This document shows positions 1-64,000 of a DNA stretch of 64,000 nt, piece after piece. The position numbers were made by a program, and so were the translations under genes. The stretch is from Symbiodinium natans. Taxonomy: Eukaryota > Sar > Dinophyceae > Suessiales > Symbiodiniaceae. Position 1 is the first letter of the stretch; every line of letters starts with the position of its first letter. The stretch lies in the NCBI GenBank assembly GCA_905221605.1, contig CAJNDS010002846.1, positions 127,501-191,500 of the forward strand. Direction: 5' to 3'. The notes beneath the pieces were generated by a model that saw only the letters and a program-made list of their open reading frames with translations, was not told where the DNA came from and did not search any database.

Positions 1-10064: not shown

Positions 10065-11530
10065 GTTTCAATTGCACTCTAGCAAATGACTGCGTTTTCG
10101 AGTGCCAGCCCTGAAAGGGGATGCGATACTCAGCATGTCATTATCCATCTCATGAAGCAGGCGAAGGGTTTCGGGTTCAGGGGTTCAGACCGGCTACACG
10201 TCCAGCACACGTAACATTCAGAAACTGGCATGCTATCGTGTAGCTCACCTCGATGGTGCCCCCCCCCCCCCCCCCATGCTCCGAAACTTGTTGACTGCAA
10301 CCTATACCTGGAGGTTCATGGGTACTTAGAAGTAGGGATATGAGTAGGACAACTCTGTGTAGAACCTTATTTAGGGGACTTATAACCCTACTGATTTTTA
10401 ACCTTATTTAGGGTAGGTGTAGCCCTGCTCCCTAAACCCTAAACCCTAAACCCCATAGACCTGCAAGCATAAGCCGACTGGCCTACATCACCGCATCTAC
10501 GCTCCGCCCTTCGGCTCGCGTGTGATCGGCGCTGGTCCAAGAAGTAGAGAGCTGCCAGGTAAACAGGCCCTAAACCCTAAACAACCCACAACCCACAACC
10601 CTAAACCCTAATTTCTAAACCCTAAGCTTTAAACCCGAAACCCTCAACCCTAGCTCTAAAAGCCTCTCAAGATGGGTCCCAGGCGGCTGCAGCAGCAAAA
10701 AAACCCAGAATGGAAAACCGAAAGCCTCACGTCATAGGCCCCAATTGCCCAAGCCCAGGTCCTCCTAAACCCCTGAACCCTAAACCCCAAACCCTAAACC
10801 CTAAATCCTAAACCCTAAACCCTAGCCTCACACTGGAGGAATCCTAAACTCTTGACTTCCGCACCTGCCAATCAAAATTCCAACCATTCCTGCAGCCGGG
10901 GGCACGTGGAGAGATGTCGGATGGTTGCACCGCAAACCTGCTCGAACTTCGCCCAGTGCCTCGCTTCGGGAGCTTACACCCTAAACCCTAAACCCTAAAC
11001 CCTAAACCGTAAGCCCTTGGGCTTGCAGCCAGGCCCTCTTATACCCCCCCCTTATATCCCCCATACGCTGGTTCAGGGTTGGGGTGGGAAATGGACTAAT
11101 TACCCTAAACCCTAAACCCTAATACCCTGAACCTCCAGGTTCCCTCAGTTTTTATTGCCAGGCCCTAAGACCTGGAAGCCCTAAACAAGCTGAATTCGGC
11201 TAGGTCGATATGTGGCGCGACGGCTTCGGCACTGACTGTCCGCAAAGGCCTCCCTCAGATTCTTACGGTCATACTATTCTGCACTGTTTCTTCCAGCCCC
11301 AACCAACTGTATTCTCCATTCTTTGGGCGAGTCTTCCTGCCTAGCACCCTAAACCCTAAACCCTAAGCCCTAAACCACGCTTCATTTTTTGCAGATCTTA
11401 GGATGGAGGTCCAACTAAGGGAGCAGGCTGTTCTGCCGGGACCTTCGTTGGACGGCTCGTGACAGGAAGACTTGTGTCGAAGCGATGGCTGGAGCACTAC
11501 GACTTCTTGGGTTTGGGGTTTGGGGTTTAG
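10065..11530. other. heptamer-dense stretch, no gene recognised
   Basis: Short CCCTAAA runs at about 10430-10452, 10570-10640, 10770-10830, 10977-11012, 11105-11125 and 11345-11375, plus a 17-base C run at 10260 and a family-C left end (GGAGGTTCATGGGTACTT) at 10306. A weak 60-codon minus frame at 11363-11545 is not called. Confidence 0.6.
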
Positions 11531-11547
11531 GCTTTTGGGTAGCATAC

Positions 11548-11740
11548 CGTTGGTAGAATGTGTGGGACTGGACTTGAGCCTGACTGTTGGGACGCGCGGT
11601 GAAGTTCCCTAACTGACATGCTTTGATTTGTGCCCCAGCAGTTCAGAAGCTTCCGGAGACCCGTTTGGCCGGGTCGCTTGATGACCAGGACGAAGGCTTT
11701 GATGATTGGATGAATCATCGCGTAGCACTGGGATGCATGG
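11548..11740 (-). CDS. putative exon, unknown protein
   Basis: Minus-strand open stretch ending at a CCAACG/GTATGC donor (11548). It encodes IHPIIKAFVLVIKRPGQTG and RELHRASQQSGSSPVPHIL. The upstream limit is undefined, and the frame continues above the first ATG at about 11718. Family unknown. Confidence 0.3.
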
Positions 11741-12003
11741 CGTAGGGACAGCCCAGGTTTGAGGAGCTTAGGGCTTAGGAGGTTTGAGGAGTTTAGGGTT
11801 TAGGAGTAGTGGAGGAGAGGCCGTAAGTAGGTTTCAGGTGAAGGTCAGATTGGCTGCGAGCACACATGCCCTTGGCTTGGATTAGTTGTGGATCTGCTTC
11901 AGAGGGCCACAGCAGCCGGTTTACCGCACCTAAAGGACCACTAAAGAACCCAAAGCAGCTTCGGATAAGTCTGTGAGGATTCTATTCAGGCACCCCGACC
12001 TTG

Positions 12004-12353
12004 TTACGCAAGGATCGGCTCTAGGATGCGCCTCCACAGAATAGCGAGAGCCTGGTTTCGCTGCCAACTCCGTATGCTCCAGCGATCAGGGACAGGCATT
12101 GCGACGACAAAAACGCGAGTTTCCTCGGGGTAAGTAGGCCACCCGCAAAATGTACACTTACTTGCTAAGTTCATAATCCCCCACAAAAGTGTACACTTTT
12201 ATGTAGAGATTATATATATCGTATCCCAAAGAGTGTAAAGTGTACTCACTCAGCTACTAAGTACAAGAAGTGAGTCTGAGTCGGGAAGACATGGATGCGA
12301 AACCCACTGTGGCAACTGCTGCTCTGTATGCTCGGAAATACCCGACCGCAAGA
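12004..12353 (-). CDS. two-exon 3' gene end split by a TIR-element intron
   Basis: Upper exon 12250-12353 follows a GGGTTTTACAG acceptor and ends at a GCTGA/GTGAGT donor (phase 2). Lower exon 12004-12160 starts after CTTAGCAAG and ends in a stop. Removing 12161-12249 joins the frame across the junction as FLYLVADKCTFCGWPTYP. The lower exon continues with VFVVAMPVPDRWSIRSW and ends LWRRILEPILA. The removed 89 bp coincide with a family-G TIR element. I do not recognise the protein. The acceptor was chosen among two or three possibilities to keep the frame, so this is a model and not an observation. Confidence 0.42.
12145..12265. mobile_element. TIR element, family G, in intron position
   Basis: Ends TGTACACTTACTTGCTAAGT and ACTCAGCTACTAAGTACA are imperfect inverted repeats. 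Related copies lie at 39495-39612 and 60814-60912. Confidence 0.6.
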
Positions 12354-12503
12354 CTGTAAAACCCTGAACTCAGAAGCCCCCTCCCCCCCCCCACCCCCAA
12401 TCCCAAGCCCTACTCCCACCACCAGGGAAGTTGTGGAGCTAAGTCGCCTTCAAGAACCGTGTGTTCCTGTGGCTGGGTATGGGGTGGAGGATTCCCCTAA
12501 AAC

Positions 12504-12710
12504 CTAAACCCTAAACCCTAAACCCCAAACCCTAAACCCTAAACCCTAAACCATTCAACTTCGAAGTGGGAAGGGAAGTTTAGGCACGAAGAAGCCGGCA
12601 TCATGGGCTTGAAGCGGTTTTTTTGTGGAGCCTTCAGTCTCGCAAAGGGGCCTCCGTCTGCATGAAGAGTCCAACAAGGGTTTAGGGTTTAGGGTTTAGG
12701 GTTTAGGGTA
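12504..12710. repeat. heptamer arrays, opposite orientations
   Basis: CCCTAAA at 12504-12552 and TTTAGGG at 12676-12710. Confidence 0.9.
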
Positions 12711-13109
12711 ACCTAGTGTTGGAGAATGATCTCTTTAGCTGCTTCTTCTGCGCGTTGTGGTAGTGGATTCGGGTACCAGGGGTGTGGGAAGAGGTTTTGG
12801 GGCCTGACAGCACCTGAAAATAGGAACACTTAGAGGCACGAGGCGGAGGATTGCGTTTTGGGGGGTCTCACGTCGTGCTGCTCCGAAGAAGTTGGCTTAG
12901 TGTTTGCCTGTAAATGTGATAGAACCCTTAAAGTCTCTCAACGTCGCACTTGGACTCTGCAGCACAGGACGACCTTGAAACAGACATAGCGAAGAAAGGG
13001 TGTCAGCATTGAAACGTGGAACATTTGCAGAAACCGTCTACCCAATGAGTTTGACTCGAGGGAACACCAGAAAGAGAAGAACACACAAGTGACTTGACAA
13101 ACCACAGGC

Positions 13110-13278
13110 CCCTAAACCCTAAACCCTAAACCTAAACCCTATAAACCCTAAACCCTATAAACCCTATAAACCCTATAAACCCTATAAACCCTATAAACCC
13201 TATAAACCCTATAAACCCTATAAACCCTATAAACCCTATAAACCCTATAAACCCTATAAACCCTATAAACCCTAAACC
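13110..13278 (-). repeat. heptamer array grading into CCCTATAAA nonamer array
   Basis: Three to four CCCTAAA units lead into about 15 copies of a 9-bp variant, CCCTATAAA, then return to CCCTAAA. Confidence 0.95.
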
Positions 13279-13619
13279 GTAAACCCCGAATGAACTTGCA
13301 TGCTGGCCCAGCAGCTGCAGTGCTTGCCGGTTGTGGCCTCCAGCTCTCGGGTTAGGAGGGTTTAGGGTTTAGGGTTTAGGGGTTATAAACCCTACGAAGT
13401 CCCACAAAAGCCCGAAAACATAAAGGCGTCCAAACCCTTGCAAATCCCCACAAAGCCCTTTTGGCCCCCTCAAAGCTGTGTGACGCCTCGCCCTTCACGG
13501 CCCTGGTTCTGCAATTTGACTGAGTCTTTTGTGTGCTGTAGAAGCCTCGAAGGCCTGAAGATGGAGTCCCTTCCTCTCTAGCGTTTCGGGTTTAGGGCTT
13601 AAAGCCCGGGACTTTGTTC

Positions 13620-13811
13620 TTAGTCTTGAGAGAATCTGTCTCTGTCTGTGCAATCACGGTTTAGGAATTTTCGGGGTGCCGTGCTTCCCCTGAGCTCCTG
13701 ACAGGAGAGGTCCTTAGGAGCAGGGACTTCACATGTGTGCAAAGCTGCAGACATTTTGGAAAGGGCAACCCACTTGGCTGACTCAGAGTACGCTGAGTTC
13801 TGGGCCGCCAT
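13620..13811 (-). CDS. possible first exon, unknown protein
   Basis: 63 codons from an ATG in a good context (AAAATGGCGGCC), encoding MAAQNSAYSESAKWVALSKM and a polar tail. No donor was identified before the stop. It could be a short complete frame or chance. Confidence 0.25.
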   Translation of the reverse strand: MAAQNSAYSESAKWVALSKMSAALHTCEVPAPKDLSCQELRGSTAPRKFLNRDCTDRDRFSQD

Positions 13812-13873
13812 TTTGCGATTTGTAGCGGTTTCGGGCTTAGGGTTTAGGGCTATCCGTTCTGGGGGTCCTCCAG

Positions 13874-14248
13874 ATGCCGTGCTGCATTCTGGGTCGTTGC
13901 GGAGAAGTCATGCCTACTGAGGGGCCAGGGCACAAGGCAACCACCTCACCCTATGCGAATGCTCGATCAACTCAACCCTTTTTGAGCAGTGGGATGCAGT
14001 GCAGTATTGCCCCGTGTTTGCTCAGCTCCTCTCTAAACTCTTGTCAGGAATCAAAACTGAACCCTGAATCCTACGTGGGTGCAAAGGTGTCCGTGCGGAC
14101 GATTTGGGGGAGGGAGACGGGGCTACTCCGAAAAGCAACCCTGCTCCGGGACAGGAAACTCAGAAACTCAGAACTCGTAGCAAACCCAAATTCACGTCTC
14201 ACCAGACCTGCGCATAGATGCAAAGTGCTTACGTGCCAGGAGCCTTAA
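13874..14248 (+). CDS. putative terminal exon, 124 codons
   Basis: Follows a GGGGTCCTCCAG acceptor and stays open for 375 bp to a TAA at 14246-14248, with no competing minus-strand frame. It includes PESYVGAKVSVRTIWGRETG and a basic tail (RKATLLRDRKLRNSEL). A sense-strand TTTAGGG run lies about 35 bp upstream of the acceptor. Family unknown. Confidence 0.42.
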   Translation: MPCCILGRCGEVMPTEGPGHKATTSPYANARSTQPFLSSGMQCSIAPCLLSSSLNSCQESKLNPESYVGAKVSVRTIWGRETGLLRKATLLRDRKLRNSELVANPNSRLTRPAHRCKVLTCQEP

Positions 14249-14505
14249 GTTTAGCTGAATGATGCTTGCCACTCTGTCTTGTCTGCGTTGCTGTCTCTGT
14301 CTTGTTATTGTTTCATCTCTTTGTTTTCTTCGATCTCTCTCCTTCGCTCTCTCTCTCTCTCTCTCTAGCCCTCTTTGTCTGTAGTTCGTGGAGGTTTCCG
14401 GTTAGATAAACGGTTTAAGTGTCGAAGTAGGGTGTCGTCGGGTTCTACCTCGAGGAGAAATGTGCTCCCCCTACATTTGGCTGGGTGCGTGTCTATCATT
14501 ACACA

Positions 14506-14565
14506 CCCCTAAACCCTAAACCCTATACCCTAAACCCTACACCCTAAACCCTAAACCCTAAACCT
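14506..14565 (-). repeat. heptamer array
   Basis: CCCTAAA with CCCTATA and CCCTACA variants, about eight units. Confidence 0.9.
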
Positions 14566-14730
14566 CCACCGCAAACCCACAGCATTGCCGCATCATCTGC
14601 ATTCTGAGCTTCCACGTCTAGATGCTTGTCCCATTGCAGCTTGAGGATAGGCACCCGTGCCGACCAAACTTCCTTTGATGAACAGGGCAAGTGAGCAAGG
14701 GCAGAGGGACGGGACAGAGCATGTAGTTTG

Positions 14731-14825
14731 GCATGTTCCCCCTTATACTAGCAGTCCTTAATCGGGATCAGAACAGGGGTACCAGAACCCCGATTAAGGA
14801 CTGTTAGTATGAGGGGGAACCATCT
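14731..14825. mobile_element. TIR element, family A
   Basis: Almost pure inverted repeat. The left half ends TAGCAGTCCTTAATCGGG and the right half begins CCCCGATTAAGGACTG. Arms are about 36 bp with a loop of about 20 bp. Confidence 0.8.
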
Positions 14826-14993
14826 CAAAATGTCGTCAAAACCAGCACAGCAGAAGGACTAGAGAGCACACGAGGAACCATGACAGTCCACAAGGCTGTG
14901 AGAGGAGCGTGTCCCTTTCTCTACCATTGGAGGCTTATAAACAATAAGACGCACAAGACTTGCCAACCAACTATCCTGCAGATCTGAGTCATA

Positions 14994-15073
14994 CCCTAAA
15001 CCCTAAACCCTAAACCCTAAACCCTAAACCCTAAACCCTAAACCCTAAACCCTAAACCCTAAACCCTAAACCG
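14994..15073 (-). repeat. heptamer array, about 11 copies
   Basis: Uninterrupted CCCTAAA. Confidence 0.95.
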
Positions 15074-15340
15074 TATTCGCGCCGTTGATCCCAAGTCAGA
15101 AGAACTACCCTTCACGGACAGATGCTTGAGGTGGCTGGGACTACACTTGTTTTGTTGGTTGGCTACTTTAGAACAAGACCCAGGAGTAACCTAGGAATAA
15201 CAAGGGTGCCCTTTTTTGTTTTCGGGGGATTAGAAGGATTATAAGGGGACCCCCAACGCTAAAAAAAAGGAAATCAGGGCCTACTCCGGGTCCTAGATAA
15301 GGCCAGAGCGAACGGCAAAGAGTACCACTGGGAAACACTA

Positions 15341-15565
15341 ACCCTAAACCCTAAACCCCAAACCCCAAACCCTAAACCCTAAACCCCCCAAAACCTAAAA
15401 GTACCACTGGGCTACCAAGAAAAGGAGGCCGAGCCGCCTCGATCACACGGAAGCGCGGCTCTTTCCGAATGAGTGGGGCCAAGTTCCTCGTAATGCTCCG
15501 GCTTTTGGTTCGGGGTTGTAGGGTTTAGGGTTTAGGGTTTAGGGTTTAGGGTTTAGGGTTTAGCT
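15341..15565. repeat. heptamer arrays, opposite orientations
   Basis: CCCTAAA/CCCCAAA at 15341-15392 and TTTAGGG (six units) at 15524-15565, continuing in decayed form to 15640. Confidence 0.9.
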
Positions 15566-15689
15566 CCAAGGATCGGGTGGCTCTTAGTTCGGAGTTGTAG
15601 GGTTTCAGGGTTTATAGGGTTTAAGGGTTTGGGATTTAAGGTTTTGTGGGGGTGCACAGCCTCAATCTTATTTTTTTTAGAGGAAGGGG

Positions 15690-15801
15690 GAAGGAAGGGG
15701 GGGGGGGGGGGGGGGTGTTCATTCTTTGGTTGTTTTTTGCAACTTGCTCCCTTTCTTATGGCTTTTTGTAGGGTTTGGGGGGGGGGGGGGGGGGGGGGGG
15801 G
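15690..15801 (+). repeat. two poly-G runs
   Basis: About 19 G at 15697-15715 and about 22 G at 15778-15800. A C run follows at 16140-16154, after the open stretch. Confidence 0.95.
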
Positions 15802-15897
15802 CTTCTTTTGTGTTTGGTACCAGGCCTGGGGGGTTGCAGACTTCTTGTAGCGTTTTCTGAGAACGCTCACCTGGTCAGCCTGTTTGTTGAGTTGGTG

Positions 15898-16140
15898 CTC
15901 ACTTGTCCTGACTTTTTGAAGTGCTGGAAGGGATCTTGGGATTTCTGGGGCGGGAGAAAGCTCGAGAAACTTCTGTTGGAGGCTGGAACCCTAAACGTGC
16001 CGAAATCGTGCCGAGTCCAACTGAAACTCCTTGTGGCCAAGTGTCAGCTTCAGTTCCTGTACTGCCCGATGGCTGTCCTGCGCGCTGACGGCCGTGTGAT
16101 AACCTCAAGTCATTGGCAACTCTGGGTTCAGTGGTTCCGC
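15898..16140 (-). CDS. possible terminal exon; both strands open
   Basis: Minus-strand frame of about 80 codons including NDLRLSHGRQRAGQPSGSTG and ending PRNPKIPSSTSKSQDK. The opposite strand is also open (about 100 codons) but very rich in Cys and Trp, which is typical of an antisense frame, so I prefer minus. It is flanked by G and C homopolymers. Family unknown. Confidence 0.28.
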
Positions 16141-16482
16141 CCCCCCCCCCCCCCAAAAAAAAAAAAATAATAATAATAAATAAAAACAAAAACAAACACT
16201 ACAAAAAATCATAGCGTATTTCGAAGATCCCCACCCCTGCAAGCAAGGAATTAGCGCGCTCACGCTGGGGACTCTGGGGTGGGCCCTCCAGGGATTCTTT
16301 GGGGATGATCTGGGGTTGGGCACGGGTGCTCTGGGGATACTCGGGGATTTGCCGGGGATACAATTGGGCTCCCGGGACTCTCTGGAGATACCATGGGGTG
16401 GGGTTTAGGTGATTTTGAACTCTGGAGATACTACATGGGGTGGGGTTTAGGGCGGCCTGCCAGCAGGCGGGCGTGATGATTT

Positions 16483-16986
16483 TTGACCCCCAATCATTCA
16501 ATCCGTTTTGTCGGGACCTCCGAGGCTTTGGGCTTGCGGCCTTCTGACGTGAATCCAAACCAAGCACCCCACAAGGGCCTGAAAGACCTGCTAGAATTGT
16601 CGCCCTCGGGCGGCGGGTCTATTGCTTCGGGCTCGTCTGCACTGGCTGGCCAAGGCGCATGTTACGTCCAGATCCGATCCTTTCCTGAAGATAAGGGGGG
16701 GCTTCCGCTCGAATTAAGGGGCAAAAGGGTGAACCATTGTACCCTGCACAGGCCTGTGTCAACCAACGAATCCCTATCTTTACCAGAGGGCTGTGTTTTT
16801 TTTTCGGTCTGCTGGGCCCTGCTCTGGGCTTTTGGTCTTTGGGAAAACAAGAGGCCGAGGTCGCTCATTCCGGGCTCAGGGCTGATGTCTCTCAGTCGGG
16901 CGGATGGGCGAAGTCTGAGGGTTTGGGCGTGTTCAAGCTTCCTCATACACTGGGTTCCTCAACCTTACGTATATCTTAGCCTGTAG
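16483..16986 (+). CDS. open region with frame switch at a T run
   Basis: The first part of this 167-codon frame reads protein-like (VGTSEALGLRPSDVNPNQ, then SPSGGGSIASGSSALAG). After a T9-10 run near 16797 the neighbouring plus frame becomes the more protein-like one (LRADVSQSGGWAKSEGL). This could be an intron, a homopolymer error, or chance. A minus-strand frame (16662-16946) ending at a CCTCTG/GTAAAG donor competes. Confidence 0.25.
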   Translation: MTPNHSIRFVGTSEALGLRPSDVNPNQAPHKGLKDLLELSPSGGGSIASGSSALAGQGACYVQIRSFPEDKGGLPLELRGKRVNHCTLHRPVSTNESLSLPEGCVFFSVCWALLWAFGLWENKRPRSLIPGSGLMSLSRADGRSLRVWACSSFLIHWVPQPYVYLSL

Positions 16987-17039
16987 ACCCTCAACACTGA
17001 ATGCCCAGACCCTACCCTGAAACATACGCGCCCCCACTA

Positions 17040-17121
17040 ATTGCTTAAGAATACTGAAAAAAAACAAATCATTCCCTATGGGATTATTGTTATTTCATCC
17101 TTTTGGGGTTCTTAAGCAAAT
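17040..17121. mobile_element. TIR element, family L
   Basis: ATTGCTTAAGAA at the left, TTCTTAAGCAAAT at the right, AT-rich interior. Related to 4018-4111. Confidence 0.6.
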
Positions 17122-17129
17122 AGTAGGCT

Positions 17130-18560
17130 CCTCAAGCCTCAAATCTTAGCGAGTTGTGCTGCTTTCGAGTCAACTCTGAAGGGCCCCTATGGCCCCCCAA
17201 GACTGAAGGCGAACAGGGTCGAATATGATATGAGGGCAGGTCAGGGGAATATTCCTCCTTAAGCCCTAAACCCTAAACCCTTGCAGTTTCTTGGGCCACA
17301 CAAGCTAGGTCCTTCAGTTGCCGTCGGATCACGCAGATCCTAGCAACAAAAAACACACATGCCCTCCCGCGATCTTGTGTGGTGCTGGACATGAACATGC
17401 CCAAAGAGGAACGCCCGACACCCGAACCCCCCCCCCCCCCCTCCCCCCCCCACCACCCTTCAAGCCTGAACAAGATCTTGAACCTGAGTCTCCGAATCTC
17501 CCGAAAGAACCCCCCCCCGGAGCCCTTAAATTCCAAAGAGAACGCCGGCAAGCATCGAGCTGAAACCATTCTCAGCTGAACCAAAGGGTGCTACCTGTAG
17601 AGCCGGTAGCTTTGGGGGCCTGTTGAGGGTGGGGAGGAGGTAGATTCAAGTACTGTTTTGAGCACCACGTTGGCATCAGGGTCAGGGGGCTGGCGGAGAT
17701 GTAGGGGAGGGCACGTACTGGAAGCAAGAAATAACAACAATAATACTTATCATCATCATCATCATCATCATCATCATAGCAATGGTCTTAGTAATAATAA
17801 ATAATATGCCAGAGATGGCCGAGGCGTTGACTTGGCTTCTAAGGCAACGATCGTGGAGATAACGAGAGGCGCATTTGGGATCGGGGAAGTTCAGCCTCGG
17901 GCTTTACATGGCCAAGTGTAATTCTGATCACTCAGGTTTAGGGTTTAGGGTTTGGGGTTTGGGGTTTGGGGTTTAGGGTTTAGGGATTGGGGTTGAGGAG
18001 AGCTTTCCCCAAATGGCGAGCACGGTACGTCAGCAACGTCAACTGTCTTGTCAAGGGCCTTGGAAGCCGAAACGATCACCTAAAGCCAAGAAGCGGCAAA
18101 TCCCCATGTTTACCATTAGAAGGTCACAATCTCAGCACCACTGGATCTCTACCAGCAACTTTCAAGGCATTCCGGGGGGGGGTGGGGGGGCACCTTCCAC
18201 TCTGGGCCAAGCTGGCGGACAATCTCCTGCAGGAAGCGGGGGTCTGGACTCCGACTATGATAAGATGCGCAGCCGCCGCACAGGTGCGTTTGGATGGGAC
18301 ATTCGTATGGGCCCCTTGATTTACTTGTCGGCCTTTCTGCCCTCTACAGGACCCAAGCTGTCTCCGCATCTTTCTGTTCCTTGCTTTCTCTCTCTCAGTC
18401 AGAGCATGAGCGAAACAACTGGAATCAGCAATCGCCAACGGAAGCGCACCGGCCCTCTCTTCATATTGCAAATGCCATAAGCCGAGGTGTCATCGCACAA
18501 GCACGCCGAAACCCTAAACCCGAAACCCTTAAACCCTAAACCCTAAACCCCACTCCCCTC
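17130..18560. other. no gene recognised; repeats only
   Basis: C-rich tract 17430-17455, (ATC)n at 17747-17776, TTTAGGG/TTTGGGG array 17935-17988, CCCTAAA array 18510-18550. Overlapping frames at 17987-18480 on both strands give no consistent signal. Confidence 0.5.
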
Positions 18561-18761
18561 ATGGTCAAGTCCTGCAGCTTCTGGATGCAGAAGCGGAAGG
18601 CGTGCTGCTCCTCGAGGGTTGTTTTGCTGGTGGAGATCGCGGCACCATGTACTTACTGCTCGAAAATCCCCTTGAATCCCCTTATGACCTCTGTGATAAG
18701 TTTTGGGTTTCGAAGTCCGAAGAGCCCCAGGCATTCGGGAGTCACCACACTTGCGCTACAG

Positions 18762-18805
18762 CCCTAAACCCTAAACCCTAAACCCTAAACTCTAAACCCT
18801 CAACC
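18762..18805 (-). repeat. heptamer array
   Basis: About six CCCTAAA units. Confidence 0.9.
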
Positions 18806-19019
18806 CTTCCCCTGCAGCTTCGGGGCCCTGGAAGCCCCTGGTGACTGTCGGTCCAGCTGCTTCAGGTAGCAACTCATAAGCCTGTGTTTCAACTCCCCAA
18901 ACTCGGTGAAAACCGAAACATCCGAAGGAACCTCAACCCAAGGGTTGCTGTTAAATTAGATTTGTTGGGACGTCCTTCTCACAAGGAATCCGATGTCGCA
19001 AAAGACGCTGGGTAGAACA

Positions 19020-19400
19020 GCCTCCCCCCCCCCCCCCCCCCCCCCCCCCCGGCGCTACTTGTCTTTAACCCTCCTGCGGCGTGGGCTGAGTGCTCTTGTA
19101 GATCTCCTTGGCCGAGAGAAGAGGGTTTCAGGCGACGAGAGGACGAGAAAGCTCGTGAAATATATAAAGAAGATACCGTACATAGTTATGTAAACATATA
19201 TATATATACAGATATGTACGGATATGAGATACATTTCTGTACATACATAAACTAAACAGAAATGAATAAAACTACTGATAATATAACTACCAAACAAATA
19301 AAGACATGTTCATATGCATTACAGCACAAGATGTTACCGGCTATAGGGTTATTGATCATAATTATTGTATTATTATTATTATTATTATTATCATCACTAT
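19020..19400. repeat. poly-C, TA-rich and (ATT)n tracts
   Basis: C run of about 29 at 19023-19051, AT-rich sequence 19165-19330, (ATT)n at 19365-19391. A short basic frame (about 19055-19193, plus) between them was not called. Confidence 0.85.
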
Positions 19401-19706
19401 TTTAAAAAAACCCTACCTGAATAAGTGTTCAGGGTTATAGGGTTATAGGATTTAGGGTTTAGGGTCCCAACTCATAGTGCGGGGCTCTCGGAATCTGACT
19501 CCAATTCGTGATGGCGGCAAAGGCTTGGCAAGGCTCTCGGAATGGAGATATGTGATGCAATGGTCCCCGGGTTTTGGGCTTCTTGCAGCTTGAGATTTTC
19601 CGGCTACACGCATTGCAAACTTGATGCCAGTTGCCGGTGCCCTCAGCACTAAGTTTTATTGTGATAAGTAGGATGTTGGAGAAAAGGGTGCCATAGACAG
19701 AGGCAT

Positions 19707-19907
19707 ATCTGGGGGTTTACGAAAATAGGAACCCCGAAAATAGACCCCCAAATAGTAGGAACTCCTTAGCCCGAAAATAGACCCCCGAATAGTAGGAATT
19801 CCTTACACTTAGCCCGAAATAGACCCCCGAATAGTAGGAATTCCTTACACTAAGGAACCCACCAAGGTACCCCTAAACCCTAAACCCCAATTTCGGAACC
19901 CCCATCT
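19707..19907. mobile_element. TIR element, family B, with internal repeats and embedded heptamers
   Basis: Left end GGGGGTTTACGAAAATAGG, right end AATTTCGGAACCCCC. The interior holds three direct repeats around GACCCCCGAATAGTAGGA. Next to the right end the expected ggtacccctaa motif is expanded into CCCTAAACCCTAAACCCC, so heptamer units lie inside the element. Confidence 0.65.
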
Positions 19908-20032
19908 CACAATGGCCACAAGACCTCACAGGCCTCAAGCCTGGAAAACTGGACATGCAGGCCACACAGGAAAGACACAAAACCTGAACTTCCCAAAGGC
20001 ACGAGACATGGTTTAGGGTTTCGGGTTTCTGC

Positions 20033-20102
20033 TTTGGGGTTTAGGGTTTAGGGGTTTAGGGTTTAGGGTTTAGGGGTTTAGGTTTTAGGGTTTAGGGTTT
20101 AC
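20033..20102 (+). repeat. heptamer/octamer array
   Basis: TTTAGGG with TTTAGGGG variants, about nine units. Confidence 0.9.
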
Positions 20103-20109
20103 TCGCACA

Positions 20110-21560
20110 TAGCTGGCCGAATCGCAAGGCAGGGTTTGAGCATCATCACCGGCTACATTTCAGCCAACCTTCCTGATAACCACCATCTCCACACGTCCCT
20201 TAAGCACGCGCCGCACAGCTTTGTAGCAGCGACAAGGTTGTCGTCACAATCGGGAACCCACACCAGACAATCCAAAATCGTTACAAAGCAAAACAACCTG
20301 TATGGATGCCAAAGTGAAAACAACTCTCGATGCGACTGTTTGTTTCACACACCCTCGTCGTGACAAAGTTACCTGAACTGTTTATCTGCCACGATTCTGC
20401 CTTCACGGCCTCGCGGCATATCGGTCACACCGACTTTGTAAACATGAGACGAGATACCCATATGAGAAGAAAAACCAAGACTGGGGATTCATCCTCTTCC
20501 TTGCATGCACACACACACACACACATTGCGGTCAGTGAGACCCTGAGCGTGCTTGCTCAGCTTCGAAACAGCACCTAGCCACATCGATACCAAAAGTTGT
20601 CGCACGACGCCCAAAACTGCAGCCCCAAACCCAACACAAATCCACCCAATGACAACATGGCATACTTGCACTATCATCCAACCTTCGCGAATCCTGCAAG
20701 CAAATTCCGGAATAAATGCACTTCCAGGTTCAGCATTCCTAAACCTTAAACCTTAAACCCTAAACCCTAAACCAAAAAACGGGTCCCAAGCAGGTCGTGA
20801 CTGCCTGCGCAGGAGGGGGCTTTGTTCTGACACGAAACCAAGCAGCAACAACCACCAGAGAGCCCCAACAGTGCCCAACAGTTGAACAGACTCCACCTCC
20901 TGAAATAGTAGCCCCGCCCCGCATAGATTTACCCTATGAAGTCTACGAGGCTTGGGGTTTAGGGTTTCGGGTTAGTTGAGCGCCGCAGCAAGAATCGGTT
21001 GACCATGTGAAGTGGGGGGATTGAGGGCAACTGTCCATATCTTGCGCTTGCAGGAAGACCCCTTACACCCGTCTCATCTGGAATTTTCGAACACTGACAC
21101 CCTAAACCCTAAACCCTAAACCCTAAACCCTTTTGGAGCAGGAGTGTCGCGCAGGAACGACTCTAGGTCGGAGGGGATCTGCTGCTGTGGGCCCATCGGG
21201 TCCGCCATGGGGAACCTGAGCCGCTTGGGGGAAGCAGACCAACAGAGCCCAGTAGTATTTCTTCCGACCCCTTAGGGTTTAGGGTTTAGGGTTTAGGGCT
21301 GTCGAGCTCTCAGCCGCGAGGCAGCATCCGGCGAAAAGTGACGTGTCTAGTGACAAACTGGCAACAGCTTGTTGTGTGACTCCTGACAATAGTTATTTTG
21401 TAATTATCAATATTATCATGATTATTACTTTTAAATCCTACCTGAATAAGTGTTCAGAGCTATAGGGTTATGATGCTGCAAGCTCCGTCCTAAGTTCGTC
21501 CATCCAAGTGGCGCCATCTGGTTCCGTAACGCGTTGACCTGCAAGGGACAGAAGGAGCTT
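20110..21560. other. no gene recognised
   Basis: (CA)n at 20506-20525, short heptamer runs at 20740-20772, 21098-21132 and 21272-21298. Open frames are short and mixed. Confidence 0.5.
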
Positions 21561-21582
21561 CCCCAATCCCTGTCACTGCTAC

Positions 21583-22333
21583 CTCGTGCAGGCATGCGGC
21601 TGCCTGCCTCGCACTGAACTTGTCACCACACCCCCAACAGTTGCAGTGGAATACTGATCTGCGAGGTGAACTGTGAAGGGGTCGGCTTGGACCGCGAAGC
21701 CCGGTGACAGGCAACGCAGTGTGCTTTCCGCGCTGAATGTGAAGACACGAACATGCCACACCAGTGCCACAAGCTCACGGCAGATGTGCTCCAGCACCAA
21801 CTCAAGACCCTCGTCCCTCCGATAGAGCAACTCAATGCCTTGAACACCCTGCAGCCGAACTACATCACACCTCAAAGAAAGGTTCACATCCCATAAACCC
21901 TAAACCCTAAACCCTAAACCCTAAACCCTAAACCCTAAACCAAAGCCTCTACGATTAGTGCGCTCTGCCTGGTTCATCTGCATGGCGGCGGCTTGATCCC
22001 AAGGATAATTCCTTAGGAAGACAGAGAACTTACTGTTGCTTAGTAGGTAATGGGGGAATGAGGTACCCTATATAATCCCTTAAAGGGTATATACAGGGGC
22101 CCTAATTCCCTTATACATTCCCTGCTCACCAACAGTAAGGGAAGCAGAGTGGTTCAGAGGCTCTGGTATAGGGTTGGGGTTTCCCAGTACAAGAACTATC
22201 AGCCCGAAGCCACAAACCTTCCTTGTTTGGACAACAGCTGGAATTCGGAATGAGTGATGCAGGGCAGGCCGGGGGTGTTTTGGCATCTGCTGAACATGAA
22301 TAAGCAGGACCGGCGAAACAAAAGCTCTCCAAA
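21583..22333 (-). CDS. three-exon partial gene, unknown protein
   Basis: Exon 1, 22130-22333, follows a CCTTTCCCAG acceptor and ends at TGTTG/GTGAGC (phase 2). Exon 2, from 22038 down to about 21945, resumes in frame and includes FLRNYPWDQAAAMQMNQAER. It runs into a TTTAGGG array. Exon 3, about 21899 to 21583, resumes below the array and includes DVNLSLRCDVVRLQGVQGIE and LVLEHICRELVALVWHVRVF, ending at ACGAG/GTAGCA. The first intron (91 bp) is a family-F TIR element. The second would consist almost wholly of heptamers. Exon 3 is the most convincing piece. The family is not recognised. Confidence 0.42.
21893..21942 (-). repeat. heptamer array between two exons
   Basis: About seven units, TTTAGGG on the sense strand of the surrounding gene model. 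Each unit supplies a GT and a TTTAG. Confidence 0.95.
22028..22140. mobile_element. TIR element, family F, in intron position
   Basis: Left end CTTACTGTTG and right end CAACAGTAAGG are inverted copies. The centre has ATAATCCCTTAAAGGGTATA, as in the copies at 24.7 and 47.6 kb. Confidence 0.65.
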
Positions 22334-22399
22334 CTGGGAAAGGACCCCTCAAACACTTCATATCCTTCAAAGCGTTACATGCCCTTAGGGCTGAGACCC

Positions 22400-22860
22400 T
22401 TTCCCCACATAGGAGGAGCCGCGCTGTGAGTTCACCATGGAGGGGTCATGCTTCATGTTGCGATGCAGCACCAAAAGCCCGAAGAACCCTCAACTAAGGG
22501 AGCACAGGGGCGGAGGGGGGCTATGATTATTGATACTGCTATTGTGATGATTATGATTATTGTACATATTTATATGTATGTATATATATATATGTGTATT
22601 ATTGTATTTACATGTGTATGTATATTTATATAACTGTTTAATTTATTGGCAAAACACATACTGATTGTGCATTATGTACTACATCGTATAACACATTAGT
22701 CTGTTCTTGAGGCTTGCTGGCTTCCAGTTGCCAGGTCTCATCGGGTTCATGGGCCACGTCCTGCAGGGGCAGCTGAAGCCTATGAACCCAAAGGCCGGAA
22801 GGTTTGGGATGTTGGGCTGTCGGACCTTGAGGTTTAGGGTTTAGGGTTTAGGGTGACACG
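22400..22860. other. AT-rich microsatellite and unique DNA
   Basis: TA/TG-rich tract 22525-22640 and a three-unit TTTAGGG run at 22830-22853. No gene recognised. Confidence 0.6.
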
Positions 22861-22872
22861 CACACAAATACA

Positions 22873-22955
22873 TGAGGTTTACGAAACTAGGGGTACCTTT
22901 TTGGGGTCCTTATGTTTAGTTTATATTGGGGTCCCCTATTTTCGTAAACCCCCCC
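22873..22955. mobile_element. TIR element, family B
   Basis: Left GAGGTTTACGAAACTAGGGG, right CCCCTATTTTCGTAAACCCC. The shortest complete copy of the family (about 80 bp). Confidence 0.75.
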
Positions 22956-23339
22956 CACAGACAAATGATCAGCTATCTGCATTTGTGTTTAGGCATGATC
23001 CCCGAAGACAGGAGAGCGGCTGCAACCTGTGCCCGCGTCCTGTTGGGGTTCATTAAGGCTAGATTTGTGCCAGCCAGTTCCATCAGGGAGTCACCGTTGT
23101 TGCATTGAATTCAGCGGCTAGGGCTACCCAAACTTGAGCCAGTGCTCCTGCAGAGAGATGCCTTCAACACGGTTTAGGGTTTAGGGTTTAGGGTTTGACT
23201 TCACTTCACCCTTTGCAAGGAACCCACTCGACTCACGGTGTGCTTGAGGCCGAGGCGACTTGGCATGTAAGCTTCGACAACCGAACCCCTAAACCCTAAA
23301 CCCTAAACCCCAAATTACTTGAAGGCACGGCTGAGATCC

Positions 23340-23450
23340 ACCAAAAAAGGGGCCTTAATAATTAGGATAGGGTTTGGGGGGGTCCACGAGTATACTAAAA
23401 AGGGACCATGAGGAAATGCTTTTAGCAATTATCCCGACCCCCTGAATTAG
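23340..23450. mobile_element. TIR element, family E
   Basis: Starts GGGGCCTTAATAATTAGGA and ends TTAGCAATTATCCCGACCCC. The same sequence lies inverted at 50811-50955. Confidence 0.65.
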
Positions 23451-23531
23451 GGCTCAGGGTCTATGTAGGGTTTGAAGAGTAGTGATGCTCCGAGCCCGAG
23501 CACGCCAAACGCAGGTTCGTAACACAAAGCA

Positions 23532-23790
23532 GTGTTGAACCCTGAACCCTGAACCCTAAACCCTAAACCCTAAACCCTAAACCCTAAACCCTAAACCCTA
23601 AACCCTAAACCCTAAACCCGAAACCCTAATTCTATTTTTTTCGGGACCGGCGACGGCCCCCCAAACATCGCATCCAACGGCAACGAACCTTGGCAGAGAC
23701 GAAGGGGCAACCTGCTGCAAACAGGGGTTTAGGGTTTAGGGTTTAGGGTTAAGGGTTTAGGGTTAAGGGTTTAGGGTTTGGGGTTTCATG
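23532..23790. repeat. heptamer arrays, opposite orientations
   Basis: CCCTAAA, about 14 units (23532-23630), then TTTAGGG with TTAAGGG variants (23727-23790), about 97 bp apart. Confidence 0.95.
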
Positions 23791-23929
23791 AAGGCAAGTT
23801 GCACCCTCTCGGTAGGTCGGACCGCCAGAAGTGAACTGACAAGGTCCACACTGCCACTTTTCACATTGATCGTCCTGACCGTGACTATTCTGGAGTACAT
23901 GATTGCAGAGTACGAGTTGCAACTCCGAC

Positions 23930-24442
23930 CGGTTTAGGGTTTAGGGTTTATAGGGCTTGGTTTCCAGCCGTTTAAACTGACTGCGAGTAAATGGGCCAAG
24001 TAAGTAGAACATGACCTGAAGTGTACCAGGCCGACCTCCATGCAAATCCCAGGCATCATAGTTAAGTTTCTAAGAGTGCACCCTGCACAAATGTAAATGA
24101 CACGAAGCCCCAAAAGGGGTTCTAAACTAAAGGCCCTATGTCCTGTGATCCCCGGGCCTTGTGCAAGCTGGCGATCTGCCCTTTGGTATGCCTTGCAATG
24201 GAAGGCAAAGGGAAAGTCCTGTAGCCTGTGGGCGCACATCGATCGTCTCGAAGGCCCGGAACTCGCACTCCAAACCCCAAAAACTCTCCGAAAGTTTGTG
24301 GAGCCGCAAACGTTTGCAGTGCACAGCCTTGGACGCCCAAAGCAGTGAGCCCTCAGAGAATCAGACACTGACGAAGACCAAGATTCGAAGTGTGCTAGGG
24401 TTTGGGGTTACGGCATGCAGCCCCAGTCCAGCAGAATCCTAA
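23930..24442. other. region open on both strands, no call
   Basis: A 144-codon minus frame (23934-24368) and two plus frames of 83 and 93 codons overlap. None has clear splice boundaries or known motifs. Confidence 0.4.
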
Positions 24443-24545
24443 GCTCCCTCTCCCATGCGTCCATAGACGATCAACGCACATACGCACACACTCACTCACA
24501 CAAACGAACACGCACACGCATCACTGGCCTGGGCTTGCTACTCAG

Positions 24546-24669
24546 AAAGGTCACCTACCCTGAAGCGAAGACAGATGAGATGGCGACCTTTTGCGACAGC
24601 GCCCCCACGCTGCGACCTGAGCAAACGGAAGTTTTTTTGCAACGGCTTGAGGTCACCACTTCAAAATGA
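24546..24669 (+). CDS. putative terminal exon, unknown protein
   Basis: After a GCTTGCTACTCAG acceptor, about 40 codons encode VTYPEAKTDEMATFCDSAPT and LRPEQTEVFLQRLEV, with a stop at 24667-24669. A family-F element begins 2-3 bp after the stop (GAGGTAGCTTAT could also be a donor). No competing minus frame. Family unknown. Confidence 0.38.
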
Positions 24670-24671
24670 GG

Positions 24672-24828
24672 TAGCTTATACAACCCCTATACATACCCTG
24701 TAAGGGATTATTCATACCCTTTAAGGGATGATATAGGGTACCCCTATACATGCCCTTTAAGGGATTAGATAGGGTACCCCTATACATGCCCTTTAAGGGA
24801 TTATGTAGGGTACCCCTTCTCTACTAAG
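24672..24828. mobile_element. family-F element with tandem palindromic units
   Basis: Three to four copies of a roughly 45-bp unit containing the palindrome CCCTTTAAGGG and the motif ATAGGGTACCCCTATACATG. Confidence 0.65.
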
Positions 24829-24907
24829 GGGCTCAGGGGGCTTCCTGTCTCCGCGACTGGCTTGGGGAGCGTAGTCCGATGGCCCCACGAACACCAACAA
24901 CGCGCCG

Positions 24908-24968
24908 TGTTAGGGTTTAGGGTTTAGGGTTTAGGGTCTAGGGTTTAGGGTTTAGTTTTAGGGTTTAA
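24908..24968 (+). repeat. heptamer array
   Basis: About eight TTTAGGG units with two variants. Confidence 0.9.
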
Positions 24969-25545
24969 GATCCTACTTGTCATCCGACTTATCACCTCCA
25001 AGGCTTGGTAGGGCTTACAGGAGATTTGAGTGTTGGGGTTCCTATAAGAAGGATTAGGTATTAGAGGCTTCTTTAAGCGGATCCTTTGAAAAATTCCCCG
25101 ACCCAACGGCCCAACCTTAGAGGCCCAAGTTTTGCGGGTCTTCGTAACAAAAACTTAAAAGGGTTTAGGGTTTAGGGTTTAGGGTAATATTATAGGGTTA
25201 CCCCCAAGCCCTAAACCAAACAGAGTAAACCCAAAAGCAGCTTCGGTTTTGGGATTTTGGACTGGCTTCGGATTTAGGGTTGAGGGCTGAGGGCATCTAT
25301 ATGGTTCTACCACAAACTCTCAGCCTGTACGGAGTATGTCCGATTTTCAGCCAACACAGAGTATATACATATATATATATAAGTATAAGCAGGGTAATAA
25401 GTGCCTCCTTAAGGTTAAGATATGTACAGCTAACTACCGCTGTCCTACTTCTCATCCTACTTATAACCTCCAAGTAGGCTTGGCAGGGCTTACAGGACAT
25501 TTGAGTGGGGGATTCCTAAAAAAGAAGGATTACAGCATTTTGGAG
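24969..25545. repeat. dispersed direct repeat, two copies
   Basis: A roughly 100-bp block (GGGCTTACAGGAGATTTGAG at about 25012 and GGGCTTACAGGACATTTGAG at about 25484), each followed by GAAGGATTA. The copies are about 470 bp apart, with a TA tract and a short heptamer run between them. Possibly another decayed element family. Confidence 0.6.
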
Positions 25546-25853
25546 GTTGCAAGGGGTTGCCCCTACTCCGGGAAATGCCCATGAAGATGGGAAGGTTCTT
25601 GGGCTTTAACAAACCGAATGGCACCAAGCAGCTTCCAGGCTCAAGAAAGAAAAGACCTAACGCAAACTGCGCCCTAAACCCTAAACTCTAGACCCTAAAC
25701 CCTTTTGCCTAAACCCTGCCTCGCCCGAAGCTGTTGCGCTGAGGTGGTCTGAAGCTGGGGGTCAAACCTCTGGCATCGAGTCTAGGATTTAGGGGAGGGG
25801 CCGAGGGTCCATGTTTCTTTGGGTTTAGGGTTTAGGGTTTAGGATCTCTGCAG

Positions 25854-26063
25854 CACCACCTGCGAATAAGCTTGAATTTGGTTGGTGAGGCTTCGGGTCA
25901 AGCTATTGTGGCAGTGGGTGCTCTGCTGCTGGCGTATGCAGGGCTTGGTCGAGTTGCAAGGGCCTTAGATACACATGAGCATGGCAAGAAAGGACTCTCG
26001 GGTGGCCCTCAAAAGCCTCTGAAAAATATTCCTGCATATGATCCTCTTAAACCCAATAAGTGA
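25854..26063 (+). CDS. putative terminal exon with a hydrophobic helix
   Basis: After GGATCTCTGCAG (itself just after a sense TTTAGGG run), 70 codons run to a TGA at 26061-26063. Residues around 15-40 (EASGQAIVAVGALLLAYAGL) form a likely membrane-spanning helix. The tail is polar and ends IPAYDPLKPNK. No competing frame is as clean. It could be the C-terminus of a small membrane protein. Family not recognised. Confidence 0.42.
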   Translation, partial: HHLRISLNLVGEASGQAIVAVGALLLAYAGLGRVARALDTHEHGKKGLSGGPQKPLKNIPAYDPLKPNK

Positions 26064-26829
26064 AAATGTGAAAAAAGCAGCACACTCTGAGAACCCACGA
26101 GGTACGGTATCTTCGCCGTCTGGAAGTCGGTCAGTCACTCGGCCAGTACTTTCTAGGGTTCCAAGTGATGGGTCCTCAATTTGGGTCCCTTGTTGTGTAA
26201 CCCTTACATCACTTGACATACGAAGGCCCATACTTCAGATCCCTTTAAACAAGGGTAGGGGAGCACACTAGGGGCCCAGGGCTGCAACGTTGGAGTAGTT
26301 GTGTTCCTTAGGTCGCCTATGAGCCTCGTGGCCGGCAGGAGAACCTGTCCATCTGAATCTAGCTACCCTGCTTGGAGGTTCATGGGTGACTGGGTGACTG
26401 ATACACTTGGGGTTATAAGACCCTAAAAACTAAAACCCTAAGCCAAGGACCCGCTCTCAGGCCTAACTCCAACCATCCTGCCGAATAGTCCCTGCGGAGC
26501 GGGCGCCTGATGTGGTGTGCGTAGTGCGGGTGGCGAAAAAAACTTAAATCCAAATGAAACCTTGAACAAACTTGTACTCATCTCACCTGGCAGGGCCGAC
26601 TTGCCCCCTCAGCCTTGGGTTGACCATAAGGCTTGTCAGGGACCTGAAAGTAGTGTTTAGGGTTAGACAAACCTCAAGATCAAGCTATCCATTCGCTCAC
26701 AAACCTTCAAAGTACACGTGCCCGACATCTGAGGCCGCGACTTCTGTGCGATGGCGGCACTGACCGAAGCGGATGTTGATACTCCTGGCAGGGTTGTTAG
26801 GGTGTTTTGGGTTTATGGTTTAGGATTAG

Positions 26830-27075
26830 GGTTGCGGTTTGGGGTTTAGGGTTTAGGGTTTAGGGTTTAGGGTTTAGGGTTTCGGGCTTAGGGTTTAGGG
26901 TTTAGGCTTAGGGCAGCCTCTCCAGCCCTTGCAACACCACCGAGGTATACCTCTACAACCTGTAACCTCGCACCTGCCCCTGGTGCTGGCAGACCCTAAA
27001 CCCTAAACCCTAAACCCTAAACCCTAAATCCTAAACCCTAAACCCTAAACCCTAAACCCTAAACCCTAAACCCCA
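26830..27075. repeat. heptamer arrays, opposite orientations
   Basis: TTTAGGG, about 10 units with variants (26830-26912), and CCCTAAA, about 11 units (26994-27075), separated by about 80 bp of unique sequence. Confidence 0.95.
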
Positions 27076-27079
27076 GGTC

Positions 27080-27598
27080 CTGGCAGAGGACCTTCTGTGC
27101 GATGCCGGCAGCTGCCTTCCCGGTCTTCGGGTCGACCTGCAAAGCGGTTGCTCTTTCACCTCCCCAGTTAAAGGTTTAACTTGTAGCTCCCTTGATAGGA
27201 AATTAGAGGAGCCCTACACTTCTAAGTGATAAAGCTGTAGTAAAGTTCCACCTAGCTTAGGTAAGCTTTCGGGTTTTAGGTTTGTAGGGTTGAAGATCGA
27301 ACTCCCTTCCGTTTGGATATCAGCCAGGGAAATGAAAAGGCCGAGCTGGATTAAGAGCCGTCGTAGTCCTGCAACATACGGAAAGCCAAGATGGCTAAAT
27401 GTTTCACTTTGAGCTAAGGAAGCATGTGCGTGGAGCTCTTGACCTTCTTCACGTGCGGCTTGGGAATTGCTGGGGTTGACCTGTGCTGGTTTGCAAGATT
27501 ACGTCTGCCTCTGACTTCATCTGGGGTCCAGGCACAAAGGTTGTTCCTTTGAGCGCGCTGCAGTTGTTGTGCTTGCAGTGGCGCAACACTGGTGGGGA
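27080..27598. other. no gene recognised
   Basis: Unique-looking sequence. I see no supported exon, RNA or element. Confidence 0.5.
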
Positions 27599-27599
27599 G

Positions 27600-27732
27600 C
27601 CCTAAACCCTAAACCCTAAACCCTAAACCCTAAACCCTAAACCCTAAACCCTAGGCCCTAAACCCTAAACCCTAAACCCTAAACCCTAAACCCTAAACCC
27701 TAAACCCTAAACCCTAAACCCTAAACCCTAGC
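27600..27732 (-). repeat. longest heptamer array, about 18 copies
   Basis: CCCTAAA with a single CCCTAGG interruption. Confidence 0.97.
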
Positions 27733-27818
27733 AAACCGCTACTCCAAGCAGAAACCTGCACCAATGACGCGGAGACATCCCTGGGACCAGTCGGAAGGCG
27801 AGCATGTCCAATACCAAG

Positions 27819-27915
27819 ACTATACTCCCCTTAGAACCGTCACAAAAATAGTGTTTTTTAATATCCTCTTGGGTTTTATAGAAACAAAAATAAAAGCACT
27901 TGCCAAGGAGGATAA
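27819..27915. mobile_element. dispersed element, family D
   Basis: Starts ACTATACTCCCCTTAGAACC and contains the conserved core ATCCTCTTGGGTTTTATA. Four copies in the window. A minus-strand open frame runs straight through this one. Confidence 0.65.
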
Positions 27916-28560
27916 AGAAGATGAACTCCAAAGTATGAACGATTGAGGAAATGAGAGCTTGTGGCACCTTTGGCCGTCGTTCAGGATTCCAGCGCCCGAC
28001 CTCACAGAGCCGGAAGCGCGCATCAAATCAAACGATGCTCTGCATCCTACATGGGACGTTGCGACTCTTTTTTACCATGCTTTCAAGAGCCTTCGCGTTT
28101 TGGAGGGGTAGCTCCTGTGCCTGGGTCCTGAATCCATAGTCAAGTCAAGGCTTGTGGGCTCAAGTTCTATGCCATGCCCCATACAGGCGAAAACAGTGGC
28201 GAAGGCCCATGCAGGGCAGCTTGCGCCAACTCTTCTGAATTTAGGGTTTAGGGTATAGGGTTTAGGGTACACCTCTCAAGCCTTCTTGGCTGCGGCGTGT
28301 CAAACCAACTAAAGCCGTATCTCAAGCTGCATGAAGATATTCAACTTCGAGCCCGGGTTTCGGTAGTCTAATCACCTATGTTCTGAACCCAGAATCTCTT
28401 GCATCATTCTGGATTCCCTTTGGTTTCCCTTCCAGCCGAAACACAGGAAATCATAACGAAACCACCGCGCAGCATTGAGCGCCCTGGCTCGGCTAGAAGC
28501 CCTCGGGGCGTTGGAACCTGACAGCACTAGCAGGAAACCGATGGTTGATTGCTTAGCCCT

Positions 28561-28807
28561 TCACCTTTGGGATTTCGTGAGGGAGCTTTCGCTAGCCGAC
28601 AGAAAGCTAGGGTGACCTGACTGCGTGGTTTCTCCTAGGCTTGTGTAGATGTGCAAAACCTGAACCTTCCAACCTTCAATCCGAAACGCTCCTTCAGGGT
28701 TGAGGCCTGGCCGAGCCAAATGCGGGGCTTCCCCCTCCCGCCCCTTTGCCCAAACCCTTAAAAGCTTTTTGGCCACCTCGGTCTTTCTCCTTCCGCAGCG
28801 CTCGCAC
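28561..28807 (-). CDS. putative terminal exon, 82 codons
   Basis: After a TTACCTGCAG acceptor, the minus strand stays open to a TGA at 28561. It includes KTEVAKKLLRVWAKGREGEA and EGWKVQVLHIYTSLGETT. A plus-strand frame (28700-29125, about 140 codons, with a possible TTCG/GTAGGT donor at 29056) overlaps and competes. Family unknown. Confidence 0.32.
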
Positions 28808-29105
28808 CTGCAGGTAATAGGCTGGCTTCTGGGGTTGACTGACAGCGTGCTTTCTTTGCCACCCGCCCAGCACGCGAACACTGCAGGGATTACTTCAGAG
28901 GACCGAAATCACAAAAATCACAGTTGCAGAGGGGCTCAGGGTTCGGGGTTTCGGCTTGTGGTCACAAGTGACCAAGTCGCACTGGCTCTAGGAGGCTACG
29001 AGCTGAGTCGGAACTCTGAAGCTTTGCTGGGGGGAATTCTTGATGCATGGGTCTTCGGTAGGTGTTTGAAACGGTGTTTAGAAATTTGGGGCTTAAGTTC
29101 AGGTG

Positions 29106-29264
29106 TTATCGTAATCTCAGGGTGATGTGAAACTGAACCGCTGCACGGTCAGCAGCAGACAAGGAAGTCTTGGTACTTGACTCGACGATTGACGACCTGC
29201 CTGTAAACACAACCCTGCTGACACATGATGTGTTCACAGCCCCGAAATGCGTTTTCCCAAATTC
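29106..29264 (-). CDS. putative terminal exon with pyrimidine-rich acceptor
   Basis: Acceptor TTTTTTTACAG directly precedes a phase-0 frame of 53 codons encoding EFGKTHFGAVNTSCVSRVVF and a Ser-rich middle, stop TAA at 29106. Same strand as 28561-28807. Family unknown. Confidence 0.36.
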   Translation of the reverse strand, partial: EFGKTHFGAVNTSCVSRVVFTGRSSIVESSTKTSLSAADRAAVQFHITLRLR

Positions 29265-29287
29265 CTGTAAAAAAACTTTCCGCGTAG

Positions 29288-29571
29288 AGTGTCGTGGGTC
29301 AACCAACTAGAAGTGTCGGATGTCGAGAGCCTGTTTGTAAAGATCTCCTCAGCAACTGTGCTGGAGCAACTTCCAGCACACTACTTGGAGGCAAGTACCC
29401 AATCCCAATTATAACTCTACTTACTATAACCTACTCGGGGGGACTTAGGTGGCTTATATAAGTACACCCCTGAACCTCCAAGTGTGCCTCTATGCAGAGG
29501 CTGTTGATGCGTTTGCCCGTCGGTTCAGCCTCTATTCGTCTCGTCGCAGAACGCCCCTTTACTGCTCCTGG
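29288..29571 (+). CDS. two putative exons flanking a family-C element (GC-AG intron)
   Basis: Upper part (about 29288-29395) reads VSDVESLFVKISSATVLEQL then PAHYLE and ends at GAG/GCAAGT. GCAAGT is the usual context of rare GC donors. The intron would end at CCTCCAAG. The lower part (29484-29571) continues in phase 0 (CASMQRLLMRLPVGSASIRL) to a stop. Codons in the upper part mostly end in G or C. Minus-strand frames (29431-29677 and 29825-29886) compete over the lower half, so only the upper exon is reasonably supported. Confidence 0.35.
29382..29485. mobile_element. TIR element, family C
   Basis: Left ACTTGGAGGCAAGTACCC, right GTACACCCCTGAACCTCCAA, inverted copies of the consensus CTTGGAGGTTCATGGGTAC. 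Confidence 0.75.
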
Positions 29572-29705
29572 TTGAGAAAGCATCACCCGAAACTTTCTAT
29601 AGAGGCTGAGACTAAAATCCGGAGACCCAATGTTGGCCACAACCATCACAACCTGCCCGATTGCGCAGTACAACCCCCTGCACAGCCAAGGAAGGATTGG
29701 AGCTG

Positions 29706-29810
29706 TCACCATACTTCCCTTACATAGAACCTTAATAAACATAACATTATTCTTAATATCTTCTTGGGTTTCATATAAACAAAAAATACTTCTAAGGGGG
29801 ATATAGGTTC
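29706..29810. mobile_element. dispersed element, family D
   Basis: Core ATCTTCTTGGGTTTCATATA, ends CATACTTCCCTTACATAG and CTAAGGGGGATATAGG (imperfect inverted). On the minus strand it would fill most of a 147-bp intron between the open stretches 29825-29886 and about 29490-29677. Confidence 0.6.
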
Positions 29811-29912
29811 CCTGCACGCAGAACCTGAACGTGCCCGCCTGCGCGGCTCTCTCGACAAGCTCGGCACGCTGCTGCTTGACCACAGACTGAGCCAAGCAAA
29901 GGTTGGGGAGAA

Positions 29913-29943
29913 GAGGGTTTAGGGTTTAGGGTTTAGGGTTTAG
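29913..29943 (+). repeat. heptamer array
   Basis: Four TTTAGGG units. Confidence 0.9.
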
Positions 29944-29949
29944 GAGCTG

Positions 29950-30860
29950 CAAGGCACCAAAGAACAGGGACACGCTGGTCCTCGGGGAGCTCGAAGGTTG
30001 ACATTTGGAATTCTCTAGGGCCGGAGGGCCTATGCTACCCTACGAAAACAACTGCGCGAGGTCCAGCAACTCTCAGGGTTTTGGGGGGCTTTAGAGCGGA
30101 GGCTTTCACAGACAACATCGCAGACTCTGCAACAAGGCATGTCCTGAAGCACACACGACACATGGGAGTTGCTCTACACGAATTAGCCCACCCAAAGCGG
30201 TGCCTTGTAGGGAACCTTCCTGGTAGGAATCCCTACCCAAAGAGCTCGATAAAAGGAACAAACATTCTGGAATCGGCCCGTGCACGTGGTCTTCAGGGAT
30301 CACACCTGCACCCTGTAAACTTTTGCGAGGAAGTCAACATCCTCGCCTCCAGGCGGCGGCAGCGAGACATCAAAGTCTCGATCATGATCTCCTAGGAGCT
30401 CTGTGTTGCCAGGCGCGTCGACGACGCAGGTTATAAGGCCCAAGGTCAATCCCACGCCTGAACGCCTGACTCCCGCGCTAAGCCCCGTGCTCTAAAACCG
30501 CCTTTAATGAAGTCGGCATTTGGAGTAGTACAACCTCTCGTTACGGCGGGATAAGCGCACATGGCTCTTTGTGATCCAAGAAGGTGTAGCTCCTCTTTCG
30601 AGGCCTTGTGCGGGTTCAGGGCTCAGGGCGACTATGCCAGTCGTGGTCTGGCGTCATGGGGCTTAGGAGGCTTAGACTAAGGGCTTTTTCGCCTCCCCCA
30701 CCAGAGCTTCCGGGTCAGCTACTTTCGCAAATGTCCAAAGCCGGGATGAAACCCTAGAAGCCCTTTTGACGGAACCCTAAATAAACTCTAAGCCCTGATG
30801 CCCCCCCCCCCCCCCCCCCCCCAAACCCTAAACCCTAAACCCTAAAGCCTAAACCCCCCC
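29950..30860. other. no gene recognised
   Basis: A 104-codon plus frame (30081-30395) has no splice context. A poly-C of about 22 bases (30802-30823) is followed by three heptamers (30824-30850). Confidence 0.5.
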
Positions 30861-30964
30861 CTCTGTTGCTTGCAAGTCCTGGGTGGAGATGACGTTCGCC
30901 AGTGCCTCTTGAGCGGGGCTGCGCCCCGAGGAGCACTCTGCTCACATATAACCACCTGTCAATC

Positions 30965-31110
30965 GTTTTTACTAGTATATATAACTCATGCAACCATTTT
31001 CTGTATATATATATATATGTAGACATTCATACTTACGTATCCATATTTATTCATGTGTTTATCTATACGTATGTATATTTCTATTCATTTACTTATTTGT
31101 GCGTATGCAT
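30965..31110. repeat. TA/TTTA-rich tract
   Basis: Low-complexity AT-rich sequence. Tyr/Ile-rich frames not called. Confidence 0.8.
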
Positions 31111-31867
31111 AGCTCTTCGTACCATTGGTTCACACACGAGCCCATGCCACCTGGAACCTCTGCAGTGCTAGATTCTCGGGAATTGAGCACAGCACATCTC
31201 GGAGAGCTGCAAGATTCCGTGTGCTTAGGGCGCCTAAGAACACCAAACCCCACACCCTCCCCTGAGGAGTGTGCCGCCTTTTTTTCTCCTTTTCTTCGGA
31301 TCCACATGCTCAGGAGCTCGCGCGCCCTCTGGAGTTTTGAGCTTAAACTCGGCCTCAACTCCGTGCCGTTCGCAGCCGCGGCCTTGTTGGTATTTCGTGG
31401 CCTATTATGGCTTAGTTATATCTCTGCCCTGCTTCTGAGGCAAGATGTCGGGCGTATGGGGGGTTGGGGCATGGTATGGTCACGGAGTAATGAATTAGTA
31501 GAGCCGCAGTAAATGCACACAGCATCAGAAAGTTATGCACGATTCGCATGAAACCGCATGCAACCCGTCCTGAGCTTCACAAAGCTTGAGGTTAAAGCAT
31601 CATTATGGGCCGGGCCGTAGATATCTTGTTCGTACTTTTCCGTCGATGAGTCCGAAATTGCCACCTACGCTTCATGAGATGATGGCGGCACAAAGCAGCG
31701 ATCGAAGCTAACTGCTACCGGCTGCTCCTCCTACTTCTTTGCATGCAGGAGTCTTTACGATGACCGCCATACCGAGGCTCCAATTTGGGTCTGGAATTAA
31801 TTTAGGGATTCTTTTTGTTTTTTTTTGGTATTTTTCTTGTTTTTCTTGTTCTGTACTCAACACTAGT

Positions 31868-32015
<148 letters not shown>

Positions 32016-32035
32016 GGAGCATTATTCGTAGGATT

Positions 32036-32331
32036 TCTTTATTTTTGGTTCGTTTTCGTGGTTTTCCCTAGGACAAAACTACATTCCCTCTTTATTTTAA
32101 TAGGATTCATACTACTTTTCGTGGGATTTCTTACTTATCCTTTTTGGCTTGGTTCGTTTTCCTGGTTTTTCGTGAGAGAAAGCTACGTTCCGTCCAAATT
32201 CTCAAGGATTCATACTACTTATTACTTCTTTGCTTGGCTTGTTTTCTTGGTTTTTCCTAGGAAAAAGCTACATCCCCTCTACAGTTTCATAGGATTCATA
32301 TAACTTTTCGTGGGATTTCTTATTATCTAAA
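32036..32331. repeat. local tandem repeat, about three units of 85-105 bp
   Basis: Repeated landmarks AGGATTCATACTACTT (32102, 32206 and a variant at 32291) and GGTTCGTTTTCCTGGTTTTT. T-rich. Confidence 0.85.
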
Positions 32332-32628
32332 GATGGGTTTCAACAAAATTCATGGGCTTTGAAGCACGCTTTGCACGGCTTAAATAAAGCGGGTTGGGGG
32401 TTTAGGGGGAGGGGGAGGGGGGCAACCCCCCCATTTGCAAACACAATGTTGACATGATGGGTTTCAACCAGATTCATAGGCTCTGAAGCCGCTTTGCACG
32501 GCTTACAAGAAGCGGGGGGGTTGGGGGGGGCGCAGCCCCCCCCATTTGCAACCACAATGCTCACACGATGGGTTTCAACAAGATTCATATGCCTTGAAGC
32601 ACGCTTTGCAGGGAGGGCGCAGCCTAGG
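32332..32628. repeat. local tandem repeat, 2.4 units of about 111-124 bp with G/C-run hairpins
   Basis: Units start GATGGGTTTCAACAAGATTC (32332, 32456, 32567). Each full unit holds a G run facing a C run around GGGGGGGGCGCAGCCCCCCC, able to fold on itself. Confidence 0.9.
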
Positions 32629-32634
32629 GTGTAT

Positions 32635-32786
32635 CTTAATATATATTATATCATAAAAGACCAAAAGAAAACACATTTTTCCATACTGTACATACCGTCA
32701 AACGCATATATCAAAGAATCTTGGCTTTCTATACTATATACACTATATATACTATATATACCATATACCATACATACTAAATATAC

Positions 32787-32821
<35 letters not shown>

Positions 32822-33605
32822 CTATGTGTTACATATATACTATATATTTGCTATATATATATCTATATGTATATATTCTATATATATATATATTATATAT
32901 ATATATATATATAGTACTATTATTGTATAATATACTATATATACTAATTATAATATACTATATTATCCATATATATATTGCTATAATATTTGCTATATAT
33001 ATATATACTATATGTATATTCTATATATACATATATATATACTCTATATATTATATATACTACGTATACTATATACTATTACTATATCTATATATTGTAT
33101 ATATATATTATACGATATATACGTATATACTATATATACAAACTAATATATACTACTATACGTTTTTACTTTATGTACTATATGCCCTACTATATATACT
33201 GAATATATGTATATATATATAACTGATACATACTGCTATATATACTCTATATATATATATGTACTATATATACTAGTATATATATATACTCTATATACTA
33301 TGATACACACTATATATACCATAGAATATTTTTTCGCGTGTGAAAATGCATGCTATATACACTGTACATATATATATATATATATATATATCCATATACA
33401 CGTTGTATAACCTATAGTATGTGCACTATATATATATATGTATAAAATATATCATACATATCTCATGTATACTCTCCTATATATACTATATATATATATA
33501 TATGACTTATGAACCAAAAAAACTACACTAGATATACTACATATATATATATATATATGTACATAGTCTATATATATACGATATGCACATATACTACATG
33601 TATAC
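32635..33605. repeat. 1-kb TA-rich block
   Basis: Almost only A and T with scattered C/G, many ATATAT runs and short inverted repeats. The 242-codon Tyr/Ile frame over it is a composition artefact. Confidence 0.9.
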
Positions 33606-33609
33606 ACTA

Positions 33610-33915
33610 GACACAAACATGGAAAAGCAAAAGCAACCGTCAAACGCAGAAAGCCAAAAAATGACCTGAAACAAAAAGGAGCTAAGAGAAAAAGCAAAAG
33701 CAAAAGCAAAAGCAGAAGCACAAGCAAGAGCAAAACCAAAAGAAAAAGCAACAGGAAAAGCAAAAGCAAAAGCGACAAGCAAAAACCGACAAGCAATTCA
33801 GACAGGCAAAAAACGACAAGCGAAAAGCAGAAAGCGAAACAAGGAGAAAGGAACAAAAACAAGCAAAACAAAAAAAATACCCCCAAAAAAACAAAAAAAA
33901 TACCCAAAAAAAATG
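33610..33915 (+). repeat. A-rich AAAAGC-type tract
   Basis: Irregular repeats of AAAAGC, AAAAGCAAAAGC and ACAAGC, then A8 runs with CCC. No coding signal. Confidence 0.85.
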
Positions 33916-33966
33916 TTCTCCCCTCAGACAGAACCGTAAATCAAGAACACCTACCAACGAACCTAC

Positions 33967-34124
33967 CATGCTCTGCCAGCACTGCTGCAATGTTCGATCG
34001 CGGCTCCGACTGCAAGCAAACCACTTCGCTGCACTTCGCCGCCGACTTGACTGTGGATCGGCTTTGGTTGACGTATTCGCAATCTTGTTGCCGCTAAGCT
34101 CTTTTTGCATGTTTGGGCTAACAC
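33967..34124 (-). CDS. putative internal exon, unknown protein
   Basis: Bounded by a GAGCTTCAG acceptor (above 34124) and a GCATG/GTAGGT donor (below 33967). 158 bp, phase 0 to phase 2. Encodes LAATRLRIRQPKPIHSQVGG and GLLAVGAAIEHCSSAGRA. The plus strand and another minus frame are also open. Family unknown. Confidence 0.33.
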
Positions 34125-34934
34125 CTGAAGCTCATATGCATTTTGCACAGGGCCATGGTAAACAGTACAACTTTTACATCCGGGACTTTTTGCAGAAATT
34201 CCTCAAACCTAATTAACTTTTTTTGTAGCGCAGCCAACGAGGACATACATTCTACAGGGTCTTACTTGTGCGTGAAGGTATTCTCTCGAGAGGCCAGCGA
34301 TGCGGCAGGGTTAGGTAGGTGGCAGAGCGGGTCCAAGGGTTGGACTGAGTCCTCCGCATTTTGGTTCATGTTAGCTAGACAGGGCTTGTGGAAAGAGGGT
34401 GCGTTGTTATCTGTCATTGCGTGATCTTGGGACGGCTGGCGATGTGTAACCGAAGTGCCCGCTCATCTATGTACAAGGCCCTGGCATTGCTGAATGTCTT
34501 CGCCTCTATCTGGAAGGTCCTTCCGAACACTGGCTCACCAAACGCCTCAACCCAAACACCCTGAACCTTTATGCTCCTAGTCCTTGAAGCTCAATCCCAA
34601 AACCAAGACCCCTTACACAGGCCTGACCTCCTCAACTCCAAACCCTCATGCAAGCTTCAACCATGTTGACGTGCAAAGTTCGAGCTTCGGATACAATGAA
34701 ACCCTAAACCCTAAACCCTAGTGCTGCGAATGGATGAATGGACGGATGGATTCAAGCATCCTGGACGGATAGAGACCGGCTTGGGCGTGACAGATGATGG
34801 ATTCGACATCATCGGGGCATCGCGCGCGAGCCCCCAAGTTGGACGTCAAGCCCTCCAGACTGCGGGAATTGCTGGACTACAGCACAACGCCGGAATGTGG
34901 TAACGACGAAGGAGCAGGCTCTCGAGGTTCTCAG

Positions 34935-35217
34935 GAGAAGGCAAAGACGAAGCACGGTTCCTCCGCTTGCGCCGCATCCTCTCCGCCAGCCGCTTGGATC
35001 CCGCTGCGCGACGTCGATATCGATTGCACCACTGTCAAGAGCTCCCCTGGTTGTATTTGGTTTCGCTGTATGACGTGGAAGCTGGCATATACCTGCATGA
35101 CTGCCTGGCAAAAAAGTGTGGAGATTCCTCGCACAGATGGGATTCCGCACTGACACCAGGCTTCGAGCTTGCCGGCACACGGGATGTCGTGCCTTTCCGT
35201 CTGGCAACTTTTGAATG
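34935..35217 (+). CDS. possible exon inside a multi-frame open region
   Basis: After GAGGTTCTCAG, about 93 codons run to a TGA at 35215-35217 and include EARFLRLRRILSASRLDPAA, ELPWLYLVSLYDVEAGIYLH and ELAGTRDVVPFRLATFE. However five of the six frames are open around 35035-35153, including three minus frames of 101, 123 and 140 codons, so strand and frame are unresolved. Confidence 0.28.
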
Positions 35218-35569
35218 ACGACATCTTGCACGTTTCAGCCTGGCCGCCGCAGGTTTCCGTTTGCCGTGGCTGTGATCGACAGCCTCGAACAAGCTGTGGC
35301 AATGAAGGTTTGATGCCTGTGCACTACGGACATTCGTCATCTACAGACAGCTTTGCCAGGCGAAGAGAGTAAGTAACCACTGTGTACGAGAAGAGTTTGG
35401 CGAAGGTCGGCTCTAGGGTTTAGGGTGTTTAAGGATATCCTCGGCTGGTGCACCCTGTGCTAAAGCCCTTGCGCTTCCAGACCACTCAAACTCAGGGGTC
35501 ATGCGCTCAGTCATGGGCCCAAATCTACAAGTCAGTTCAGACTTCTGGATTCAGGTTTTCATCACAAGG

Positions 35570-35636
35570 GCTTAAGGTTTGATAACAGGGTTAGGGGGGT
35601 TGTCATAAACAGGGTTATAGGAGGCTTAAGGATCCG
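35570..35636. repeat. short inverted/direct repeat
   Basis: GGCTTAAGG occurs at both ends and ATAACAGGGTTA / ATAAACAGGGTTA repeat inside. Possibly a small element. Confidence 0.4.
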
Positions 35637-36124
35637 TGGCGAAGGCCCAATTCAGCACGAAGACACCAAGGCCGGTCTTTGTGGATTCGAGGCGTCTCGG
35701 AGGCCGAGTTTCTGGGTTTAGGGTTTAGGGTGGAGCCTCCGCAGCGTAGTCCTCTTCACCCTTGACCTCCAATCCGATATTTGTGGCCCGGGAATCAAAA
35801 TGAGTCGGTTTCGGGGTTCAGGGGCTGAGTCCTACCCTCTTCTGAGCCCTAGAACCTCCAGTTCTTCCACAATAAGGTGTCTCATTTGGTGTCACTCAGG
35901 GGGACCCTAAACCCTAAACCCTAAACCCTAACCCCTGGGCCCTGGTTGGGCAACTTCCCTGTGTTGGTAGCTGCTGGTTGAGGACCCCAGGGGCGGTACT
36001 AAGGTCTTTGTTGAGGACCGATGAGCACCCAACCAGCCGACTCAGGGGGGCCAACTGGGGGCGACAGTACCGGTTTGCGCCTGGCGCCACGCTCCTTCGC
36101 AGATCTTTCTACCTTTGGCGCCGC

Positions 36125-37680
36125 GCCCTCCATTGCAGAGCAATCCTCTGCCCTTTTTTTTTTTTTCCCCCCGACGCGGCCTCCATTGCAGAGCCATCCT
36201 CTGCGGGTCCTTCTACCGCTGGCGCCGCCCCACTCCATTGCAGAGCCATCCTCTGCGGGTCCTTCTGCTATTGCAGAGCCATCCTCTGCGGGTCCTTCTG
36301 CCATTGCAGAGCCATCCTCTGCGGTTCTTCTTTTTGTTTGGCTGACGCGGCCTGCGTTGCAGAGCCATCCTCTGCGGTTTTTGTTTTTTTTTACGTTTGG
36401 CGCCCCCGCAGGAGCTATCCTCTGCGGGTCCTTCTGCTATTGCAGAGCCATCCTCTGCGGGTCCTTCTGCCATTGCAGAGCCATCCTCTGCGTTTTTTTT
36501 TTGTGCTGACTCTCAGCGGATTTGTTTTGCCGACGCGGCCTCCATTGCAGAGCCATCCTCTGCGGGTCCTTCGACCGCTGGCGCCGCCACACTCCATTGC
36601 AGAGCCATCCTCTGCGGGTCCTTCTGCCAACGCAGAGCCATCCTCTGCGGGTTTTTTTTTTTGCTGACTCTCAGCGGTTTTTTTTGCCGACGCGGCCTCC
36701 ATTGCAGAGCCATCCTCTGCGGGTCCTTCTACCGCTGGCGCCGCCCCACTCCATTGCAGAGCCATCCTCTGCGGGTCCTTCTGCCATTGCAGAGCCATCC
36801 TCTGCGGTTTTTTTTGCTGACTCTCAGCGGATTTTTTTTTTTTGCCGACGCGGCCTCCATTGCAGAGCCATCCTCTGCGGGTCCTTCTACCGCTGGCGCC
36901 GCCCCACTCCATTGCAGAGCCATCCTCTGCGGGTCCTTCTTCCATTGCAGAGCCAGCCTCTGCGGTTTTTTTTTGCTGACTCTCAGCGGTTTTTTTTTGC
37001 CGACGCGGCCTCCATTGCAGAGCCATCCTCTGCGGGTCCTTCTACAGCTGGCGCCGCCCCACTACATTGCAGAGCCATCCTCTGCGGGTCCTTCTGCCAT
37101 TGCAGAGCCATCCTCTGCGTTTTTTTTTTGTTTTTTTGCTGACTCTCAGCGGTTTTTTTTGCCGACGCGGCCTCCATTGCAGAGCCATCCTCTGCGGGTC
37201 CTTCGACCGCTGGCGCCGCCCCACTACATTGCAGAGCCATCCTCTGCGGGTCCTTCTGCCATTGCAGAGCCATCCTCTGCGGTTTTTTTTTTTGCTGACT
37301 CTCAGCGGATTTGTTTTTTTTGCCGACGCGGCCTCCATTGCAGAGCCATCCTCTGCGGGTCCTTCTACCGCTGGCGCCGCCCCACTACATTGCAGAGCCA
37401 TCCTCTGCGGGTCCTTCTGCCATTGCAGAGCCATCCTCTGCGTTTTTTTTTTTTGCTGACTCTCAGCGGTTTTTTTTTGCCGACGCGGCCTCCATTGCAG
37501 AGCCATCCTCTGCGGGTCCTTCGACCGCTGGCGCCGCCCCACTCCATTGCAGAGCCATCCTCTGCGGGTCTTTCTGCCATTGCAGAGCCATCCTCTGCGG
37601 GTCTTCTACCTTTGGCGCTGCCCCGCTCCATTGCAGAGCCATCCTCTGCGGTTTTTTCTACCTTTGCCGCGGACCTTGTT
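36125..37680 (+). repeat. tandem array of perfect mini-hairpins with T-tract spacers
   Basis: About 30 copies of GCAGAGCCATCCTCTGC (6-bp perfect stem, 5-base loop) organised in about eight higher-order units of 155-160 bp. A typical unit reads: T8-12, GCCGACGCGGC (4-bp stem), hairpin, GGGTCCTTCTACCGC, TGGCGCC, hairpin, GGGTCCTTCTGCCATT, hairpin, T8-12, GCTGACTCTCAGC (5-bp stem). Frames through it, up to 431 codons on plus and 203 on minus, are open only because the unit lacks stops. T-tract lengths vary by one or two bases between units, so no frame is maintained. It resembles neither a CRISPR array (unequal spacing, internal symmetry, no unique spacers) nor a known coding repeat. Confidence 0.9.
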
Positions 37681-37689
37681 TTTGTTTCT

Positions 37690-38930
37690 TAAAAAGCCCC
37701 CCTCTCTCTCTCTCTTTTCGTTTTTTTGCGGTTTGATCCTTAAGCTTTCGGGCCGGAGGTGATACCGCTTTTTTCTGACCGGACTCTGTCCTGGTCGCCT
37801 TCCACTCCACTCCACTCCACCCTAAACCCTAAACCCTAAACCACCCAAAACAAAAAATCCAACTCGTGCCTCCGGAAGCGCCCTGAGATTTACTTTATCA
37901 AATTACGCCGCGTGCACACACAAAGCCATCCAAGCAAGCGTCGCTTTGTCTGCGAACTTCCTGACTCATACATACACATACAGAAATATTGGCATTTGCC
38001 TCTACTTTCATTGAGTCATATGGGGTTTCAGAAACTAGGAGTACCCTTTTTCAGGGTCCCTTTTAAGGGGATTCTATTCGATTTGGGGTGTAAAAGGGGT
38101 AACACCTATAATCGAGCATCCAGAATGTGTAATCTACAATCCAAAGGCTATAGCCTGTCATCTATAATCTGGAACGTAATATGCAATACATGATTCAATG
38201 TGCGATGTTAATTTCCAGGATGTAGAGCATGTAGTACAAGGAACCGTACATAAAAATTAGAACAGTGTGCACATTTCAGTTTATATAGCATAGTTTATTC
38301 TATGGTGCATATTATAGAGTGCATTACTAGATGTGTGAAAAGTAGCATGTATACAAGGATGTGGATATGTATATGTATGTATGGGTATTTCCCAAAATAG
38401 GGGTTGAACATTGTAAAGAGGGAGCAAGCTAAGGACGAGATACTTTGCTTGATGGTTTAAAGGGTATGTACATTATACATGTATGCGAACCTTTTATTAG
38501 CTTTTATATATGAGAAAGGGTCTACTTACTTAGACTGACTTTGGGTGTTAACATCATTACATAGTCAGGGCGTACGCTTGGTAGCTACTTAAAATTCAGG
38601 CTCCGGTCTTCCCTTGAATGCTACGATCCGATGCTGCTGGCTAACGCCTAGGGTTTTTCAGGATTTCATGCCTTTTGGGCGTATGGCTAAACGGCTAAAG
38701 GCAAATGGGAACTGTGGGGCCCAAGATCTCGTGGTTTACGCTTGCAGCCTTTGCGCCACTGACAGGTCACACTGTGGACAGTTCAGGCGAGGCTTCACAA
38801 GGAGTTGTTAAAGTTTTAGTGCCCATGGTCTGCTACTCAAAAGCAGCAACCCTAAACCCTAAACCCTGTTTTGCTTTATGGCTCCTAAACCCTAAACTGG
38901 CAACGAGCTTGCATTGGGGCGCTTGCCGTC
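37690..38930. other. no gene recognised; AT-rich stretch
   Basis: (CT)n at 37700-37716, CACTC repeats and three heptamers at 37803-37843, a family-B left end at 38022, then AT-rich unique DNA 38100-38560 without any open frame of note. Short heptamer runs at 38850-38870 and 38884-38898. Confidence 0.5.
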
Positions 38931-39643
38931 TCACAGCAAGGACTTGGCGCAAGCGGCTGAGAATCCAATGGTCGCCTGCAGCTTCAAGCCAGCAGTCGCA
39001 GCTTGGAGGCTCATGCGTACTTATAACCCCACTTAAAGTCCTCTTACAACTTACCTAGGTGACTTAGGGGGATAAATGCAGTTTCAATTGGGTTTGTACG
39101 TACCCATGAACCTCCAAGTAGCATTGAGGGTTTTCCAGGTCTGACGTAGGGCTTGAGGTTTGAGTGTGGGATTCTGGGGTCCGGCTTGTTCTTCGCTCCC
39201 GCGTAGCTGGACAAACCGCCCTGCAGAGATTTCGGCGACTGGGGTTAACTCAAGGATAGTTTTGTTCAAAGGGGGGGCGTAGGGGTTTGGGTGTAGGGTT
39301 CAGGGTGTAAATTACAAACCCTCCACCCCGAAGCTGATTCTTCACCTTGCAGCTGAGGTGCTCCCATGGCTCCTCCCGCCAGTATGTAGCCGGTGATGCT
39401 GAAGGCTGCCAGCCGTGTCCTGGAAAGCCCCCAACATCGCCACACTTCTTCAGGGGTAACCACGGGGTGTAGAGCTTAGGGGGGCGTTGCAGCCTAGTTG
39501 CTGAGTACCGTACATAGGCCAGAAAAGGTTACCCTTTCAATTAGGGTAGGAGTATATAATACCTATTCCAAAAGGTTAAGGCTAAGGCTAGGGGTAACCT
39601 ACTCAGCAACTAAGACTAAGACAATCTTCGACGGAGTCCTGGC
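38931..39643 (-). CDS. four-exon partial gene with two TIR-element introns
   Basis: Exons on minus: 39603-39643, 39346-39493, 39112-39238, 38931-39001. Junctions are GCTGA/GTAGGT, CAAG/GTGAAG and TGGAG/GTTCAT donors with ACTAG, CCCCAG and CTCCAAG acceptors. The lengths keep one frame through all three introns (109, 107 and 110 bp) to a TGA. Landmarks: RPPKLYTPWLPLKKCGDVGG, FPGHGWQPSASPATYWREE, SLQGGLSSYAGAKNKPDPR, PYVRPGKPSMLLG, and the C-terminus AGLKLQATIGFSAACAKSLL. The outer introns coincide with family-G and family-C TIR elements. A rival frame (FSITGYILAGGAMGAPQLQ and onward) also threads the last two introns, so frame choice is a judgement. No family recognised. Confidence 0.45.
39002..39119. 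mobile_element. TIR element, family C, coincides with an intron
   Basis: Ends CTTGGAGGCTCATGCGTAC and GTACCCATGAACCTCCAAG are inverted copies. On the minus strand they give a GT donor at 39111-39110 and an AG acceptor at 39003-39002. Confidence 0.8.
39495..39612. mobile_element. TIR element, family G, coincides with an intron
   Basis: Perfect 13-bp ends TAGTTGCTGAGTA / TACTCAGCAACTA. The minus strand gives GTAGGT next to the upper end. Confidence 0.8.
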
Positions 39644-39967
39644 CTAGATCGACAGTCAAGCCCGACTCATGATGCCGAACCGCGGGACTCACGTGTTTGA
39701 AAACCAGCCAAGCGGAGCAATGCCCAAAAGCCAGCACAGGACATTTTTTGAACCGGGAACCTGCTTTCAGAAACCTAAACGCCTGACCTGTAATATTAAA
39801 CCCTAAACACCTGACCTGCAACCGGAACTTCACTCTTCACCCTAACCATGAGACCGAGAGTCACGTCCAGGACCAGGCCGAAAAGGCCTCCTCAGGGTTG
39901 ATATTGGCTTGGCTTTGATTTAAGTGGCTGCAGCGGTTTGCGGGATTGATCTTGGGCCAATCTTGGG

Positions 39968-40040
39968 AGGTTCCCCCTTATACTAGCAGTCCTTAATAGG
40001 GATTATGATAGAGGGTACCATAAGCGCACTCTGAGCGTTA
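39968..40040. mobile_element. family-A element, left end only
   Basis: GTTCCCCCTTATACTAGCAG then TCCTTAATAGGGATTATGAT. No matching right end within 150 bp. Confidence 0.5.
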
Positions 40041-40412
40041 ACGTGCCAAAGGGTTATAGTTTTTCAGGGGTGCGGGCAAAGGATGCACCCACGAGGATCA
40101 GCAGCTATCACTGCTTGGTCATTTGATGCTTTCAACTTCACCCTGGCTATTGACACGAACCCGAATCCCTAAGCCCTAAACCCTGGACTACGGTGATTGT
40201 CGAAGCAAAGCCCCACCTGTGGACTTCAGATGCTTGGTCTTCTTCGACGGTTGCCTTGGCTTGTGCATTGAGGGGGTGCTGAGGAACAAGGGGTGGACTC
40301 ACGTCATGAACAGTCAGCAGAGCCCGGTCTTTCCAGAGGCCTGAAGCCCGAATCACGACATTGCATGTTGCATAATAAACTATATGCGATGATGCTTCCA
40401 GTTCGCATTGTT

Positions 40413-40535
40413 GCTAAACCCTAAACCCTAAACCCTAAACCCTAAACCCTAAACCCTAAACCCTAAACCCTAAACCCTAAACCCTAAGCCCTAAGCCCTA
40501 AACCCTAAACCCTAAACCCTAAACCCTAAACCCCA
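40413..40535 (-). repeat. long heptamer array, about 17 copies
   Basis: CCCTAAA with two CCCTAAG units in the middle. Confidence 0.96.
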
Positions 40536-40589
40536 GCCCAAGCCAGGTGGCTCAGGTTCAGCGCGGGGGCTCTGGTGGCTCTCCAGCTT

Positions 40590-40777
40590 GACGGCAGGAA
40601 GCTCCTGGAGGTTGCACTACAGTAGCAACCCCCCCGGGGTTTAGGGTTTAGGGTTTAGGGTTGAGGGTTTAGAAACACAGGAAGGACGACATGTGACGGC
40701 AGGAAGCTCCTGAAAGTTGCACTACAGCAGCAACCCCCCGGGGTTTAGGGTTTAGAAACATAGGAAGGACGACATGT
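40590..40777 (+). repeat. tandem duplication differing in heptamer number
   Basis: Unit 1 (40590-40694, 105 bp) and unit 2 (40695-40777, 83 bp) share ACGGCAGGAAGCTCCTG at the start and GGAAGGACGACATGT at the end. Apart from a few substitutions they differ by three heptamers in the embedded TTTAGGG run. Confidence 0.9.
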
Positions 40778-40925
40778 TTGTTGGGCCCAAAGAAGGGTTA
40801 AGGGAACACAAAGGGCCGCAAGTGGCTCAGAAATGCTCAGCCTCTCTCTCCTTTTTAAGTGCCAAACCCCGCAAGACAACCATGGGGAGGCCAACCATGG
40901 CAGCGTTAAGTCCTGAACCCATATC

Positions 40926-41078
40926 ATGGGTTCCCCTACTAACCCCCCTCCATACTACCCCCCCCCCCCCGGTTCCCCCTTAAATAGCCTTAATTGAGCT
41001 ATTTCTCCCTAAATAGCCTAAACTATGGGGGGAACCTGGGGGGGGGTTCGTAGAGAGGGGGGTAGTAGGGGAACCCGT
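40926..41078. mobile_element. TIR element, family J
   Basis: Arms of about 27 bp: CATGGGTTCCCCTACTAACC at the left, inverted GTAGTAGGGGAACCCGTG at the right. The interior has facing C and G runs and a repeated CTAAATAGCC motif. Confidence 0.75.
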
Positions 41079-41197
41079 GACTATACATACATGTTGCAAG
41101 ACATCGCTTCTCGAGCAAAGCCGAAGTAAACCTTACTCCTGGCCACGTGACGCCACCGCAAGCTACGTTCCCCCACAACAAGCCTATAACCCAAAAA

Positions 41198-41281
41198 CCC
41201 TGAACCGCAGCTCAAACCCCAAGTTATCCTTTTTGGGGTGTTTTAACGTTAAGAAACCCCTGAACCGCAGCTCAAACCCCA
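41198..41281 (+). repeat. 24-bp direct repeat, period 60
   Basis: CCCTGAACCGCAGCTCAAAC occurs at about 41198 and again at about 41258. Confidence 0.8.
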
Positions 41282-41395
41282 ACGTTAAATCCCAAATCAC
41301 ACCCCTTTATCCTGGATGGGCTCTGAAAGTCTCGGGCGCTTCAATGCCCCAGGATCCATGCACTGCCTGGACCATTGGGGTTTTGGGGAGTTTAG

Positions 41396-41520
41396 TTTAG
41401 GGGTTTAGGGGTTTAGGGGTTAAGGGGTTAAGGGGTTAAGGGGTTAAGGGGTTAAGGGGTTAAGGGGTTAAGGGGTTAAGGGGTTAAGGGGTTAAGGGGT
41501 TAAGGGGTTAAGGGGTTTAG
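41396..41520 (+). repeat. GGGGTTAA octamer array, about 13 copies
   Basis: A variant array, GGGGTTAA repeated head to tail, flanked on both sides by GGGGTTTA units. Confidence 0.96.
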
Positions 41521-41533
41521 GGTGCCTTTCCAG

Positions 41534-41774
41534 GAGTCAAGTCTGGTGCGGGTTCCGATGGTTCATGAGACAGACTTCTGGGGCTCGAGCTTCCAACCTG
41601 TCCGTTAACGTGGAGTCTGATGCCGGAACCCAGCCTTTTCCCCAAAACCCTCACCGAAACCGTGAACACATGAGACCAGGTGCGTCTTCTGATTCTCATT
41701 GCTGGCGTGAAGGCATAAGCGGCAGAAGTGGCGCTTCACAGGCAAGTTCCTCATGGCAGAAGAAAACCATCTAA
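41534..41774 (+). CDS. putative terminal exon, 80 codons, polar
   Basis: The acceptor TGCCTTTCCAG lies 12 bp after the octamer array. The frame runs to a TAA at 41772-41774 and includes RASNLSVNVESDAGTQPFPQ and REHMRPGASSDSHCWREGIS. Ser/Arg/Gln-rich, probably disordered. The minus strand has only a shorter frame. Family unknown. Confidence 0.42.
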
Positions 41775-41914
41775 GTTTGAACTGGCACTGGCACTGCCCA
41801 GGTGCTGGGCAGATTAGAATCTAGGCTGAAGGTCGGCTGAAGGTCACCTGCCTAGCCACATGATCGAACCGAAGCCAACAAAAATGGTCCAACAACATGT
41901 TCCAGCAAAGCAGG

Positions 41915-41985
41915 CAAGATAGATATGGATGGATGGATGGATAGATGGATGGACAGATAGAGAGAGAGAGATACACACATAGATA
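41915..41985 (+). repeat. ATGG/ATAG-type microsatellite
   Basis: GATGGATGGATGGATAGATG followed by AGAGAGAG. Confidence 0.9.
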
Positions 41986-42233
41986 AGAGCAACTATAAAC
42001 TCAGTACATCCATATATATATACATATACCCGTGCACGCAGTGCGTGGACGCGCATTGGGTTTGCAAAGGTGGAAATGAATTGCCAGCCGACACCTTACA
42101 AACATGACAAGGCAGCGTCGCAGTGCAACGACCATGCGTCCCAGAAGCCCTAATCGAAACCAAGAAAACATGTCCTCTCCCCTCAGCCCCTCCCTAAACA
42201 TGACACTTGTCGACCCAAAACGTCAACCATGTT

Positions 42234-42335
42234 CTACGAAATGCGCTTTTGAAGCTGGGTTAAACCGATGAAAGCTACCATAACTGCTCCCATCCCATCC
42301 ATCCTCGGGCAATCCATGTCGATCTCTTGCTTGAC
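42234..42335 (-). CDS. possible short terminal exon
   Basis: After CTTCTCCAAG, 34 codons encode VKQEIDMDCPRMDGMGAVMV and AFIGLTQLQKRIS with a stop at 42234. No second line of support. Confidence 0.22.
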   Translation of the reverse strand, partial: VKQEIDMDCPRMDGMGAVMVAFIGLTQLQKRIS

Positions 42336-42504
42336 CTTGGAGAAGCAAAATGCTTGAGAAGGCTCAAAACCTCCACACGGGCCTGCGCATCTATCGTTGC
42401 TTAAAACCTCACTTCTGGACTTAGCAAGGCCCAGTCGGTGAAGCCATGGCTTTTTAGACAGGACCCTAGAAGGGACCCGAACAACCCAAAAACACAAAAA
42501 CCCT

Positions 42505-42715
42505 AAAAGTTTAGGGTTTAGGGTTTAGGGTTTAGGGTTTAAACCCTAAAACCCCAAAAGCCTAAACCCTACATCTCATCACCCTGTTTCATCGCTATCT
42601 ACCTGCACCTAATTTGGTCCCTTGAACGGTTCATGATGCGACTGGTGCCATCCTTGGAGCTCCCACTGAACTGGAAGGTTTAGGGTTTTAGGGTTTAGGG
42701 TTTAGGGTTTAAGCC
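42505..42715. repeat. TTTAGGG and CCCTAAA arrays
   Basis: TTTAGGG (four units) meets CCCTAAA head-on at about 42540, forming a heptamer palindrome (42505-42570). A further TTTAGGG run lies at 42678-42712. Confidence 0.9.
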
Positions 42716-43299
42716 CCAAGACCTACCCCTGTGCAACCCTGGTCGTGAGACTTGATTTGGCTTTTCGGCAGCAGGGTGTGCCACTTATGGCGGTGCATGT
42801 GCATTCAAGGGTCGTGCAGGTTACTCGTCACCATCAAGAATCCGAAATTCACCTCCTTTTCACAACCTCTGTTTGGTAAGCCACAAGTTCTGTGCCAAGG
42901 TCATCCAAGGCTGGCGCCAAAGGCAATGGCACAGACATTGACATGGCGGCTGCGACCTTGTCTCCAACCGGACTTGGAGAGAAGCGTCTCAGGGTTTAGA
43001 GGTTAGGGATTAGGGTTTAGGGTTTGGGGTTTGGGGTTCGGACATGCAGGGGGCTTTCGGATGCTAACGAATCATGCCGGTACGGGTTGCATGGACTGCA
43101 GTTAAGGCCGAAGAGTATACCTCGCCAATAGCGAGTCGAAGACGAAATGCCCGAATCGAATGATTCCATGCAGGAGCCGCCAGCCGAGAACCACTTTTTG
43201 CAGGCACCCGCCGACTGCCGCAAAGACCCATATGTTCAAGTGCCCTGTGCAAGAAAAATACCCAGCCTGCGGAAGAGCTTGCATCGTAAATGTTTTGCC

Positions 43300-43385
43300 C
43301 CTGTGAACATATATATATATATTCTTATTAGCATTATTATTATTATTTTATTATTATGATTATTAATATTATTATCATATAGTCA
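43300..43385. repeat. TA and ATT microsatellites
   Basis: AT-rich tract with (ATT)n. Confidence 0.9.
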
Positions 43386-43562
43386 GGAGAAATATGAAAA
43401 TGGAGGCCTGAAGGGTCAAACGTTCGAAAACGTAGCAAATTCTCGACGAAGGTCGCCGAAGCATTTTGGGGTTTGATAGGGTTCGAAAACATTTCGATTG
43501 AAGAACATGTGATGAAAGCTCGATGAGAAAACCTATGCTTTTGTAGTTCATGTGAAAAGCCA

Positions 43563-43646
43563 ACACACACACAGACAGAGGCACAGACACAGAGACAGAG
43601 ACACAGAGAGACAGACACAGACAGAGAGACAGAGAGACAGAGAGAC

Positions 43647-43719
<73 letters not shown>

Positions 43720-43722
43720 CAG
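43563..43722 (+). repeat. (GACA)n/(ACAG)n microsatellite
   Basis: About 20 uninterrupted ACAG units after a decayed stretch. Frames over it (poly Gln-Thr-Asp-Arg, Ser-Val-Cys-Leu) are artefacts. Confidence 0.95.
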
Positions 43723-43729
43723 AGACACA

Positions 43730-46135
43730 ACCGCCGGACCGCCTTAGGCATGGACCACGCAGGCATGCAAAACTTATACAATTTTTCTGGCTTACCTTCT
43801 GACATCATGCGCGCATTTGTTAGACGTATCTGTCGATGTTTGAAAAGATCGCAATATGCAGCTGAGGTGCAGAGGGCGCCCCCGGCGGGAGAAACGAATC
43901 GACACGGGGTTGGATCCAAAATGGCTGCGCGACGTCTATTGGCCCCTTCAGTGCAGAAGGATGTGCTTCTCTATCGTGAATCATGGTCACCCTAGAACGA
44001 GAACCACAGCACGACGCTCGGTACTATGCATGATTCAGGTGGCCGACATCGCCTAGCCCAAGCGGCTGCCTTATCTCCGTCCAAACTCCTCAAACCCTCA
44101 CATCGCACATGCTTCTCAACACTCATGCACACCGGCAGGTGCACGAAACAGCTTTAAGACGTGGGATGCAAGGCATGAGGGCATGTAAGGTAAGGGCTTA
44201 GGGTTTAGGGATTTTCTTTGCGCCACCCGTCTAGCCATGCTCCACGGGGCAACTGAAGAGGGATACTTATCTGAGTCCGAAACCCCTAAACCCTCAATCC
44301 TAAACGGCTTAGGATTCAGGGGTTGAGGAGTTTCGGGCTCAGAGGTTAGGGCGGTCGTCCAAGATTCTTCACTTCCAACGCGCCTCTGAGCTGCCATCCG
44401 TCGTGCTCGGATCCTCCTTTGGGGGCATTTTGAAGCCCATAATTCATCCTTCATCCCTCCAGCCGTATGGCCTCTGGGTATCTTCGAAAGCAGGGCTATG
44501 CTCAGCAAGGGGTCTGCCCCCCTACACTCACCAAAAAAAAACACCCACCAAACATCAAGGTCTTTGTCCTCCAGGTTCGGGCAACCAGAACAATGATCCG
44601 GCAGCAGAGAAGCCATGCAGCGATAAAAAATATGTGTGTATGTATATATATATACTCTGTAAAATACGCTGTTCCAGAAGCTTTCGTAACTTTACAAGCC
44701 CCCCGTGCACACCGAACCCTGAACAACTCCGAAGCTCGAAGCCGGCAAGTCCTTGCCAGCACCGACGCACTTCGATGGATTCCTGGCTGGATATTTCTGT
44801 GGAGGCACAGGGCTGGAGCTATCATTCCCCCCTTCAGGACTAAGTACCTTCAAACATCCTGAACACTCGTCCCCTTTCCCCATTTGCATTCTAGTATGCT
44901 TGCTTCGTAAGGTCGGCCTTAACATCCCGAATCACCTCCCCCAAACCTAAACATGAACGTAGGCCACAGCATTCCCGCACAGGCATCCAGGCAACAAGGA
45001 ACAAAGCTTTGCGCCGCTCACACTGGCAGGCTTCAATGTCTGACACGACAAGGGGGGGCCACTTTGGCTTCAACTGGATCAAGCATCTGTGCCACCACTC
45101 GAAATCCACAGTGTGGAGAACGACTATGAATCAACAGGTAAGTCCAGCCGCAGGCAATCAGTGCAGGTTTCGAGCCAGATCCGACCGAAACTTGACAAGC
45201 GGATCCTGAAAGGTGCCCAGAAAGCACTACGCTAGGAGTGAGCAGGATGACAGCTTTTGGGGTCTAGGGCTGCGAGCTCAGGGTGTAAGGGGGTCTTCCG
45301 TCTTGCTGATAAACATGTCATTGCACAAGAAAACGAAGCCAGGAGCCTCGATTGCTGCTGCAGGAGCGAGGGTAGGTCACCAACGGCGGTTTCGGATGCG
45401 CCTCACTGAGAGCCCGGGCTAGCGGCTAGGGTGGAGGCTGCAAGTATATAACATCCATCTTAAATTAAACCCCTATCCTCGGCAGCCTGAGACTACGCCA
45501 ACATGCAGAACCCCAAGCCATAAACCCTTTCGGCGACAGGCTTCAGCCTGCCTGGCCGCAACTCCCAAGCTCAGAATTCGTGACAGGTTGCTCGGCCAAA
45601 AAAACCGCAAACCAACCCTAAACCCGCAACCCTGAAACCCCAAACGCTTTCGTGGGCCCCACGTCGTGAGGCCCCCCCCTTATAATGAGCACCTGCTGTG
45701 AACCCAAGGCGGCGACACTTCCGTGGAGATCTGGGCCTAAGTGATTAGGGTCTTTCGGGTTTAGTGGCTTAGGGGCCTTTAGGGTTTAGGGTTTAGGGTT
45801 TAGGGTGTAGGGTTTAGGACTTAGGGTTGGTTTCGTTGGAGAGTGGATCGAAGCAGCCTAGGTTAACAGGGCTTGAAGGCGTCCTCCGCCCAGCTGTGGA
45901 TTGCTACCTGGTGTCTCCTTGCCCGTGCTCAAGTTTAGGTCGGGTTTCGGGTGTGGGGCTTAGAGTTTAAGGTTTAGGCTTTCCGGGTCTAGGCACGATA
46001 GTACACTCTTGCAATTTGGGCTGGGGTTAAAGGGAGGGTCCCATAGCCGGAGATGCGACGCAACCATTCCAACTTGCATGGTTTCGCGCAAAGTCGCTCA
46101 CATGACCCCTTTCATTTTATTGGGAATGTGGACTT
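43730..46135. other. no supported gene; short repeats
   Basis: Many overlapping open frames on both strands, none with convincing boundaries. Contains heptamer runs (44195-44210, 45778-45828) and short TA tracts. (44640-44655). Confidence 0.45.
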
Positions 46136-46142
46136 TTTTTTG

Positions 46143-46245
46143 AGGACCAAATGAACCCTAAAAATTGGTGTCATATACCCTATACTGTTATAATCCCTAT
46201 TAAGGTATACAAACCATGAACCCTTTTAGGGCTCATTTGGTCTCC
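46143..46245. mobile_element. TIR element, family H
   Basis: AGGACCAAATGAACCCTAAA at the left, inverted as TTTAGGGCTCATTTGGTCTC at the right. The interior is TA-rich. The TIR itself contains a heptamer-like CCCTAAA. Confidence 0.75.
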
Positions 46246-46486
46246 CCTAAGTCCCCAAATGAGGCAAAAAAGGACCTATATATCTGGGGTTACAAGTACC
46301 CATGCATCCCCAGGTGCTTCGTGTATGCGGCTACCTGCGCAAAGCTCGGCTTGATTTCTGAGGCTTTGCCTGCGTGCGTGACTCAACTCAGGTCATGGAC
46401 ATGCTTCAATGGACAGAGACGTCGCTCAGATTCATGAACCTGTCAATCATAGATGAGATCCTAAACCCGACGCCCTAACCCCCAGA

Positions 46487-46540
46487 ATTGAACCCTAAAC
46501 CCTAAACCCTAAACCCTAAACCCTAAACCCTAAACCCTCT
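46487..46540 (-). repeat. heptamer array
   Basis: About seven CCCTAAA units immediately upstream of the next plus-strand exon. Confidence 0.93.
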
Positions 46541-46548
46541 ACCCTGAC

Positions 46549-46902
46549 ATGCTCCATCTGCTCCGAAGTGACTCTGCTTTCTGTGCGCCCGGCGAGGACA
46601 GCGGAGTCCAGTTTGGCGGCGTCCAGATGTTAAACTCCTCGTCTAGGCTGCCCAGTAACCTACTCTTAAAAAGGGTGCCCTTTTCTTTCTTAAAGGGGTT
46701 GATAAGGGAACCTAAACCCCTCCAAAAAAGGGAATTAGGGGTACTGCTGGGCATCCTAGTCGTGGGGAGTTCTGTAGATGAAGGTCCCTTTTGCAGGGGG
46801 GGGGGGGCGCTTTTGCGTAATGTGCCGTACGATAGGGGCCCAAAAATGGAACCAAGTAATTTTCGAGAACTGCCCTCGTATCAGCCAGGGTCCAGGATTT
46901 AG
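46549..46902 (+). CDS. putative two-exon gene, intron = family-I TIR element
   Basis: From an ATG at 46549 the frame reads MLHLLRSDSAFCAPGEDSGV and QFGGVQMLNSSSRLP to 46654. A 105-bp TIR element with GTAACC at its start and CATCCTAG at its end occupies 46655-46759. The frame resumes with VGSSVDEGPFCRGGGALLRN and ends PSNFRELPSYQPGSRI at 46902. Because 105 is a multiple of three, the unspliced frame is also open (117 codons). The ATG follows a heptamer array by 9 bp. Family unknown. Confidence 0.4.
   Translation: MLHLLRSDSAFCAPGEDSGVQFGGVQMLNSSSRLPSNLLLKRVPFSFLKGLIREPKPLQKRELGVLLGILVVGSSVDEGPFCRGGGALLRNVPYDRGPKMEPSNFRELPSYQPGSRI
46640..46764. mobile_element. TIR element, family I
   Basis: Ends CGTCTAGGCTGCCCAGTAAC and GTACTGCTGGGCATCCTAGT are inverted copies over about 20 bp. 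Confidence 0.7.
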
Positions 46903-46942
46903 AGTGTTCTGCAGCCTAAACCCGGAAGTGTTGCTGGATACT

Positions 46943-47460
46943 TCAGCATATGCTTTTGGGTCTTTCTTCTTTCGGCAGTCCTATACACCGCAGTTCAACG
47001 GCTGAACAGATTGCCTGCCTCAGAGCAATGTGTCGTACGGGTTTCGGTGTGCAGCCTGTGCAACTTCTGTCACCGAGGCGCGCCCGAATCGTCAACCCTA
47101 AACGCCTAACCCTTGGGAACATTGGTGGGAGACCTGTGTGTGGGACATGACTTGGAGGTTCATGGGTCCTTAGAACCCCCACTTGTAAGTTTTACTGACA
47201 ACAACCTGCGGATGGGACTTAGGAACTTAGGAGGGTTTACAAGTGTACTATACTCCCCTTAGAACCTGAATAAACATCATATTTGCTATATATCCTCTTG
47301 GGTTTTATATAAACAAACAGGTGGAAATATAGTGTAGTTGAAAATGGGGTGAGAAGTACCCATGAACCTCCAGGGAGGGGCGGCATAGCCAACTCTGGGC
47401 ACCTGAAACGCCCAGCCCTCACCCTTAGATCCGAACCTTCGAAAGCTTTGACCCTCCCTA
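46943..47460 (-). CDS. two-exon 3' gene end with nested-element intron
   Basis: Upper exon, about 47460 to 47368, includes FRRFGSKGEGWAFQVPRVGY and ends at TGGAG/GTTCAT (phase 2). Lower exon 47150-46943 begins after CTCCAAG and continues HVPHTGLPPMFPRVRRLGL, ending LPKEERPKSIC before a TGA. The 217-bp intron is a family-C TIR element that itself contains a family-D element. The gene ends tail-to-tail with the plus-strand gene at 46902, 40 bp away. The upper exon's start lies in or near a TTTAGGG array. Family unknown. Confidence 0.42.
47150..47373. mobile_element. family-C TIR element with nested family-D element
   Basis: Outer ends ACTTGGAGGTTCATGGGTCC and GTACCCATGAACCTCCAG. Inner family-D copy at about 47247-47337 with the core ATCCTCTTGGGTTTTATATA. 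Confidence 0.75.
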
Positions 47461-47461
47461 A

Positions 47462-47510
47462 CAAACCCTAAACCCTAAACCCTAAACCCTAAACCCTAAA
47501 CCCTAAACCT
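47462..47510 (-). repeat. heptamer array
   Basis: Six to seven CCCTAAA units, TTTAGGG on the sense strand of the gene below it. Confidence 0.95.
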
Positions 47511-47589
47511 GGAAGCTCTGCCTCGCATCCGCGCTTGAGCAGGATCAGGGTCGGAACCTCCTGCTTTTCTTTGAGGCCCTGGTTCCGCA

Positions 47590-47715
47590 GGGCCCTATGT
47601 ATACCCTTTACTAGATTCTATAAGCCCTCATATATATACCCTTCGAGGGATTATATAGGGCCCCACATATATCCTTGAATAACGGATTATATAGGGCCCG
47701 AATTCCCTCCTTTCC
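47590..47715. mobile_element. family-F element, decayed
   Basis: CCCTATGTATACCCTTTACT, CCTTCGAGGGATTATATAGG and a second GGATTATATAGGGCCC, related to 22.0 and 24.7 kb. Confidence 0.55.
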
Positions 47716-47718
47716 CTA

Positions 47719-47870
47719 CTAATCCCCTCCCCCTAATATTTAACCCCCCCCCCTACCCCCCTAGTATTAAATGCCCCCTTATAGTTACATTTTAGTATAT
47801 TGGGGGTTTTTCATATTGGGGGCTGGGGGGGGGGGGGGTTCTTAAATTAGGGGGAGGGGATTAAGAACCA
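47719..47870. mobile_element. TIR element, family K
   Basis: ACTAATCCCCTCCCCCTAAT at the left, inverted ATTAGGGGGAGGGGATTAAG at the right, with facing C and G runs inside the arms. Confidence 0.75.
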
Positions 47871-48489
47871 GGGGGCTGCGGTCGACTTAGGGCCCAGAAT
47901 GCCCCAGGCTGCGGGGTTCCCGAAGATTCCACGACCGGAAGTTTCAGGTTCCAAACTGAGACATGAAGGTTCCCCCTAAACCCTAAACCCTAAACCTTAA
48001 ACCCTCCTTGCTTGAGCTCGGAGGGCGCCCTCGCCCTCAGGTCTCCGGAGGAAGAGCTTCAAAGCGTTTGGAAGCGAAGGGCGAATGACTTTGGAAGAGC
48101 TGTGATTTGAGGTTTAGTCATGGAAGCAGGCAAACCCACGAAGAAAGTTGCATGTCTTTCGTCTTTGTTGTGCTGTGCAAAAGTTGCGTACGACTTGTAC
48201 TTGTGTTGCGACATGTAAAAGGTTTCACACGGCTGCAGAATTGACATGATTCCCCTCTGCTCCAGCAAGCCCTAAACCCTAAACAGCCCGCGCGCCTGCT
48301 CGCTTGTGCTCTTGGCCATTCTTGGGCCGAGCTTCCGAAGACCATGTGGCACGGCCCCTGAGTTCCGAACAACTTGCCAGCCCTATACGGCAAACATCCC
48401 AAACACCTGTGTATCCATTTTGCTCCTGGGTTGAAGCTTGCATTGGCTTGCATGTGAAAAGAAGGCTCAGTGGGTGGGGTAGTCGAGTC

Positions 48490-48515
48490 GGGTACTTGGG
48501 GGGGGGGGGGGGGAT
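48490..48515 (+). repeat. poly-G run
   Basis: About 17 G. It lies inside a stretch (48118-48811) with several overlapping frames on both strands that I could not resolve. Confidence 0.9.
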
Positions 48516-48917
48516 GAGGGTTCATGGGGAGTGTGCCTACCACCTTTCAATGCCCTACTCTTGTGAGCCAGTCGTGGCAGAAGGCCGCGTGTGACACGCG
48601 CGAAAAAGCCAGAGAGTCGACCCTGAGCATTCAGTCCAATGCCCTGCAAGGGTCTATAGAAGCCTATTCCTGCTGCTGTTCCCAAAACCTCTACATCGTG
48701 CCGTGTCACGCGACCCAGCCCTGGCACCCCGAAACCTGGCATCCATCAACTTGGGTGGCCTCGTGTGGCTTCAGTTCATGGCCCTTGTCCTCGACGCTAC
48801 CCCTCTACTGAACTTGAAACCCTGACAAAAAATGATGTTTTGCTGTTTCTTAGGAATGATAGTGCCCAAAATAAAAAATATTTTCCGAGTACCCCGAAGA
48901 ACTCTTTTCACTGTCCA

Positions 48918-49537
48918 CTATATCTGCAGCTGCGAGCGCGGCAACAAACCACTATTGGGCATGCGTGTGATAAACGAAAGGCGGATTCTCCTGCGCGCAA
49001 CTTGCTCCTGGGCATCGCACAGTGTACCATCCGAGTGCTTTACCGCACAGGGCATCTGTGCAGGAGGACCGCGGGCATCAAAGCGATGTTCAGGCATCGT
49101 CAGGGACACCAGGCTGCTGTCAAAGCCCTCACCACGCAAACCTCACGAAAGCTGCTCTGAAGGTGAGGTGACCAGCAGCTTGAAATTCCGGAAAATCACG
49201 AACAAAAGACGATGCATCCGGGACGGCTGACGGGTATCTGACGTCAATGGGCTGTCAGAGCCTGCAGTGTGGCTATAACCCGAACACGTACACTGTTGGT
49301 CTGACACCAGGTCGTCGACCCTGAAAACCTGAACCGACATACTAGTATACTGCTGACCAAGCCAAGCTTCTGATTTCGGGACTGCGTGCCGTCAAGTGTC
49401 TGCTCATCTACGGGTTCTCCAAAGCCCTGAACCCTGTGAACCCTTAAGGCCCTAAACCGCCCAGCGGATGGGCTTTGCTTGGGCCAGGTCAGTTGCCTGA
49501 CCTTTCCAACTTCAGCGTTTAGGCTTGAGAGTTTCAT
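48918..49537 (-). CDS. possible exons of a minus-strand gene
   Basis: Three minus-strand stretches follow each other: 49244-49537 (ATG start, includes KLSSLNAEVGKVRQLTWP), 49143-49340 (after GTTTTCAG; VDDLVSDQQCTCSGYSHTAG) and 48918-49139 (GFDSSLVSLTMPEHRFDARG). Phases between them are not consistent and plus-strand frames (48765-49230) compete. Listed because the strand agrees with the gene model above it. Confidence 0.22.
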
Positions 49538-49990
49538 GTACGCTCTACACGTGTGCTAGTGTCGTATGGGCCTCAAAGTACTGAACATCAAGATTCAACC
49601 CTACCAGCGACGGTGGAGCAAGAATGCTTGGATCTCAGTATCTGCTCTTGATCTGCTGCATGGAGAAAATCTTGACACAAGAAACCTACGAAGACAACCC
49701 CAAACCCCAAACCCTTTGTAAACCCTCAACCCTAGAACGGCGCACACTCAAGCCTTCTGCATCTCCGATCTACCCTTTGCTCATGTGGAGAGTTCTCCAT
49801 TAAGGAGTCTGCGTGCGAATCGGCATGGCGAAGTGTGAGCTCGACAAGTTTAGGGTTTAGGGTTCACACGGATGAGCCATTCTGTTCGGTTCTAGGCTTT
49901 AGGCTTTAGGGTTTAGGGTTTAGGGTTGTTGAAGTTCGCCAAGATGACTTGAGTCTAGCAGGGCTTGAGTTCGTGGCCTGACAGGGACAC

Positions 49991-51311
49991 TCATCCACAC
50001 GCACATATCGCCGGAGCATAAACTCGCGAGCGGGCTCCCGTATCATATGAATGGATAAAGTCAAGGATGGTTCTTGAAACTCTCTGAGAAATACAAAAAT
50101 GTCCCAAGGGCCGAGCACAAGCTTCTATCTGCCTCATCGCGCACTCTCCGTGCCTGATACCCGCAAAGCACTCTCCCAGACTTGAGATGTGGAGCGATCT
50201 GGAAAGCTGTTCCTCAACACTACAGATGTTCACATAGAGAACTCATGTGGGATTGCCCTTCAACAAAATTGGAAACTGGAAGGGCCTAAGACGAAGAACT
50301 AGCAAGCATCGCTCTTAGCTAGCACTCTGGCGCAAGGCCCCCTAATCATCCGATTACGAATCGCATGTGGTCTTGTCGCCAATTTCTTGCGCCAAGTGCT
50401 GGAACTTCAATTTTCGCCAGGATTTACTTATCGGACGACACTTCAGATTCCGGTGAAGGAACAAACTGAGTAGACCTCCACAGCTCGTGCTGCATGTCCC
50501 AAACTGCTTTGCCTGGAGGGTCGAGGTGTCTGTCGGCAAGGTGTAACAGCACGAAGCCCTGAAAGCCACCGGCACTTGCTGCACAAAAAACATACGCTGT
50601 AGCCTCTGCCTCTGGCACTTGAACTGCATCTACTCTCTGGGTCTTCGTGTGCCCTGGACTCTTTTTTCCGAAACAAAAACAGAAGCGCCCGGCTGTACCT
50701 AAGACGATCCTTAGCCGCGCGAGGAGAAGCTAAACTAGAGGCGTCTGGCTTTGGAATCCCCGACCCTGCAGTGAGTGGAGCCCAACTGACAAATCCAACC
50801 AGGCCAATCTCGGGGTCGGAATAGTTGCTAATCGTATTCCCTTGTAGTCCCTTTGAAATTATAGTATTCCCTTGTGGTCGCTTGTTATTGTACTATAATC
50901 ACCCCCCCCCCCCCCCCCCCCCCCTACTCTAATTATTGAGGCCCCGACATTAGGCCAGCAGAATTCGAGCTCACCCTGCTCAACTGCTCATCTAGGGTTT
51001 AGGTTTAGGGTTTAGGGTCTAGAAACAAGGTAACACTGTTGCAAGACTTACTTGTCCAGGGGGAATTAGGTGAACCTTTGGGAATATAAGGGGATTACCT
51101 TGCCCCAAAAAAGTTTAAGCTTTGGGAAGACAAGGGGGATTATCTTATACCCCAAAAAGGCTACTGGTTGCCTACTCTACTACTGGGAAGAAGTTTTTTT
51201 CCTTACCATATCGCAGACAGGCACATCAGGACCTGTGTATGTGGGGTGCGCCACGCCCTCGACCAGGCTGCCAGCGTTGACATCCACAACTTGTCGGGTA
51301 TTTTGGTACCC
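49991..51311 (-). CDS. three-exon 3' gene end, unknown protein
   Basis: Exon 51207-51311 follows a TTTAG acceptor formed by a heptamer, encodes TRQVVDVNAGSLVEGVAHPT and YTGPDVPVCDM, and ends at GATATG/GTAAGG (phase 0). Exon 50428-50636 resumes in phase 0 after CCCAG, encodes EAEATAYVFCAASAGGFQGF and VLLHLADRHLDPPGKAVW, and ends at GATAA/GTAAAT (phase 2). Exon 49991-50219 resumes after CATCTGTAG with VEEQLSRSLHISSLGECF and ends RVYAPAICACG before TGA. The introns (570 and 208 bp) are phase-consistent, and the first contains a family-E element. No domain recognised. Confidence 0.47.
50811..50955. mobile_element. TIR element, family E, inside an intron
   Basis: GGGGTCGGAATAGTTGCTAA at the left, AATTATTGAGGCCCCGAC at the right, with a 23-base C run inside. 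Inverted relative to 23.34 kb. Confidence 0.7.
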
Positions 51312-51345
51312 CTAAACCCTAAACCCTAAACCCTAAACCCTAAAC
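51307..51345 (-). repeat. heptamer array abutting an exon start
   Basis: Five CCCTAAA units. On the sense strand the last unit ends TTTAG directly at the exon start 51311. Confidence 0.95.
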
Positions 51346-51349
51346 GAGT

Positions 51350-52250
51350 ACAAGTTAGGACTCGAGCCCCAAGGCTACCCTGGGTCGGAGAGGCTTTGTG
51401 GCCTGGGGTTGTGGGTTGAAGGTTCGGGGGTGTTGAGTATGTTTCTTCAGCCCGGCACCTGACTTTACGCAGGGTTGAGCTTGGCCTATCGCTCTAGAAG
51501 CGAGTCTTTGAGGAGTTTGTTTGTAGAATCAGATAGAACCGGGGTTTCGGGTTTAGGGTTTAAGGTTTACCAGGGGAGCTTGAGCGTCCACTGCTAGGTG
51601 CGGATGTCGCACGAGCGCCTGCGCTGGGCCATGAGTTGGCTCCAGCTTTTCTACCGGGGTCTCACCTGGTCAACGCATGTTGGGGATGCAGGCTTTAGGG
51701 CCTTTAGGGTTGAGGGAACTTGAGGGTTGAGAGCTATAGAACCCAGGATGCAACCCAATGTGAGGCCCCACAACCGGCTTGGTATAAGATCAACCTAAGG
51801 GTGAGACGACAGGGGCTGCGCGCACAGGCCTTTAAGGATACTCGAGGGAACCTTGACCTGTGTAGACTGTGCCTTGCTCAGCCCTGAACCCTGTGCGATG
51901 GCGAATGTCATCCGGCTTTCATAAGCCGACAAAGATGACTTAGTTCTGACTACCCTGGCCCCCTCTTAAACCAGGGCCATCCCAAACGGTCCCATCCGAC
52001 GAGAACCAGGACACCTTCACCCATGGTCTTTCGGAGTAATTCGAAGTAACTGCTTTTTCCTAAACCCTAAACCCTAAACCCTAAACCCACTTCCACTCGA
52101 GCTCACTTCGTAGCAACAGCACTCCCCCCCAACGAGGCATGGTGTCTCGGCGCAGAACACTGTGCAACGCCCAGCTTTTCGGAATTGTAGCTCCCAACCC
52201 TAAACCTAAACCCTAAACCCCAAACCCCAAACCCAGAACAGATGGGGACC
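51350..52250. other. no gene recognised
   Basis: Unique sequence with short heptamer runs (51555-51570, 52060-52088, 52205-52235). Confidence 0.5.
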
Positions 52251-52604
52251 CTAGATGCGTGGACTTGATGGCCCATGACCCTGTTGCAAATTGAAGATGC
52301 CGGGTATTACGGAGGCTGTTGTGTATCCATCCCAACTCGTGGGCATGTAGTCGTCTCCTGCACAGCCCCCAGTGTCAATTCTTGGTTTCTGCACCACTGT
52401 GCTGCAGGAATCACTGGCCCTACAGACCCAAAGTCTGTCTGGCTCTCTTGATTCCTGCACGGCCCGACTCGGCATGACCTCTATAACCCCCTCCCTGCTT
52501 TGAGCGGCGGGGGCGCCAATCGCTCTGCACCTCCTACGCAAGCCGCAAGAGCAAGCAAGAGCTCTGACTGCCGTCATGGAAACCAGGGTTTGACTCGGCA
52601 CCAT
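52251..52604 (-). CDS. putative 3' exon, 117 open codons
   Basis: Minus-strand frame with an ATG at 52604 and stop TAG at 52251, the stop being followed by degenerate heptamers. It includes GVIEVMPSRAVQESREPDRL, CSTVVQKPRIDTGGCAGDDY and TTASVIPGIFNLQQGHGPS. Cys-containing, with mixed codon endings. No plus-strand rival is listed over it. It could belong to the minus-strand gene at 49991-51311 as an upstream exon, but no donor is evident before the stop. Confidence 0.38.
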   Translation of the reverse strand: MVPSQTLVSMTAVRALACSCGLRRRCRAIGAPAAQSREGVIEVMPSRAVQESREPDRLWVCRASDSCSTVVQKPRIDTGGCAGDDYMPTSWDGYTTASVIPGIFNLQQGHGPSSPRI

Positions 52605-52782
52605 CCCAAACGCAACCCTATAACTAGGGTTTAGGGTTTAGGGTTTCGGCTCGAGTCTTGGGATTGGGATCATTTAGGTTTCAAGTTGTTTGGGGGTTTG
52701 GAGTATGGTCGCCGCATCTGGGCATCCAACCTTTTTGGGGTCTATCTTCGGTGGCCCCTCATATCTTTCCTAAAACGCTAAA

Positions 52783-52830
52783 CCCTACACCCTAAACCCT
52801 AAACCCTAAACCCTAAACCCTAAACCTAAA
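52783..52830 (-). repeat. heptamer array
   Basis: Six CCCTAAA units with one CCCTACA. Confidence 0.93.
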
Positions 52831-52959
52831 AAAGGTGAGCGTGGCTTCCAACAGCCGAATGCAGGCTCGCGTGTGAAACGACACGAAAACGGCCCTGGGT
52901 GACTCGACACCCCTGAGGCCAGGGAAGTCCCAGGCCCTTGAGTCGAACCGCAACTCGGT

Positions 52960-53340
52960 GTCATGTTTACAAACCTGTAATCTGAAATGCATAAATATGT
53001 TATATAATATAAGCATAATATATATATATATAGTATAACTCTATGATCTAAAAAGAGTAGTATGTTAATGTTTATGAATGTGTCTATGTAATGTCTACTG
53101 TACTCTGCGATGAAATATTTCTCACAAACCAATGTTACGTAAGTTTCTAGCTGTTGTAATCTGAGATGTAATAGTGTTAAATGCATATATTCGTATGTGA
53201 AGAGAAATAAACACTAAAAATACGTGAACATGCTTATGAATTGATATATGCACATTATCTAAACAAATTAAATAAATAAATACATATATACATATATACA
53301 CATTTATTTTTTGTTTCTTCATTCATGTGATTACCTGTAA
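52960..53340. other. AT-rich stretch, no gene recognised
   Basis: AT-rich with TA runs. Open frames are Ile/Tyr-rich and judged artefacts. Confidence 0.6.
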
Positions 53341-53883
53341 ACTACGTTAACACAAAAACCTTACATCCAGGCCTCGAGACCCAAGATCTACACATACGCG
53401 GACGTTGTTCACGGCGCAATGCTGAAATGAGGAGTGCCAAACCTTAAGCCGAGCTAAACCCTTCAATACTCATATCGGCCCAAACATCGCAGATCTCACT
53501 GTGGATCTCGTGCGGTTCCTCGAGTCCTGATGTGAGACCTTCTGCCGAGCTCTGATACGGACAAGAGGCAGAGAACCTTTTGCATGAACTGATACACAAT
53601 ACGACGTTCTGATCTGCGTCCTTCTCAGGTGCCCAGGTGATACAGCTCAGGCCTGCTTAAAGATTCTAAGACTCTAAGATCCAATTAAACCCTTGTAATC
53701 TTAGGAACCCTAACCAACCCCTATGAGGTAAACGGCTGCAAGAGACCTCTCGTCCGCGGCTGCCCCTCCGTGGATGCAGCCCGGCTTCGGCAAGGGCATT
53801 GACTTCGTAACATGCAGGCGCAAAGCAGAGTCTCGTAGTCTCAGAAGTCTTCGATCTGCTGTGTTCTTTTTCATCAGTAGGGT

Positions 53884-54092
53884 TCAGTAGCTGCTTTGTG
53901 ATTCTTTGAGCCTGTGATGTGTGGTGGAGGTCTGATGCTTCGGGTGTGGGCATTTCAGGTAACATCCTCTGCAACTCTCTAGGGCTTTGTGTACATCAGA
54001 AACAGCATACCGAATGTTCTCGTTGGTGGACGTAAGAGGACGGAACTGCCCGTCTTTGCCTTGCAGTTTGCATCGCTGCTTCTGAAACCTGC
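53884..54092 (-). CDS. putative terminal exon, unknown protein
   Basis: After a CCTTTTTTCCTAG acceptor (good pyrimidine tract), 69 codons run to TGA at 53884. They include KLQGKDGQFRPLTSTNENIR and YAVSDVHKALESCRGCYLK, with a His-rich tail. A second minus frame (53666-53974) overlaps the end. Family unknown. Confidence 0.4.
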
Positions 54093-54217
54093 CTAGGAAA
54101 AAAGGACGAGGGCAACAACTCCCACTTAGGGAAGGCTGCAGCATCACTAAGCTGATTCCTGAAGTCTGCTGAAACTGTCCGGTCTTGCTACCGGCTTGCC
54201 ACCATACCCCCGGGCAG

Positions 54218-54555
54218 GCTTCGTCGAAGGCTTCGTCTCAGTTCCGATAACGGAGTTTCGTTTCTCTTGCCCAGGGTTTAGAGTTGTAAATGCTTTAAAA
54301 ACGCTGCTCTCACTCGAAGCATTTGCGCACCCACGAGACAGAGGTCTGTCAGCCATATGCCTGGCAGTCAGACATGTACCAGCGCAACGCAGAAGAGAGG
54401 GGTCCCGTTTGGGGGAGTATTTTCGAGGATCGCTGGGCGGGCGGTTGGAGCAGGACCAACGTGAGCGAAGGCTTCGTGTAGCAGGCATGTTGAGGAGGCT
54501 TCCTTGGCTAGTTTTTGGCGCCCCTCAATGCCCTCTTCACACTTCCGCTTTTCAG
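54218..54555 (+). CDS. putative internal exon, strand uncertain
   Basis: Bounded by CCCGGGCAG (acceptor) and TTTTCAG/GTCCTA (donor). 112 codons in one frame including LGEYFRGSLGGRLEQDQRER and RVAGMLRRLPWLVFGAPQ. The minus strand is also open here (54147-54488, ending FSRLQESA) and would be co-oriented with the exon at 53884-54092, so the strand is undecided. Confidence 0.3.
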
Positions 54556-54843
54556 GTCCTAGAAAGTTCTCTCTTCAAAGCTTTCTTTGCACCCTAAAGC
54601 CATAACTGCGAAAGGAAAACTACCTACTTCCTACTCCGGTCTTCTCTGGACAAACTGTCAAAAGGCTTCTGCAATCGCCAAGCTCTACGAAGTTCTGGTT
54701 TAGGATAGGGGCCGCTTCAGGTTGTCGGGTTCACGCCCTTTTCCTAAGCAAACAGCATAAGACCGAAGAACTCTTGTGTGGCAAGCAAAACACGGAGACG
54801 CACAACGAAACACATCCTCTTTTCGGGCTTCGATTTTTGGTTG

Positions 54844-54907
54844 TTGGGTCTGCACCCTTTATTACAGAAACTTGGTTTTTGGGTCTGCACCCTTTATTAC
54901 AGAAACT
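54844..54907 (+). repeat. tandem duplication, about 35-bp period
   Basis: GGGTCTGCACCCTTTATTAC occurs twice. Confidence 0.85.
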
Positions 54908-54909
54908 CC

Positions 54910-55990
54910 CCAAACCTTGGGTTTAGGGAGTTTAATCCCTAAACCCTATAAACACCAGATGCACCCAAAACATCCTACTTCCAAAGGAATGCATGCCTGC
55001 AGCGTGTCCAGCTGACAAACGGGACAGCTCCGGGACTTGTGAAGCCAAGGCGTAACCTAGGTTTAGGGTAGGGTTTAGGGTTTAGCGACGGGCTTCGGGG
55101 TGTAGGGATTCTCTGGTCACCCCGACGCACGACGATAAGGACCCGACGCCCTAAGATGAGGATCATTGATCGTAGTCTAGCGTCCGTCTTTTGGGGGTTA
55201 TTCCCAACACAAACCCACCGTGGGCTTTCTCTAACGAAACAGGGCCCAAATCAAACTGGCACTGCCAGAACCTCGAACATGAACTCATTACAGATCCCTG
55301 AAGCCCCTAAACCAATAATAGTCTAGGTTGCTTATGGGCTTCCTGATTCCGTTTTTCAGCGGGCTCTAAGGCTTCGTCTGAGAAAAGTTGTCAACTTCGT
55401 GTGGGTCAAGATTGGGCCCATGTTGTTGAGAACATATCGCGCAGAACCTTGTATGGGTTTAGGGTTTAGAGTATTAAGGTACCCGAGTATAATGGACCCT
55501 CCTTTGGCGATTCACCCAAGCAGGCACATACCACCACATACCACCCTATTCCGGACCCTCTGAGTGTAGGGTTTCGCTTACTCTCGCACGCGAGGCTTCG
55601 AGGCAACCCATCCGGGCGGCTAAGGTTTAGGGCTTAGGGCGTTTAGGGCTTTTTTTTGCTTAAGACCACGCCCTGCAGAAAGCGCGGCCAAAGTTGAAAG
55701 CAGCCAAGCTCGCCCGGCCCGAAGCCCCTGAAGGTGAACAACTCAAATGACTACTATATTGCAATGACATTCGTCTACATGTCATCTCTTATGATTACAA
55801 AATCTTAAAAAATGCGTTTAAACAGTATGACTATCATACGGCTATCTTCAAGATCCCTCCCCGAGATCCCATGAGCCCCATCCATCCACCCTAAACCCTA
55901 AACCCTAAACCCCAAACCCCTGGAATATCAGTCCGCAGTGGGTCCGGGTCTCCGAGCGCAGTTCACGTGGAAGAGATGTAGGCCTTGCAG
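54910..55990. other. no gene recognised
   Basis: Short heptamer runs (55060-55085, 55890-55915) in otherwise unique sequence. Confidence 0.5.
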
Positions 55991-55992
55991 CG

Positions 55993-56201
55993 TGGGATGT
56001 TCGCCCTTATACTAAGAGGCATACGAACAGCCCCGCACAGGGATGATATTTAGGGGGGGGGGGGAGTGCTAGAATCCCGATTAAGGACTGGTAGTATAAG
56101 TGGGAACACCCCTTATACTAACAGTCCTTAAATAGGGATTATCATTCGGGGGGTACTATAATCCCGAGAAAGGACTGTTAGTCTAAGTGGGAACATCCCA
56201 A
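55993..56201. mobile_element. two adjacent family-A TIR elements
   Basis: GGGATGTTCGCCCTTATACT at 55993 and three further ends of the same family (GACTGGTAGTATAAGTGGGA, CACCCCTTATACTAACAGTC, GACTGTTAGTCTAAGTGGGA) form two copies joined end to end near 56106. Confidence 0.7.
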
Positions 56202-56204
56202 CTT

Positions 56205-57400
56205 GCAGCTCTTCACAGTTCTTGTTGTGTCCATGGGTAATTTAAAGAGGCCCTGGATCCTCTTGAGGGCCCCCCTCCCCCCCTCCCCCCTCCCGAGAAC
56301 CGACCATGCGGCTGCATGGGCTAAGCTCTCTGCACATGGGAGTGGGATATTGGCTCTGAAGCTTTGGGATTTGATTTTTGGCGACTTAAGGTTTGCGGCT
56401 GCAGCTTCAGAAGGAACTCCAAGAAGCTCTAGTGGAAAGTCGGCTCGCTGTTCAAAAACTCCTGGCACGACTGATACCCTTTGTAGAGGAAGGTGGTCGG
56501 GGGCATAGGGCGACGCGACAAGCCACAGGGCTCAAGAACGATGCAACCTGTGGGCAGGATTTGTAAGTGCAGATCCTTGGATTGCATTTTAGACTCCTTG
56601 GACCAGTCTCCCATATAACCTGGCACTAGTTTTGCGTGAGCAGCAAGTTGCTGGTAGCGACTCTTCCTTCTGAGCATGCGCCCCATGGGCTGCCATGTTC
56701 TGCATGATTCAGTCTAGCATTTCCAAGCAAAGCAGGAGGTCAACAGTACCCTGTGGTGCTAAAGTGAACCGAAGACAGCCTTAAGGCAAGGCTTCGGAAG
56801 GGAAAAGTGGACTTAAGGGATGACAGGAAGGGCCTACACCCCTGCATTCTCAGGTTGACTAAGGTCCCCGCAGGGCAGTCGGATCAGTTCGTCTCCCTCT
56901 TCATACTCGACGAGACCTGGGGTTAGGGTCCTGGGTTGAGGTTGCCAGCTACGGGTAACGACCCAGGGTTTGAGACCAAATGCAAGTAGGATTCCCATTC
57001 AGCTGCAAACTGGGGGAAGTTGGACAGGGTTGGTCTAAAGGTTTAAGTTCCTTTGGTACCCGGAACATGACGGATGAAGTTGCCCACACATGAGATCAAC
57101 CGCATATTGCAGAGAATACAGCCCTGCGATGGGGATCCGCTAAGCTCCCACAGAGTGCTAGACAACGTCGGCATGGTGTCCCCTCGGATGGCCAACTGTG
57201 AGCCCGACAAATCTCGCACTCAACCAAGTCCTTGTGGCCTGGATTGGTATGAGGCCAGCTTCCCAAGATCTTGTGCTCTCTTTAGGGGTGCGTGGGGAGA
57301 AGGCGGGCGCTTCGGCTTCTGGCTTGGGCTGTTGATGCGGTTCAGGCACCAAGATGCCTGAGACTTCGATCAGTTTGAACTGACCAACTCCAAGAAACTG
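56205..57400. other. no supported gene
   Basis: Both strands are open at 56178-56508. The remainder has only short frames. Nothing diagnostic. Confidence 0.4.
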
Positions 57401-57449
57401 CACAACTGTCAGGCACAAGCCTTGAAACCAACCATACACGCGGCACGCA

Positions 57450-57632
57450 CCACGCAGCGAGAGAGAGAGAGAGAGAGAGAGATGCAGCCTCAATATGGTC
57501 GTGGGTCGGTGGGTGGTGAGCCATGGGTATGCAAGCACACACGCATGCACCCACGCGTAGAGAGAGACAGGGAGGGAGAGAGAAAGAGAGAGAGAGACGA
57601 AGAAACACACACACACACACACAAAAACACAA

Positions 57633-57668
<36 letters not shown>

Positions 57669-57670
57669 TA
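57450..57670 (+). repeat. (GA)n and (CA)n microsatellites
   Basis: GA runs at 57458-57482, 57565-57598 and 57630-57668, CA run at 57605-57622. Confidence 0.95.
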
Positions 57671-58413
57671 CGAGCCGTTGCAAGACAGCCGTGCCCCTCG
57701 CGGCTGCTGTCGAATGTGTCACGGGGAAGCCTTAGAAGCGGAACTGCAGCAGGGTCTGTAGCGGGCTGGGAGGTTTACCTTGCGAACTCAGGCGCTACGG
57801 TGTCTATATGGGTTTCTGGAGGATCGACAAGTGGTGCTTAGGACAATGTGTCCGTTCAGGGCGCTACGAGCGGTGATTTGGCGCCTGAGGGCTGTGGGAT
57901 TGCCGCCCCGAACCTTTTCAGGGAGAGGTTCCTGCAGCTGGGCTGCAGGATCTGAGCCTTGCACATGATCTCGTCCTTGTATTGTGGAGTTCTGATTCGG
58001 CTTTCTGACTGTCTTATAAAAAAGCTTGCCCAGCTGCCTGAACCCTGAAACCACCTGGACTCCAGAATACCCGGAAAATGCCCGAACTCCCCGCAAGCCT
58101 TCAGACTACGGACGGGCCAGCCTCAACCATAACAAATTGCACATGTGCTCTTCAATGCTCCTCATGGCTTCCGTGTCATTTTCTCGCTTTGCGGCCCATC
58201 TCTGCGAATAGAAAGATGCCAGCTGATGCCAGCAACGGATTGGGACCATCTGCGGGCGACAGGCTAGCTAGTGGCTTGGGTATAGGTGTACGACAGCATC
58301 CTTCCTGAGCTAACACTGTGTGATCAGATGAGTGAAACGCAAGATGCAAGCCGGAGCTCACAATAGAAACTCCCTCAAGCAATGCACATCAATAAGCTTC
58401 CGGTATCTTGCAG

Positions 58414-58540
58414 CTGCTTCTAAACGCGATCTCACTGCATCAAGTTGAACAGTTTCCTGCGGACGTTGCAAGTCTCTCCGTAGCCCAGGGGGTGTTCTTC
58501 TGTCGAGGGTTGCCCGGCATCGAGGCATGTTTTCCTACAG
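58414..58540 (+). CDS. putative internal exon with clear splice sites
   Basis: 127 bp between GGTATCTTGCAG and CCTACAG/GTAAAG, phase 0 to phase 1. Encodes LLLNAISLHQVEQFPADVAS and LSVAQGVFFCRGLPGIEA. A short upstream stretch (58214-58287, MPADASNGLGPSAGDRLASG, GTATAG/GTGTAC) is also exon-like, but its phase does not fit. Family unknown. Confidence 0.42.
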
Positions 58541-58771
58541 GTAAAGCCTCGTGCCATTCCGTGAACCCTTTTTTTTTTCAACGAGCTTGTGTGTTCCCAC
58601 CCGCCCTGTTAGACCCTAAACCCTGAGCCCTAAGCCCTTTCGAGCCCAAAAAACAGATCAACCCCGATATGCGCGCCTAGCCAAGGTGGGGGCTTCACCG
58701 AGGTTGTGCATCGTCACGCAGGAGCCCACGTCAGGGTGGTCTGATCGCAGGCCCGGGGTGTCCGATTTGTG

Positions 58772-58840
58772 GGGTTTAGGGTTTAGGGCTAGGGTTTAGG
58801 GTTTAGGGTTTAGGGTTTAGGGCTAGGGTTTAGGGTTTGG
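58772..58840 (+). repeat. heptamer array with GGGCTAG interruptions
   Basis: About nine TTTAGGG units, two of them replaced by GGGCTAGGG. Confidence 0.93.
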
Positions 58841-59039
58841 CCGCCATGGCTGAGCTCGATTTTTCGGGGTTCTCGATGTGGCTGGGCTTCATGGCCTTGA
58901 GGGGGGGTTTCCGGGAACAAAGGATGGGTTGTCGGGAGTTGGTTGTAACCATGGCTTCGCTTGCAGGACGGATGTTGAAGGACAGGGTTTGGGGCGTTTG
59001 CTTTCGGAATTGTGGCTTGGGGGTTCAGGGTTCGGCTAG

Positions 59040-59270
59040 ATGGCGTCTAGCTGTTCAGAGGCACTTACACCCTCCCCCCTACTCCCACCTCTCCTCCCCT
59101 CCCCCACACATTCAGCAACCACATGCAACCACGCAAGCTCCCCCCCACACATTCAGCAACCACATGCAACCACGCAACCCCCAGTTAACGGTGAAAGTAC
59201 TCACGCTTCAGACTCGTCTGTGCATTCTCTCTCTCTATCTCTATCTCTCCCTCTCCCTCTCCTGAGCACA
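59040..59270 (+). repeat. C-rich direct repeats and (CT)n
   Basis: ACACATTCAGCAACCACATG occurs twice, 45 bp apart, followed by CT/CTAT runs. The plus frame 58837-59265 covers it but looks low-complexity. Confidence 0.8.
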
Positions 59271-59519
59271 ACAGAATCTGAGAACTGAACCCAAAGGACC
59301 CCCCCCCCCTCCCCCAATTTAACAGATTCCACGACATGTTGCGACTCGGCATGGCGTGGAAGGAGGCGTAGGAGCAGAAGGACTGCAGGTGCACCTCAGA
59401 ACGACTACATATACACATACATATATATATATACATTTATTTATTCCCCACCCTCGATGTGGTGTTGTTAGATTTTAAACTCAACTCTTCTCCTCGCCCG
59501 GAACTCTTCTCCTCGCCCC

Positions 59520-59855
59520 TCGCTCATCCCTGGAGTGCCCAACCCCAAAGTGTCCCTGGAGTGCCCAACTCTACCTGGAGTGCCCAGAGTCTCCCTGGAG
59601 TGCCCAACCCCAGATTCTCCCAGAGTGTCCCCGAATTGCCCCAGAGTTTCCCTGAATTGCCCAACCCAGAGTCTCCCTCAGCCCCAGAGTTTGTCTGGAG
59701 TGCCCAGAAAGACTCAAGCAGAGCGTCCCCGGAGTGCCCTAGGGTCTCCCTGCAGAGCCCAACCCCAGAGTCTCCCTGGAGTGCCCAACCCCAGAGTGTC
59801 CCCGGAGTGCCCAGCCCCAGAGTGTCCCTGGAGTGCCCAACCCCAGAGTATCTCT
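59520..59855 (+). repeat. minisatellite, units of about 17-28 bp
   Basis: Variable units around CCCTGGAGTGCCCAACCCCA and GAGTGTCC, at least twelve. Plus frames of about 143 codons (Pro/Ser/Val/Cys-rich) are open because the unit lacks stops. Confidence 0.9.
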
Positions 59856-60104
59856 ACCAAGAGAGGGTGGGGATGTTCGAAGTTAAATAATTTATTGTAT
59901 TTATGCATATATTATATGTTACTGTACCTTTGCTACTGTATTATTGTAGTATTCCATTCTTAAACTCTCGGCACTGCGCAGGATCCTCGTGTGAAGGATC
60001 CTAGGCTTCAGGATTGCCTCGCCTGGAAACTTTTGAGGTGTTACTGAGGGCTTCCAGCTTCGAGTTTACGGCTTGCGGGGCTTCTGGCCCTAAACCCTAA
60101 ACAT

Positions 60105-60150
60105 GTTTTTTATAACCCTAAACCCTAAATCCTAAACCCTAAACCCTTGA
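60105..60150 (-). repeat. heptamer array
   Basis: Five CCCTAAA units with one CCCTAAT. Confidence 0.9.
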
Positions 60151-60263
60151 GAAGGCTTAGGGTGTGACACTTTTTGTTTTCGAGCTTGGGGCTTCAGCGT
60201 CCCAGACCCTGGCCCGAGGCCAGATAATCAGGAATCGCTTTCCTCATAGGCTCCAGCAGTCTA

Positions 60264-60440
60264 GTGGCTCGACCTGCATGTGAGTCCCTCTTTTTGGCCG
60301 CAAAGCAGCATGCGGAAAAGGGATGCCCCCAAGAAATCAGTCCATGGCTTGGACCAACCGCCCTTCTTCTGCTACAAGCCTCCCCGTCCCACCAACCACC
60401 TCCTGAGGTTCCTGAGGTTCGTCCGATGCATCTGTTGCTA
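60264..60440 (+). CDS. possible exon, two frames open
   Basis: One plus frame gives CESLFLAAKQHAEKGCPQEI, another gives RKRDAPKKSVHGLDQPPFF. Both reach a heptamer run at 60440. Undecided. Confidence 0.2.
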
Positions 60441-60691
60441 GGGTTTAGGGTTTAGGGTGCCTAGAAGCCCGAAGAATAACTCGACCTGATTTGCTTCATT
60501 TGGGGGGTGCGGGTGGGAGGGGGGGGGGGGCACCACTTTTGTATAGTCATTATAGCAGCCGCTAGGCTAAGAAGCAGGCCCTTGCCAAAGGAGGAGCTAC
60601 CATTGGGGGGCCTAGGCTGCAGCACCACTTCGAACAGGTAAGCCCCTGTAAGGCTGAAGATTTCTGGAGGCTCATGTGGTTCAGGTTTTGC

Positions 60692-60813
60692 AGGGCTTCA
60701 AGGCTTCATTGTTCCGGCTTTCTTCGGCTTGGGATTCGATGTTTCTCAAGGACGAAAAGGCAATACTGAATATGTGGAGTCATGCAATCCTGACCGTGGA
60801 ACCTTTCATCCTC
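60692..60813 (+). CDS. putative exon running into a TIR element
   Basis: After a CAGGTTTTGCAG acceptor the frame encodes GFKASLFRLSSAWDSMFLKD and EKAILNMWSHAILTVEPFIL, then reaches the family-G element at 60814, where GCCGA/GTACCC could be a donor. If translation continued through the element it would end at 60936. Family unknown. Confidence 0.4.
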
Positions 60814-60912
60814 GCTGCCGAGTACCCTGGGCCAAAAAAGGCCAACCTCTCAACTAGGGTAGGATTATATGTGCCCCAAACATGCTTCGAGGTTCCCTGC
60901 TCAGCTACTAAG
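60814..60912. mobile_element. TIR element, family G
   Basis: GCTGCCGAGTACCC at the left and CCCTGCTCAGCTACTAAG at the right, imperfectly inverted. The interior shares CAACTAGGGTAGGATTATAT with 39.5 kb. Confidence 0.6.
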
Positions 60913-60951
60913 GCGCCGTCACAGGGGCCTACATGATGAGAAAAAGGGTTT

Positions 60952-61040
60952 TAGGGGTTTAGTAGAGTTATAAAGAGCCACGAGGGAATACTATTAGCAA
61001 AAAATCAGACCCCTATGTATAGTACTCAGCTACTTATGTC
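60952..61040. mobile_element. family-E element, partial, followed by a family-G end
   Basis: CACGAGGGAATACTATTAGC then ATCAGACCCC (family E), then AGTACTCAGCTACTTA (family G end). Confidence 0.45.
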
Positions 61041-61148
61041 GCTGGTCAAGATGCATATTTGACGCTGGCTGTTCGGGAGCCATGGAAGCATTGGTGCATC
61101 GACCCACGCGTCCTCGAGCTGGGGTCAGGAAAAGCTCGCTGCCTAACA

Positions 61149-61245
61149 TCTACACTCCCCTTAGAACCTGAATAAAACAATATTTTTAATATCCTCTTGG
61201 GTTTTATATAAACAAAAACATTCCAAGGCGGATATGGACATAGAG
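61149..61245. mobile_element. dispersed element, family D
   Basis: CTACACTCCCCTTAGAACCT at the start, core ATCCTCTTGGGTTTTATATA, end CCAAGGCGGATATGG. Confidence 0.65.
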
Positions 61246-61726
61246 GGCCTAAACAATTAGAACAGGGTTTTGCGCGGCCAGCCCCCCGCGACCGCGTCTC
61301 TCAGGAGCCTGTAAGAGCAGACAGCAGGCCGGTCTTCAGCTCAGGAAGACGGATCCGGCTCCACATCACAAACTCTGAAGTCCCCACCCAACAGTCGAAA
61401 TCAAGGAACCTCACCTCCTTTGAAACTTGCAGTGCTCCGCCAACCGTCAACCCCATCTGCAGGTTTCGCCACAGCAGTGCTACGGCCGCTTCCTTTATCT
61501 CACACTAACAAGCAGCAACCTCAAAGGCACTGACCTACTTCAGTAGATTGCTAAGCGGCTACCCGGTCTCATGAAGAAGGTCTCTCGTTCTCACTGTAAA
61601 CACTAGGGGCGTAAACCATGCATTCCTGCTGCTTTCTTACTGCCCACCTGTCTTGCGCCCATATCTCCCCATCCCTGACACCCCTCCCCAGGGTTGTTCT
61701 GACGGGTGCATTATGGAGTCTTTTGT

Positions 61727-61876
61727 TCACTGGCGCGTGTCTTTTCTATCACTGGTTAAAAATTGTAATCGTAAAGGCTTAGGAATTGATTTCTTATTAT
61801 CTGGATTCGTCTTTGGAATCTCCGGAACATTGATATCAGCTTCAATAATATTAGCATTACATTGCATGGCTTTCTG
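61727..61876 (+). pseudogene. cox1: mitochondrial cox1-like fragment (probable NUMT)
   Basis: This patch is clearly AT-richer than its flanks. The plus frame reads KNCNRKGLGIDFLLSGFVFG followed by ISGTLISASIILALH. Asn-x-Lys-x-x-Gly followed directly by a hydrophobic helix with Phe-Gly-x-x-Gly-x-x-x-Ser matches the start of COX1 (the conserved NHK-x-x-G motif and transmembrane helix I). The usual His is Arg here. The frame stops about ten residues later, where COX1 would continue for hundreds. A nuclear insertion of mitochondrial DNA is the simplest reading. A chance hydrophobic frame remains possible. Confidence 0.45.
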
Positions 61877-61879
61877 ATG

Positions 61880-62280
61880 ATAATTTTCCGGCTTGTTCGG
61901 AGGCAAAACCAATGTCAAGAGATTCCAGAACTGAACTGCCAAAAGGCACCTTGTGAATGAGGAAGTCTTATTAAAAGCACCATTCTTGCCTCAATGTCCG
62001 GTTCTTGGGTGATCTTCTTGGGAGGTCTCTTCATACGTCCGTAGAACTAGTGAGAAGAGAACGGCAATATTGCTGCAGCAACAGTGAATAGGCTTCTTTC
62101 TCACGATTAGACGCCGAGCCACACATGTGTCTGGTAGATGTTCCAGCTGTCCTTTAGGAGTGTCTCGATGACCTGCAAAAAGAGAACTGAATGCCAAGGC
62201 CACCATGTGACCCTCGGGGTTCCGGAGGGATGCTCAGAAGATTTGCAGGCCTAGCGAAGGTAACCCTATACAAAAGAACC
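61880..62280. other. no gene recognised
   Basis: Short frames only. Nothing supports a call. Confidence 0.5.
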
Positions 62281-62329
62281 CAGTCCCCTAAACCCAAAAC
62301 TCGTAAACCCCTAAACCCCTAATCCCTAG

Positions 62330-62496
62330 ACCCTAAACCGAAGAACAAAGACAAGACCAAGAAGAAAGACAAGAAGGACAAATCCAATAAGAAGGACAAG
62401 AAGCAGAAGAAAAAAGGCCAGGAAAAGCACGACAAGAAGAGCGAAAAGGAGGTCAAGGGCAAAGCCACGCCGAAGGGTGGACCGAAAACCGGCTAG
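62330..62496 (+). CDS. lysine-rich C-terminal exon
   Basis: After AATCCCTAG (inside decayed heptamers) 54 codons run to TAG at 62494-62496. About half are Lys, with Asp/Glu and Gln, e.g. KTKKKDKKDKSNKKDKKQ, ending KATPKGGPKTG. Lys is mainly AAG, as expected for a coding stretch in GC-balanced DNA and not for a simple A-rich repeat. Such tails occur in nucleolar, ribosomal-associated and histone-like proteins, and no specific family can be named. The opposite frame (Leu/Val/Phe) is its shadow. Confidence 0.45.
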
Positions 62497-62509
62497 GCTA
62501 GCTTTGTGC

Positions 62510-62625
62510 GTGATGTGCGCAGACACAATGTCGAAGACATGCACAGCGCTTTGCGAAATGTGCGCAGACACCATGTCAAAGACATGCGCTGCAAGCAACG
62601 CCATGTGAAACACATGTCAAAAAGC
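62510..62625 (+). repeat. short direct repeat
   Basis: ATGTGCGCAGACACAATGTC and ATGTGCGCAGACACCATGTC, each followed by AAGACATGC, about 47 bp apart, with a third partial copy. Confidence 0.8.
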
Positions 62626-62885
62626 TCTGGTGTGCGTTGCCTTGGCTTGCTGAGTGTCGCCATGGTGGGGGGTTGCGATTTCATGTAAGCCCCCCGAAAC
62701 AGCCCGCAGATACATAATATATGCATATACCATACATATACTATATGTATTTTCCCAGAAATAGGGGCCCGTACCAGCACGTCACTCTTATAGCCATTGA
62801 AAAAAACCTCTGTCCGGCGCCAGCCCCTGGAAGACCCCAAGGCGTTGCCGCAGAACAGAAACAGGCTGGGCAAGGCCCGGAAACT

Positions 62886-62952
<67 letters not shown>
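62886..62952 (+). repeat. (TA)n and (GA)n microsatellite
   Basis: TA runs followed by about 15 GA units. Confidence 0.95.
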
Positions 62953-62953
<1 letters not shown>

Positions 62954-63091
62954 TGAAGTAGGAAGTGCACAACGTGGGAATGCCTCGAGTTCTGGGACTG
63001 GTTGCCCGGGTGGTGGTGCACACCCGTCAGGGTTTGAGGGTTGGTGGGCTTCAAAGGTGCGGGCATGGCTCAAAAACCCGAGGTGAGCATC

Positions 63092-63278
63092 CCTAAACCC
63101 CAAACCCTAAACCCTAAACCATAAACCCTAAACCCTAAACCGCCTGGATAGCTTCACCACCACATTTCTTGAGATCTCCGGGAGTCGCGTAGTACGCCTT
63201 GGGGACAGTCCTCGGAAGTTGATGAGTTCCGACTTGGGGGGTTTAGGGTTTAGGGTTTACGGTTTAGGGTTTAGGGGT
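63092..63278. repeat. heptamer arrays, opposite orientations
   Basis: CCCTAAA, six to seven units (63092-63141), and TTTAGGG, five units (63239-63278). Confidence 0.93.
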
Positions 63279-63279
63279 T

Positions 63280-64000
63280 GGACTTGATGTCGAGCCCTTG
63301 AAGCTGCAAGCGAAACTTTTGCAGGAAGTCTGGCCAAAAGGTTGCAGAACGATGTCGTAGCACCATGCCTTATTGGCCCTCTATGCCGTGCAAGGTCTGC
63401 AGAGTGTAAATGTTTGAGATCGGAATTTCCTCATGTGACCTTGTTTTTTCGCCAAGTAGGGCACGCCGTAAGCATCCTTCTAAGCATTGAGGCATGCAAC
63501 GTGGCACAACGGTACCCTAACTTGCCATTCTTGCCATAGTGCTCCGTCCACCCCTGAGCTCCACTGATTAACCTCCTCCTCTTTCAAGCCTGGAGAAAAC
63601 CCTTAAACCAAAAAAGATCGCGGTTTTAAAGCCCCTCTCCATGCCCAGCATCAAAAGTACGGTGGAGGGGTGGCATCCGTTGGCTCTGGCACGGTTCCTT
63701 GCTGCGAGAGGTTCAGGGTTTAGGCTGTATCTTTCAACTTCACGCAGTAACGTATGAAGCCTCTGTCTCTTCATACGTGCTAGATGCATGTGCCTGCGCA
63801 TGGAAAAGGGCGTTTTCCGGACATGTGCAAGTTGGACTGAAGCCCAGAAACCTGAAAGCCCATTTTTGACAAGTTTGTGCGATCTAGCTGCTTGAAAGTC
63901 ACCGTGCTCCCGCTCTTCCACGTCACCTGGCAGGGTTCTTGACAGCACTCCATCCAGTAGTGCGACAGAAGACCAGTCTGCCTCAAAGCCTAAACCTGAA
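63280..64000. other. no supported gene
   Basis: A 65-codon plus frame (63342-63539) and a 126-codon minus frame (63568-63948) are open but have no boundaries or motifs I can support. Confidence 0.4.

Follow-up and report, generated by a model that had tools for sequence, protein, structure and literature searches.

It is very probable that the two short inverted-repeat elements at 38931-39643 of the window (the whole 64-kb stretch of Symbiodinium natans DNA analysed here) are old and mutually unrelated MITEs lying in non-coding DNA, that their GT and AG dinucleotides are not used as splice sites, and that a sister subfamily of one of them, G2, works as an introner elsewhere in the genome. The sequence-only reading had taken both elements for introns of a single minus-strand gene. 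The idea that such elements behave as introns held in kind, for the close relative G2 at other loci, and is not supported for the copies in the window, where the frame is near chance level, the predicted protein has neither a second match in the genome nor a Pfam family and the G element has no target-site duplication. The features concerned are the following.

38931..39643, minus strand: four-exon model proposed earlier, 129 codons including the stop; reproduced, chance-like
39002..39118, no strand assigned: C-family MITE with TIRs CTTGGAGGTTCATGG; the duplication of the family is TA
39239..39345, minus strand: the proposed 'ordinary 107-bp intron', GTGAAG...CCCCAG, a frame-keeping GT...AG segment without independent support
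39493..39614, minus strand: G-family MITE, CCTAGTTGCTGAGTA...CAACTAAG on the plus strand
51047..51187, minus strand: G2-like copy of 141 bp with the duplication TCTT at 51043-51046 and 51188-51191, borders and duplication identified by eye

The four-exon frame in the window

Removal of 39494-39602, 39002-39111 and 39239-39345 does keep one frame of 129 codons, the last of which is a stop, exactly as had been claimed, the element borders (39493-39614 and 39002-39118) being somewhat wider than the intron borders of that model. The locus, however, admits 2,214 open threadings when the GT/AG pairs of the element ends are combined with one optional ordinary intron. Threadings of at least 129 codons were obtained in 68.5% of 200 dinucleotide shuffles in which the elements were kept; when the elements were placed on other sequence of the window as a real-sequence control, 53% of 113 placements gave them. 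The four-exon frame was rejected as gene evidence on these counts: the 129-codon model is not distinguishable from chance, and the existence of a gene at this locus is not supported.

A real lineage-specific gene with both elements as its introns is thus a very unlikely reading of the locus. Besides the working frame, what favours a gene here is a mild excess of the longest observed threading, of 247 codons, which was matched by 3% of the shuffles and 8% of the real-sequence controls (92nd-97th percentile), and the third intron, AAG/GTGAAG...CCCCAG/ (slashes mark splice borders), which is a fair donor-acceptor pair. Against it stand the abundance of alternative threadings and the 128-residue model protein, which at E up to 0.1 matches nothing in the genome but its own locus and at E up to 1 has no Pfam match. 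The G element also argues against this gene, since its proposed splice borders differ from those of the G2 mode: the proposed donor falls inside the TIR, and the duplication that supplies the donors of G2 is absent. The preferred reading, two MITEs in non-coding DNA, makes the locus an illustration of how easily TIR ends may pass for splice sites when a single locus is considered.

Scans of the 64-kb window with Rfam and for tRNAs gave no matches. Telomere-like heptamers are scattered across the whole window (280 exact copies of CCCTAAA and 177 of TTTAGGG), and related telomere-like heptamers occupy 5,202 bp of it. Self-matches reveal a tandem array at 36085-37675, its period roughly 160-170 bp, which is overlapped by a 448-codon frame without stops at 36346-37692.

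Families G and C in the genome

The presence of two TIR elements at the locus was confirmed, the arms of G by computation and both pairs by inspection of the sequence, and the genome-wide search proposed with the sequence-only reading showed both to be multicopy, with no clear accompanying excess of open frames. Genome-wide counts refer to the assembly of 759,417,921 bp (759 Mb) in 2,543 contigs. The end pattern of G has 613 matches at no more than 2 mismatches (control, 1) and that of C has 16,467 at no more than 1 mismatch, the reversed control of 2,317 not being independent because the C pattern is nearly its own mirror. Both families are short and carry TIRs and target duplications, as MITEs do. 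For G, exact 4-bp repeats flank 11 of 35 copies, with 0.26 expected from re-pairing; the window copy, which lies on the minus strand in the same orientation as the G2 introners, has no target-site duplication (flanks GCAG and ACTA). For C, the T and the A of a TA stand before the left end in 41 and 41 of 54 copies and after the right end in 42 and 36, so that the target duplication is TA. The flanks of the window copy (AG on the left, TA on the right) point to a duplication that has decayed. TA-duplicating MITEs include the Tc1/mariner-derived Stowaway, which family C resembles in its short length, its TIRs, the TA duplication and the thousands of ends, a likeness that does not imply the superfamily.

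The frame test for G started from 50 loci, of which 10 without clean ends were dropped, leaving 40 including the window copy. Frames spanning the element reached at least 80 codons in 19 (14.9 expected), at least 100 in 9 (8.6 expected) and at least 120 in 3 (4.25 expected). A frame excess for the family as a whole was therefore rejected, and as there is no clear excess of long spanning frames in this sample, G copies are not mostly introns.

The observation that the ends of family C contain a GT and an AG also proved correct, and both belong to the TIR consensus: the proposed donor GT is present in 36 of 41 rows and the acceptor AG in 39, so that they are to be expected wherever any C copy sits. 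After the proposed splice, spanning open frames were close to local controls in these 41 rows, which count the window copy, include three pairs that share or overlap one element, and exclude copies less than 320 bp from the locus end and exact duplicates. Frames of at least 60 codons were found in 26 rows (22.2 expected), of at least 80 in 13 (13.2 expected), of at least 100 in 8 (7.3 expected) and of at least 120 in 1 (2.05 expected). Family C was consequently rejected as an introner, there being no open-frame excess across the proposed junction. GT-AG splicing of a TA-duplicating element built in this way would be possible only with a gain of 9 nt: CTTGGAG/GTTCATGG...CCAAG/TA would leave TA plus CTTGGAG, which adds three codons net and is stop-free in every frame. 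That C is an introner of this kind we regard as extremely improbable. The conserved GT and AG would suit it, and codon-adding introners are described for Aureococcus in a figure legend (PMC9860276, Fig. 2F-G), but the frames of at least 100 codons do not rise above the local controls, and C ends were seen by eye at the borders of 0 of 13 kinesin gap sequences. The latter come from a census in which 98 exon matches were listed and 20 loci fetched, giving 14 exon gaps in 11 loci, 13 of which were inspected; some of these gaps may be coding insertions and not introns. Neither G nor G2 ends were found at the borders of the same 13 gaps.

The G2 subfamily and the probable gain of introns

An intron of a histone H3 gene (C1800:316092-316492, minus strand) is a G-related element of the sister subfamily that we call G2. 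Its structure is CAG/GAAG CTTAG...CAACTAAG/GAAG, or more fully CAG/GAAG CTTAGTAG...CAACTAAG/GAAGTC, and the spliced protein aligns to H3 without a gap across the junction (E 2e-51). Since the border can slide along the 4-bp repeat, the exact splice position had to be assigned; read as GA-AG, the intron agrees with the GC/GA-AG introns that PMC11453091 reports from Symbiodiniaceae. At the same locus GC-AG is, by eye, the best reading of the first intron, and the borders of the second do not clearly fit GT/GC/GA-AG. The genome has 33 matches to PF00125; apart from the H3 locus they include several histone-fold frames, about 110-440 residues long, and some of these occur with identical or near-identical scores in 4 to 9 places.

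The subfamily is homogeneous: of 1,560 first-look candidates the best 40 were scored, and apart from H3 itself all of them (39) show 88-92% identity over 92-102 bp. The 24 copies read comprise 20 in stretches of 901 bp, 3 in stretches of 311 bp (together 23 of the 39 scored relatives) and H3 itself. An exact 4-bp duplication is present in 14 of them, 13 with fixed borders: 10 of the 20 in the longer stretches, a copy whose left border is shifted by 3 bp (L121), L137, L138 and H3. G2 has the marks of an introner, namely similar elements at several genic sites with similarity that extends up to the putative splice borders. The genic cases are H3, C1753 and C113, supported by homology or Pfam, and C1147, supported by its open frame.

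In C1753 (stretch 73795-74695) the element stands as GTGC + 103 bp + GTGC, and the frame around it stays open through the junction for 264 codons; the protein has only sub-threshold Pfam matches. Two uninterrupted paralogues, C1024 and C1936, share 99% protein identity with it. At the DNA level C1024 is 98.3% identical, with 8 differences (0/1/7 at the three codon positions) and one gap only, whose 107 bp correspond exactly to the element plus one duplication, and C1936 is 98.0% identical with the same 107-bp gap. C2020 is the third paralogue without an interruption; its 437 aligned bases fall into several blocks and are 84.0% identical, with 73 differences (11/7/55) and a gap that is not clean. 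Relatives in the arrays of C1834 and C1191 are interrupted near query residues 50, 75 and 120. C1753 shares none of these interruptions, its only one being at residue 56, so it belongs among the intron-poor copies and has gained one intron.

This bears on whether the paralogues represent the state before the insertion. C1024 and C1936 might be processed retrocopies of the C1753 gene, made after it had acquired the G2 intron; according to a passage of PMC11453091, dinoflagellates show widespread retroposition, and both paralogues are uninterrupted. We consider this unlikely, because C1753, lacking the breaks of the arrays, appears itself to be an intron-poor copy to which one intron was added. 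The element is removed precisely under either reading, by insertion or by retrocopying.

Two further cases are C113 and C1147. For the C113 copy the duplication is GCAA and the surrounding protein carries RCC1 repeats (PF13540, E 1.1e-9); a match to PF25390 at residues 50-152 spans the junction at residue 130 (E 5.5e-6), but its 26 bits are sub-threshold against a cut-off of 150. For the C1147 copy the duplication is GTAC and the frame runs through the junction without a stop for 264 codons; the protein has no Pfam match, and the copy is taken as coding by the frame alone.

These four cases, H3, C1753, C113 and C1147, are precisely the copies among the 14 with exact duplications whose duplication starts with GT, GC or GA. 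The remaining 10 have spanning frames of 23-86 codons, including L137, whose frame covers 67 of the 68 codons fetched, though its duplication TCAA gives no donor. L124 and L131, two copies whose GT duplications are imperfect, do not lie in long frames, and adding them weakens the link between donor and frame, a rule noticed post hoc (p = 0.12 relative to the other copies, p = 0.049 relative to random positions). The G2-like copy of the window at 51047-51187 stands at a site that starts with TC and is without a usable donor.

The case for G2 thus consists of its anatomy, its duplications, the exact restoration of the H3 frame and a near-identical paralogue free of the intron, and on this basis its elements would be spliced out of the transcripts. 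In the mechanism we propose, G2 would insert with a 4-bp duplication; at an exonic site that starts with GT, GC or GA, the upstream copy of the site would become the donor and the terminal AG of the element the acceptor. Excision of the element together with one copy of the duplication would then restore the reading frame exactly, and exonic copies lacking a usable donor would presumably be eliminated by selection. Coding sequence is indeed recovered on removal of the element, as the gapless H3 alignment and the C1753 paralogue gap demonstrate. G2 may therefore be regarded as a clean case of intron gain, in which an element-free near-identical paralogue, exact frame restoration and a homogeneous family come together, and the family would permit a direct count of the insertion sites that yield usable introns.

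A more speculative thought, to which we give a low probability, is that G and G2 represent one MITE group caught between plain transposon and introner. G copies end in ...CAACTAGG in 11 of 12 aligned rows (the window copy among them) and G2 copies in ...TAAG in 19 of 21, a comparison in which the G rows were chosen by a pattern containing that end and the other strand of G also ends in CTAAG. A single-base change in the last bases of the element might place the AG exactly at the border of the target duplication. If this transition is true, insertions at GT/GC/GA sites would become removable without a change to the protein.

Relation to described introners

Introners of Symbiodinium microadriaticum have TIRs and 4-bp duplications, carry the 3' splice site in the element and obtain the 5' splice site from the duplication, according to the legend of Fig. 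2B of Gozashti et al. 2022 (PMC9860276). G2 agrees with this description in its TIRs, its 4-bp target duplication, a donor from the duplication and an element-borne acceptor AG, and may be the same family, as far as a comparison by description reaches. It is not a new kind of element, because TIR introners with 4-bp duplications and a 3' splice site have already been published there. Roy et al. 2023 (Curr Biol), as cited in PMC11453091, reported many introner families in five dinoflagellate genomes; these are intron-making elements as G2 appears to be, and G2 is possibly already among the published families. The full-text searches of the literature made here yielded no introner sequence with which G2 could be compared. 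Counts of introner elements have also been published for Symbiodiniaceae genes (PMC10522408) and within a comparative study that lists S. natans in its tables (PMC10666404).

The introner elements of Amoebophrya, as summarised in PMC7789003, have inverted repeats of 8-20 nt, direct repeats of 3-5 nt at the intron borders and non-canonical splice sites, all of which recall G2. The first and last two nucleotides of Amoebophrya introns are said in the same source to be without a clear signature, whereas the four G2 cases all fit GT/GC/GA-AG.

The dinoflagellate spliced leader has 301 matches genome-wide at no more than 1 mismatch, with none in the reversed control, which marks the genome as that of a dinoflagellate. 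A third MITE family, A, with ends TTGGGATGTTCCC, occurs in the window at 894-1014, 14727-14831, 39960-40023 and 56063-56212, and its 18-base inner motif has six window matches at no more than 2 mismatches where 0.003 would be expected. A member of this family also lies inside a 185-bp kinesin intron (L101), away from its ends.
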